Below, one piece after another: positions 1 to 64,000 of a DNA stretch of 64,000 nucleotides (its first letter is position 1; each line of letters opens with the position of its first letter). The position numbers and the translations under genes are program-made. The stretch is taken from positions 8,910,993 through 8,974,992 of the forward strand of contig OY540814.1 of assembly GCA_961205875.1 (NCBI GenBank), given 5' to 3'. This DNA is from Sialis fuliginosa (lineage: Eukaryota > Arthropoda > Insecta > Megaloptera > Sialidae). The notes beneath the pieces are model-generated. The model was not told where the DNA came from, searched no databases, and worked only from the letters and a program-made list of their open reading frames with translations.

Positions 1-26
1 GTGTATACTAAATGTCAACGTTTAAT

Positions 27-370
27 CAGTGGCGTTGCTAGAGGGGGGGGGGGGGGGGTCCACCACGGGTGACACTCTCAAAGAGTTGACACATGTTAAA
101 AAATAATGCATATTTATCTACTTTCTTGGTTATTTAAATCTTCCAAAGGGGTAAAATGTGTAAGAAATTGACCCAATCGACTTTTTTTTGGTCATTAAAA
201 GTCTATAAAGGGGTGATAATCATCTAATTTATTTAAATATTTTTTCTTTCATTAAAAATTCACAGGGAGTGACACCCACTCAATGTGCAAAAAATAGAAC
301 ATATTGATTGGGGGGGGGGGGGCACTCCCGAATTTTGCCCCAGATGTGCCTCCCCTTAGCGATACCACTG
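27..370. mobile_element. hAT-type MITE with poly-G tracts
   Basis: Termini CAGTGGCGTTGCTA and TAGCGATACCACTG are near-inverse. The flanks CGTTTAAT (19-26) and CCCTTAAT (371-378) resemble a decayed 8-bp target duplication. Two long G runs sit just inside the ends (from 42 and from 310). There is no coding capacity. Confidence 0.6.
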
Positions 371-470
371 CCCTTAATCAGATACAATGAAAACATTTGT
401 GTGACCGTACGTATAGGTGGATTAAAGGTTAATATTCAAGCTGATAGATATTATATATTTATATAAAACA

Positions 471-724
471 CTAGTGCCTGGTATTATCAACTAATTTAAA
501 GCTCCTTTAGCGCTAAATGCTCCTTTAACCTAAATTTTGTATATTCCAAATGTGATTTAAACAATATTTAGGCTCAATGAAAAATGTACATACTCGTAAT
601 ATGCGTTGTAAAAACATAGTGCAGAAAATTAAAAATCCATTTAGTTAAATGTATTATGCTTGGTTCTGTTAATAATATGACAGTTAGTTAAAGGAGCATT
701 TAGTTAAACTTAATAGTACCAGGC
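471..724. mobile_element. Short MITE with GCCTGGTA termini
   Basis: GCCTGGTATTAT near 476 and ATAGTACCAGGC ending near 724 are inverse. Just inside, AAGCTCCTTTAG and AAAGGAGCATTTAG continue the inverted symmetry. The target duplication is not clear, so the superfamily is open. Confidence 0.5.
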
Positions 725-727
725 GAA

Positions 728-1053
728 AGTCTGTCTGTCTGTCCATTAGTGTGCTTATCACTCGAGAACCACTTATCTGATTTACGTGTTTTTTTTAAAT
801 TCATAGATAATGTTCTCTCCCCAGGTTTTAGTATGTATTTTGATACACATTAGGTAACATAAGGAATAAGCAGTGACGATAATAGTAAATTAAGTCGGAA
901 AAAGTCTTAAAAATCTCGGCTCCTATGCAAGATACCCGTACCCCTGTGGTATTTTTCCTGCTGGATCTAATGAAACTAATTACAACCCTTTATACGTGAC
1001 AGGGGGTGAAATATTAACTCCTGTGCGAAGCCGGGGCAGGTCATCTAGTCTTT
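728..1053 (+). repeat. Dispersed repeat family D (copy 1)
   Basis: The sequence runs from a GTCTGTCTGTCTGTC block through CTCGGCTCCTATGC and AATTACAACCC to GTGACAGGGGGTGAAAT, ending in a GC-rich stretch and CATCTAG. The same order recurs in part at 15838-15935 and 63731-64000, and inverted near 21880-21960. The CTAG-type 3' end suggests a Helitron- or LINE-like element; the class is not settled. Confidence 0.55.
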
Positions 1054-1214
1054 TATAAAAGAAACTAGCTAAAATTGCATTTTCTTTAAAAAAATTTGAC
1101 TATTTACTACTATTCTGTAATGTCGATTACATTAATTTAATATTGCATATTATTTACATACTTAAATTTTTTTAAATTATTATTAATTTAAATAAATTTA
1201 TTTTTTTGTCTAAC

Positions 1215-4200
1215 CTTCATGTAGCTGCTTAATTAATTTATTTCGGTCTGATTCTCTTTCTTTTTGAACACGTGCAAGTACATTATCGAATTTATTAACT
1301 TCTACAGCTAAATCCGTGAGTAACTACAACAAAAACATATACAGAAATAATAATCACAAAAACATTGTTCACATACTTTTTGTTTATCCTGTCTAATTGC
1401 GTTTTGCAGTTCAATTTCTTTACTTTGAAGCATTTCATTATATTTTTCAATTTCTATTAATTCTTGACGTCTTTGATCCTGTAAAATGAAGTTTTCATAA
1501 CAAAAGCATTCATACGTCTTTAATTATTTTCGTTACTTATATGTACATAATATTTACAACTGTACAATAATGGTATGAAATTTCATAAAACATGGTTCCT
1601 CAAGCGCTTTTCTGTGTTGAGTTAGTTTAATTTGTTAATTGATCAGGGCCGTAACTACCAGTAACTAGAGGCCCTGGGGCAGCAACTGATCGAGGGGCCC
1701 CTTATAAAATTTTTTTTGAACAATTTTCAAATTTTAATTATTGATATTTATGGTAAACAATTAAAATTACACCAGTAAATAAATTTTTTAATAAAAACAA
1801 ACAATAATTTCTCATCGAGCTGCATAAAAATCGATTATAGTGGAGTCATATTAGCGAAAATTTTTGTATCTTGTTGAAAAAACTACCATTTTTACGGTTT
1901 TTTTTGTACGTTTTTTTTAAATTGAATTTTCTTTGTTATGAATTTCCCTTATAAAACTAAATATTTAAAAAAAATTATAATTTTATTACATAACCTAAAA
2001 AAACAGTATGTACTTAGCATAGGCTGACCATTTTTTTGAGAAGGCAATGCGGGACTGTTTTTTTCGGGGGGGGGGGGGACAAATGAAAGACTTTTTTAAA
2101 ATTATTATTAATAAAGAATAACAAATGTTATATTGCAAATTCATAACAAGAACTTATATTTTATTTATAATTCACGATTGTCATTTTCGTTATTTTTAAA
2201 TTCACTACCATAGATGACGTATAATTTTTAAATAAAATTTGCAACAATTACTTTTTTTTAATCTGCTATGTTAATTTTATGTGAATTTTATTATATTACC
2301 TACATTTACTGAATTAATAGAGTTTTTTTAATTGTTAACATACCTATTTCAGTAGTAAAAATGTAAAAAAAGTATTCAAAATGCGGGACATTTTGCGGGA
2401 CATTAATGATGCGGGACAATGGGTCAAAATGCGGGACTGTCCCGCAAAATGCGGGACGAATAGTCACCCTAACTTAGCATAGACATAGAGAATGGGCAGC
2501 GCATTTTACATTAACACAATGGTGTAACATCTGTTCAAAAGGTGAGAGAGAGATGCAGTGTAGTTTGGAATATATCTATCTCTTTTTCTAAGAATCTGAT
2601 TGGTAGCTTACTATAGTTCAGGGTAGTATTTCTGTCCGATATATTTTTGTATATCTATCTTGTGATTTTTGTGCAATAATTTTTTAAAGATATTAAAATT
2701 GGTTAAAAAATTCGAAACTTATATTATTTAGAAATTAATAATAATTGATTCTTTTTTTAAATAAAAAAACGTTAATTATTTTAACCTCTTTATATAATAT
2801 TCGGGACCAAGAATGAAATAGCTACACTCCTGTTTAAAAAAAGGACAAGTATATTCCAAACCTGTTTCTATCTCTTTCTTTTGACACGGCTCTGTGTTCG
2901 TGTCAGATGCGTGGTCCATTCTCTATGTCTATGGTACTTAACACTTTTTTTACAATGACCAATAATATAGTATGTAAATCGATTTTAATTAAAAAAAAAA
3001 CCTTTTTCTTGTAGATTTTTTATGTACTATTTGATGGCGCTAACAATAAAAAATGTTTTAAAAATCTAATTCAAAATCTAGTTTTTGTTTTTGAAAAATT
3101 TTCTCCGTGTTGAATCAAAATGAATTTAACTCAAAACTTTTTTAATCCGATTTCGTAAAAAATTACCTTCCTTGTTAGGGGGCCCCCTAAGTTCGGGGGC
3201 ACCGCCCTGGTGGTAGTTACGGCCTTGTAATTGATTCAGGATTGTAATTTGTATGAATAAGTATGTGATGAATGTCAATGTAATAGCTCGAAGACCCTTG
3301 TTTAAGAACTTAAATGAACTTATATATTAAGAAATTGTTGATGATATACCAAGAGCAAATAAAAGAAAAAGTACAGATAAATGGAAACATCCAATATCGT
3401 GTTGATTTAAACCGAAGATTGCATATATGTATGCAATCTTCGATAATTTATAAATTAAAAAAGAAAACACATTCAAGTTTATTGATTAAAACACATATAC
3501 ACAGACACACGGTGAATTTTCTTTTCAGAGAAAAAAGCTAACATGCCTTTAATCTTTCAAGTTGTAAAACTTTTTCCTAAAAAAAGATTAAAAATGTATA
3601 TAATACAACAGCGATTTTTGTAATAAAACTATATAAAATACCTGTAATATTGAGGAGTCTAGAATTTGGTCTTCAAAAATTTTGTGTGTTGACGTACTGC
3701 AGGCAGGTGTATAAGTAATTCCACAATCTGTAAATTAAATTTTACTAATTGCATTTCATATCCTGAAGTAAAATGTAATGTTATAAAAGCTAATACTACA
3801 TGGGCTGAAAAGTCTTTAGCCTGACATACAGATGGTAACATAAACAAAAAATCCTTATGCTTCCCATAGAGAATACAATACTGTCGACACTTCATGTACT
3901 TTTGTTCAAGTTACAGCCTTCGAAGTGACGCTACTTTTATTATTTTTTTAATCATGAAAAAAAGTGAATTTCGTGTTTTGATTAAACATTGTTTTTTGAT
4001 GGGAAAAAATACCGCCCAAACAAAGGAATGGCTTGATAAGTGTTGATAAGTCTGCCCCAGCTAATTCAACCGTAAAATATTGGCTTGTTGAGTTTTGACG
4101 TGATCGTACGAGCACAAATGATACACTATGTTCAGAAAGGCCAAATGAGGCAGTTACTACAGAAAACAGAAAAATTAGTGAAATTGTGTTGTAAAGGAAC

Positions 4201-5954
4201 ATGTGATCATATTCTTCATGAATGTTTATATATGAAAAATCTTTGCGCGCGATGGGTATTAAAAATGCTGTTTCACCAAGACAATACACCACCTCACAAA
4301 ATATTCACGTTATGACCGATAAATTGAAAGAATTGCGCTATGAATTAGTTCCGCATCCACCGTATTGTTCTGACCTGGCCCCCAGCGACTACTAACTTTT
4401 TCTGAAATTGAAAATGTGGCTTTTTTTTCTAATGAAGAGGTCGAGTTAGAAACAAACACCTATTTTGAGGGACTTGACACAAAACACTATAAGACCAGTA
4501 TCAAAATGTTAGAGGACCATTGGAACAAGTGCATTACTCTAGATCAGCGGTTCTTAAACTTATGTAGTCTAGAGACCCTCTTTTGAACAATTATTTCTCA
4601 GGGACCTCCTCCTGCAGGTGTTATTTTAAGAAAATTTTAAAACTGCAAGACTTTATTTTTTGCTGCACACTGACAAGACTTGCCTCCCTGACAGAAAAAC
4701 AAAGGTCGTTAGATACTAATTAATCACTGATAAATAGAAATGTAAAAGTACTTTAATTTACGCCAAACATGTTTCACGGACCCCCGGGGGTTGCGCCCCT
4801 AGTTTAAGGACCGTTGCTCTAGATAGAAATTATGTCGAATAAGAAATTTTTCATTAAAAAAAATCGTTTTTTCATTGTTAGGCCAAAAACTTTTCAGCCC
4901 ATGTGTTAAATAACTGTGGTATAATTAATGTTGGTTAATGGTCTAACTATACGAGGGTACATAGAGCTAGTTTAACCTCTTATTTAATACATTGACTGCT
5001 GCGCTCATCTTATTATTTTTATGATTGATATACTTTTAATTCTACACACCAACCAAAAGATTCTGATAATCCTATTGAAAACCATTTTAAGTGAGCAATG
5101 CTCACATTCAAGCGTACAGAAATTTGAAAACAAATGTATATATAATAATAGGGTACTCATAGCAGTCAACATATTAAGTGAAAACATACAAACAATACAC
5201 ATTTATTTTGTTTTAATTTGTCTACATACCATTTGAAATAAATTGAATCACAGAAGATGCTCCCTCAGAACATATTTCTTTAGGTGGGTATATAAAATTT
5301 TCACTATCAAGTTGAAGGTTTTGTAAATTTATTAATTTATGCATTGACTTTGGTAAATTTTTTAATTGTGCATTTCCACCTAAGCATAATATCTCTAATT
5401 GTACCAAATCTCCAATAGTATCTGGTAAATAACTAAGTTTATTATTTGAAATATTGAGAATTTTTAAATTAGATAAACTAGTGATTGAATTGGGAAGCTT
5501 TTTGAGTAAATTATCTTTAATATTTAATTCCTGTAAACAAACAAATTAAAAATTAGTATAGATGGGTATATGTAAAGAATTGTAATGTACTCACCTTAAG
5601 ACTAGATAATTCGTCTATATCTTCTGGTAATCGACTAAATCTATTATTACGTAAATCAAGCATATATAAGTTTTTTAGGTCTGACAGTGATCCTCCACTA
5701 CTTAAACTTTCTAGTCGATTATCACCAAGCAAAAGACTTTGTTTTAAGAAAACTCGGCAAAGTGAATATATTCCTTGAGGTACAGATTTCAATGCACAGT
5801 CACTTAAATCAAAAATTGGTTCCGGTGTTTCTCTTGCCTATAATAACCGTTAATTACTAACTAAATATAAATTAAGTAGAAAGAAATTACTTACTAAATA
5901 TAATTTATGTTCTAAGCGAGCTTTATAATCAACTTTTTTGTTGCTTTTTGACAT
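1215..5954 (-). CDS. LRSAM1: LRSAM1-like E3 ubiquitin ligase, N-terminal part (six exons, 3' end outside window)
   Basis: Exons, read on the minus strand: 5954-5895, 5837-5595, 5530-5230, 3727-3642, 1478-1377, 1323-1215. All borders are GT-AG and all phases join, giving about 300 residues. Residues 1-20 (MSKSNKKVDYKARLEHKLYL) are a basic start resembling the head of LRSAM1. Residues 21-200 are LRRs of the LxxLxLxxNxLxxLP type, closing with YPPKEICSEGASSVIQF, very close to the end of the LRSAM1 LRR domain. Exons 5 and 6 encode a charged coiled coil (EIEKYNEMLQSKE; LARVQKERESDRNKL). In known LRSAM1 the remainder is more coiled coil, a SAM domain, a PTAP motif and a C-terminal RING that ubiquitinates TSG101; none of that is in the window. 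The ATG at 5954 is the first in frame. The last donor (G|GTTAGA) is weak. The two large introns carry transposons but the exons are intact. Identification rests on recalled family similarity, not a search. Confidence 0.86.
2020..2471. mobile_element. hAT-type MITE nested in the 1644-3227 element
   Basis: Ends TAGGCTGACCA and TAGTCACCCTA are inverse with two mismatches. ACTTAGCA flanks both sides exactly (2012-2019, 2472-2479). Subterminal copies of ATGCGGGAC occur at both ends and in opposite directions on the right. There is no coding capacity. Confidence 0.82.
2480..2931. mobile_element. MITE with TAGACATAGAGAATGG termini
   Basis: TAGACATAGAGAATGG at the left and CCATTCTCTATGTCTA at the right are perfect inverses about 450 bp apart. 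Terminal TA on each side is compatible with a mariner/Tc1-type TA duplication. It abuts the right target duplication of the 2020-2471 element. Confidence 0.65.
3799..4903 (+). pseudogene. Broken mariner transposon (transposase remnant) in an LRSAM1 intron
   Basis: Inverted ends CATGGGCTGAAAAGTC and ACTTTTCAGCCCATG lie at 3799 and 4903; the left flank is TA and the right TG (decayed). From 3955 the plus strand reads a mariner transposase N-terminus (EFRVLIKHCFLMGKN, then RTSTNDT and RPNEAVTTENRK), but with stop codons and a large internal deletion. The C-terminal catalytic part is recognisable (LFHQDNTPPHK, then LVPHPPYCSDLAPSDY, which carries the mariner D34D context). An 8-bp-TSD MITE has inserted near the end. 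It cannot make transposase. Confidence 0.9.
4545..4816. mobile_element. hAT-type MITE inserted in the mariner remnant
   Basis: Ends CAGCGGTTCTTAAACTT and AGTTTAAGGACCGTTG are inverse, and CTCTAGAT flanks both sides exactly (4537-4544, 4817-4824). The insertion splits the mariner C-terminal coding remnant, so it is younger than that mariner copy. Confidence 0.87.
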
Positions 5955-6615
5955 TATTAGAATAATACGCATATATTAGATTATAATAGATTATGAGTAA
6001 AACTACATCACAGAATTATCTAGATTATCAATTAATTAAATATAATTTTTTTATGTTGACTGGCGTTTCAATTAAAATAGTTCTTTCTATATTTTATTTG
6101 TCGTATTGCAATCGGGTGCGGTTTCCATCCTTTCCTTTATTCATTATTGTTTATTTTTACGTTTGAGTATACTAAACACACGTTTGCATATATGGGAGTG
6201 ATTTCAAGGGTGATATTCTTAATTTGTAATATACATTAATAAAAATTGATTAATATCAATTTTAAAATCACAAATAATTACTCAAATTCCATAGGATGTA
6301 AGTATTTTAAAGCAACAAACTGTATAAAAGTAAACTTGATATTTATAAAATATTTAAATTTATGACTGAATTTCCTATTGTTCTGTTTAAATAAAAAAAT
6401 ATAAATACACCAATTTAAGAATACTATCCACTGTATGGATAAAAAGTCAATATGTAGCTGCATTCGTACGACAACATTGACAGCATTGATAACTGTTGGC
6501 ATACGTGTATGCAACTGTTACGCAGTTGTATTTAAAAATGTGGTAAAATATGCACTAGCAGCTTTTACAAAGTTATAAATAATCTGTGTACATAATAAAA
6601 TCAAGAGTTGTTAAT
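5955..6615. promoter_or_regulatory. Probable bidirectional promoter region between LRSAM1 and SRPRB
   Basis: The start codons of the two divergent genes are 661 bp apart. The interval must hold both 5' UTRs and the start sites, unless there are upstream non-coding exons. No clear TATA box or initiator stands out in this AT-rich DNA. A 78-codon frame at 6278-6514 on the minus strand has no recognisable motif and is not annotated. Shared regulation is inference from the arrangement only. Confidence 0.5.
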
Positions 6616-7423
6616 ATGGAAAATTTAGAAATTTTGATTGCAGTTGCGGTTATTGCAATTACTTGTTGTAAGTAGTATTTTGTTAATATACAATCAATGT
6701 ACTTATAGGTTATGTTTTTAGTGTTAATTTTATTCTACTTAAAAAAGAAAAGCAGTAGACGAGCTGTGTTATTGATGGGATTAAGTGATTCAGGAAAAAC
6801 ACTTATATTTTCTAAAATTATCTACAATAAGTATATCCAGACGCATACATCTATGAAAGAAAATGTCGCTGATTATGCTATTGGAAACGTATGTTTTAAT
6901 TTTACACTAATATAAACCATTAGAATGTAATAAAAATAATATTTTTCAGCACGTGTTAAAATTGGTTGATGTTCCTGGTTATGAACGACTTCGTTTAAAA
7001 TATTTCGATCAATATAAAAATGTTGCAAAAGGTTTAGTTTTTGTTATAGATTCTGCGACTGTTCAGAAAGATGTAAAAGATGTGGCTGAATTTTTATATA
7101 CTATTTTGTCTGATGATGGATTAAACACCAAGAACATACTTATTTTGTGTAATAAACAAGATATAATGTCTGCAAAAGGAAGTGGTCTTATCCGCAATTT
7201 ATTGGAAAAAGAATTAAACACAGTTCTTGGTACAAAGGCAAATCAGTTGGAAGCTGTAAACTCACAGGGTCGCTCAAAAAATGCTTTGGATAAATTAGGA
7301 AATGAATTTAGTTTTTCTGCATTACGCCCTGTTGTTGATTTTGGAGAATGCACTGCTTATGACCCAGATTCAGAAAATCATGATCTCTCTCATTTGGAAA
7401 AATGGTTGGAATCAATTGCATAA
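6616..7423 (+). CDS. SRPRB: Signal recognition particle receptor subunit beta (complete, three exons)
   Basis: Exons 6616-6667, 6722-6888 and 6950-7423 join in phase to 230 codons plus TAA, close to the usual size of the family. The protein is a membrane-anchored small GTPase of the ER that holds SRP receptor alpha and helps dock ribosome-nascent chain complexes at the translocon. Residues 5-27 form the N-terminal transmembrane anchor, followed by KKKSSRR on the cytosolic side. The P-loop is GLSDSGKT (G1), DVPGYE is the switch II DxPG motif (G3), and NKQD is the guanine-specificity motif (G4). VFVIDSA, DVAEFLYTIL and the final HLEKWLESIA match the family strongly. The ATG at 6616 is supported because it gives the short luminal start and anchor expected. 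The exon-2 acceptor is TTTTAG at 6716-6721. All GTPase motifs are intact, so the gene looks functional. Confidence 0.95.
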
Positions 7424-7504
7424 ATATTCAAGATAACACTTATCATGCATTTAAAACTAACAGTAATTTTACATAATTGTATACACTGTATACTATGATA
7501 CATA

Positions 7505-7510
7505 AATAAA
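7505..7510 (+). terminator. Poly(A) signal of SRPRB
   Basis: AATAAA lies about 80 bp after the SRPRB stop codon and is followed by a T-rich stretch. It is the first canonical hexamer downstream, so it is the likely cleavage signal. Confidence 0.6.
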
Positions 7511-8511
7511 GCATGCTTTTTATATTCTTTTTGATTAGTAAATGTTATTTTTATTCTTCCAGTTATATTCATTTTTATAAAATCAATTTAACATATATAG
7601 TATAAATATATTACACAATTTTAACATTAAAAAATATTTGTTTCAAATATATAAGTTGTAATTGAATTTTTAATTAAATTTTGAAGTACAAATGTTTATT
7701 ATATTGCTGTATGTTTAAAATAAGATATTCTTAGAAACAATATAATTGTGTATTCAAGTCAATATTTAAACTATATTTTAGGTATAATAGTAAAGATAAT
7801 TAGTAATGATTGTATAATTTTCAAATTCCCGCAATTTTAGTTCCTGCGTGGTTACTGCCATCTTTGAAAAAAATAAAAAAATAAATATAGAGAAATCTGT
7901 AAATATGGTTTTTATCTATAATAATGAAGAATGCCGATAAAATCGGACTCTTGAATACCTTTTTGCTAACGTTAAAGAAAATCAATGTGAATAAAGTAAA
8001 TGATAAACGATTGGTAGTTTATAACGATTAACAACTTTGTATTTAAGCAATTACATGTAAATGAGTTTCAATAATCAATATTATGTTCAAAATATGATTA
8101 ATGAACAAAAAAAAAACAGTAATTCCCGTTGGAATATTTAGTAAATCTTGGTAAAGGCAATGCATCAACCCATTGTTAGGCCTAGAATTAGTAGGTGGAA
8201 CTGTAATTAGGGCAAACTTTAAAGCCTATAATGTTTCATCCAGAGCAAGGGGTATTACATACAAATACTCTAAAAGCTAAGTTGCTAGTACACTCAATGG
8301 AGGCAGTGACAACGTATAAACTTCACATCCATTGTACTTGAGATTTACGTGGGGCAAAATCTAAATGAGGAACAGGGACTGAATTTAAATAATTTCTCTT
8401 ATTATTAAATTATTTGAAAGCATTCTCTCAAATATGATATTGTGTTTCAATATATAAGGTTTTAGTTAATATTACAGACGTAAAGGTGCTTTCAGAGGAT
8501 GAGGTTTTTTA
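7511..8511. other. Intergenic DNA downstream of SRPRB, nothing recognised
   Basis: AT-rich sequence without long frames or obvious repeats. A stretch at 8120-8390 is less AT-rich and non-repetitive but shows no codon pattern or splice-bounded frame I can defend. Confidence 0.5.
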
Positions 8512-8515
8512 TTAA

Positions 8516-9350
8516 AGGGTTACATCTAATCGTGGCTACGGAAAATTAAACTTTTTTTAGGGATTTTTTTAGAATATTAAAAAAGCAATCAAATGAAATT
8601 CTAGGGGTTTATTGTATATGTCTCAAAACATACAATTTAAAAAAAAATGAAATAAGAAAATGGTGACTTTAGCGTTGTCACACTGACAATGAGTGCATCT
8701 TTTTTGTTATGTGCTCCACTGCGGAAAATAGAACATCTATGGATCAACATCCAGAACAAAAACATTTTTTCTCGTTATTTACACGTGTTTTCCCATCGAA
8801 GTACACACAATTATTACAAAATATCAATTTTTGCAAATTTTGTATCACTTTGAACAAAAAAATGCGTTTTTGACTAATAAAACGACCTGGCTTATAAAAA
8901 CTATAAATGTTGACCAACCTTAAAAATCTTGTGTACTTCGATATAAAATATATCTAAGAAGTTACAGTCGATCGGATGGAAAATGGCCAAGATAAGTTTT
9001 CCGCAGTTTTTAAAAACGTGATTTCGATAAAAATGAGTTTAAAGTTTGAAAACTGTTTTACTACATGCAAACGTCGACTTTTTTTCGAGATTACGTCGGT
9101 TTGGCGGTTTTCGGTAGCTATTTTACTTCTGGTTTGGCTTGAGACCGAATTACGGCGCCCCTTTACATTACTATATACTCATTATTACTCATTTTGCACC
9201 ACTTTCACTATCTAGCAGGTTGTTCAGGCACTGTTAAAACTGAGCTCTAAAAATTAAAAAAATTTTTTTGCTTATAATTCTATTTGAATATCATTTTTAA
9301 GATGTTTATACAAATTGTCAAAAATTAATGAATACATTAGATGTAACCCC
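8516..9350. mobile_element. piggyBac-type MITE with TTAA target sites
   Basis: TTAA at 8512-8515 and 9351-9354 flank inverse ends AGGGTTACATCTAAT and ATTAGATGTAACCCC. TTAA target use plus the terminal symmetry point to a piggyBac-related non-autonomous element. The 79-codon frame within it (8976-9215) shows no transposase motif. Confidence 0.72.
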
Positions 9351-9354
9351 TTAA

Positions 9355-11960
9355 ATATTGTTTCGGTATTAACTATGAGAATTAACGAAGTGTTTTTTTT
9401 TCGAAGAAAATGTCTTAATTTATAATAAGTATATTAATGTTCGTAATTATTAATTATAAAAAAATTAAAGAAACTTGTTTCTTGTAAAATCTTTCAACGG
9501 GGTATCAAAATATTATGACGGTTCTATGACGTTTATTTATGATAAACGCATGTATAGAAAAAACTGTATTAAAACGGCGGGGTTCTATTAAAAAATATCT
9601 TGTACGGTCAGAACCAACAACTGTGTTTTAGTAAATTAAAGTACGATTGATCTAAATTCCAAAGTAAATCCAATATAACTTGATACCCAGTTTAAAGTGT
9701 TTGCATTTGTTTGCTAGTTTTAAAATATATTTATATAAAATATGTATGTGCGTATGAAAATTGTCGAGTCCTGCCCTGATCACCACGATGGTTTTATAAT
9801 AATGAAGGGATAATATAGTATATATAAACGCAAAGATAAACGTGAGATTAAATGTACTTAAAAGTTAGTTTTAAGATTTATGTGTGTTAGTAAAATTAAA
9901 ATGACCACATTTAAAATTAGACTGAAACCTTAGAATTTGTGTAATTCCTGTCGAATATAGAATTAATTATACTAACTTTTAATTAGAAAATTAATTATAC
10001 ATACGCACGCATTTATAAATTTAATTTTAGGTAAATAATGCGAAACCATATTAATATATTAATTCATATAACGATATTATTAATAATATAAAAGTTTTTC
10101 AAAAGTCTAGTATTTAGCACTTTTTAACGTTTTTTAAATAGGAGGGGGTATATTTAATTATTATTTTCCATTTTTAGAAAGGTCGCATTATGACTGCTAT
10201 ATTTATAGTAGACATATTTTTTTATTGTAAAATGTATTTGGTTAAGATCGTAGTCAATCTGTTTCTTCTTTTGGTCAAATATAAAATATTATATATATAT
10301 ACACATGATGGCAAATAACTGAAATTACAAAACATAAATAAAACCACTGAAATGCGAATAAAAATAAGAGGGTATGTTGAGCGATAGCAGACAGCTGAAA
10401 CATGACATTTGTTTATATCGGAGCTGCGAGTGCAATCTTTAGAGCCAAATGCACCAGAGTATCTCTAGCTAGACTCTTAGATAAATGATATGAAGCTTTC
10501 TTTGACGTAGACTGAGTACGTATGCACACTCAAGGAGATCCAGGGAATTTATTTTATTTTACTTGTATGTCTGCGGTACTATTCTGACACTATATTGTCT
10601 ACTCCTTGACTCGGTCCATTATTTATGGTTAGAGAATTTGTATGATATTAACCACAGCTATGCCATTGTTTTACACAGACACGAAATTTACAGGTATTCA
10701 CTGTTGTTTAATATGAATTGTGTTTGTTATGTTGTTTTATAATTATGTTAGTTCAACTAACGCATTGAGTGCAGATTACTCTTGACTTTGTAACTTATAT
10801 TACTGTGGATTACATAACTTTTGTAAGTAAGTACAAGTATATTATGTTCTTAATTTGTTGATGATTGTTCTTTTTGTAATATACCTATATGGTACATGAT
10901 TATTCATATACATGTAAAGTGTTATTATATAAGTAGCATCAACACAGTTTTGGTAAATTGTTTCACGTTTTAATTTAACCCCGGCTCATAGATATAACAG
11001 ATTTTTTATAAAAAAATAGTGGTGGATAGTGTTAGATATGTGTTCTTTTCAGTGACTCTTTATTTTATTTTATTTATTTTTTATTATTTATTTTACGCTG
11101 ACGTTTGTGCTGGTGATGTTTTTGAAAAAAAAATATATACGACTATACGTATTATTTATAGGTACTTAATTAATATATTTTACGTTTTAAATATTATTTT
11201 GTGGTTTTTTTCATTTTTGTTGACTTTTAAAATAATAAATAATACAATTAAACTTTCATTGCTTCATGTTTCGTACTTTTATTAGTTAATATTTTGATAA
11301 TCCTTAAAATTTCAAATTGCCTTTCAAAAATGGTATAAATATGATAAATGCTAACACTAATATAGGCGCTACCATGATAAAAGCAGTGAGAATTTATATT
11401 TTTGTCGCCTGAACGCTAACAGTTTTTTTGCCGTCCCAGAAAAATGATCCTGTTTTTTTTTTGCCACCTGTATAAAATCTGCATCATCTTTATAAATTTT
11501 TATAAATTACCTTTTTTATCGTTATTGGGAAATTCGCCACTGGTTAAATGTTATTTAAAAGCAGAATGTGCAGAAAAAAATCGTATATTAATTTAAAAAA
11601 TAATACCTATTTAATGGTATTATAACTGCATTTTGTAGTTAAATATAGATAATAACATATGTATAAATAATAATAACAAACTAATCCCACATCAAAATAT
11701 AAGCAGGTAGAAAAACATGCATGGATATTAAACAATGCTTTTATACCTTTGATTAATGAAATAGTGCAATATTAAAATATGTATTGTACACTACCTACTC
11801 GCAAAATATTAATAATATATACATTTGCGAACTATCCGCACTATATATTGATTTCCACTATTTATTGTCAAATTATTACCTATATTACAATATTTTCAAC
11901 ATACAGGAAAACAAGAAATATTTTTACACTTATACCAGGAAGTCTATAATAATAAATAAA
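9355..11960. other. AT-rich intergenic DNA with one less AT-rich island
   Basis: No gene is supported. An 88-codon frame at 11019-11285 is an artefact of T-rich sequence. The stretch 10375-10640 is more GC-balanced and non-repetitive and could be a regulatory region or an undetected non-coding exon, but no direct evidence is visible. Confidence 0.4.
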
Positions 11961-11962
11961 AT

Positions 11963-12903
11963 AAAACGGCCAAGTGCGTGCTGGGCACGCACATGATAGG
12001 TTTCCGTAGTCATTACGATTTATAAACAAGAGTAATTTCAAGGGACGCTCTGATAACGACATTTAAATGCAAATATATCGTGACTGAAGGGTTAAAATCA
12101 AAAGGTCATAAAATATTTTTTGTTACATTTAAGGAGACCTATCTAAAGATACCCCACTCAATTGAGTAAGTGAAAAAAAATTTGAGTACAATTTTCAGTC
12201 TATGGGAGGGAGTCCAAAATAATTTTGACAGTGTTCGTTATAATTTTCAGTGAAAGTACTAATTAAAAGCTACATTAGAAATTAGGGTGGGGGGGGACGC
12301 TCTAACAACGACATTTAAATGCAAATAGATCGTGACTGAAGGATTAAAATCAAAAGTTTATTTAACATTTTTCGTTGCATTTTGGGAGACCTATCTAATG
12401 ACACCCCACTCAATGCGTTAAGAAAACAAAAAAATGTGAGTTCACTTTTCAGTCTATGGGAGGGGGGTCCAAAATAATTTTGACAGTGTTCGTTATAATT
12501 TTCAGTGGAAGTACTTGAATTTGTTCAATTTTTTTAAATTGATAGTTTAGAAATTAAGGTGGGGGGGACGCTTTGATCACGAATTTGAACGCAAATATAT
12601 CGTGACTGAAGGGTTAAAATCAAAATGTCATATTATATTTTTTTATTGCATTTTAGGAGACTTATCTAAAGACTACCCACTTAATAGATTAAGTGAATTT
12701 TTTTTTTTGAAAATACTTTTCAGTCTATGAAAAGGGGGTCCAAAAAAATTTTTTTTTCAAAAATATTATCATTTCTGTTTTTGGGATATTAGTCTTCGTC
12801 CGTATACCAAATTTCATCTTAATCGGCTTAAAATTTTTGAGGACAGACGGACGGACATAGCGAAACTATAAGGTTTCCTAGTTTTCTATACGGAAACCTA
12901 AAA
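11963..12903 (+). repeat. Dispersed repeat family A, longest plus-strand copy
   Basis: It begins AAAACGGCCAAGTGCGTG and ends near TACGGAAACCTAAAA; an AGGTTTCCGTAGT stretch near the start is inverse to the end. Inside are three tandem ~250-270-bp subunits starting at about 12044, 12294 and 12563, each with ATTTAAATGCAAATA, CGTGACTGAAG and a TTTTCAGTCTATG block. No coding frame survives. Other copies are at 28983-30826, 34899-35391, 43492-44027 and 53825-54330. The start resembles a CGGCCAAGTGCG repeat common in insect genomes; its class is unresolved here. Confidence 0.75.
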
Positions 12904-12997
12904 ACATATAATAATAATTTTGTTTTAGAGAGAGTTGGTTGTATAATGCTATAATTTTTGTAGTATTTCAGTAGTATATTGTACTACCTACCCTATT

Positions 12998-13720
12998 TTG
13001 CTTCCTCGCTATATCGAAGATACGAGAAGCTTTTGTGATCGTTTTAAAATTAGAAAAAAAAATCGTTTTCCGATTTCAAAATTTTAACTTGATCTTTCCC
13101 TTTCAGGTCAAGATAAACACTTTTCGTTCCGTGTCTGTCTGTCTGTCTGTGTTTGTGTGTGTGTGTATGTGTCTGTCACTTGTCACACGCATGAACCACT
13201 GAATCGATATTAATGAAACTTGGTTGGCTGGTTGGGTCTGGTTTGAGGACGGTCCCATTTAAAAATCATTAAAATCGTGTGTAAATGGAAGGGGCGACAC
13301 CTCAAAACAACTATTTTTTAAAGATATTTTTTGTAAAGCATTCAATTTTCAATAATTATAAATAAATAAATAAATAAAATATTTCCTCACACAGATTTAT
13401 CTTAATTTGCTTTAAACAATTGTCATTTTTTTTAATCGCTATTTATTACTTTGATATATTAAAAGTCATTTTTTCGTTTTTGTAAAGCAGAAAAATTTAG
13501 GTTTAGATTGAAATTGTCAAAAAATTAAAAATATATTAATAAATAGTCAGAAAAATGTCGAAAAAATATTTTTTGTATAAAAATTAAATGGTGAACCATT
13601 ATGAAAATATGAAAACTTTATTGGTGTACATTAAAAGTATTCGATAATTAACTACCTTTGGTGAATTTAGCATGCGGAAGCACTGTGCATTTAGTTACTT
13701 GGCAGATGATTTAAAAAATA
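12998..13720 (+). repeat. Dispersed repeat family B, plus-strand copy
   Basis: It starts with ATATCGAAGATACGAGAAGC, passes through CTTTCAGGTCAAGA and a GTCTGT/GTGTGT microsatellite (about 13134-13170), and ends near GCACTGTGCATTTAGTTACTT. Other copies are at 23606-23768 and 32540-33066 (inverted), 56889-57600 (split by a hAT MITE) and 58292-58420. No terminal repeats were established. Confidence 0.65.
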
Positions 13721-13724
13721 AAAA

Positions 13725-15390
13725 CATATTTCCATTTTATTTTCTTTATTCATGATATTTATGTTAAAATGTACGTAAACCTTAATATCTGAGTCACGCA
13801 AATGCATACAACTACCAGCTGTCAGAATAAAATAATACCGTGGAATCGTCTAAATCCATCTTAATCCGACATCCGTCGATAAAATAATTCTAAGCTCCGT
13901 TTGGATGGGGCGATTGTAAACAATGGCCCCCGTTGCATTAAGTGCACGCGAAGCAATATCCAAAATCGGTTCCATTATCTGCGTGGGGTGCATTTTAACA
14001 AACCATTGTTGCACTATAGTTGCCGTAGCTCGCGGAGAGTCTTTAATCAGCAAAGAATGCAATTCCATTTACTGCCGCAATGCAACTGTTTGTGACAGCC
14101 TTTTTATTATTCGGTTACTATTTATGTATGTGTGTGGAAAAGAGTGGAAGCTGAATGTAAAAATACACATAATGTAAATTGCGTTTTACTAGGTTAACGA
14201 AGCGTTGTTATGTTGTTTAGATTGCTATTATTTTTTCTCATATGCGTCGACACTAGGAAATAAATTTTAGTTTGAAACAATTTAAATGTAGAATGTCGAT
14301 ACTAGTAATCAGAATAAAACTATTGTAGTTAATAAAAATTGGTAAGGCCCACCTTAAGTAGATTTCCTATTTGGTAGCATGAAAAGACGAGATTTATCTC
14401 GGTCTCGATCTAGAAATGAAATTAAGATCGAGACGAAAGTGTATTAAATTCGGAAGAGAACAGACCAAGATGAATTTGGTTTTAATTCGGACGAGACGAG
14501 ATCGTCTGAAATTTTGACGAGATAAACTTTATTTATTAGTCTCTTAGACAAGGAAAGATAAAGGATAAATAATACATTACCTAGCGTTGTTACCATATCG
14601 CACCACGAGTCATTGGTGTATCATTCAGATTTTAAAATAAATGTCAATTATTTTGAATTATGAAATTAATTAATAATAAATGTTTTATATTGTCATTAAA
14701 GGTATTTCAATGATAATTAATTAACAGAGAAATGTTTATTTGGAACTATCATCTCTCATACATACTAAATTCACATGTAATTTAAAGGATATTTACATAT
14801 TATAAATTTTCAATTGACGCCTCTGGGACAATATGCGATTTTGACAACTAAAAAAAGATGGCCGCCGACAAATTTTGGTAACACTTTCATATACGGACTA
14901 GCATTGGTTGTTATGTATCCATAGTCTTTCCTAATCTAAGATTAGTCTCGTCGAGAGTCTCGGTTTTAAAATAAATCAATAATTTGTAAAAATATAAAAG
15001 ATTCGTTTTATTTCAAAAATTCTTTGTTCATTACATAAAAATAAATATTTTTATTTTTAGATTCTTTCCACTAACATAATTCTTGTTTTAACAGTGTACC
15101 ACATTTTGTCATGTTATCAAATCCCGCCGCTTATCAATACTAAATGTTACGCCTCTTCCAATCATAAAATTTTAGGGATGGATACTATTAATATTTTGCC
15201 ATGTACGCACTTTTATTTTATTAAAGATATTATCTACCACGCTGTAATATTTTTGATGTCTATAGTACAAACAGCTGATATGATATATTTACATATTTTA
15301 TAATAATATGGATACAACGTATCCACTTCAATAATACGGAAGAACTATTACCTATTTATTTAAAATTTATGTGACATTTCAATTCCTAAA
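13725..15390. other. Intergenic DNA with a GC-richer patch and GAGACGAGA-type remnants
   Basis: A GC-balanced patch at 13830-14100 carries overlapping frames on both strands; none has a recognisable domain. At 14384-14530 and 14925-14965, repeated GAGACGAGA/TCTCGTC motifs in both directions look like subterminal repeats of a decayed hAT element. Similar motifs recur at 53672-53765 and 55908-56025. Confidence 0.4.
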
Positions 15391-15419
15391 AATATTATTT
15401 ATCTTAATATACATATATA

Positions 15420-15935
15420 TAAAAACGTTGGTGCGTATATATGTCTGTGAGATCATCACACCTAAACCACTGGAGGTATCGAAGCAATATTCACACCATA
15501 TAGTAGGTGGTGCTGGAGTCAAGATATTTTGAAAAATTGTATTTTTTCCAAATATGTCTAAACGTTGGTTTTTTGTATGTGAGATCATCAGGCCTAAACC
15601 ACTGGACGTAACGAATCCATATTCACAACATATGTTCATTTGGTGCTCCGTTAGGTTTTTTAAAAAATTTTTGTACCCGGTAGGTGGCGCTGGGGTCGTG
15701 ATATTTTCGCAAATGTGTGTTTATGGTCTGATTTGGCTCATATTCAGAATAGGTGTTAGTTACGTGAAAAGAAATATTAAAAAAATGAACCTGGTAGGTG
15801 TATTTATGGTCTGATTTTTAAACTAATTATTTTTGGGCTGAACAACGTTTGCCGGGTAAGCTAAAACAACAATTACAACCCTCCATACGTGACAGGGAGT
15901 GAAATACGAGTATTAACTTCCATGCGAAACCGTAT
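15420..15935 (+). repeat. Direct-repeat module plus family D 3' end
   Basis: Two related ~130-bp units (15425-15525 and 15555-15680) share AAACGTTGG, TGTGAGATCATCA and CCTAAACCACTGGA. They are followed by a GTTTGCCGGGTAAGCTA motif and then the AATTACAACCC / GTGACAGGG segment of family D. The arrangement looks like the 3' end of a degraded retroposon or Helitron. Confidence 0.45.
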
Positions 15936-18900
15936 TTATATACTTTAATTTAAATTTTAAATATTATACAAATTATGTTTATATACTTTCTTATATTACA
16001 AGTACAAGGATTTATGTAGATTTTCAAACATGGGATTTTGTTGAAAATAGGTATCTATTTTGACCTTCGAACAATATATACATAATACAAAATTTACAAA
16101 TTAGAGAGCAAACAATTCAGTCCAATAACCAACTAATATTAAAAAGTTTCAACCAAATCGGATCTGTTTCTGTAGGTTCCAAAGTTTCGACGATTTTTGA
16201 GCTTCATTGACTCGACTAACATGTCATATTATTTTTTACAGACATCTTTGTTCATTATTAAATTTTTCAACTAAAATAAAATATGCAAGCAAATTGTATT
16301 GAAGTAATAAATAATAGAGTGTATATGATGCGTCCTATAAATCAATAAAGGATTCGAAACGCCATGTCGGAAATGTGCTACTAAATATTTGTACGTATGA
16401 ACCTATCTGGCAAAACAAACCGAACACATAACGGATATTAATCAATAAACAATATGTAAACAACTATTAATAATAAAAGTAAACCAATCACATACACTGT
16501 TTTATATATCGACTCATGCACAACCTCAAATTTAATATCAATAAATATTATTATATGTATAATATGTTACTAATTACTAATATAAAAATTGATTGATTTA
16601 GATTATAATTTATAATATTAAAATCAATATACTAATCTACAATTTTGCTTACTATCACATAGGTTAAGTAACTAATTCCATAAGCAAGAAAAGCATTATT
16701 TTGAAGAAACTTATTAAAGTTAAAAAAAATAAATTTTGGTAAATTTATTTTGTTTTATAATAAAATATAGTAAATTAACAAGACATGGATGTGCACAGTC
16801 GAGGGATTGACGTTAAAACTCATTGTCAGACTCGTGGATTGATACATTTTTTTTTTTTTTTGTTATACAGAAACGTTTGAATTTTTGTTAAATAGACACA
16901 GTTTTCGTAAACATATTCTAAATAAATAAATATATAACTAGTATTGTATAATATAGTTCTTATGATTTGTACGAACATAAAAAAGTAATTAATTAATATT
17001 TACAAGCGAAATTGTGGAAATATGAAATTTACTTTGTATTTTTTTATTCAATTTAAAAAACTTTACTAAAAAAAATTAAAAGCGTTAGATCGTAGAGAAT
17101 ATAATTTTATATAAACTGTTTTTTTTCAAATCAATTTATTAATATTTACAAGCGTAATCATAGACATACAATTTTTTTTTTATAAAATTAAATTTATCAC
17201 TCATTAAAACTAGTTAAATGTATTGATTTTTACTTGTACCTCATAGATATAATCGAGATCTATAATTTGAGACCAAAACCCGCGTGGTAGCTGCTCTGAG
17301 TGTCGAGATATACTGATTTTAAATTTACGCTAGCGCGCAAAACTGATCTCTGTGCGTTACAAGTTTCTGAAATGCCCACCCAGTATCTGGCCTGAAACAT
17401 TAGACGTTATTCACGTCAAAAGAGTTAATTGCAAATTAATAAAAAAAATGTTGTTTAAAAAAATCTATGTAGAGTTTTGGGACTATAACATTAAAACATT
17501 GATGCGAAGTGGTGTTAGTCGGTTTCTGTCTACTTTATTATCCCCACCTCCATCAAATAACAGCCTTTTCTGGTTTCTGCTTTTATTTCGTAATTTAATT
17601 TTTTTAGATTTCGAGCTACTCAATTTGTCCTTGTAAATTATTCACACAAACATATGACACTTCTGGTTCCCATTCGTTTCCCCCATTCAAATTCTGCAGT
17701 ATCCTTTTTTTAACGGGAATAAAAATTCACAGCACGTCTTACCACTATTTCGTATAAAATCAGACATTATTCAATAAAGCGATAACGCAAGGCTAACCCT
17801 ACTGCTTTCACCTTTATAGACTATTAACGATCGTTCACTTCTACTAAAAGCGGGCTGTAAATCCTACAGGATTAATAATTTATTACTCTTCATAAGGATT
17901 GTGTTTACCCGACAACAGTTTATAATATTCATATTAACCATTATATTGCTTGTTACTTGGCCATTGCGGTTTTCAACTAATAATAATTGCATTATCTGAA
18001 AACACTTTATTATTATTATTACATGCAAATATTAAAATACTAGGGGCTTTGCCCCTGGGCGCTTTGTGCCCCAACCCCAAATCGTGCCATATTTAGATAC
18101 TCAAATTTATAATATTATATTATACCCCTACCATAATTTTTAATATTTTACAAAAAGGGTTAAATATCGTTGTGATAATGGAAATATGGAAAGGTAATTT
18201 TTATAACATTTTATTAGAAAATTGGCATTGTAATTTTTTGTAGATGCAAACCTTATCTATAACTTTAATATATTTCATTATTAGTTAGTATATTTACAAT
18301 TTTAATTCCAATCGTTTTAAAAGTCATTATTTTAGTCTTATAGGCACTTTATAAATTCAAAAGATACTTACTTATCTATAGAAAGATTATAAATAAAAGT
18401 TATAAATTTCAAATATTTGGATGTAAAGTCGACAATGGGATAACTAAACACATATTTTTATTATCTATTTTAATACTTAATGTAAATTTCATATTATATT
18501 GATAAAATTGTTTCAATTAAATCACTCAAAGAATAATGTCTTTCTCTTATAAGATCGATTCTGTCTTTATCGTTATATAGAAAAGTTACGCAGTGTGGTT
18601 GATTGAATCAGAAGTTTTAAAACCATAAATATCAGATTTAATTAAATTTACTTTATCATTTAAAACTTCTAAAGAAGCAATGATTAATTAATTTATAAAT
18701 CAGAATGACAAAATCTAATCTGAAACATGTTTAAGTGGTATACTTTGTAAAATGAATTAAGGATTTATAACAACTATTTCTTTTAAGGAGGTTGTTTTAG
18801 TAATTATGAGTCAAGTGTAGGTATATATTAGAAAATTAATGCGTACGAAATAGTTTGTATTTGATGTATATAAAATTTAATAGTACATTGAGATCATGTT

Positions 18901-21595
18901 TGGCATTTTTTTATTTATAATACGTTTGATTATTAAAAGAAAAGTTAATAAATGATGCTCTCAATTACTCATTTGACTCTAGTACCAAAGTGGTACCAAC
19001 CTAAATTTTTCCGTCAAAAACATTTTTTAATTTTTTTTACTATTTATTCTTTTCAAATTTCCTAATACAGCTCTACACCACTACACAGATAGTGTAGGTT
19101 AACACGTATGTACATACATATATACGCAAATATTGAACAACGTTGCCAAACTTTTAAGTTTTATTCGACTTTTGTAATAATCATTTGTGATTCTGTTACC
19201 AAAAATTAATTATAAAAAAAATGCGGTAAAAGTGTGTAGCGATTTATAATTTTTGTTTATAATTTTGTTGGTATTATGGCAGTTCTTTTCCGAGCTATTT
19301 AAACTAATTTTCGAAAATTAAACTTGGTTAGAAAAGTATATTTTTTCTATTTAAAGCATCAACGTGCTTCGTTTCCCTATACTGGCCATACTAAAATGAC
19401 AATTCAAAAAATATTGGTTAACAAAAAACTGTAGGTATGTGATAGAAAGAACAGTTTGTTTAATAATAAATACATCACAAAATTACAACTAACAGTAAGT
19501 TAAAAATATAATATTATTTAAGCACATTTTTTTGGCAGACCTATATTATTAATTTTCAACACTATTGTAGATCATAATAATATTTTAAGTGTTAAAATTC
19601 TATTAAAACATGTTATTTCCATATTACACAGGTTGATTTACAACGTATTAATTTCTGGTTTTACTTAAAATAACATCCTCGATCTACTATTATTTTTTTG
19701 TATTTTTTGTGTATTTTTTTTGTTTTTAATATTTTTACTATACCGTTCACATACCAGCATACAGACAGATATACAGACGTTGTTCTAATCATAATTGTAG
19801 GTACTCATTTCAGGGACCCTTCAAACGAGTTATTTCGCTGAATACTCGAGTTTGAATGTTTTCAGAGTAAATATAATTTTTTATATACATACATACCTAG
19901 TACATTTCATATACTCATATGTACTGGATTTTTAATTGGATATTCGATGCATTTCCAGTTTAGAAGTTTTTAATAAATATGTTTGTATTTATGTTTACAA
20001 CATACATACACTCACTTGTAATCAAAACAAAAAAAATATTCAATTCATTTGTTGTTCTCGTGTTATTCGAAAGTGTAAATTTCAAGCGAACGTTTTTTAA
20101 ATAACTTCTGCTGCAACATCGCTTATTAAAAAAAAGTCGACATTTGTAACAACGGGCAACAGCATTTAAAACATCGCATACAATTAGAGTAAACGAGATG
20201 AACATCTCTTAACAGTCCATCCAATAATCTGCTTTGACACGTAAAGAATGGGAGGTAAAGTTTTAACGGCTTTTCAAACCATCACATTTTTCAGTGCCGT
20301 CGCAAAAGTTGCAGCAATGTTGGTACTTTCATTAAAATTCTTCAACGTTCATACGGATTATGTTGTCTGTTTTAAATATTTAAATGGATTCGGAATTCAT
20401 TTCCGAGGTAGAAATAGTTTGATGAGTTTTGCACCGATTCATTTTACAAAACTGTCAACTACGTGCTTTTTGAAGAAATTTATGAAAATGGTACATTTTT
20501 GGTACAGATCTTAATGCGCAAGTACAAACTGTCGAACATATAACAGCTGCAGGATATAAACCGATTTCTAAATCGTTGTTGCTACAAGTATTTTCATTTC
20601 AGTTATGTCTTATGTAGTTACCAGTATACATATATTTTTGTTCATTCATACTTTGCGAATTAGACGGTTTTTAATTAGTATATATCCCTTACTATCAATT
20701 CAAACATGTATGCTATTTTATATCAGAGACGGCTAATTAAATTTGTGACGCGATCTTATATATCTTTATTTATTTTAATATCAAGAACTTTTCGTCACTT
20801 TTTATTTCCGATTGAAAATTTCATTTTTGTATCAAAAAATAACATGTACTGTCAATTCAATAATTTTTATAATACGCAATTTTTATTATATTCGTAAATA
20901 TCATTTACATTTACATGATTTATTTAACTAGTTACTCTTAAGTTGAATTATTTGTTAAGTGCTATATAAATTATTTCATTTCAATTGTTAGTACATTTTT
21001 CTATCCGATACTTAAATTTTTATTAAAAGACAATACAATAAATACTTCGACTGTGTGGAATTAATTATATAACAATAATATAGATTTCGATCCTGCACGC
21101 AAAAATTACTTTTCATATTATAATTTTAGTAACACGTGGCTAGCATTGTATAGAAAAAATGCAAGTTAACTCTCGTCCGTACTGTATTTTCAGTTTCTGT
21201 TTATAAGTACAAGATTTTAAAAGAACCAAACAAACGGTATGTATATACAATACATTCAAAATTTATGTTAAAGTACTTTTATAGATATATTATGTATGTA
21301 CTTATATGTATATTTAGGTAGTTACAGATGCAGGCTACTATACATATATAAAAACTAGTGAGAAGAAAGAGTGTGTGTGTGAGACAGACATGTGTCCAAA
21401 CTGTCTATTGCTGAATAAAGATGGGTAGACTGTTTTTTATATACAATACAACGTTTAATTTTTAGCGTAGTAAAATTTCACCAGATCCTTTACAATCTAT
21501 ATTATCATTAATATGGAAGAATTACAAAATTGTCTCCTGTTTTAAGAATAGTGAATCAAATAGTAATATTTCTTTAAAAATTGAGTGATTGTTAG
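15936..21595. other. Long AT-rich intergenic stretch, no supported gene
   Basis: Frames at 17352-17636, 20248-20514 and 19960-20205 are short, lack domains and overlap frames on the other strand. A GC-rich spot at 18040-18090 (GGGGCTTTGCCCCTGGGCG) is locally self-complementary. Nothing else stands out. Confidence 0.4.
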
Positions 21596-21619
21596 GAAAT
21601 ATTTTTCTCCGTGTATAAT

Positions 21620-21850
21620 CGACCCTGATATAAATAAACTCCGCTATAGCCGGTCCCAAGCCCGGTTGAGAAAGGAGGAGGGTAAATGGTTGGTACTGAG
21701 TCTTGGAGGGCATACTGATGCTGAGTAAGTATGTCTACTAAATACCAAGAAATGCTCTCATTGGCGCAAGATCTATCAGCTCTGCCAACAAATCCTACCT
21801 CAGAATGAGGAGAGTAAAAGCGAGTTTCCAGCGCCTGACCAGAGAACATA
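21620..21850 (+). repeat. LINE-derived fragment (GGTCCCAAGCCCGG motif)
   Basis: The segment reads TAGCCGGTCCCAAGCCCGG followed by a GGAGGAGGGT block, a signature I associate with 5' or inter-ORF regions of some animal LINEs. No intact endonuclease or reverse transcriptase accompanies it. The family assignment is from memory and tentative. Confidence 0.45.
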
Positions 21851-23605
21851 TTCTATGAATTAAAAACAAAAACTCTTAAATCGGATAAGTGGCTCTTGAG
21901 TTATAAGCGCACTAACGGACGGACAGAGAGACGTTGAGCTTTATATATATTAAGGATAAATCATTCCAAATGAACTGTTTGTATCAATGTGTTTGTTAAC
22001 TACTTTGATCATTAAACGCCAATTACATATTATGGCCTAAGTATTTAACTGTTTCTAAATGTAGACCTTCAGTAAATTAGTTTACGTTGAAAGTGCCCTA
22101 CAACACTGACTATGAAAATCTTGCTTGATGGGTAAAATGAAGTCGGTACCTAGGGTTATGTTTAGCAAAAAATCTCTGAAATGCACTTTTTAACAAGTTC
22201 TTTTAAACGAACAAATATGTTAGGTTTGGCTATAATTTGCAATATTTAATTTTATATTTTTATCGGCCCATTTGCTTGGTTGTCCGTCGGTCTTATCTGG
22301 GCCTGTCTATAGGAACTTTTGATCAGGAAGGTACGAACTACATCATATTTATATAAGTTTCAGCTAATTTAACTATACCCTCATTTACATTGTTTTTATA
22401 TATAACCATTTATTATAGATCTATTTGAACTTTATAAAAATATGCCAAAAAATTCTTTATAACTGATTTTTATCATACTAATATTGTGTTATCATTTATT
22501 AAAATATAAATACACATATACCTATATTGCCAATACTTATTACTCACTTTGATATAGAAGTATAATTGAATTAAAACATGAACCCAATTAAAAATAATTA
22601 ATTGGAACTGCACTTTTAGGGTTATCGAGAATCGATATTGAATTAGGAAAACTGAAAGCGTTCTATCGATAATTAATTATATAAAATCATTTTTTTAAAT
22701 TAAATACGGAGGATGATTCTAATAAACCGGTGAAATTGTAGTATATTTATGTACAAAAGGGTGAATTATTTTTTGTATGTTTGTAATAACATATAGTGTT
22801 AGTTTTAATTTATTAAATTAAATTAGCACCTCTGAATCTTTCGATATATCGCTAACAGCTCGATTTTTTTAAAAACCTTTTTTGGAGGTTTTCTAACTCG
22901 CGTTACAAATAATTGTATATGAAAGAAAAAAAAATCGGTTGGGATTTATTTTACCTAAAAAAAGTGCGGTGTCCTTTGATATTGATTTAAATAAATAATA
23001 ATTAGGTTTTAACATTTAAATTGTTGTTTTTGTACAAAACTATATATATATAATAATATATACATATAGTGCAATGTAAATAGTTTTTTATGTATAGGTA
23101 TATTAGTTACGTAAGTATGATGTCTATTATTAAACTGTTCAATGTAAAAATTCAACGTGTGATTGGATTAATAACTAATTGTTTTAAATAAAATATTCAT
23201 CAAATATCATTTCAATGTAACGATCGTTATCATTCTTACTCATTTTAACGAGTCCTTGTTGTACATATACATTGATGTGTGTAAGTATATATGTGTCAGT
23301 GGCGGTACATTTGCGAGTGAAACTAAAAAATTAAATTTAAAAAATGCTCATTTCAAAATAAACTTAAAATTATTTATGAAAATTCGTTGTAACTGAGAAC
23401 ATTTTTCAGAGGCATTTGAAGTGGAGTAGCTCAATTGGAAATTTAAAGTTATTTTGAGGTCTATTAGACTCTTCTACGTTTTTTGAGTAACAGATATTAT
23501 GGTAAAAATAGTCAAAATTAATTGAGGGAATACCCAGGGATACGTACAACATAGACTATAATATCGTTGTTTTTTTTACAATCATATGCAAAAATAAAAA
23601 CATCT

Positions 23606-23768
23606 ACCAAGTAAATATAAGTATAGACAGATACGGAACAAATAGTGTTTGTCTTGACCTGAAACGGAAATATCGAATTAAAATTTTAAAATCGGAGAAT
23701 AATTTTTTTCTCATTTTAATATGATCACAAAGCTTCTCGTATCTTCGATATGGCGAGGAAGCAATAAC
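23606..23768 (-). repeat. Dispersed repeat family B, inverted fragment
   Basis: Reading the minus strand gives ATATCGAAGATACGAGAAGC, TTTCAGGTCAAGACAAACAC and the family B head in the same order as 12998-13150. It is truncated after about 160 bp. Confidence 0.6.
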
Positions 23769-23829
23769 TGTGCTAACTATTCGGAAGCCAAAATGACCAA
23801 ACTTATAAAACAAATAATAAAGAAAATCT

Positions 23830-24600
23830 CTATCTATATATAAATTAATGTTCGTTTGTATAATGTGACTTATAGACTCCGGAATTACTGATAGTTACAA
23901 TAGTTAGATAATTTTTCTGAGCAGTATCGTGACTAAGTATTAATATTTTATGAAAATCTAAGATTTAACATCAAAAAACTAAAAAAATCTTTATCAAGTC
24001 GTGTTTTGTTTCCATGATGTCAGAGCATACAAATGTCATTTATATAAAAACACAGAAGCCATTGAACAAAGAATTTTATAATTTACGGTTTCAATATTTT
24101 ATTAATTTAGGTCACTATGATCACATCTTTTTCAAATATTTTGTCGAACAATTAGATGATTTTTGACACATGCTAGCAATTAAATATTTTGAAATATATT
24201 GATTGAAAATTGAAATATAATAACATTTCACTTCCAAGAAAAGTAAAATATCGAAATTAATTATTATGATTGTTGCTAACCTATTAATTAATTAATTTTT
24301 GATTTTCATATAAATTCTAAAACGGGACCTGGTGTTTCCTGGGAATTTAAAAATGTAAGTTTACACGGTTTTCTTAATGACTACTGAACGGATTTTATTC
24401 CGGTTTTCACTACTGGATAAGTAAAGTTTAGGTGTGTAATTTTTGTATATTTTGTGTAATCATTAGGTCGGAAAAACAAATTCGCGATGAACCGTGTGTT
24501 GTGGGCATGTTGGGTGGGCATGTCGGGTGGACATGATTATATAATATCGCCGGGTAACACCGAATTCAATGCGCTGGTTATATATCAATAAGGCAATACG
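23830..24600 (+). repeat. Dispersed repeat family E, longest copy
   Basis: It runs from a TATATATAAATTAATGTTCG head through TCAAGTCGTGTTTTGTTTCC, CACTTCCAAGAAAAGTAAAA and TACTGAACGGATTTTATTCC to a GC-rich tail (GGGTGGGCATGTCGGGTGG, then CGCCGGGTAACACCG). Partial copies are at 45010-45300, 58850-59100 and, inverted, 55205-55800; 36880-37000 has a related motif. The modular order and CGGGTA tail suggest a Helitron- or LINE-like element, unproven. Confidence 0.5.
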
Positions 24601-24639
24601 TATAAATTTGAAATATGTTTTTTTCGTAGGTTTACTTGT

Positions 24640-25030
24640 TTCACCGCCTGCGCTACTGACGCATGAGTATGTATGAATGTGTGTGTACGAATGTGTATGT
24701 ACGAGGACGGGCTAGAGAAGCGTCTTTAGAAACGTGTCCAGCATCGCAATGGGTTCATTAGTACCCGCCACTACCGCGACGGACACAGTCCGGTATCGAC
24801 TGGAAACTGTTACTTGGCCGCGCTTCTCTAATGAGCTAACTTACACACTGCATGCGCTACTACTTCGTCAACTCGGCCAGCGCCAACTCGATTGTTTCAT
24901 GTCACGATGAAAACATGTAATTACTGACGTCCACTTGACCGGCGGATGGGTGGGGGAGGGATCTCCCTCACACCCGCGCTGGTCAAGTCTATGTGACCCG
25001 TTCTTGTCGCATGGTGTTCTGATTGAGATG
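24640..25030. other. GC-rich non-coding island with a strong hairpin
   Basis: The stretch is much richer in G, C and CpG than its surroundings and is not seen elsewhere in the window. It contains an imperfect hairpin at 24932-24988 whose outer stem is CTTGACC/GGTCAAG. The 63-codon frame on the minus strand (24868-25059) has no motif. It could be a promoter, an enhancer, a non-coding RNA exon or a foreign element. Confidence 0.4.
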
Positions 25031-25433
25031 TAATCGTTTTTGCAATGGTAATAGATCATTTGGAATATTCAAAATTTTGACACGCTTTTAAGTTGTATCA
25101 TGTAATGTTTTTTAATGGTAGAACATCATAGGTACGGCGTTTTATTATACCGGATGGTCTATTTAAATTGACACAAGCAAATATCTCGAAAACTAAGTTT
25201 TTGAAAAAACTTTTCAGGTAAAATTTGTATTTTTTTCTGTAAAATACGAATATGCAAAAAATAAATAGGTTTCTATGAAAAATAAAATAAATTTGACCTC
25301 AAAATGACCTTAAAACTTCTACTCCTCCTAATCCTGAAACGTTTGTATTAAATATAAAAAAAACTTTAAAAAAAAAAAAGTTTTTTTTTAAATATTAGGT
25401 AACGACAAACAAACTATTACACAGCCACACACA

Positions 25434-25676
25434 AAAAAGTGACCTATATAGCATTGTAGTATTGGTCGAGCATAGTCGAAATCCAAATTTTTGGAATTTT
25501 CTGATTACCAGTTTTTTTTTATATTTGAGATTGAATTTTGGGTTTAGGTTGAATTTTTCCAAGTTAGCTAAACGCAAAAGTCAAGCTCAAATAAAAAAAA
25601 CTGGTGAGCAGAAAATTCCAAAAATTTGGATTTTGACTATGCACGACCAATACTACAATGCTATATAAGTCGCTTT
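25434..25676. repeat. Short foldback (inverted repeat) element
   Basis: The left arm near 25434-25530 (GACCTATATAGCATTGTAGT) is inverse to the right arm near 25580-25676 (CTACAATGCTATATAAGTC); AATCCAAATTTTTGGAATTTT also occurs in both arms. The ~50-bp centre is unique. Overlapping frames on both strands are by-products of the symmetry. Confidence 0.7.
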
Positions 25677-26149
25677 TTGGTATCGTACACTTTTTTTGTG
25701 TTATTATTATATTATTTTTTTATTTTATTATATTATTATATTTTTTAATTTAAATAAACCGCAAATAATGAATCTTCTACTTGAACTAATTATCAACCGT
25801 ATATACGTATAAATTTATTTTAAATATGATAGTTCATTACAATTTTATTATCTTAATTGACAGTAAAATAGATACGTAGAATATAATTATTTATCAATAT
25901 GTACCTTATACATATTAAGCGTTTTGTCATAATATTTGAAAAGTAAATACATACAACATTCAAGAATACATTTCCTTTGAATAAGATAAAGATTGTTTCA
26001 TATTTCTTTAATTATATTCTTAAGTGCTTTAAAATTTTAAGGGGCATATATTGGATATTTGAAAGATACAATACAAATAATAAAATTTGGTGTTTTGTGT
26101 AATTGAATTATTTTGTTATTATACTTGTAGATACTTTTACTACTGACAG

Positions 26150-26210
26150 GTAAATTAATACTTTTTTTATAAAAACGTGTACTTAACTTACTTTCGACTA
26201 TTTTTTTTAG
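26150..26210 (+). other. Possible 61-bp intron in the 5' UTR of the secreted LRR gene
   Basis: A donor (GACAG|GTAAAT) at 26150 and an acceptor (pyrimidine tract plus TTTTTAG) ending at 26210 bracket 61 bp and leave ATG ten bases downstream. Both signals fit well, and the length is near the insect minimum for introns. No transcript evidence is available. Confidence 0.4.
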
Positions 26211-27057
26211 TATTCATATAATGAAGAATTTCACACTTAAGACTATAGTGTTGATATTAATTTGGAAATCATCACTGATTAATGCGAAATGTACACTAAA
26301 CGATTACTGGCCAGATTTTGTGTGTTACTTCGTACAAAAAAACGAATATTTTGCAGCTATATCAAAATTAAAAATCGCAGTCGATACAATCCAAATTAGA
26401 AATAGTATTTTGGACATATTGGATAAGACTTATTTTGATGATCCAAAGCTTAAGTGGACTTCAGCGTTAACTCTCAGTATTAATAGTATAAGCAAAATAG
26501 AAGACTCAACTTTTTCTAATTTAGGAATTATAGAATACTTTGAAATAACCCAGAACATAGGACATTTGACAATAAGTAATAATACGTTTAAAGGAATGGG
26601 GAGTCCAACATATTTGAAATTAGATTATTGCTCTCAAATAAGTATATCTCCCTTTGCATTCTCAGAAATACCTGGTGTATTTTCTTTATCTATGAAGTAC
26701 AGTAATTTGTATTTTCTGAAGAAAGACATGTTTAATGGGCTAAATAATACAAAGCAGATGCATCTAATGCACTGCAAGATTTCTATAATTGAATCTGGTG
26801 CATTTACAGGAGTAGGAAAATTGGAAATTTTGAATTTAGAAGGAAATGATTTAACTCACTTGGGGGAAGGTGTATTTAATGAAATATCTAATTTGCGAGA
26901 ATTAAATCTGAACTACAATAGACTTACTTCAAAATTTAATGATGCTCTGGAAAAATTAGAGAAATTAAATGTATTGTATATTTTAGGTAATAATGTGGAA
27001 ATAATAGTTCCTAAATTGACAAACTATACACCAGAGTTAAACAGGATAATTTTATGA
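26211..27057 (+). CDS. Secreted leucine-rich repeat protein, function unknown
   Basis: The coding region 26221-27057 encodes 278 residues without an intron. Residues 1-22 are a clear signal peptide (a hydrophobic run TIVLILIW, then a small-residue cleavage site before KC at 23-24). Cys24 and Cys35 could form an N-terminal cap disulphide. Residues ~81-262 are LRRs with roughly 24-residue spacing and the phenylalanine pattern of extracellular repeats (STFSNL, NTFKGM, FAFSEI, DMFNGL, GAFTGV, GVFNEI); the best are LEILNLEGNDLTHL and LRELNLNYNRLTS. The first repeats are irregular. N-glycosylation sequons occur near residues 120, 175 and 268. There is no transmembrane segment, GPI signal or TIR domain. 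I do not recognise an ortholog. It could be a secreted binding or decoy protein, or in a plant- or host-feeding insect a salivary protein, but the sequence shows only secretion plus LRRs. It sits alone in repeat-rich DNA, and its only nearby AATAAA lies inside a repeat. Confidence 0.78.
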
Positions 27058-27074
27058 TTAAATATAGTGAATAT

Positions 27075-27430
27075 AAGGGTGTCAAAAAAATAATTTTTTT
27101 TTCGCTGTCATTACCAAATAAGTTAGTTTATGACTTAAAATAAATCCTTGCCGAAGGATTACCCTGTAGTTCATTTTTAAGAGGTGCCTCAAAGGGGGGT
27201 CTCGATTCCCATTTAAATAACATTGAAACATTATTCTTTAGTATTAAAGTTGGTATTATTGATTCATAATAATTGACAAAAAATTTAATGACGTCATTTT
27301 GTAGAGAATAAAATTATTTATATATGCTTGTTTTCGGCTGGGTCATTATTTTTCCGATAGCTCAGTAGTAGGGATATATATTGCTATTTAATTGATATTT
27401 ATAGAATATTAACGTTAAAATGCCGATTTT
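27075..27430 (+). repeat. Dispersed repeat F, copy abutting the LRR gene
   Basis: It shares AGGGTGTCAAAAAA, AATAAGTTAG, AGGATTACCCTGTA, CCATTTAAATAACATTGA and a TTTTCCGATAGCTCAGTAGT block, in the same order, with the minus strand of 50868-51232. Divergence is moderate, so the copies are not recent. Confidence 0.75.
27139..27144 (+). terminator. Candidate poly(A) signal of the LRR gene, inside a dispersed repeat
   Basis: AATAAA lies about 80 bp after the stop codon. It falls within the repeat starting near 27075 that has an inverted partner at 50868-51232, and the partner carries the same hexamer. The gene may therefore use a transposon-supplied 3' end. Confidence 0.4.
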
Positions 27431-28982
27431 TGAAATTCTTGCAATTATCGATAATAATAAATTATTATTCTATGTTATTTGCACTCTAATTCCACTATCC
27501 ATTAAATTATTATAATAATAAACTCGTATAGATACGAAAATATATTTCAAAACATAATGTTTCGAATTTTTCAAAAATAATATACTTATAATTATGTTAA
27601 CGATATGGATTATCAATCCATTAAAACATATTAATAATACTAATGACTGAATATGAAAAAAAATTCTAAATAGAGTCTGAATTTTTTCTAAAATAAAAAA
27701 TTCTTCAAAATCTATTTGATCAAAATAAACATTTGTTTTCTCTATTTTTTCTCTCAAGTAAAAAATTTCAAAAACCTTTAGTTATTTTGTTCATTGTCTA
27801 GAAAAATTGATGTCAGACTTTGAAATCAGACTAAAGTTTTTTCTTTTCAAAACTCGATCCGATCCCTTCGATTTAATTTGGAGGTCCGATGTTTTTTTTT
27901 TTAATTCCCTGTATATAAATAAACTATTTAAACGGTTCTCAACTATACATTTTACATTAAATTTTACTATTCTATATATACATAATTTCAAATGAAGATG
28001 TAAGAATACTTACATTCAATTTTAGATTAGTCATTATTATACAATTTATATACAGTAGTAAAAAATATAATAAAAAGTCTTATTGTACAAGAGAAAATAT
28101 AAAATAGTACGTATTTATCTATTAATTACGAATTTTGTTCATTAAATTTTAAAGGAAATTACGTCTGGAACTTCAACAGGAAATTAGTTTAGTATTAATA
28201 TACAAAGTGTCATCACTAATGTAAGTAATTTATTAAGCAAATACCATGCATATGCAAAATAATTAATGATGCAGGTATGACATATCAAAATCATTGATTG
28301 TAAATAATCATACGTTATCAAAATTCATGCAAAGAATACACTAATATGCTACGATTTAATTTAATACGATCTTAATGTTCAGCATGTCAAAGTTTACGGT
28401 GCAACTAAAGATCTTTAGATGGAAGTAGTAGTGTCTTTAGAGCTAGCTTCACAATTTAACTTTATAGTCTTGTACTTATAGTGTCGTCTGTAACTGCAGT
28501 TTCAAACAAACTATTAATCTTATCTTACATCCAACTTTAAAGTGTGAATTGCTATTAATTGAACAAATGAGTTTTACTAATGAAAGATTAAGTTTAAAAA
28601 AAGATGCTTTTTGCATGAGTAAATATTTGTACACGTTCTTTTAGTTCTTATATTTTAATTTCCAATATAGTAAAATATGGTTTTTTCTTCCATGTTCTGA
28701 AATAAATGGAAGTATTGTAATACCATCGAAAAATCGTGTCCGAAATAATGACAGATTTTGAATGCACTAACTTCAAAACGTAAAGAAAAGTTAATTTCCG
28801 CATAGCGGCTGTGCGTGCGTCTGGATGTAGAATTTCGTTCACGATAACTACTGCAAAAATGCACCGATCTGAATTATTTTTCGGGAAAATGTTTGTTTCA
28901 GTGAGTACTTCAGACCTATTGATTTTGGTGCTAATCGGATTAGGGGTTTTGGAAATATTCAAAATTTTGTAACTTTTATGTT

Positions 28983-30826
28983 GTGTCTTTAGATAGGTTC
29001 CCTAAAATGCAACAAAAATGTTAAATTACCTTTTGATTTGAACCCCCTCAAACACGATATATTTGCTTTTTAATGTGTTTATCTAAACTATCAATGAGTC
29101 AAAACACGTCAAGTGGACCCCCCTTTTACCACTTAATGATAGAAAACTTATTAAAATATAATTATCGAAAGTAGTCATACCTAAGAATCATCCCTCAAAA
29201 CAGTTTTTGAAAATTTTGAATTTAACAACAATTTTTTTAACAATAAAAATTTTCGGTACTTTTAATTAAAAAATTGATTGTGAAAAAGCTATTGAAGATA
29301 ACTTAACGAAATTTTCAGTGATTATAGTTAAATATCTATATTTTCACATAAAATCCTTTTGCAAATTTCATTTGCTTATTATCATATTTTTTATTAACTT
29401 TTAAATAAACAAATTGAAATTTTAATGACTTCTCAGTACGATAATCGATTTTTTTTTTAGTAATATGCATTATACATTTAAGTAGTTTATTTCGAAATAA
29501 AATTTCACTGCCCGGTATTAGTTTAAATAATATGAATTTTTATGTGACGCAGCGGCGAGCAGTACAAGTGCCGCGCGCTACTGAGCTTAGCCGTTAAGAC
29601 TGTAGATCGCTACAAATTACAGAATTATTGAATAAATGATTTTTACAATACAATTTTTTTTGTATTTATTTATATTTTTAACAATATTTGCACAAAAATC
29701 GATTATCGTACTGAGAAGTCATTAAAATTTCAATTTGTTTATTTAAAAGTTAATAAAAAATATGATAATAAACAAATGAAATTTGCAAAAGGATTTTATG
29801 TGAAAATATAGATATTTAACTATAATCACTGAAAATTTCGTTAAGTTATCTTCAATAGCTTTTTCACAATCAATTTTTTAATTAAAAGTACCGAAAATTT
29901 TTATTGTTAAAAAAATTGTTGTTAAATTCAAAATTTTCAAAAACTGTTTTGAGGGATGATTCTAAGGTATGACTACTTTCGATAATTATATTTTAATAAG
30001 TTTTCTATCATTAAGTGGTAAAAGGGGGGTCCACTTGACGTGTTTTGACTCAATGTAAAAAAATCTGATAAAAATCCTGTATGTAGTTTTTAGGTTTCCG
30101 TAGAAAACTAGGAAAACCTTATAGTTTCGCCATGTCCGTCCGTCCTGAAAAATTTAAGCCGATTAAGATGAAATTTAGTATAAGGAGATAACACAAAAAC
30201 AGAAATGATAAGATTTTTGAAAAAAACATTTTTTTTTGGACCCCCTTTATATTGACTGAAAAGTGAACTCACATTTTTTTACTTTACTAAATGCAACAAA
30301 AAATGTTAAATTATCTTTTGATTTTAACCCTTCAGTCACGATATAAAAAAAATTCAGAATGTAGCTTTTGATTAGTACTTCCACTGAAAATTATAGCGAA
30401 CACTGTCAAAGTTATTTTGGACTCCCTCTCATAGACTGAAAATTGTACTCACATTTTTTATCACTTACCCCATTGAGTGGGGTATCTTTAGATAGGTATC
30501 CTAAAATGCAACAAAAAATGTTATATGACTTTTTGATTTTAACCCTTCAGTCACGATATATATGCATTTAAATGTCGTTATCAGAGCGTCCGTTGAAATA
30601 ATTATTGTTTATAAATCGTAATGACTACAGAAACCTATCATGTGCGTGCCCAATAGGCACTTGGCCGTTTTATTAATTAGTACTTTCAATGAAAATAATA
30701 ACGAACACTGTAGCAAAAATAGTTTATGAAAATTTTTGAAATAACTCTTTTTTATAATTCGTAGTGACTACGGAACCCTATTAATCCTATCATGTGCGTG
30801 CCCAACACCCACTTGGCCGTTTTATT
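28983..30826 (-). repeat. Composite of inverted family A copies
   Basis: On the minus strand the family A head (cggccaagtg) appears near 30826 and again near 30675, and the tail (ggtttccgtagaaaactagg) at 30090-30125. A truncated second copy continues at 28983-29096 and 30056-30088 and is interrupted by the hairpin element 29097-30050. At least two copies have been joined. Confidence 0.65.
29097..30050. mobile_element. Long-arm hairpin (foldback) element with 5-bp TSD
   Basis: The arms 29095-29453 and 29694-30052 (359 bp each) read as inverse complements with no mismatch noticed. They enclose a 240-bp unique centre (29454-29693). Taking AGTCAAAACAC / GTGTTTTGACT as ends, CAATG flanks both sides (29092-29096, 30051-30055). 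The host sequence, a family A copy, resumes after the insertion, as shown by uninterrupted copies such as 35220-35270. There is no transposase. Confidence 0.8.
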
Positions 30827-31589
30827 AATTTATAACATTCTCAATTACCTCTGAATGTAACTAAAAATAAAAATATAAATAGTTTTAGAAATGTTTTGAA
30901 AATTCCATATTCCTGTACAGTATGTACAATACATTCCTTTAATTAGAATAGTTATTATTATTTTAGTCCAATTCTTGCAAAATAATATTTACTTTAGTTT
31001 TCAGACAGAAATCTTTAAAACTCAAACGGTTTTAATTCGTTATTTTGACACTATATGTAGTTAATTTATTGAAAATATAATTATCTAGTGAATGATTGGG
31101 GTTGATTTTGTGGCTTCAACAACAATTACAATATTAATATTGATCAACTAAATTAGTCCGCTTGAATTTTTAATACCAGTATTTTTTATGTACTTTAATT
31201 GAAACTCTAACTATTATTCGATTATTCGAAACGATTTTAATAGGTATATATTTAACTATGTATGTAAATATTTTTTGAAACAACATTTATTTGAATTGAT
31301 TTGCCCAGTACAGGGAGACAATTTGCAAATGAATAGTTACAAATAAAAAGATATAGTAAAGAATCTACCTAATAAGTGGGTGAAACATTTCTATATAATC
31401 TGCAATTGAAAAGATAAAATTGTATCATTCAAAATACTTACGAAGCTATTATAATTTTTATACCTAATAAATGTAGGACTCTACTACTTTACTATTTATT
31501 AAAAAAAAAACATATAAAATAATGTTATATTAATTTAAGATAATAATCTATTTATAAAGCATGCATATATTATTATAAATTATTATTAA

Positions 31590-31700
31590 TAAAAATATAA
31601 TTTAAAAAAATCCGGTTCCGGCCGGAATTACGACTGAATTTTTTTGTGAATTCCGGTAATTCCGGGTTCGGCCGGAATTGAAAATTCCAGTTTCGGTACA
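31590..31700. repeat. Fragment with CCGGCCGGAATT motifs
   Basis: CGGTTCCGGCCGGAATTAC and GGTTCGGCCGGAATTG repeat within 90 bp in AT-rich surroundings. They resemble the GC-rich subterminal repeats of hAT elements. No termini were found. Confidence 0.3.
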
Positions 31701-31989
31701 CAATTATTAAATTCTTCGAGAAAACTTTCTATTGAACGTTTATGATAAAAAAACTCTGTATATTATGCAAAGCAACAATCTGTAATGCACAGAAATCTCG
31801 TTACGAAAACTCAATATCAAAGTGAAAATATACGAAAAAAAGAATGTAAGAAATAGTCACGCGATTTCTGCAGTATATCGATTCAATCAGATCAAATCAA
31901 TGCTTTGCATTTCAAAGACGAATCATTTACAAAAACATAAGATCATTTCGAATTCTTTTATACCTTAGGTAATTTTATTCCCTGGCGTC

Positions 31990-32280
31990 TTAACATAAAT
32001 TATTCGGGAACTGTGGATTATGGTTTACCAAGTCAAATGTTTGATCTCCACACTAAAGGTAGCCATGGTTTAAGTAGGGGCGGGTTGTTAAGGGGTCTGT
32101 GTGTGTGGTACTTTGGTGATGATGTCGGTGAGGAAGAAAGGAAGAGGGTATGAAATGAGTCTCTATAATGCCCAGTGTTTGGAAACTTTGTTGGACGCTA
32201 CTAGTCCATTCTCTTATAGCTTCCTTCCAGGGCTGGTTAAGGATATCCTGATATAGTTATGAAGCTAACAACAAACTTTA
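31990..32280. other. GC-balanced unique patch, coding status unclear
   Basis: Composition differs from the flanks, and both strands have short open stretches (for example a 32050-32260 region readable on either strand). No domain, splice pattern or repeat partner was recognised. Confidence 0.3.
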
Positions 32281-32539
32281 GAACAATTAAATGAAAATTA
32301 GTCAGATATATATTGAGTAACACTCGGCATACGTGCATGCTTACTTTTAGTGTGTATGTTAATTTAGATTAAGGCGGATACAAGTGCTAATGGGTGGTAG
32401 TTATCTCTTTTTACTAAAGTTTATTGTACTTAATTATATATAATCTAATACCAAATAGAATATAATAATCTTAATGAGTTATTAAATTCTACATATGTTT
32501 GTAAAAAAATAAATAATAATACATTTAAAAAAACCTGTT

Positions 32540-33066
32540 AAGTAAGTGCACAGTGCATCCTTGTGGTAAATTCACCAAACGTGGTTAATTATTGAACCAT
32601 TTAAATAAAAACCAATAAAGTGTTCAGATAAATTGATTTTTAATTTTTTGACAATTTATTTAAACGTCAAAATGACATTTAAAACGTCAAAATGACAAAA
32701 CGTTGTAGACCTATATTATAGGAAACTATGCTCTACAAAAAATATTTTATAAAATTTTCACGTAACATGTGTCGTTCTTTAGATACCTTGAAAAATAAAT
32801 ATTTTGGGATGTGATCTCTCTCCCTTACTCACGATTTTGATGATTTTGAAATGGAACCGTCCTCAAACCAGACCCAACTATCTAACCAAGTTTCATTAAT
32901 ATCAGTTCAGTGGTTCATGAGTTATGCATGTGACAAGGATTCAATGGACAAACAGACACACAGAGACTTGACCTGAATCGGAAAGATCAATTTAAAAATT
33001 TGAAATTGGACAACAATTTTTTTGTTTCATTCTGAAATGATCACAAAGCTTTTCGTATCTATCTTA
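32540..33066 (-). repeat. Dispersed repeat family B, inverted copy
   Basis: The minus strand reads the family B head near 33060, then the CTGATATTAATGAAACTTGG and GGTCTGGTTTGAGGACGG blocks, ending at GATGCACTGTGCACTTAC near 32545. It covers nearly the whole length of the 12998-13720 copy. Confidence 0.65.
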
Positions 33067-33663
33067 TTATCTAAATGAATAAATAAACATAAATATATTA
33101 ATGGTTCATGTTCTAACTCTTCTAAACACATTCACCCACGGTTTAGTCAAAGTCTGCTATTTGTAACAGTCATGCCAATTTCCAAATGGACTAATCAAAA
33201 CCCAGCATTTGCTGTTTAATAGATATTGTGTACCAAGCTGTCAACAAAATCAAACTACTTAGCGAATATAAAAATTGTTACCATGTATATTTTCATATAG
33301 AAAAACACTGTTTCAGCTGTGTTGGACTTTTTTTACAAATAAGTTTGTTACTGTGATGTTTATAAATTATATTGATTATTTTATCTTAAAAATCAAGCAT
33401 GTAATATGTAAATTGAATTATTTTGTGAACCCTACATTCAAGAATGCTGTAAGATCTGAACACCAACTGTTTTGCATTCACCGCAAAACCAGTAAGGTGT
33501 TTTCATCTTAATTAGTTTTGTCTGCTGCGGATATTGTTTTAAAATGCTTATTAAGTTATGAATTGTTATTATAAACGATATAAAGTAGTAACCATTTATT
33601 GTTATTCATGTATGAGATGTTGTTAATATAATTAAACTCAGTTTAAAAGTAGTTAAGCATATA

Positions 33664-36600
33664 AGGTAAAGTACCCAGTTATGGAACGATTTTTCCACAC
33701 CTTTTTTTTGCGCTCATATAAAAAATCTATAAGTTATTAAATGGAACATTGTAATACATTATTTGATGGGCCTATGTTTCCTCTATAACGTCATACTTAC
33801 AAAACTCAAATAAATATAATATTTTTCATGATATAAAAAAAAAAGTGAATGAACTAATGTCCACTATTATGAAACAAGATTTTTGCATTGGCACCTATGT
33901 TCCATAATTCATTCACCTAATATGGAACAGTAGTTTTTCTTCTATAAGTTATTTTTCCATTGATTTTTATAATTTTATTGATTTTAAATAATTAAATCAA
34001 CCGCTTTCATTGATTTTTTTTATAAAATTACACTTGAATTCAATCTTCTATTCTACTATTGAAGACGGTTTAGTATTTAAGGGTTGATTCTTACCCTTAT
34101 AATTTATTTTAAATTTTTAATATACAGTACCCTTGTATACAGGATTTACTACCCAGTTTGTAAATTTCACAGTTTTATCTTTACCTGTGTCCTTCGAATT
34201 AATTGTAATAAATTGGGGTTGGAGTGATTAACGTACAAAGTTGTTATTTCTTGGACTTTGAGACAACACCACATTAATGATTTTTCTGAAATTTCATATT
34301 AATATGACAATTTTTAACAAAACTGTTCCATTCAAAAAGTCTCCCACTAATTGTGACAAGCAGTGTATCAGTAATATTAATTGGATTTAAAATATTAGAT
34401 TTTTATTTTTATTGGAAATGCACCTAAAATAATATTAATGATGAAAGGAAATGAGAAAAATAATTTGAAAACATCATTAACATACATTAATCTTAAGCAG
34501 AACTTTATTAAATTTTTTAAATGTTATAAATCATAATAAAATATAAATATCAATAATATAAAGTTATAAAATTTAAATATACAAATTTAATACACCCAAT
34601 TCTGTTTTCTCACGATACGTTCAGCCTATTAATTTAAAATTTAACAAGAAAAAGAACTTCATTGTATGAAAATAATAAATTGTATAAATTTTACAGTGAT
34701 TTAGAATAAATGGATCATGTAAAATCAAATCAGTACGCATAAAAAAAAGTTTTTTATTGTTATCGACCGTGCTTCTTCAAAATCGTGTAAAAAAAATTTG
34801 TTTGAAAACAGAATTGGCTGTACCTATATGAAAAATATAAAATATTAAAAATAAGGTAACAAAGTTTATGAAAAATTAAGTTTCTTGCTTAATTTTTAGG
34901 GTTTCGTAGAAAACTACGAAACCTTATAGTTTCGCTCTGTCAATCTGTCTGTCTATATAAATTTTATACCGATTAAAATGAAATTTGGTATACGGACGAA
35001 GACTGATAACCCAAAAACAGAAATGATAAGATTATTGAAAAAAAAAATTATTTGGACCCCCTTCTCATAGACTGAAAAGTATATTTAAAAAAAATTTCAC
35101 TTAATCCGTTAGGTGGGGTGTCTTTAGATAGGTCTCCTAAAATGCAATAAAGTATGTTATATTTTAATTTTAACCCTCCAGTCATGAATTATTTTCTTTT
35201 AAATGTCGTTGTCAGAGCTAACTAAACTATCAATTCAAAAAATCTGAAAAAAATCCAGAATGTAGCTTTTAATTATAACAAACACTGTAGCAAAAATAGT
35301 TTATGAAAAATTTTGAAATAACTTTTTTACAAATCATAATGACTACGGAACCCATCATGTGCGTACCGAACATGCACTTGGCCGTTTTATTTTTTTAATT
35401 GTTTCATTTGTTCTTCAAATTCTTTATTTTTTTCAGCTAATCATTCGTTTCTCTTCTTGCAATTGTTACGATGGTAATTTCATTATGTTGTAAATCAATT
35501 ATATCTAGAATTATAAATAATATAGATAAATATTCAACATTAATTAATTAATTAATTCAAACAATCAGTACCTACCATCGAATACAATTAAGGGATCATT
35601 AAGTGCCTTTGTAACACCTTCTTCATAATAATATATTGATTCTTTGGTAACCACTGTGATAATTTGATCAAATGCGTTTTCATTATTTTGCATCGTAAAG
35701 TTTCTGTATCTTTCATCGTACATACCTCGGAGAGGTTAAGATGGTAATTTTAATCTATCTAGTCCAGTTTATACTAGAACATTTGTTATTTCAATCAATT
35801 CTTTCGCCTTTGAAGAATTCAAAACATTTCCTTTCTTAATAATGTGACAGCTGACACTGAATCGTTTTAGATGTACTATTTTTCCTTCTAATTTTATTTT
35901 TTTATTTATTTATTTTGATTAATACTCTTTATTTTTCTAGTTTTCATTGCTAAAACAAATATAAGTATAGGATTAAATTATAAATATTATTGACAGGTAA
36001 TATTTTGAGGTTAGGTTTTTACTTTATTTCACTCACCTATTTCTTATATTCTTAAATAAAATGCATGAATATTGATTGATCACACCACTTTGATGATAAA
36101 ATAATAATTCAAATACAGAAATAATACGATAATGACACAAATTAGTTGCAAACAATACGTTCCAACAGATGATTGAACAAGTCCCACTCCAGGCACAAGC
36201 ATTTCGGTTGTTTCATATATTGGTTAATAATGACATTCAACGTTCCTATAAAGAAACATGTATTTATCAATAATGACTTTACTTAAATCTATGAAATAAT
36301 TATATCATATCATTTATTAAAGACTTACCTACAATTTGAACTATTATTTATATCGTAAAATACTTGAAATATTAAGAATTACATCAAAACAGTGAACTGT
36401 ACAAATCACTACATTTGTGATAAACATGTCAGTGAATACCAACTTTTATGTAGGCTATAATAAAATAATTTTTTTCGACTATTTATATTTAAATAATACT
36501 TTGATTTTTAGTACTATAGTTAAATTAAAAGGTTTAATGACACTAGGTAAATTTTTTTAGTACGCAAAACGAAGTATGAATATTATTAAAATTGATTAAT

Positions 36601-36664
36601 ATACGTGTGTTCCACAATAGCCGCTGTTTTTCGCGTTGTGCCATAACTGGGTACTTTACCTTAC
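33664..36664 (-). mobile_element. 3-kb DNA transposon with decayed coding remnants
   Basis: Inverse ends TAAGGTAAAGTACCCAGTTA (near 33664) and TAACTGGGTACTTTACCTTA (near 36664) bound about 3 kb. The minus strand has coding-like pieces: around 35575-35880 it reads VHLKRFSVSCHIIKKGN, then after in-frame stops YDERYRNFTMQNNENAF and ALNDPLIVFDG before a GTAGGT donor. Near 35395-35450 it reads LAEKNKEFEEQMKQLKK and a stop. A family A copy (34899-35391) is nested just beyond that stop. I do not recognise the transposase family, and the target duplication is unclear. Confidence 0.6.
34899..35391 (-). repeat. Dispersed repeat family A, inverted copy nested in the 3-kb element
   Basis: The minus strand runs from a family A head (GGCCAAGTGC) near 35391 to the tail ending at 34899 (GGTTTCGTAGTTTTCTACG region). 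It lies inside the 33664-36664 element, so it is younger than that insertion. Confidence 0.65.
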
Positions 36665-38820
36665 ATGTAGTTTATAAATTAAATAATTAATTTAATAAAA
36701 GTAAGTTACTTTTGACAATTCTTTTCTATACATTTATTCGTTTAATAAGAATAGTAATATTGAAAACTGGCGTATTGGACGCAGTATTGCCAGGGGATAT
36801 ACATTTAATCTGTACTAAACATATTAAACGTTGTTTTCACTTATCGCTAACTATTTAGGTAGCGCACGTTAGGATAACTCTTAGAATTTTTTTTCCAAGT
36901 TCATGAAATTTACATAAAATATCCTCGTGAAACACTTTATCCTTTAGTGAAATTTGAAATGAAATCCGTTCAGTAGTTATTGAGAAAATTTGAAATTGAA
37001 TTTTTCGAATTACTTTGAAACAGTGCGAATTATGCAAGTTTAAAATTGTAGATAATGTTATTATCTATAATTTATGTTCTATTCATTTTTTCGAAAAAAC
37101 AAATTAATTTTTTAAAATTTATTATAATTCAAATGGTTTATAACAGAGATGAGTGTCATGGAACTTTCTTATACGTATTACAGAAATTCAATAGTGTGCG
37201 TGTTTGCCATAGGTACCATGGGACTTTCGTTTACGTAATACTGAGAGCGAACAGTGTGGGTGAGTCTAAATAATTATATAAAACATTTTTTTCTGACTAA
37301 ATTATAAATGTTGGAAAAAATGTATGTGAAATAAATTATAGAAAATATCATACTCGTCATTTTTTATCTAAAACATTTTTTTCTTATTTAAAATATAATT
37401 CGAAAATTCAAAAATTGACAAGAGTAAACATCCGTTTCCGGTTTAATAAATATGTTCAAAAAAATTCATTTCATATATGTTGTAGAGAATATTATTATTT
37501 ATAATTTATACCCAAATCATTTTGATTGGTTTATCAGAAAAAGAAGAATCACGTGCACTGTTCACTGTCAGTATTACGTACGTATAAGAAAGTCCCGTGG
37601 CACCCATGGTAGATATTTCTCATCGAGTCAGAAACAAATGTATGAAATTTCAATTTTTTATGTAACCATTTCCAAGATTATTCGGTTAGGTTACCGAATT
37701 ATTTGGATTGTAGGTATCTTGAAACCTAAAAAATATGAACTCACTCCTGGTGAAAAGTAAAAACAGACTTTTCTCTGTTTATAAATACCTAACGACATAC
37801 GGGAAACAAAAATATGTAAACTTATACATATTAATGTTTTGGAAAGAGTTTAGTGTGTAGTATCAAAATCTAGATTACACCTTCAACGCAAGACATATTA
37901 GCCTGAACTGTCTCAGGAGGGACATAACTCAAAACTAGAAACTAAGAAGCAGCATGCACGCTTGGGATGTAAGGACGGGGGTTGGTAATTGGGGTGCTCA
38001 CTTTACGTACCTTTAGAACTTAGTTTTCACTCACAAAGCTTAATTGTACTTGTAGACGAATCGACAGTGTTGTCTCATCTCTCTCTTATCAATGTTATGC
38101 ACCAATTTCTAGCGAATCAGATGTGTGTTTCCGGTGGAATAAATCAGATGCTTTTTTCATTTTGGATCCTATTTGGCCAAACAGGAAGGATCGGAAACAA
38201 ATTAAATGCCATAAAAAGTATTGAAACTATGCCGGAAGAATATTTGACTCGACTTGATAGAAAAAATTGCGTATTATAAAAATTACAATGGAGATTGTAA
38301 AAGTTATTAAATTGACAGTATATGTTAAAACTAATTCAAATTTTTAATCGGCAACTGTCATTTTTAATATAAAATCGACTTCATTTTTCTCCGTGTGGCA
38401 AATTCTAAACAACTTTAATAAATTCAATTATTTAATGAAATTGCAATTTTATAATAATTTAAAAATGATTGCCAATATGAGAAAGTTTTGATTAGTTTAT
38501 TCTAACTTTATTTAATGATTTCACAAACTCTAACGAAAATTTCCAATATAATATTCATCATTTCTAATCAGTGGAGAACATTAAGCTTTGTTTTATTAAT
38601 GTAATTAATAACTAGGCGGGCATGAATCTGTTATGAAGACCAATATAGCGTAAAATTTAACAAAACTATTTATAATTCATTTCAGTTACAACTGATTGCT
38701 CTAAATTAAAACGTCTGCTGTAGAAATTCAATTAAACTGTATTATCATTTCGAAGAGAATTATTTTAAAATATGTACATTATATTAATTGAATGATTGAG
38801 ATTAAATTTTGAGTTAGTTT
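36665..38820. other. Intergenic DNA with decayed repeat pieces
   Basis: The sequences around 37140-37260 and 37560-37620 share inverted blocks (ACTTTCTTATACGTATTAC versus GTATTACGTACGTATAAGAAAGT), suggesting the ends of a lost element. A frame at 37989-38279 finishes in codon-like sequence (IGNKLNAIKSIETMPEEYL) after an acceptor-like CCAAACAG, but I cannot assign it. Confidence 0.35.
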
Positions 38821-38833
38821 TGACTGAGTCTAG

Positions 38834-41800
38834 ACCTGTGTGAAGTTAGCCCCCCTTTTGTTGAAATTCTAATTTTTGAAAGTTGTGCCAAATTGTGCTA
38901 TACTTGTGCTACATTGTGCCAAAATATTTTCCCCCTAAAATAAAAACAACACTGGAAAAACCCAAAAAACGATTTTTTTTAGTAGCCCCCCTTTTTTTGA
39001 AATTCAAATTTTTGAAAGTTGTGTAAAATTGTGCTAGTTGTTCTTAACATTGTGCCAAAACATCAATACTCTAATATAATTTTCCAGCCCCCCAGAACAA
39101 AAATACATTTTTCACCAGCCCCCCTTTTGCTGAATTTCAAAATTTTGAAAGTTGTGCTGAATTGTGCTATACTTGTGCTACATTGTGCTAAAATATTTCC
39201 ATACTAAAATAAAAACTGCTCTAATAAAACCAAAAAAACGTTTTTTTTTTAGTGTGAAGTTAGCCCCCCTTTTGTTGAATTTCAAAATTTTGAAAGTTGT
39301 GCTAAATTGTGCTAAACTTGTGCTACATTGTGCCAATATATTTCCACCCTAAAATAAAAACTGCTCTAATAAAACCAAAAAAACGTTTTTTTTTAGTGTG
39401 AAGTTAGCCCCCCTTTTGTTGAATTTCAAAATTTTGAAAGTTGTGCTGAATTGTGCTATATTTGTGCTACATTGTGCTAAAATATTTCCACTCTAAAATA
39501 AAAACTGCTCTAATAAAACCAAAAAAACGCTGTTTTTTTTAGTGTGAAGTTAGCCCCCCTTTTGTTGAATTTCAAAATTTTGAAAGTTGTGCTAAATTGT
39601 GCTAAACTTGTGCTACATTGTGCCAAAATATTTCCCCCCTAAAATAAAAACTGCTCTAATAAAACTAATAAAACGTTTGGTTATTTTTGGTGCGAAGTTA
39701 GCCCCCGTTTTGTTGAATTTAAAAATTTTGAAAGTTGTGCTAAATTGTATTATACTTGTGCTACATTGTGCCAAAATATTTCCCCCCTAAAATAAAAAAT
39801 TCCCTAATAAAACTTTAAAAAACGTTTTTTTTGGTGGGAAGTTAGCTTCCTTTTTGTTGAATTTCAAAATTTTGAAATATGTGCTAAATTGTGCTATACT
39901 TGTGCTACATTGTGTCAAAATAATTACCCCCTAAATTAAAAACTGCTCTAATAAAACTAAAAAAACGGTGTTTTTTTGGTGTGAAGCTAGCCCCCCTTTT
40001 GTTGAATTTCAAAATTTTGAAAAGTGTGCTGAATTGTGCTAAGCTTGTGCTACATTGTGCCAAAATATTTCCACCCTCAAATACAAATTGCAATAATAAA
40101 ACTAAAAAAACGTTTTTTTTTATTGTTTTTTTGTGAAGTTAGCCCCCATTATGTTTAATTTAAGAATTTTGAAAGTTGTGCTCAATTGTGCTATTTGTTG
40201 CTTACGTTGTTCCAAAATATTTCACCCATAAAATAAAATAAAAATTATTTACTTCAATATCTGATAAAGATTATATTGATATAAACATTAAAAGAATAAA
40301 TAAAGAAAAAGAAAATTTATAGACCATAGTTATTTATTATACATGTATATACACATTACAGGTAACGGTAAACATATAATTAATAATAAAAGGATATTGT
40401 ATAGGCTCTCTTGCAACGCAAGATATTTACGCCACTAATAAACCAATTTAAAATTTTTTTGAAAAGTTAAATAGTGATTGTAGCTTTTAAATTCAAACAA
40501 TTAAATTTCGTGTAGTGGCGTCAGACTGGCGCCGAATCGACATCACCAACAATATCTATAAACACAGTTTGGATACGAATTTTTATTTTATTTTATGGGT
40601 GAAATATTTTGGAACAACGTAAGCAACAACTAGCACAATTGAGCACAACTTTCAAAATTCTTAAATTAAACATAATGGGGGCTAACTTCACAAAAAAACA
40701 ATAAAAAAAAACGTTTTTTTAGTTTTATTATTACAATTTTTATTTGAGGGTGGAAATATTTTGGCACAATGTAGCACAAGCTTAGCACAATTCAGCACAC
40801 TTTTCAAAATTTTGAAATTCAACAAAAGGGGGGCTAACTTCACACCAAAAAAACACCGTTTTTTAGTTTTATTAGAGCAGTTTTTAATTTAGGGGGGAAT
40901 TATTTTGGCACAATGTAGCACAAGTATAGCACAATTTAGCACATATTTCAAAATTTTGAAATTCAACAAAACGGGGGCTAACTTCGCACCAAAAAAAAAC
41001 CAACCGTTTTTTTAGTTTTATTAGAGCAGTTTTTATTTTAGGGTGGAAATATTTTGGCACAATGTAGCACAAGTATAATACAATTTAGCACAACTTTCAA
41101 AATTTTGAAATTCAATAAAAGGGAGGCTAACTTCACACTAAAAAAAAAACGTTTTTTTGGTTTTATTAGAGCAGTTTTTATTTTAGTGTGGAAATATTTT
41201 AGCACAATGTAGCACAAGTATAGCACAATTCAGCACAACTTTCAAAATTTTGAAATTCAACAAAAGGGGGGCTAGCTTCACACTAAAAAAAAACGTTTTT
41301 TTGGTTTTATTAGAGCAGTTTTTATTTTAGAGTGGAAATATTTTAGCACAATGTAGCACAAGTATAGCACAATTCAGCACAACTTTCAAAATTTTGAAAT
41401 TCAACAAAAGGGGGGCTAACTTCACACTAAAAAAAAACGTTTTTTTGGTTTTATTAGAGCAGTTTTTATTTTAGTGTGGAAATATTTTAGCACAATGTAG
41501 CACAAGTATAGCACAATTCAGCACAACTTTCAAAATTTTGAAATTCAACAAAAGGGGGGCTAACTTCACACTAAAAAAAAACGTTTTTTTGGTTTTATTA
41601 GAGCAGTTTTTATTTTAGAGTGGAAATATTTTAGCACAATGTAGCACAAGTATAGCACAATTCAGCACAACTTTCAAAATTTTGAAATTCAACAAAAGGG
41701 GGGCTAACTTCACACTAAAAAAAAAACGTTTTTTTGGTTTTATTAGAGCAGTTTTTATTTTAGAGTGGAAATATTTTAGCACAATGTAGCACAAGTATAG

Positions 41801-42133
41801 CACAATTCAGCACAACTTTCAAAATTTTGAAATTCAACAAAAGGGGGGCCGGTGAAAAATGTTTTTTTGTTTTGGGGGGCTGGAAAATTATATTAGAGTA
41901 TTGATGTTTTGGCACAATGTTAGGAACAACTAGCACAATTTTGCACAACTTTCAAAAATTTGAATTTCAAAAAAAGGGGGGCTACTAAAAAAAATCGTTT
42001 TTTGGGTTTTTCCAGTGTTGTTTTTATTTTAGGGGGGAAATATTTTGGCACAATGTAGCACAAGTATAGCACAATTTGGCACAACTTTCAAAAATTAGAA
42101 TTTCAACAAAAGGGGGGCTAACTTCACACAGGT
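38834..42133. mobile_element. 3.3-kb Foldback-type element with tandem-repeat inverted arms and 9-bp TSD
   Basis: Perfect ends ACCTGTGTGAAGTTAG and CTAACTTCACACAGGT are flanked by identical TGAGTCTAG (38825-38833, 42134-42142). The left arm is 38834-40246, the right arm 40579-42133, and the 332-bp centre is unique. Each arm is a tandem array of ~145-bp units (GTGAAGTTAGCCCCCC, GTTGAATTTCAAAATTTTGAAAGTTGTGCT, then TTGTGCTACATTGTGCCAAAAT, split here only for reading), about ten on the left and eleven on the right. The outermost units are distinct from the homogenised inner ones and match closely between arms. Drosophila FB elements and some Mutator-like elements share long repetitive inverted ends and 9-bp duplications. 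No transposase is encoded; the ~62-codon frames in the arms are repeat artefacts. Confidence 0.92.
40247..40578. other. Unique loop of the Foldback-type element
   Basis: This is 332 bp of AT-rich sequence between the two arms, with a GC-richer end (around 40500-40560, GTGGCGTCAGACTGGCGCC). No frame of note. It would form the loop if the arms paired. Confidence 0.7.
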
Positions 42134-42263
42134 TGAGTCTAGTGTAAACAAATTAAACGAATGTTTAAAATATCTTACCTCTATAATAAAAAAATTATTA
42201 CTAGGTTTGTCGTAGGTATGTAAATATATTTATGTCATTTTTAAAATCTTACAAAATAATTAA

Positions 42264-42844
42264 GGGACCATTCCACTGTACAAATTTTTGTAAATATTTT
42301 TTTGCATTATCGAAAAATATAGACTTTCATAAATATACTGTTAAATTTTGATTACGACATTCGAATTATTCCGGTCGCCTTTCTTAGAAAAAGAGATCGA
42401 CCATCCGCGTGTAAGATAAAGCATCTCATATGGTAACGTTTTTTTTTCGAAATATTGTTTTTCAAAATGGCGGAAGATTTTAAACGAAGAGTTTTCAAAT
42501 TATTCATCTCAAATTTTGCTACATCATTCTTCACGCAATTCCTTAAAGTCGTACGGAAGCTTTTTTATTTATTTGAAAATTTTACATTTTTTGAACGAAA
42601 AACTGTCGAAAAAAGACTCAATTTGACATTTAATTTTTGATTTTTTTTTCTTTTTGGAAATTTTTGGCGCTTTATTTTAGATATCATTTTACAGTGGCCA
42701 AAAAAAAATTTGATAAAAAATAAAAGTAAAACATTAAAAAATATTTTTGTGTTCAACATAAGTCATATGATAAACGCAAAAAATAGGACTGATTAACGAA
42801 TTCGATTCAATAAAAAAAGACAGGAAAATCAGCATAATGGTTCT
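42264..42844. mobile_element. Probable piggyBac-type MITE (TTAA sites)
   Basis: TTAA at 42260-42263 and 42845-42848 flank GGGACCATT and AATGGTTCT, which are inverse with mismatches. The interior has overlapping short frames on both strands without motifs. The terminal match is short, so the call is tentative. Confidence 0.5.
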
Positions 42845-43009
42845 TTAAATTTAAAATAAATATGAAAAGAAGACATTTTATATAAAACTAAAATATCTTC
42901 CTGCACAAACAAAAATATAATATCTCATCGAAATCAGTTAAAATATATGTACTATGTATAATTTTTAGTAACAATATCTAAAAAAGCCTATCGTTTTGAC
43001 AGAGACTAG

Positions 43010-43300
43010 CAAAGTTTGTTGAACATTTACCGCGGGCAGTTTTAATTTTATAAAATTCATCGTGAACTTAACCCATATATCACCGAACAACGCACTCCGA
43101 AGTTGTCCCGCAGGGGCTTTTATTTAAACAATGACTCATTTGCAGCGCGTCTGTTATTAAAAAGTCTTTGGAGACCGCTTAGCCGTGGCCTGGTTGTTCT
43201 CCGCTCCCCACCTGACTTACCACCAGTGTCGCGTCCCTTCGCGATCCCTGTTTGTACACTAGGACCCACCTGAATAACCTCCACCTATGTGTATTGTAAT
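43010..43300. other. GC-balanced unique island
   Basis: The stretch is markedly less AT-rich than its neighbours, not repeated in the window and rich in CpG (CGTCCCTTCGCGATCCC). It has no open frame of useful length. A conserved non-coding element or promoter is possible. Confidence 0.3.
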
Positions 43301-43491
43301 TAAAGTTAAACTAATGTTGATCCGCAAATCACCGATTGAACAATTATACATGATTTATATTGCCTATAATTACTCCAATAAAATTACCCGGGGATGTACT
43401 GCATACTTATTACTGATATTGGGATAACTGCATCTACGTAAATGTTGATGCTTTATTTTATAAAAGGTTCATTTTTAATAAAATTAGTACA

Positions 43492-44027
43492 ATTTTCCAT
43501 AGACTGAAAAGTATATTAAAATTGTTTTTCCACTTAATCCATTAAGTGGTAGATGACCATTTAACTTTAATCCTTCAGTTATGATATATTTGCGTACAAA
43601 GTCGTTATCAGAGCGCCCCCCTCCCCTATTTTCTAAACTATCAATATAAAAAATCTGAAAAAATTCGAGACTGTAGCATTAGTACTTTCAATGAAAATTA
43701 TAACAAACACTGTTAACATTTTTTTGGACCCTGCTCCCATAGACTGAAAAGTATACTCACTTTTTTTTCCACTTACCCCATTGAGTTATGTTATATGACC
43801 TTTTGATTTTAATCCTCCAGTCACAATATATTTGTTTTTAAATGTCGTTATCAGAGCGTCCCCTCCTCTAATTTCTTAACTATGGATTAAAAAAATCTAA
43901 AAAAAATCCAGTTTAATTAGTACTTTCAACGAAAATTATAACGAATACTGTAGCAAGAATAGTCTATGAAATTTTTTGAAATAACTCTTTTTTATAAATC
44001 GTAATGACTACGGAACCCTATCATGGT
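43492..44027 (-). repeat. Dispersed repeat family A, truncated inverted copy
   Basis: Two or more family A subunits (TTTTCAGTCTATGG, CGATATATTTGCGT-like and ACTGAAGGATTAAA blocks) are present on the minus strand, with the head end lost after the GGGTTCCGTAGTCATTACG motif. Confidence 0.6.
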
Positions 44028-45865
44028 ATGCCTTTGTATTTAATTATCGCGTAAATAAATATCAGATAATGTCGTATAAACAGAAAATAAAGAATAAAGT
44101 AAAAAAAGTTGATAAACAATTAAAATATTCATGAGTTTTATTTAATAATACTAAATACATGTGAGCTAATTTTAGAAAGTCCGATCCATTAAAAATATAT
44201 TTAAAATTCGTTTGATTAAAAATAATTACTTTTTAATGCATATATTCAGTAGCTTTACAATTTAAATCAAAGTACTTATTAACCATAGTTGTATTATATT
44301 ACCACATGAAATTATATATTCCCTCTTCGAACATTTACCCGAAAATATATATATATTTTTTATATTTTCAACGGAAAACAGTATTGGACAATTAACCGGA
44401 TATGGTGATTTTCTTTGTATGTAGGTATATTATTATTTTTATGAAGTATTTAAAAAAGAAACTATAATTTAAAAAAATATTTCCATATATAACTATCGTG
44501 TACATTCTTATTAGTTGACTTTAAGTATACGCTATGCGTTTTTAAACGACTGCAGTTTATTAAATGAAATTGAGCGGAAAACATTTTTTTATGCATTCCA
44601 ATCAATCTAATGACGTATTATTAATTTTCATATCATATTGAAAATATGTAGGATTGTAATTACTATATTTTGTTTTTTTTTCTTCTTAGGTTAACTTATT
44701 TTTAAAACATCAGTTTTATTATTTGCAGTTTGTATGAATATAATAGTAAACTCGTTTCATATTTATAGAGAGACTGTAACTATCAATTTATCCAGGTTTA
44801 TTTGAAATTATTTCTAAACGTAATATATACAGGATGTATAATTTAATAATGGAAAATTAATTATTTATTTATTTTGGATTCATATACATGCAAATATTTT
44901 ATTTACAGTTTATTCGATTTGATATAATTTGATGCTTTATTGCAGAAATGGGATATTTGTGTTTGTTTAAAACTTTAAACATTTAATTATTTAAAACATT
45001 TATTTAATATATAAAAATGAATGTTCGTTTGTATGAGGCTTATAGACTTTGGAATTATTTAACAGATTTCAATGTGCAGTATCGTGGCAATTAATATTTT
45101 ATGAAAACCTATGATTTAACATCAAAAGACTAAAAAAATCTTTATCAAGTCGTGTTTTGTTTCCATGATGTCACAGCATACAAAAAATTTAGGTAAATAA
45201 AAACATAGTACCTAGCCATGAAATACAGAATTCTATAATTTACGGTTCAGTATTTTATTTTATTAATTTAAATCACTATAATCACGTCTAGGGCATACAA
45301 ACCGGTTTTAACCGAAAACACATAAGCCTAGGTTTGTGTTGTGGTCACTATAAAAACTTTAAGTCTTACAATTCTGATTTTCAATTAAAAAAAAACAAAT
45401 TTGTCTAATTTTAGTCAAACAGAATACACAAACCCTTTCCGAGAAGATGAAATGACGACAAGAAAGACACAAATAACAGACTCGTTTGTATAGAAAATTG
45501 ATTTATGGTTTTTAAATGGCATACACACAAAAAACTTTGAAGGCTTCGTTCTATCAGGTGTCGGATGTATACGCGCAGATAGAATAGTCAGTGACAAATT
45601 AGGGATATTGCGTACTATTGGAGAAAGGGTCTATTGTGTCTCAAAGGGATGCAGGTATGCATAACTTTCATTCAAGAAAGGTATTTGTAAAAAATGAACG
45701 TTTCTTAAAAACATCCATTGACGATTTTTGTGTCTAGTTGTGAGAAAGCAATAACAAGAATTGGTACGATGAAAATGTCGAGTTTTATATATATATTATA
45801 CATAGGCGCCAGTATGGGGGAAAATTTACAAATTGATTGAAAACGATTGAAAGTGAAAATATATA

Positions 45866-47380
45866 GGGGAGATACGCAATGAAACGGACAATGTCTGTTC
45901 CATCGAAACTATCTGAATGAACCATAAAGATGGCATTTGTCTAAGTGTCTTGTGTTATGTTTTTATTGACAATCAGGAACCCGAACCTGAACCCGAAAAC
46001 CGAAAAAAACCGTATTTTTATGAACCTGAACCCTAACCCTAAACCTGAATTAAAAAGTTCAATAAATTATTTTTAACATTTTTCTCCAATGATTTTTAAA
46101 AGAGATTATAAAATGTAGGTACTAATACTGGAAATCCGTTTGAATTTTATCAAGTCAACTAAAAAACATGTAAATTTTAGATTTACATGTTTTATACTTT
46201 CTTTTTTAATTCTATAACTAAATTACATTTCAATTTGCAAAAAAAATCTGAAAAGTAGAGATTTAATGTAATTTTATTCTTTGCCCTTTTTCTTGCAATA
46301 TTTTAATGGCTATAAATAAAAATAACGGTTTTTGAACCCAAACAGTTTACACCATACTGAACCCAAACCCGAACTTGAACCAAAATTTACATTTGAACCT
46401 GAACCGAACCTAAACCATAAATAAATTCCGGTCCAAGTCTCTGTTGACAATATAAGTTCTCGTCGTAAAAGAAAAAAAAATAGTTTTTTGAAAAAAAAAA
46501 GTTTTTATTGTATTTTTGATGTTAAACATTAACGATAAGTTACTTTTCAAATCTTATATATGTAGATGAAGTTTGTCAAATAATTTTAAAGGTTATCTAC
46601 TTACGCATTGAATCGAACAGATATTCGTGCATTGAAACGGACGGTTAATAAAATAGTAATGTTGATTGGCTATAATATCTTAAATGCAATAAATACGTTC
46701 ATGTAAAGGACTGCCGACCTTATTTTGCAATAATTGTAATTAAATAAATAGATTTCCTTTGAAAAAAATTTGTTAACCCCAAAATGACCTTTAAACCTCC
46801 ACTCAAGGTCAAAATTGTTACCTCCATTCCTGAAACTTTTGTACCAAATATTTTCCTTAAAAATCCATAGTTTTCCAGATATTAAATAATCTCAAGATTT
46901 AAAAATCATTCTGTATACATACTTAGATTTCCTGAATTGTATACATTTTTTAAGAGTTATAAAGAAATAATATAAAATAAAGTGAGTGTTTTTTTTTTAA
47001 TTTGAAGTATTTTAAATAACAACACATGGAGTTGAGTTCTTTTAAAATAATAAATGAAATTGTTGATTTTGAAAGTGGCTTAACTCCATTTGTGGTAAAA
47101 AAACACATATTATTCATTTAATAATTGGGGTTATTTTAATAGTAATTGTAATTTTAACTCTCTTATAAACATTTAAGCAATGTGGCACATGGATATCTTA
47201 GACGTATATTTTTAATTTTATTGAAACGCAAACTCTTAAATATCTCAGTTTAAACATAAATGGAGCTAGGCCACTTTCAAATTAAACGGCTCATATATAA
47301 CGTAGTTGATTTTTTAAAGAATGTAGTTTTAATAAAAAATTGCGTCAATTTCAAATGTTCGTTTCATTACGTATCTCCCC
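45866..47380. mobile_element. Tc1/mariner-type non-autonomous element (TA sites)
   Basis: Ends GGGGAGATACGCAATGAAAC and GTTTCATTACGTATCTCCCC are inverse with one difference and are flanked by TA at 45864-45865 and 47381-47382. There is no transposase. A hAT MITE is nested inside. A segment at 46750-46900 resembles 25260-25375 (ATGACCTTAAAACTTC-like), so part of the interior is itself dispersed. Confidence 0.72.
45974..46443. mobile_element. hAT-type MITE nested in the TA element
   Basis: TTGACAAT flanks both ends exactly (45966-45973, 46444-46451). The left end is CAGGAACCCGAACC; the right end read inversely is CAGAGACTTGGACC. Many GAACCCGAAC/GAACCTGAAC subterminal repeats lie at both ends. 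The CCCTAACCCTAAACC stretch is part of these repeats, not telomeric DNA. Confidence 0.8.
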
Positions 47381-47719
47381 TACTGATTTTTTATATGGGC
47401 GTAGGTTAATGTATCTATTATTATAAACAATAATAAAATGATTAGTTAGTTAATACTACAATAACCACATAAGCACCACAATGTGGAAAAAACTATAAAA
47501 TATTATATTCCATGAATGAGTGGTTTACCAAAAATTTATTACTAATGTAAAATAATTATTAAACGCTATAAAAGGTTTCAATTTTTGAATTCGAATTTGT
47601 ATTCAATAGAATACCATACCAATATATAAACATGAAATGTAAATATTGATATAAAGATGATAAAATTATTCAAACTGAGTGGATAAAAAATTATCTTCTG
47701 TTTGGGGTCGTATATTACT

Positions 47720-48060
47720 CGGGTACTATAAATATATTATAGATATTTATCTCAAAACCATCACATATATCCAAAAAATGTTTCAATCAACAAATGTTTG
47801 GTTGTGAGGGGGTAATCGAACTGTAATATTTATATGTTATTTTAGCGTGGTCTTAAAGGATATTTGAAGGTCAACATCATTTTCTAAATAAGAACCTATA
47901 GTTTTTATTTAGTAATCTTATTCTACTTGAAAAACCACGAATCTTTCATTAAAAACTTTTTTTTGAACAACCTAAGCCATCCAAGATATCTAACAAAATA
48001 ATTCGAGATTTTGGACTTTCAAGAATTTTTTACTCAGAAACTATTATTTAAAAATTAATT
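47720..48060 (+). repeat. Half copy of the 48234-49011 foldback MITE
   Basis: It matches the left half of the neighbouring element (AATGTTTGGTTGTGAGGGGG, then GATATTTGAAGGTCAACATC) with scattered differences, but lacks a clear terminal end and the right half. Confidence 0.7.
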
Positions 48061-48233
48061 AATAGAATATATAAATTGATCTTATTGTAAATAATTATTT
48101 ACTTAAAAACTATTGTATTTATTAGATAATATTAATTTTCTTTAAATATTATTTCATACTTTTCTGTGCTTTATTTTTGAAGTCGGTTCAACTTTTTTTT
48201 AATGTTAATTTTATATATTACATATTGTAGATA

Positions 48234-49011
48234 TACAGGGTGGGGCATTTAAACTGTTACAGATTATTATCTCAGAACCATTGCATATTTGAAAAAAATG
48301 TTTCAACCAAAAAATGTTTGGTTGTGAGGGGGTAATCGAGTAGTAATATTTAATTGTTATTTTAACGTGCCCTTCAAGGATATTTGAAGGTCAACATCAT
48401 TTTTTAAATAGGAACATATAGTTTTTATTTAGTAATCAAATTCGACATAAAAAAACACAAATCTTTCATTTTAATTTTTTTTTTTGTAGTTTTCCAACGT
48501 ATCTAACAAAATAATTCGAGATTTTTAACATTCAAGAATTTTTTACACAGAAACCATAAACTTTAGAAAAAAAGTACAAGATACAAAATAATTTTATTTT
48601 GGTCTAATAAAGCTTGGTGAATTATTTTAAAAAATTAAAAAACTATCCTAGTTATTTTATTTTAACAAAAACAAAAAAAATACGAAATGTTAAAAAAAAA
48701 TCTAGAATAATTCTCCAAGTTTCATTAGACTAAAACAAATATTTTTTGTATCTTGTACTTTTTCTCTAAAGTTTTAATGAAAGATTCGTATTTTTTCACG
48801 TAGAATAAGATTACTAAATAAAAACTATAGGTTCGTATTTAAAAAAATGATGTTGGCTTTCACATATCCTTGAAGGCCACGATTAAATAACAGTTAAATA
48901 TTACTATACGATTACCCCCTCACAACCAAACATTTTTTGGTTGAAATATTTTTTTCAAATATGCGATAGGTCTGAGATAATAATCTGTAACACTAAATGC
49001 CCCACCTTGTA
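48234..49011. mobile_element. Fully palindromic MITE (TA sites)
   Basis: The ends TACAGGGTGGGGCATTTA and TAAATGCCCCACCTTGTA are inverse with few differences and are flanked by TA (48232-48233, 49012-49013). Inverted symmetry continues almost to the centre near 48620, for example GTTTGGTTGTGAGGGGGTAA against TTACCCCCTCACAACCAAAC. It has no coding capacity and would fold into one long hairpin. Confidence 0.82.
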
Positions 49012-49224
49012 TATCTTGTTGCTATGTATTTAATAACATATTATAATTTATAATGTATGATATTTGTTTTATATTATGTTTATTACTTATTAAATAAAAT
49101 AAAACAAATATTTATAGGTATTATTAGATTACTGTTTATATTACATTTAGAAGCAGGCAGGTATTTTCAGTTTTTATTGAATAATCTTTGGTATTACCGC
49201 AAAAATAATAAAAAGTCATATGAT

Positions 49225-49700
49225 AACGTAACATAATAAAAATATAGGAAAAGAAATCCGGATCACTGAAATTTAATTTCACCTCTAACATTTGCTTCAG
49301 TCGCTCATACATTTTCGGCTTTTCACCCACGCTTTTAAAATCAACAGTTTCCTATAGGAAAAGTGAGGTTTGAGAATGGTTGGGGGTGCGGGAGGGAGGG
49401 TAGGTACTTCACCGGCGACAGTCTGATATTTAATTATTGGAACGCTTTACCGTTCCAAAAGCCAGGATGTCACGAATCAACCATTTCCATTTCTTCCGTC
49501 ATCTGTGTATTAGATAAAAACACCCTATAAGGAATTATGATAAGTGCGAGAGAGATGTTAACGGTATCACAAAACGTATGTGATCGCTTAATTTCTTTCA
49601 AATCTGGATGCGAGCAGAGAAGTGGTTCTAATTTAAAGATTAATAATTCGCTCAATAAATTTTTAATTTTCCGTACCTGCAGGAGTCTTGGTGGAAAGAA
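49225..49700 (-). other. Coding-like island, possible exon(s) of an unidentified gene
   Basis: On the minus strand a 69-bp segment (49356-49288) reads ETVDFKSVGEKPKMYERLKQ and three more residues. It starts after a TTCCTATAG acceptor-like site and is followed by GTGAAA as a possible donor. A second frame at 49470-49680 follows a CTCCTGCAG acceptor-like site. Between them lies a G-rich stretch. I do not recognise the protein, and the plus strand is also partly open (49537-49743), so strand and reality are uncertain. Confidence 0.25.
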
Positions 49701-49743
49701 AAGTATGTTCAATTTATTTATTAAAAAATTAATTATGTTCTAA

Positions 49744-50867
49744 TTTCTATGTGCGCTTGATCGTATAAAGAATTCAAATAATGTATCATTTGTAATTAAA
49801 GGTAAACTATTTTAATAATAAATATGTAATTGAAAATGAAATTTATGTTCACTGAACTATTTTCAATGTTTTCGTTAAGTGAAACGAATCGAATTCGGCA
49901 AAATATCCATTTTCAATTTTGTTTCCTAACGTTTGATGTCAAATCCAATAAATGATATCTATATTGTTTCAATAAAAAATACAAATTCGTTTCTATAATT
50001 ATAATTTTCTGGGAATTCTTTATGAAATTAAATCTCAAATTACCTGTCATACATTTGTGGATTTAAAATTAAAAATTATTTTCTAAGAATATTACCTTAG
50101 ATGATTTTCCAATGAAAAAAATACATTCCAATAATATAAGTATTTCTTTACTGAAATAAAAGTTAAATCGATTTGTTCAAATTCACAGTTGTATTGTTTA
50201 ATAGAACAAAACCATTATAAATTAAATATAAAATACAAAAAATACGAACAAAAAAATCTCAAGAACTTACGAAACAAAAGACGAACATAATCTATGAGAA
50301 CCAAAATAAAAAAGAAATAACCTCCCCTAACGTATAACTGGATAATAATACATCTAGCGGAAATAGTAATAACGATTGACTTCATTTTCGAAATAATAGA
50401 ATTTCAAGCATCAACTGGCTTTTGGAAATTACTCAAAATTACACAATTAACAGACTTCTTGAGTTTAACAGTTGAACAATTGCAATTATTGTTAATTGAT
50501 ATTGCAGACGGTAGGGCAGTAATGTGATTTAATTGTATTGCTAATCATTTTAGAATTTTTATTCTAAAGTACTCTCTAATAGTAAAGCAGCAGTTCTGAG
50601 ACCTTAAAAATTCAGAACTTGGAACACGTAAATTGGACATCATTTTGCAGAAGATAAAATTTTTTACATAAATGTCTCCAAAGTCAACGTATCAAAAGTT
50701 ACAGATATTCTAAGTGATTTATTTGTTAAAATGAACGTCTAAAAGGCTCTTACAACTAAACTATTGTTTTTATAAAAATAAGTTAAATGTTAATTTTATG
50801 GGAAATTTAATTTAATTGATGAATTGATACTTATAAGCTTTTTAAATATTTATTTTTTACAATAATC
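49744..50867. other. AT-rich intergenic DNA, nothing recognised
   Basis: No frames, terminal repeats or partners elsewhere in the window were noticed. Confidence 0.4.
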
Positions 50868-51232
50868 AGCATTTTTAACGTCAAAATTCTATAAATATCA
50901 ATTAAATAGCAATATATAACCCTACTACTGAGCTATCGGAAAAATAATGCCCAGCCGATAATTGGCATTATTAGAAAATAATTTTATTCTCTCCAAAATG
51001 ACTCTTTAACTTTTTTTTAATCCATTATAATGAATCAGTAATACCAACTTTAGTGCAAAAGAATAATTTTTCAATGTTATTTAAATGGGAAACGTGACCC
51101 ACCCTTTGTGGCACACTTTAAAATTGAATTACAGGGTAATCCTTTGGTAAGGATTTATTTTAGATTATAAGCTAACTTATTTCGTAATGAGAGCGAAGAA
51201 TAAAAAATATCGCTTTTTTGACACACCCTAAT
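50868..51232 (-). repeat. Dispersed repeat F, inverted copy
   Basis: This is the partner of 27075-27430 read on the minus strand, with several substitutions and small indels. The nearby 96-codon frame (51172-51462) overlaps its end and lacks any domain. Confidence 0.75.
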
Positions 51233-51957
51233 GTGTATTGTATATACCTACGACCTACACATTCGTATTTTGTGACATTTTCGGGTATTTTTGTTCGTAG
51301 ATCAGTTTGAACATCGCTGATGTAAAGGATATGAAGTACAACAGACATGGCTAACGATTTGTAGAAATTGAGACAGTTTTGGTAAAATGTAAATGTATAA
51401 AATAAGAGAAAACAGTTGAAGGAAGAGAGAGTAATTACAAATAAAATGAGCACGTGATGCAATTAGTGAAATATGTGATTTGAGAATTGCAAATGAAATT
51501 GTCTAGGAAAAAGTTTACAAGAATGTTTTATGTAGATTTACTCTATTTAAATTACTCTTATTTGTACACGTACAGCTATTAGATATTGAGGAATAATGGC
51601 CATCATTATTTAATTCTTAGCTACGTTTTTATAGATAAAAATCTGTTAGATAAGTTTAAAAATAAAAGTCACACAAATATTGGTATTTTCCGAATTAATT
51701 GTATTGTATAGCATTTATAATGATATAGAATAATAAATATTTTAAATATTTGTATTGTTTAGCAACAACACAATATTTTACAATCCCTTGTAATATTTGT
51801 TGTTTAAATTTTTTGATTAAACATCAATAATAAAACATGAAAAATTAAGTACGCTCAAGAGAATAACTACGAAATCCTATGATCAATAATAAATAATTCG
51901 GGCAAGACATACACGAGTGTATGTCATAAAGGTTCCGAAGTACGCAATACATGGACT

Positions 51958-52365
51958 GTTTGGAGCCACTTACAGGCACTATTTTTGAGTAAAAAAAAAT
52001 AAATAAAAAATATGGTCATATTCTACTAATTGAGATGTACATTTCGACAACCCACATGCCTAGACATAAAAACAAAAATAAAACATTCTATGAGACCCCT
52101 CCCTATAATTCCAAAATTTAAAATTATATTATTGACTTTAGTATTTGTCGTTGTTAGTCCCAATAAATCCTCCTTACCAATTTTTTTTGAGTAGTTACAA
52201 AGTTATAGGGGGTGGGGACAATATAAAACAGTGCTTTTAGACCCTACAGGCGCCATTTTTGAGTTAGAAAAAACATAAAAAATATGGTCATATTCTACTA
52301 TTTGAGATGTACATTTTGACATCCCATATGCCTAGATATGAAAATAAAAATTAAAACATTTTTGA
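51958..52365 (+). repeat. Two direct repeats about 275 bp apart
   Basis: The blocks 51958-52095 and 52233-52365 share TATGGTCATATTCTACTA, TGAGATGTACATTT and GCCTAGA motifs in order. The whole could be a partial tandem duplication within an old element. Confidence 0.55.
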
Positions 52366-52766
52366 CATTAACATTTGAAAAAGCGTCGTTATTTAAAACA
52401 CCTGAGACGAAGAGATGGAAAACAAAATAGCGTGATTCGTGGGACGTAGAGGAGACGAAATATTTTTGGTGCGCTATCGATCTTATAGCGTACTTCAAAC
52501 CGGAATTATAATTCCAGCTGGCGTTACTTATTCTCACTTAAAACGGTTATAGCAAAACCGGAATAAGAGCGCTGTGTAAACGTAGTAATTGTTTTGGGGA
52601 AGAACTAGCAATATTACAGAATTATTTAAAATATAAAAACGATGCATACGTATTACGTGCAATTTAGGTTCTGGATAACCATGTAGACCTCTTTATGCTA
52701 AATTATAAGTATTAACCTATTCATTTATGAATCGGGATTATTTGTTAAGAAGCATCATGTATTTAT

Positions 52767-53075
52767 TTGAGGAGAATATCAGAGGTTATCAATACGATAC
52801 ACGTGGTCAACTCAATAATAAGAATTTTTAATAAAATTATAGAAGGTATAAGAAATCTACCTATAAAAAAATTTAAAATAGAATTTGAAAATTACTTGCT
52901 GAAATATTGTCACTTTAAAGCAGAAGAATTTCTTTATGAATTGTATTATAACTCTGTTTGATTCTGTTATAATTTTGTATTCTTTTTTTGTATTTACTGT
53001 TTGTTTATCTTTTCGACTTATTGTATTCATCTATGTATGGTTAAACAACAATAAAATATTATTATAATTATATTA
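52767..53075 (+). pseudogene. Possible LINE 3' end (reverse-transcriptase ORF C-terminus)
   Basis: The frame ending at 52961 closes with IRNLPIKKFKIEFENYLLKY and then AEEFLYELYYNSV. This resembles the extreme C-terminus of jockey/CR1-like reverse-transcriptase proteins (LPxxKFK...LL...YSVEEFL). It is followed by ~100 bp of T-rich 3' UTR and an AATAAAATATTATTATAATT tail, as in such LINEs. Only about 60 codons remain, so it is a dead 5'-truncated copy if the call is right. Confidence 0.5.
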
Positions 53076-53254
53076 TCATCAATAACACAACATATTTGTT
53101 GGAAACAGCTGAACTGGAACATTTATAGATACGTATATACACATAACTTAACAAATTAAACCGTTTATTACACATATTTCACGTATGATTTGCTGTGATA
53201 GTCATTACTCATATGTTTACACATACACACATGTTGATATATCCTTTCTACATG

Positions 53255-53550
53255 CGGTTTATTCTTTGAGTCAGCTAGCGCAAGTTTAGCCATCATCACC
53301 ATCACAACAGTGGCTTTAGGTCGCGCTTAGTCTGACTTAACGGGAGAAGAAGACGAGGAATAAACAGCAGATTAAGTTCGTTCGCTCTCTCTGTATACCT
53401 GTACTATAATAATAATATGATTCAGCGTTTCATTGTTTGCCAAGATTTGACGGTTACGCTCTCTTCCGGGGGTGCCCCTTTTGTTTGGTTACTAACGGTA
53501 GCTTCTGTAATCTTTGTCGGTGGTAGTGTGCTGATTTTTGACTGCTTACG
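53255..53550. other. GC-balanced unique island
   Basis: The stretch has near-even base composition and includes CCATCATCACCATCACAACA and CTCTCTTCCGGGGGTGCCCC. No long frame, no partner in the window. Function unknown. Confidence 0.3.
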
Positions 53551-53824
53551 CGCTTGATTCATATGTGTGTGTATGTGTGTTTGAGAACAAAGGAACAGTT
53601 CTATTTTAAGAAGGTTTTATACTGCTTCATCAGTCATGTACATTTAACGCTTTTAAATACGGCTGTACACCGATACGAGATTTTTCTTGGTCTTGGTCTC
53701 GAAACGAAATCGAGAAATAAACTAGAGTGCTTTAAAATAAGACGAGACAGTCTGAAATTTTTATGATGCGATTAAGATGATAATCACTTAATTTATAAAT
53801 CTCGTTGTTTCTCTATATTATAAT

Positions 53825-54330
53825 AAAACGGCCAAGTGCGTGTTGGGCACGCACATAATAGGTTTCCGTAGTCATTACGATTTATAAACAAGAGTGATTT
53901 TAATTTTTTTTATTAACTATTCTAGCTACAGTGTTCGTTATAATTTTCATTGAAAGTACTAACTAAAAGCTACATTCTGGATTTTTTTTAGGTTTTTTGC
54001 ATCGATAGTTTAGAAAGTAGAAGGGGGAGGGGACGCTCTGATAACGACATTTAAATGCAAATATATCGTGACTGAAGGGTTAAAATCGAAAGGTCATATA
54101 ACATTTTTTGTTGCATTTTAGGAGACCTATCTATAGATACCCCACTCAATGAGGTAAGTGAAAAAAAAATTGAGTACAATTTTCAGTCTATGAGAGGGGG
54201 TTCAAAATAATTTTGACAGTCTTCGTTATAATTTTCAGTGGAAGAACTAATTAAAAGCTATATTCTGAATTTTTTTCAGATTTTTAGGTTTCCGTAGAAA
54301 ACTAGGAAACCTTATAGTTTCACCATGTTA
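53825..54330 (+). repeat. Dispersed repeat family A, plus-strand copy with an inverted end
   Basis: It starts AAAACGGCCAAGTGCGTG like copy 1 but finishes with AGGTTTCCGTAGAAAACTAG, which is the inverse of copy 1's end. The terminal part therefore faces the other way, by rearrangement or by joining of two copies. Confidence 0.65.
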
Positions 54331-55204
54331 AATAAAAATATGTCATAAGTACCAAGTATTATATGAATTTTTTTATATATAAGTATATATATTTTTTAAA
54401 TAATATATTGATTGTTAAATATTGTTTTGGATATAATATATGTATTATAGTTATTATTTTTCAATATATTTATTTTATGCTTATAACAACTTTATAAATC
54501 TTAGTAATTAATTTTTTTTCAAATATCTTGAGTTACTTTATAAAATATGCTTCCCTTAGTAAAAATGTCAAGCCTCGCCATTGAATTTTGTAATAAATAA
54601 AAATCTTAGAATGCACTTGTTCATTCATTATTTGTAGTATCTTTATTTTGTATATAAGTTCATGCTTAATAATCAAGAGTATGGCCATTTCATGCATGTA
54701 TCGAAATATTGATGAAATAATTTCTTTCTAAAAAAAAGGCGTGAACAACAAAATACTTTTCGTGAGAGTTCTGATTATAAAGATTTATTGCGCAAGTAAC
54801 TTGTGGTCATGTTTTATATGTGTTATGTAGTTTAAATTGTAATTACCTCACTAATGACTATGGGGTCAGTGTAAACCCCAAGTTGGTTTTTAGTGTAAGC
54901 TTTTTTATGTAAAATTATTTTTAAATTACTTTTATTAAATTTTAATGAACTTACACGTACTAATTATAAAGTTATGCATTTAATGTTCTTCTAAATTTGA
55001 CAGAAATTGATTATATTTTAATTAATATTTTCAGTGAAAATTAATATGAAATATTAATTAGAATACATACATATTAATTGATCATAAATGAAATATTTGT
55101 GTTTTAGTATTTATTTGTTAGTAAATGCTCTGATCATAATATAATTACTGTCATACTATTTTTTTGAATAGTAATTAATGTTAAATAATATTATTAACAA
55201 GCGC

Positions 55205-55800
55205 ATTGGATCCGGTGCTACCCGGGTTAATATCCACAATGTCATAGTGACCTAAAATATTAAACATTCTCACCTAATATTTCCTCCCAACATGCCCATA
55301 ACGGTTTATTGTAATTTTTTTTTCGACTTGAAATTTACACAAATAACCATGAATTATGCACCTAAACCTAATCTATCTATTAGTGAAAACCGGAATAAAA
55401 TCTGTTCAGTAGTTAGGTACTGAGAAAATTGTACCGGCCGCGGCCGTGTAAAAAAATATTTTCAAACTTCCATGAAACATTAAGTCCCTTCTTAGAATTT
55501 ATATGAAAATTAAAATAAATACATAAATAGGTTAGTAACAATCATAATCAATTTCGATATTTTATCTTTCTTTATATTTCAATTTTTTTTAAATATTAAC
55601 ATGTGTCAAAAATCATCTTATTGTTTGACAAAATATTTGAAACACACGCGAATCATAGTAACCTAAATAAAAAAAATATTGAAACCGTAAATATAGAATT
55701 TTTTAGCCACGAATATGCACAGAAAAATGATCTAATTATTGGTGAAAACCGCATTGAAATCGGTTCAGTAATTTTCGAGTCTATAGTCTATAAATTCTAC
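55205..55800 (-). repeat. Dispersed repeat family E, inverted decayed copy
   Basis: The minus strand shares TACTGAACAGATTTTATTCC, GGTTTTCACTAATAG and ACCCGGGTAGCACCGG-like blocks with 24350-24560, and CGTGTGTTTCAAATATTTTG with 24125-24170. A 69-codon frame at 55603-55812 on the plus strand lies entirely in it. Confidence 0.5.
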
Positions 55801-56301
55801 AAAAATAAATAGAAACAGACAAAACAATGATCTTTAAAATAAATACATATGCACTTATGAAATTGCGAAGCAAATAACATCATAGATTTAAACTTTATTT
55901 AGAGTTAAAAACGAGACGAGACGAGAGAAAGTCTCGTATTGTTTCAATTTTAAAACTAATAACTAACACTCGTGAAAATTGAAGCATTTACGTATCATTA
56001 AACTTAAGCTTACATCTCGGTCTCGTCTTAAAAACGTCAAAATACTCATTTTGGCGTGCGATCCTCACTATATTGCATAAAATTTAATCAGTTTCCGATT
56101 ATTTTATTGATTTGTGTACATATTATTATTACAATGTCATAATAACAGTAATTTGACTAGCACCCTCCATAACTAAATTATTAAAGGAGTACATCCGTTG
56201 TGTTCGTGAGAGTTAACGCCACGCGTTGTAAGGTCAGAAATGGAAAATTTGTATAGTTCAGAAATTAAATCGTTTTTGATTTATTTCCTTTAATTTGTTT
56301 A

Positions 56302-56873
56302 GGGTCGAGCGGGGTAAGTATGAAACACCAAAAAATGGGGTAAAAGTGAAACAAACTTGCAACTAAAAAAGTAATTTGTTTATAGGAGAATTATAAAAAC
56401 TGACATCATCATTAAATGTTTGTTAAAGCGACCTGAAAATATGAATCGCCTAATCAGTGATGTATCACACCTACAGATTTCCCTGTTAGTCGATGTCAAA
56501 ATATGTGAATTAAATTTTAATTCTTTGCACATAACTTTCTGTATAACTCAGATATTAATTAAAGTTACAATTTCACATTTATATGCCACAAAGAAGATAA
56601 ATCAAAGTTGCCAAAGTAGCTTGTCTTTTAATTTTTCGAGAAATATTTTCCATTAGAGGCCTGTTTCACTTTTTCCCAAATTAGAGATTAAAAATGAAAC
56701 ACACTTTTTTCATTTTTAAAGTCCGTGTTCTATCGTACAGTTCAAATGACGTAAGTATTTAAAATGGTTATTCATAAGCGCATCTAGTAGAAAAAATTAA
56801 AGTATTTTGTATCGTTAACTGTTAAAAAACATTAAAGATTTGTATTTTGTTGCACTTTTACCCCTGTTGACCC
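56302..56873. mobile_element. MITE with GGGTC...GACCC ends (TA flanks)
   Basis: The left end GGGTCGAGCGGGGTAAG and the right end TTTACCCCTGTTGACCC are inverse with mismatches; TA flanks both. GAAACAAAC/GTTGCACTTTTACC blocks continue the symmetry. A 78-codon frame inside has no motif. Confidence 0.55.
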
Positions 56874-56888
56874 TATACTTGATAAGTA

Positions 56889-57600
56889 AAGTATGTTTGC
56901 TTCCTTTCGCAATATCGAAGATACGAGAAGCTTTGTTGAAGCTGTTTTAGAATGAAACAAAAAAATTGTTGTTCGATTTCAAAATTTTGAGTAAAATTTA
57001 ACACTTTATCGGTTTTTATTTAAATTGTTCAATACTTAATTACCTATGGTGAATTTAGAACAAGGAAGTAGAGCTGGGCGCGGGCCGTGAATTTTTCGGG
57101 TCACGTCGGGTCACGGCCGTGACCCGACGTGACGTGAGCGATTTTCAAATATTGGATCGTGAGCGGGCGTGATCGTGAGTCAAAATAAAACAATCGGGCG
57201 TGACCGGGCGTGAGTACATTTTTGTCGTGCGTGAGTCCGTGAGTATATGTATGTATATTTTGATATTTCTTTAATTTCTGATCTCATGCATATATGATAA
57301 TCTGTTAAATCGAATTTTTATATTAAACATTTTATTTATAATATATTATTCGGGTCACGAGCGTGACCCGCCGTGCGTGATCGGGCGTGATTAAAAAAAT
57401 AGAATTCGTGAGCGGGCGTGATCGTGAATACTTTTTTGTAACCGTGAGTGCGCGGGCGTGATTAAATTTTTTTCTCTCGTGAGCGTGCGTGATCGTGAGC
57501 AAAAATTACTCAAGCGCCCAGCTCTACAAGGAAGCACTGTGTATTTACTTGGTAGATGTTTTTAAAATTATTGAACTTTTTATTATTATGTCGTATGTCC
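56889..57600 (+). repeat. Dispersed repeat family B copy, split by a hAT MITE
   Basis: The family B head (AATATCGAAGATACGAGAAG) starts at about 56911 and runs to GGTGAATTTAG at 57058. The family resumes after the MITE at 57535 with GCACTGTGTATTTACTTGG, matching the end of copy 12998-13720. Confidence 0.65.
57069..57526. mobile_element. GC-rich hAT-type MITE with 8-bp TSD
   Basis: Ends TAGAGCTGGGCGC and GCGCCCAGCTCTA are perfect inverses. CAAGGAAG flanks both (57061-57068, 57527-57534). Both halves carry many GTGAGCGGGCGTGATCGTGA-type subterminal repeats; the centre is AT-rich. It interrupts a family B copy. Confidence 0.9.
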
Positions 57601-57760
57601 TTAGTCCTCAAAACATTGATATTTTATTTTGATTAGTTGTTTTGGCTTCTGAATGCTTATATATAAAATGAAATATGATTAGTTTTGTTCAGATTCTTTT
57701 CACATTTGCCTTTTATACATCATATAGCATAAATACATCTTTTCAAAGCAGCCATTAAAA

Positions 57761-58150
57761 CTAGAGTAATGTACGAGCAGACATATATATGATTTGCCAT
57801 TTAAGAAGATATAAATTAAAGTAGAAAAACTGTTCTGAGAAATTGAAAGAATTATTGTCCGGTGGTACACAGACGAGAATTGAAGCTGTAGAAAAGGGTT
57901 TTGAAATATTTATGAAATACACAACAACAATAGAGTGTCCCATTGTTGCGCCACGTTTTATGTGCGCCGTCCACTTGCGGATGATTAATTCTGCGCAAGA
58001 AAGCATCAATAATACCAACAGCACACAATATTTCCAGATAGTAATATCTCTCTTCCAGTTAGCTTTGATTAATGCATGAGGATACAAAGCCACCGAATGA
58101 ATAGATAGCTTTTTATCTATAGGTTGGTTATTAAGATGAAAACCATTCAC
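57761..58150 (-). other. 129-codon open frame, coding status doubtful
   Basis: This is an open frame on the minus strand with a hydrophobic centre (YCVLLVLLMLSCAELII). A 78-codon frame on the plus strand (57843-58079) overlaps it, and composition here is less AT-rich than around, so some coding origin is possible. No domain was recognised in either frame and no splice sites decide the strand. It lies between two family B fragments and may be transposon-derived. Confidence 0.25.
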
Positions 58151-58291
58151 TGATCAGCTTTATTGCATTCAGCATTAGTAGCGATATTTTATATTTATTT
58201 ATGGATATTGCGACCACTGATTAAATGATTTAGTTCATTATGTTATATGCTCACAGAAAATAATTTCAATTAACTATATCGTAACCAGAGG

Positions 58292-58420
58292 TTGATTTTG
58301 CTTCCTCGCAATATCGAAGATACGAGAAGCTCGTTTTAGAATTAGAAAAAAAATGTTCTCCGATTTAATTGATTAAATTGATCTTTCCGTTTCAGGTCAA
58401 GACAAACACTGTTTTTCAAT
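58292..58420 (+). repeat. Dispersed repeat family B fragment
   Basis: GCTTCCTCGCAATATCGAAG through TTCAGGTCAAGACAAACACT, about 130 bp of the family B head. Confidence 0.6.
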
Positions 58421-58849
58421 TAATGCTCGGTTTCAACAAACAAACAGTTATTTAACTATCAGGTTAAAAATTCAGTTTCCAATGTGATCACCTTGTGGTT
58501 GTGCTTATTTAATTACGAATATATGCATTATTTTATGTATTACCAAAATCAATATTAATATTGTATATATTTATCCATACATTTTAAAGATTTTAAACGT
58601 GCTAAAAACGTGTTTATAAAATTATTAATAACTTTTTGTTTTCATTTGTTGAGTGACCGAATTCGTGTAGGTATGTGCTTGGCGAAAATTCTATTATACA
58701 TATAATTTTATTTATAAATGAGAAGTTCCAAGAATATATATAATATTTTTATTTAAACTTATTTACATATTCAATTTAACATAAAACATCTGACTATAAT
58801 ATAATTTTAATACAGGTAATTATTAAATATGAAAATTTAAATAAATATG

Positions 58850-59100
58850 ATTTGTTTACATGATGTCACAGCAAACAACTGTCATTTATAAAAAAAACCA
58901 CATAATAAAGAAAAACATAGTAACCACCATTGAATAAAAAATTCTACAATTACAGTTTAATTACGATTTTTGGCTTAAGTATGTGTTAACAATTAAATAT
59001 TTTTTAATATATTGATTGAAAAATGAAATATAAAGCAATATTTCACTTTCAAGAAAAGTAAAATATTCGAAATTGATTATGATTGTTGCTAACCTAAAAC
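58850..59100 (+). repeat. Dispersed repeat family E fragment
   Basis: It shares ATGATGTCACAGC, TTTCACTTTCAAGAAAAGTA and GATTATGATTGTTGCTAACC with 24015-24285 in the same order. Confidence 0.55.
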
Positions 59101-59956
59101 TTAAAGCTTAAGAAGAAAAATACAAAAATAATTGTATCACATTTTGAAGTATTGTTAATTTTAATACAAAGAAAAAATTGTATAATATAGAAATATGGCA
59201 ATGTTGTATAGAGTATAAAGCACTTAAATTCAATTATTTATTCAATTTATCTTAAACTGTCATTTTTTATCTCAATTAGTTTGATAAATCCAATGACCAA
59301 ACAAAAAACTAAACATTTTGTTGAGTCATATCACACCTGACGTCCATGATGTATATTGTTTCTGTATTACCCTAATTTTAGAGTGCTTATAGACCAGAGT
59401 TTCTTAACATTTATATATTTATCAATCAATAATTAATTATTATTTTGTAATTTTAAAATTTATAGACAAGATAACGTCATTCAGAACTTCATGCATACTT
59501 AAATGGATTTTTATTTTAAGTTTTCTTGGAAGCAACTCGTTTGTAAGTCTTAATCTTAAAGGATACCTACTTTCGTGTAAAACTTTTTGACGTACGTCGA
59601 ATACAGATAATTTCTCCCTTATGATATAATTTACCATATTATTAACTAAAACTTTATGCCCGGTTTATCAAGAGACCAGTACGGAAGCTTCAAATTTTGC
59701 AGCAAGTTAGGTATGTTATGTCATAACAACATTGCATTATTAATAATGTCTCAGAAAGTTCATTATCCGCAATGCACTGCCGCAATTTACTGCACATACT
59801 TGATCAAAATATTAAATTGTTGATTTTATTTTCAATAATGCTTCTGTTTATTAATTTTGAATCAACGAACATGACTTTGAGATGTTAAGTTTATTATTGG
59901 AAAATATACGTTTATAAAATTTCTTTGACCTATATTTTTGATGATATAACGTTTAA

Positions 59957-60770
59957 CCCTAGTGTAACCAACCAAATAAATTTACACTATTGGCCAACCG
60001 GGTACCCGGGTACCCATGTACGAATTTGTAAGTAAAACTTTACTCTAATTGAAAATTATTTTATGTATTGGATGAATATTTATTTATTTATGGTTGACGA
60101 AGATATTTTGAGCTAAATACAATTATAGAATTTTATATAATGGCCTTTATAATCCTAAGTCAGGTATGAAACGCGGACAGCTATACCGTGAATTTCTTAA
60201 TTTTTACATTTGAAAAGCATTTTAGTTTAGTTTATAATAAACCGGCAACAGTCCAGGTTACTGTTAATAATCAAGCACGCGACAACACTGGCACAAAAGT
60301 TGTTATTGGAGCATGTTAAATTTGCAGCAAGCAACCTATTCATAAACGGAGGAAGACCAGGAAGTGCTGAGCTGAATGCAAAAAGCCAGTCTGCTTTGAG
60401 CATACTGCCAAAGTTACTAAATGCCTTGAATGTAGTGATTAATTTCAGTTTTTTCATTTAACTGCTAAAAAATAATTATTACAAGCAATTGATTTTATAA
60501 CTTTAATTTATTATTGTATATTGTTTGTTTGTACATGGTATTTTTTTATACTCATAAAAATTTAGAAATGTAATAATTATTTTTACTACATTTATTAAAT
60601 TTGATGAATAAACAAATAAAAATAAATATTATTTATTATAATTTATTTATTTATAGTTATTTACTTACTCCTTTTTATTATAAAAATATTTTAATTTTAT
60701 GATATATTGCATGAAAACCATTATTTTTGTATGCAGGTACCCGGGCCTGGTAGGACTATATGTGTATTTT
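59957..60770 (+). pseudogene. Decayed piggyBac element with transposase C-terminus
   Basis: TTAA at 59953-59956 is followed by CCCTAGTGTAACC, a piggyBac-like start; the right end is not clear. From 60302 the plus strand reads a cysteine-rich tail: ICSKQPIHKRRKTRK, C, stop, AECKKPVCFEH, then TKCLECSD and a stop. This is the CxxC/HxxxC zinc-binding pattern at the C-terminus of piggyBac transposases. Two in-frame stops and loss of the DDE domain make it inactive. The 76-codon minus-strand frame over it is a shadow. Confidence 0.7.
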
Positions 60771-60832
60771 TTATCAAATTTAAAATTTTCTTAGTTTAAT
60801 AAAAAAAAAAAAAAAATTGTGCATTTTTCAAT

Positions 60833-62396
60833 AGTAAATCGATCAAATTGTGGGGATACAAGAGGATTTCTGCAAATTTTCTTTCGGTCATTAGTTTTTG
60901 AGATAAGCGGTAATATACAAAAATAAGCTTCTTTTTATGTAGGTACAGTTAATTAATTGTATAAACAATCAATTTTTATACTGAACCGATTTTAATGCTG
61001 TTTTCACCAATAGATAAATAATTATTGGATTGGTTTAAAATAAAAAAAACTCAACAATAAGATGTTAGTGTTACCATTTGCTTAAGAATTGAAATTTTTT
61101 ACTTTTTTATGATGGGAATCGATTATATAAGTCTTTGAGAACACATACAAACAGTTGTACAAAAATAAAAACTTGCATTGTTAATTAAAGACAAACATGA
61201 TTCCATTATTAACAATTTAATAAAACAAAAACAGTTGAAGATATCAGGTCCTAATTTTTCAGTGAATTTTCTGTATTACAGAATGTTTTATTTCCAGAGG
61301 TATCAACTTAAAAAACGTTAGTTATTACAGCTTAAAAAAAGTGTGTTCAACCAATTTAATCAGCGTAGCGGATAAACAAATGAATTTTTTGATTATTTTC
61401 AAAATGCAAGTTGTAGAGAATTTTGTAGCGAATAACTTTTATTTGAAACTTTTTTTTGTATAATACTTATTTAGACCGTTATTTAGCAAAAATCAGGAAA
61501 TCTAAAGAATTTTGCAATTGAATAATGGATAACTCTTGTCGCGGAGCAAACTTAGGGTATTATTCTACACCACTTTTGTAACATATCCTGTAAGTATTAA
61601 AACTGTACGCAAAAAGTAAATCGATCAAATTGTGGGGATACAAGAGGATTTCTGCAAATTTTCTTTCGGTCATTAGTTTTTGAGATAAGCGGTAATATAC
61701 AAAAATAAGCTTCTTTTTATGTAGGTACAGTTAATTAATTGTATAAACAATCAATTTTTATACTGAACCGATTTTAATGCTGTTTTCACCAATAGATAAA
61801 TAATTATTGGATTGGTTTAAAATAAAAAAAACTCAACAATAAGATGTTAGTGTTACCATTTGCTTAAGAATTGAAATTTTTTACTTTTTTATGATGGGAA
61901 TCGATTATATAAGTCTTTGAGAACACATACAAACAGTTGTACAAAAATAAAAACTTGCATTGTTAATTAAAGACAAACATGATTCCATTATTAACAATTT
62001 AATAAAACAAAAACAGTTGAAGATATCAGGTCCTAATTTTTCAGTGAATTTTCTGTATTACAGAATGTTTTATTTCCAGAGGTATCAACTTAAAAAACGT
62101 TAGTTATTACAGCTTAAAAAAAGTGTGTTCAACCAATTTAATCAGCGTAGCGGATAAACAAATGAATTTTTTGATTATTTTCAAAATGCAAGTTGTAGAG
62201 AATTTTGTAGCGAATAACTTTTATTTGAAACTTTTTTTTGTATAATACTTATTTAGACCGTTATTTAGCAAAAATCAGGAAATCTAAAGAATTTTGCAAT
62301 TGAATAATGGATAACTCTTGTCGCGGAGCAAACTTAGGGTATTATTCTACACCACTTTTGTAACATATCCTGTAAGTATTAAAACTGTACGCAAAA
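60833..62396 (+). repeat. Tandem duplication of a 782-bp unit
   Basis: Copy 1 (60833-61614) and copy 2 (61615-62396) share every stretch compared, with a constant offset of 782 bp; no difference was noticed by eye. The unit has no long frame. It contains CTGAACCGATTTTAATGC and TTTTCACCAATAGATAAATA, resembling family E modules at 55725-55765 (inverted). It is either a very recent duplication or an assembly artefact. Confidence 0.88.
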
Positions 62397-63287
62397 ATAA
62401 TCTCTTTTAGCCTCCACAGCCTGGACTACCCGGTATTCGTTAAATCTTTTTGTTTCAACACTTTGTTTTCGTTCCATTTTTGTAAAAACACTATTTTTCA
62501 ACTAAAGAGAGTTTGTAATGGCCAACACTTGCACAACAAGTGTTGCGAAGTTCATTTGAAAAATTTTGACAAAAGGTTTTCGTTATCAACACAACAGGCG
62601 TTGAAAAACTTTTGCGTATTATAAACGGGATCTGTGAGCGTTAAAAATGGGAATATTTATATATTTATTTACGTATCGGGGTCAGGACCATGGCAAAAAC
62701 GCGTAACACAATGGATAGCGCTATAAACGGGAGCTTTATATCGAAGTTTCATTTCATTTTAAAAACAATTGGAGATTTTCTTCCTTGAAGAAAATTGATC
62801 CCAAATAATCAATAAAACTCTTCTATGCACTGACGTTTTTGAATTACTGTGTCACCCAGATATTATGGCGAAAATAATTCGAATTGATTCAAGGAAGGTC
62901 ATAATGAATATTTTTTATACTTGTAAATTTGAACTAATTCTGGCATCTTATTGTAATATTTTATAAACTACATCAATACTCTATAAGTAAATCAAATGAA
63001 GCCAAGAAGTGCTGATTAGCTGTGTAATATAACGTATTTATAATTAAAAAAAAATATATATACTAAAAAAAATCTCCATATAAATTTTTCAACCGTTTTG
63101 CAATCTCGTATGGGTTCAATTTTCAGGATACGAAGTAGCCTATGCTCTTCTTCGGGATGCAAGCTATCTCACTGCCAAATTTCATTACTATCCGTAAAGC
63201 GGCTTAGCCGTAAACAGGTAACAAATAGACAGACTGAGAGATACACTTTCGCATTTATAATATGTCTCGAATCCTATGTAAGATAAG

Positions 63288-63725
63288 CAGGGCCGGATTA
63301 ACAACGTAGCAGGAGTAGCAACTGCTACGGGCCCCGCGTCCTTGGGGGCCCCCGCGACTCTCTGGAAAAATATTTGTTATAAATATGTTTTATAAATTTT
63401 TATAAAACAAAAATAGGGAAATAAAAAATGAGTAACACGACTAAAAAAAAAACAAGATCTAGTTTTTATTTTTTTATACTCCAAATTTTTTAATTCATAA
63501 AATCTGAAATTTCAATCGGTAAGACCAAAAAAAAAAGGTCTTCAGTTTTTAATGTATATTATATTTTCCATTATTTGTAAAAATTCTCATTATCCAGTCC
63601 ATATAGAAATTTTTTCAATCGTTGATACCCAGAGTTTCACCCCCCCCCCCACACCCCCGACGCCAATGCCAAGGGCCTCTTTATAACATTTGCTACGGGC
63701 CCCGCGCTTTCTTAATCCGGCCCTG
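63288..63725. mobile_element. hAT-type MITE with 8-bp TSD
   Basis: Ends CAGGGCCGGATTAA and TTAATCCGGCCCTG are perfect inverses. AAGATAAG flanks both exactly (63280-63287, 63726-63733). GCTACGGGCCCCGCG occurs near both ends. There is no coding capacity. Confidence 0.92.
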
Positions 63726-63730
63726 AAGAT

Positions 63731-64000
63731 AAGGGGTTGTTTTGTCCCCCTAATAACCTCTCTTCCGTAGTATTTTTCTCGCTAAATCGAATGTAACTAA
63801 TTACAACCCTTCATATGTGACAGGGGGTGAAATATAAAATTTGTCTTATTTTTAGTTTTCTTTCATTATATAAAATCGTAAATATCTCGGCTCCTATGCG
63901 AGATAGAGTGTTGTTTTTCCCCCTGATCGCCCCGCCACCGTAGTATTTTTCCCGCCGGATCGAATAAAACCACTTACACTCCTTCATATGTAACGGAGGG
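63731..64000 (+). repeat. Dispersed repeat family D, partial tandem copies at the window edge
   Basis: AATTACAACCCTTCATATG with GTGACAGGGGGTGAAATAT, then CTCGGCTCCTATGCGAGAT and TTACACTCCTTCATATGTAA repeat the family D order twice. The second copy runs off the right edge. Confidence 0.55.

Follow-up and report, generated by a model that had tools for sequence, protein, structure and literature searches.

The window, a 64-kb stretch of DNA from Sialis fuliginosa, contains a 3300-bp foldback element at positions 38834-42133. The element is flanked on both sides by exact copies of the 9-bp sequence TGAGTCTAG, at 38825-38833 and 42134-42142, and these are its only two occurrences in the window. 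The first and last 96 bp of the element are perfect inverses of each other, and the outer inverted pair spans 712 nt with 97% complementarity. Each arm is an array of tandem units, ten on the left (38834-40246) and eleven on the right (40578-42133), and between the arms lies a 331-bp core (40247-40577). The units measure 133-152 bp, mostly about 145 bp, except that the innermost is 121 bp long. Units are numbered inwards from each end, L1-L10 and R1-R11, and three-digit labels denote genomic copies and loci. The features are as follows.

38825-38833 (unstranded): left target-site duplication TGAGTCTAG, an exact match to 42134-42142
38834-42133 (unstranded): complete non-autonomous foldback element, 3300 bp, with 96-bp inverse ends and a 9-bp duplication, belonging to a multi-copy family
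38834-40246 (plus strand): left arm, 10 tandem units of 121-152 bp; in 14 of 15 subfamily copies the arm length corresponds to 10 units
38834-38968 (plus strand): terminal unit L1, outermost sequence ACCTGTGTGAAG; bases 5-32 recur exactly in internal units
39247-39684 (plus strand): left middle units L4-L6, 92-97% alike
40247-40577 (unstranded): core, 331 bp; longest stop-to-stop frame 44 aa; at least 15 places with at least core bases 1-259 among the best 40 of 61 candidates scored
40578-42133 (minus strand): right arm, 11 tandem units of 121-152 bp, from the unit analysis
41144-41720 (minus strand): right middle block R4-R7, 99-100% alike, with alternating CACTC/CACAC variants; four of the five right-arm changes in unit number fall here
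41999-42133 (minus strand): terminal unit R1, 99.3% identical to L1
42134-42142 (unstranded): right target-site duplication TGAGTCTAG, an exact match to 38825-38833

When 2,000,000 random pairs of 9-mers were drawn from the window, 105 matched, so a duplication at ends fixed beforehand would arise by chance with a probability of about 5e-5. No match between the element and the rest of the window was obtained by blastn at E 1e-3. Stop-to-stop frames reach 77 aa in the element and 44 aa in the core. The 77-aa frame, the longest in the array, returned no homologue in a protein search, and its single Pfam match (OST48_N, E 0.035) falls well short of the cut-off. Neither scans of viral contigs with three sequence patterns nor a scan of prokaryote genome contigs with one gave a match. 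Together these data confirm several features that an earlier note had proposed from the sequence of this locus, namely perfectly inverse outer ends with an exact duplication, parallel arrays of unequal length, and a Foldback-type architecture in which long inverted tandem-repeat arms surround a small core.

The window holds other repeats. A second element with long inverted repeats, 956 bp in length, occupies 29096-30051; it has 87-bp perfect inverse ends (3 differences in 359), carries AAT on both sides and lies within one member of a dispersed tandem-repeat family. Further members in the window match its joined flanks across the junction. This family, with units of about 250 bp, is found at 11952-12905, 28983-30833, 34890-35397, 43497-44025 and 53819-54328; these copies are spread over about 42 kb and occur in both orientations. 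A tandem duplication of about 790 bp with 99.7% identity lies at 60830-62400, and direct and inverted repeats of about 220-305 bp cluster at 47737-49016, possibly as another rearranged inverted-repeat element. The frame at 4076-4315 resembles a mariner-like transposase by its motif, without support from Pfam. In protein comparisons, a signal-recognition-receptor exon had its best named matches in arthropods, at 45-51% identity, ahead of an echinoderm and a turtle, and an LRR protein matched two insects at 25-26%.

We searched the genome (392 Mb, 20 contigs) with the first 21 bases of the terminus, allowing up to two mismatches. This returned 144 matches, 68 and 76 on the two strands, and a reversed-pattern control returned 0. 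The best 40 of 123 candidate copies were scored and 21 stretches were taken, of which 20 frame a copy; stretch L029 frames none and was left out. The 9-bp duplication is exact in 19 of these 20 copies, copy L020 agreeing at 8 of 9 bases. With the window copy included, exact duplications number 20 of 21, and all 20 sites differ, with no strong consensus; the clearest bias is an A at position 2 (14 of 20). For 4 of the 21 sets of joined flanks, the sequences compared contained a related site that runs uninterrupted across the junction, with identities of 94% (copy L013), 87% (L017), 85% (L014) and 81% (L010, a less clean case with differences at the junction). The fetched stretches contained no uninterrupted site related to the window copy's own joined flanks.

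None of the 21 copies has a frame above 96 aa, and two longer relatives have inner-part frames of 118 aa (L074) and 92 aa (L075). Copies L016 (6472 bp; G000:C7:8161292-8168563) and L013 (4819 bp; G000:C10:17249095-17254713) were considered as coding copies and rejected, as their size comes instead from nested, nearly palindromic core inserts. These inserts, of 3167 bp (98% palindromic) in L016 and 1514 bp (92%) in L013, are apparently other foldback-like elements. The longer relative L075 (G000:C11:20156200-20158300) has a GC-rich core insert with tandem repeats. The proposal of a non-autonomous multi-copy family whose members share these ends and carry 9-bp duplications is borne out by the number of terminus matches, the short frames and the duplications themselves.

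The subfamily to which the window copy belongs was defined by its core. At least 15 places retain at least core bases 1-259, and further places in the genome share only core bases 199-331. Across the 12 copies with an uninterrupted 327-bp core, 9 cores are identical and the other 3, that of the window copy included, each carry a single private difference; this comparison excluded L013 and L016 because of their nested inserts and L025 because its length differs slightly. Cores that are identical or one base off in 12 copies show that the burst is recent, and the subfamily, judged by these cores, spread very recently, with copies L012, L016 and L025 looking older by their arms. The complete ends and duplication of the window copy, together with the near-identical cores, uphold the view that it is an intact, recent insertion.

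A literature search by concept, not by sequence, found no description of the window family. As far as the available portions of the published accounts describe them, the closest kind comprises Tetris, Tm1 and Muta, with Tetris nearest in build. Tetris of Drosophila virilis is described as non-autonomous, without conserved ORFs, and suggested to belong to the Mutator superfamily; in its arms, tandem units of about 220 bp separate a flanking domain from an inner one, and its duplications are 8-10 bp (PMC4079207). In an architectural comparison, the window family shares with Tetris its non-autonomy, tandem-unit arms and duplication size. It differs in its units of about 145 bp and in having at least 15 copies of one subfamily, compared with three structurally complete Tetris copies in the accessible text of that paper. 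Phantom/Muta MULEs have duplications of 8-9 bp, contain short tandem repeats within their long inverted repeats, and are accompanied by many non-autonomous derivatives (PMC5225508, PMC6446971); Muta1 is called a type 2 foldback element (PMC5225508), and features of Rehavkus and Phantom are given in PMC6446971. In these excerpts the named Phantom/Muta members code for transposase and have 9-15 bp arm repeats, in contrast to the protein-less window family with its units of about 145 bp. Tm1, a Mutator/Foldback family of Meloidogyne, has 9-bp duplications and arms with variable numbers of tandem repeats, and its non-autonomous members occur beside a Phantom-like coding member (PMC3169594). Its repeat units of 13-15 bp and asymmetric outer motifs, as given in the text available, are unlike those of the window family.

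Two further comparisons concern arm repeats. In Galileo, of the P superfamily, the arms are long and include internal tandem repeats, measuring about 210 bp in one subfamily, whose number is unequal between the two arms (PMC3573991, PMC3688188), and these repeats carry extra transposase-binding sites (PMC3688188). Galileo belongs to another superfamily, and in the portions available its duplications are 7 bp, unlike the 9 bp of the window family. In plant MULEs, inverted repeats are tandemly duplicated at the ends, for which replication slippage has been proposed (PMC3310237); that account gives about one extra inverted repeat per end, compared with about ten units here. We regard the window family as a new family of the known foldback kind, set apart from the named families by their descriptions, not by sequence.

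The earlier note had also suggested a relation to Drosophila FB or Mutator-like elements and a search for an autonomous MULE or FB partner with matching ends. The genome was searched for one transposase domain, PF10551 (MULE), and 10 loci carry it. The search revealed no MULE gene between ends matching ACCTGTGTGAAGTTAGCCCCC among the terminus matches listed, the 10 MULE-domain loci, of about 3.2 kb each, being without family units; a MULE partner did not emerge at these loci. A 52-bp, 79% match (E 1.7e-4) between one of them, L030, and part of the core was taken as chance. Two MULE loci have frames of 482 and 479 residues and are 94.8% alike over 2888 bp. The 482-residue frame combines FLYWCH and MULE domains, a pair given for Phantom transposases in the available text of PMC3169594.

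This frame is enclosed by an 8952-bp foldback element at C7:18227490-18236441 (L072, L070, L073). Both of its arms contain 15-bp arrays and arrays of 107-bp units (14.4 and 11.4 copies), its ends are identical as inverses over their first 20 bases, and a boundary scan near the arm ends found a 9-bp duplication, TATTTTATT. An element that has both a MULE frame and foldback arms is therefore present in this genome. Its array arms and 9-bp duplication resemble those of Phantom/Muta in the descriptions available. Its ends and units differ from those of the window family, so it need not be what moves the family. Given that this FLYWCH-MULE foldback element, itself flanked by a 9-bp duplication, resides in the same genome, a Mutator/Phantom-type (FLYWCH-MULE) transposase is the likely mover of the window family. 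The Mutator-like relation is thus indirectly supported by this element; a transposase with matching ends did not turn up at the 10 MULE-domain loci. The 9-bp duplications also fall within the range of 8-11 bp given for MULEs in the accessible part of PMC6446971.

Taken alone, 9-bp duplications are compatible with other superfamilies. Merlin-like transposases generate duplications of about 9 bp. It is conceivable, but in our judgement unlikely, that the mover belongs to such a superfamily (Merlin-like, for example) and that the foldback arms are convergent, as in Galileo. This would accord with the origin of foldback arms in different superfamilies, as the available parts of PMC3169594, PMC4079207 and PMC3573991 indicate, and with the lack of a MULE gene between matching ends at the 10 MULE-domain loci. 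However, the exact duplications in 20 of 21 copies fit MULEs and not the 7 bp of Galileo, and the same genome contains the array-armed foldback element that has both a FLYWCH-MULE frame and a 9-bp duplication of its own. We consider it highly probable that the window copy is a young non-autonomous foldback DNA transposon mobilised by a transposase encoded elsewhere, most likely of Mutator/Phantom type. Such an enzyme, most likely a FLYWCH-MULE protein, would recognise the ends and generate the 9-bp target duplication on insertion.

The arms of the window copy were compared unit by unit. Paired in order from both ends, the outer units show identities of 99.3% (L1-R1), 97.7% (L2-R2) and 96.6% (L3-R3), and the inner units of 90.3% (L7-R8), 93.8% (L8-R9), 98.0% (L9-R10) and 99.2% (L10-R11), an uneven spread (chi-square 25.5, 6 d.f.). 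Within R4-R7, where units are 99-100% alike, the CACTC and CACAC variants alternate, and this alternation is a dimer duplication. Two diagnostic variants occur in swapped order in the left and right arms, which requires at least one unequal exchange or conversion. The close match of the outermost units and the homogenisation of inner units, both proposed before, were confirmed by these values.

The earlier note had attributed this pattern to arm-to-arm copying or unequal exchange. We oriented 15 subfamily copies on the core and compared their arms; copies with other cores (L019, L022, L023, L024, L027, L028) were not used. Over the outer 413 bp, mean divergence is 1.95% between the arms within a copy (15 pairs) and 1.98% when a left arm is compared with the right arm of another copy (210 pairs), against 0.72% between left arms (105) and 0.42% between right arms (105). 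Over the inner 560 bp, divergence is 4.40% within copies and 4.40% between left and right arms of different copies, with 1.17% between left arms and 1.34% between right arms. At all 8 outer diagnostic columns, 11 of the 15 copies have a pure left-type and a pure right-type arm, the exceptions being L010 (at one column), L025, L012 and L016. The separate identities of the arms across copies indicate that most differences between them predate the burst and were inherited, not erased after insertion.

These comparisons bear on whether continuing gene conversion after insertion keeps the two arms of each copy alike. Some exchange between arms is suggested by short left-type patches in the right arms of copies L010 and L011, by the mosaic arms of L012 and L016, and by the swapped order of the two diagnostic variants in the window copy. 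The L010 and L011 patches are the strongest indication of conversion between arms among recent copies, and such patches are few. In L010, the innermost-but-one right unit is best matched by a left unit. No clean arm flips were seen when copies were oriented by their cores. Continuing conversion nevertheless predicts arms more alike within a copy than between copies, whereas the two divergences are equal and 11 of the 15 copies are pure at every outer diagnostic column. We find it quite improbable as a general account; for the recent burst, the arm sequences have largely refuted it already. As the main process, arm-to-arm copying after insertion finds no support; what resembles exchange between arms is confined to short patches and to the mosaic arms of two copies.

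Changes in unit number support the other half of that proposal, unequal exchange. Left arms consist of 10 units in 14 of 15 copies and of 11 in L016; that of L012 was divided into nine because the script fused two outer units. Among right arms, those of 10 copies have 11 units; L009 has 13, L016 and L026 have 10, L025 has 9 and L012 has 7. Unit labels place the right-arm changes of L009, L016, L025 and L026 in block R4-R7, and L012 lost more. Unit number therefore changes mainly in the near-identical block of the right arm, although the counts, one altered left arm and five altered right arms, are too small to establish that the arms differ in this respect. Such instability of identical neighbouring units is as slippage or unequal exchange predicts.

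That the second arm is an assembly artefact, produced by an inversion or a hairpin read error, has nothing beyond the near-palindromic shape in its favour and is scarcely credible, given that the sequences beyond the duplications show no inverted relation (compared as inverted copies, they agree at 21 of 60 positions) and that the arms differ in the same way in sequence and unit number at many loci, where copies with their own, different 9-bp duplications support the element being real.

The composition of the units suggests what the arms may do. Terminus bases 5-32 (28 bp) recur exactly within internal units of both arms, where the outermost 4 bp are absent. This stretch is exact in L4-L6, R4-R6 and R10 and has one to four differences in most other units; in L2/R2 and L3/R3, only 19-20 of the 28 terminal bases are matched. 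With these pairs lacking the 28-bp terminal word and several other units carrying it imperfectly, the units cannot all be copies of the end. A typical unit consists, in order, of the 28-bp segment, the 16-bp palindrome TTTCAAAATTTTGAAA, and four TTGTGC words spaced at 10, 11 and 10 bp; another palindrome, AAAAAAACGTTTTTTT, is often present as well. Counted on both strands, TTGTGC occurs 70 times in the element compared with 14 times in the remaining 60.7 kb of the window, and the element has 24 perfect palindromes of at least 14 bp, compared with 0.56 per kb elsewhere in the window. The recurring terminal segment, the palindromes and the TTGTGC words make the unit look like a repeated transposon end. 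By analogy with the arm repeats of Galileo, the TTGTGC words may be putative transposase-binding sites. Three single units folded as DNA no better than shuffles, and no structured unit is claimed.

Under the preferred reading of a foldback transposon moved by an enzyme encoded elsewhere, the arms probably grew from an ancestral single inverted repeat by tandem duplication, and probably act as clusters of putative transposase-binding sites. We tentatively extend this to a more specific model, which we regard as possible rather than established: most units of about 145 bp would be near-complete duplicates of the end with four helically phased putative binding words, so that an arm would amount to roughly ten docking modules; the arms would still evolve as separate alleles following a very recent burst, with array length changing mainly where units are already almost identical.

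The many near-identical copies of this family show how foldback ends are inherited and change. With at least 15 such copies, and clean 9-bp duplications in nearly all those framed, gain and loss of units, conversion and transposition can be separated copy by copy. The FLYWCH-MULE foldback element in the same genome makes the role of the arm repeats testable with proteins from the same host. If the docking-module model is true, the family would be a natural experiment in the growth and decay of foldback arms.
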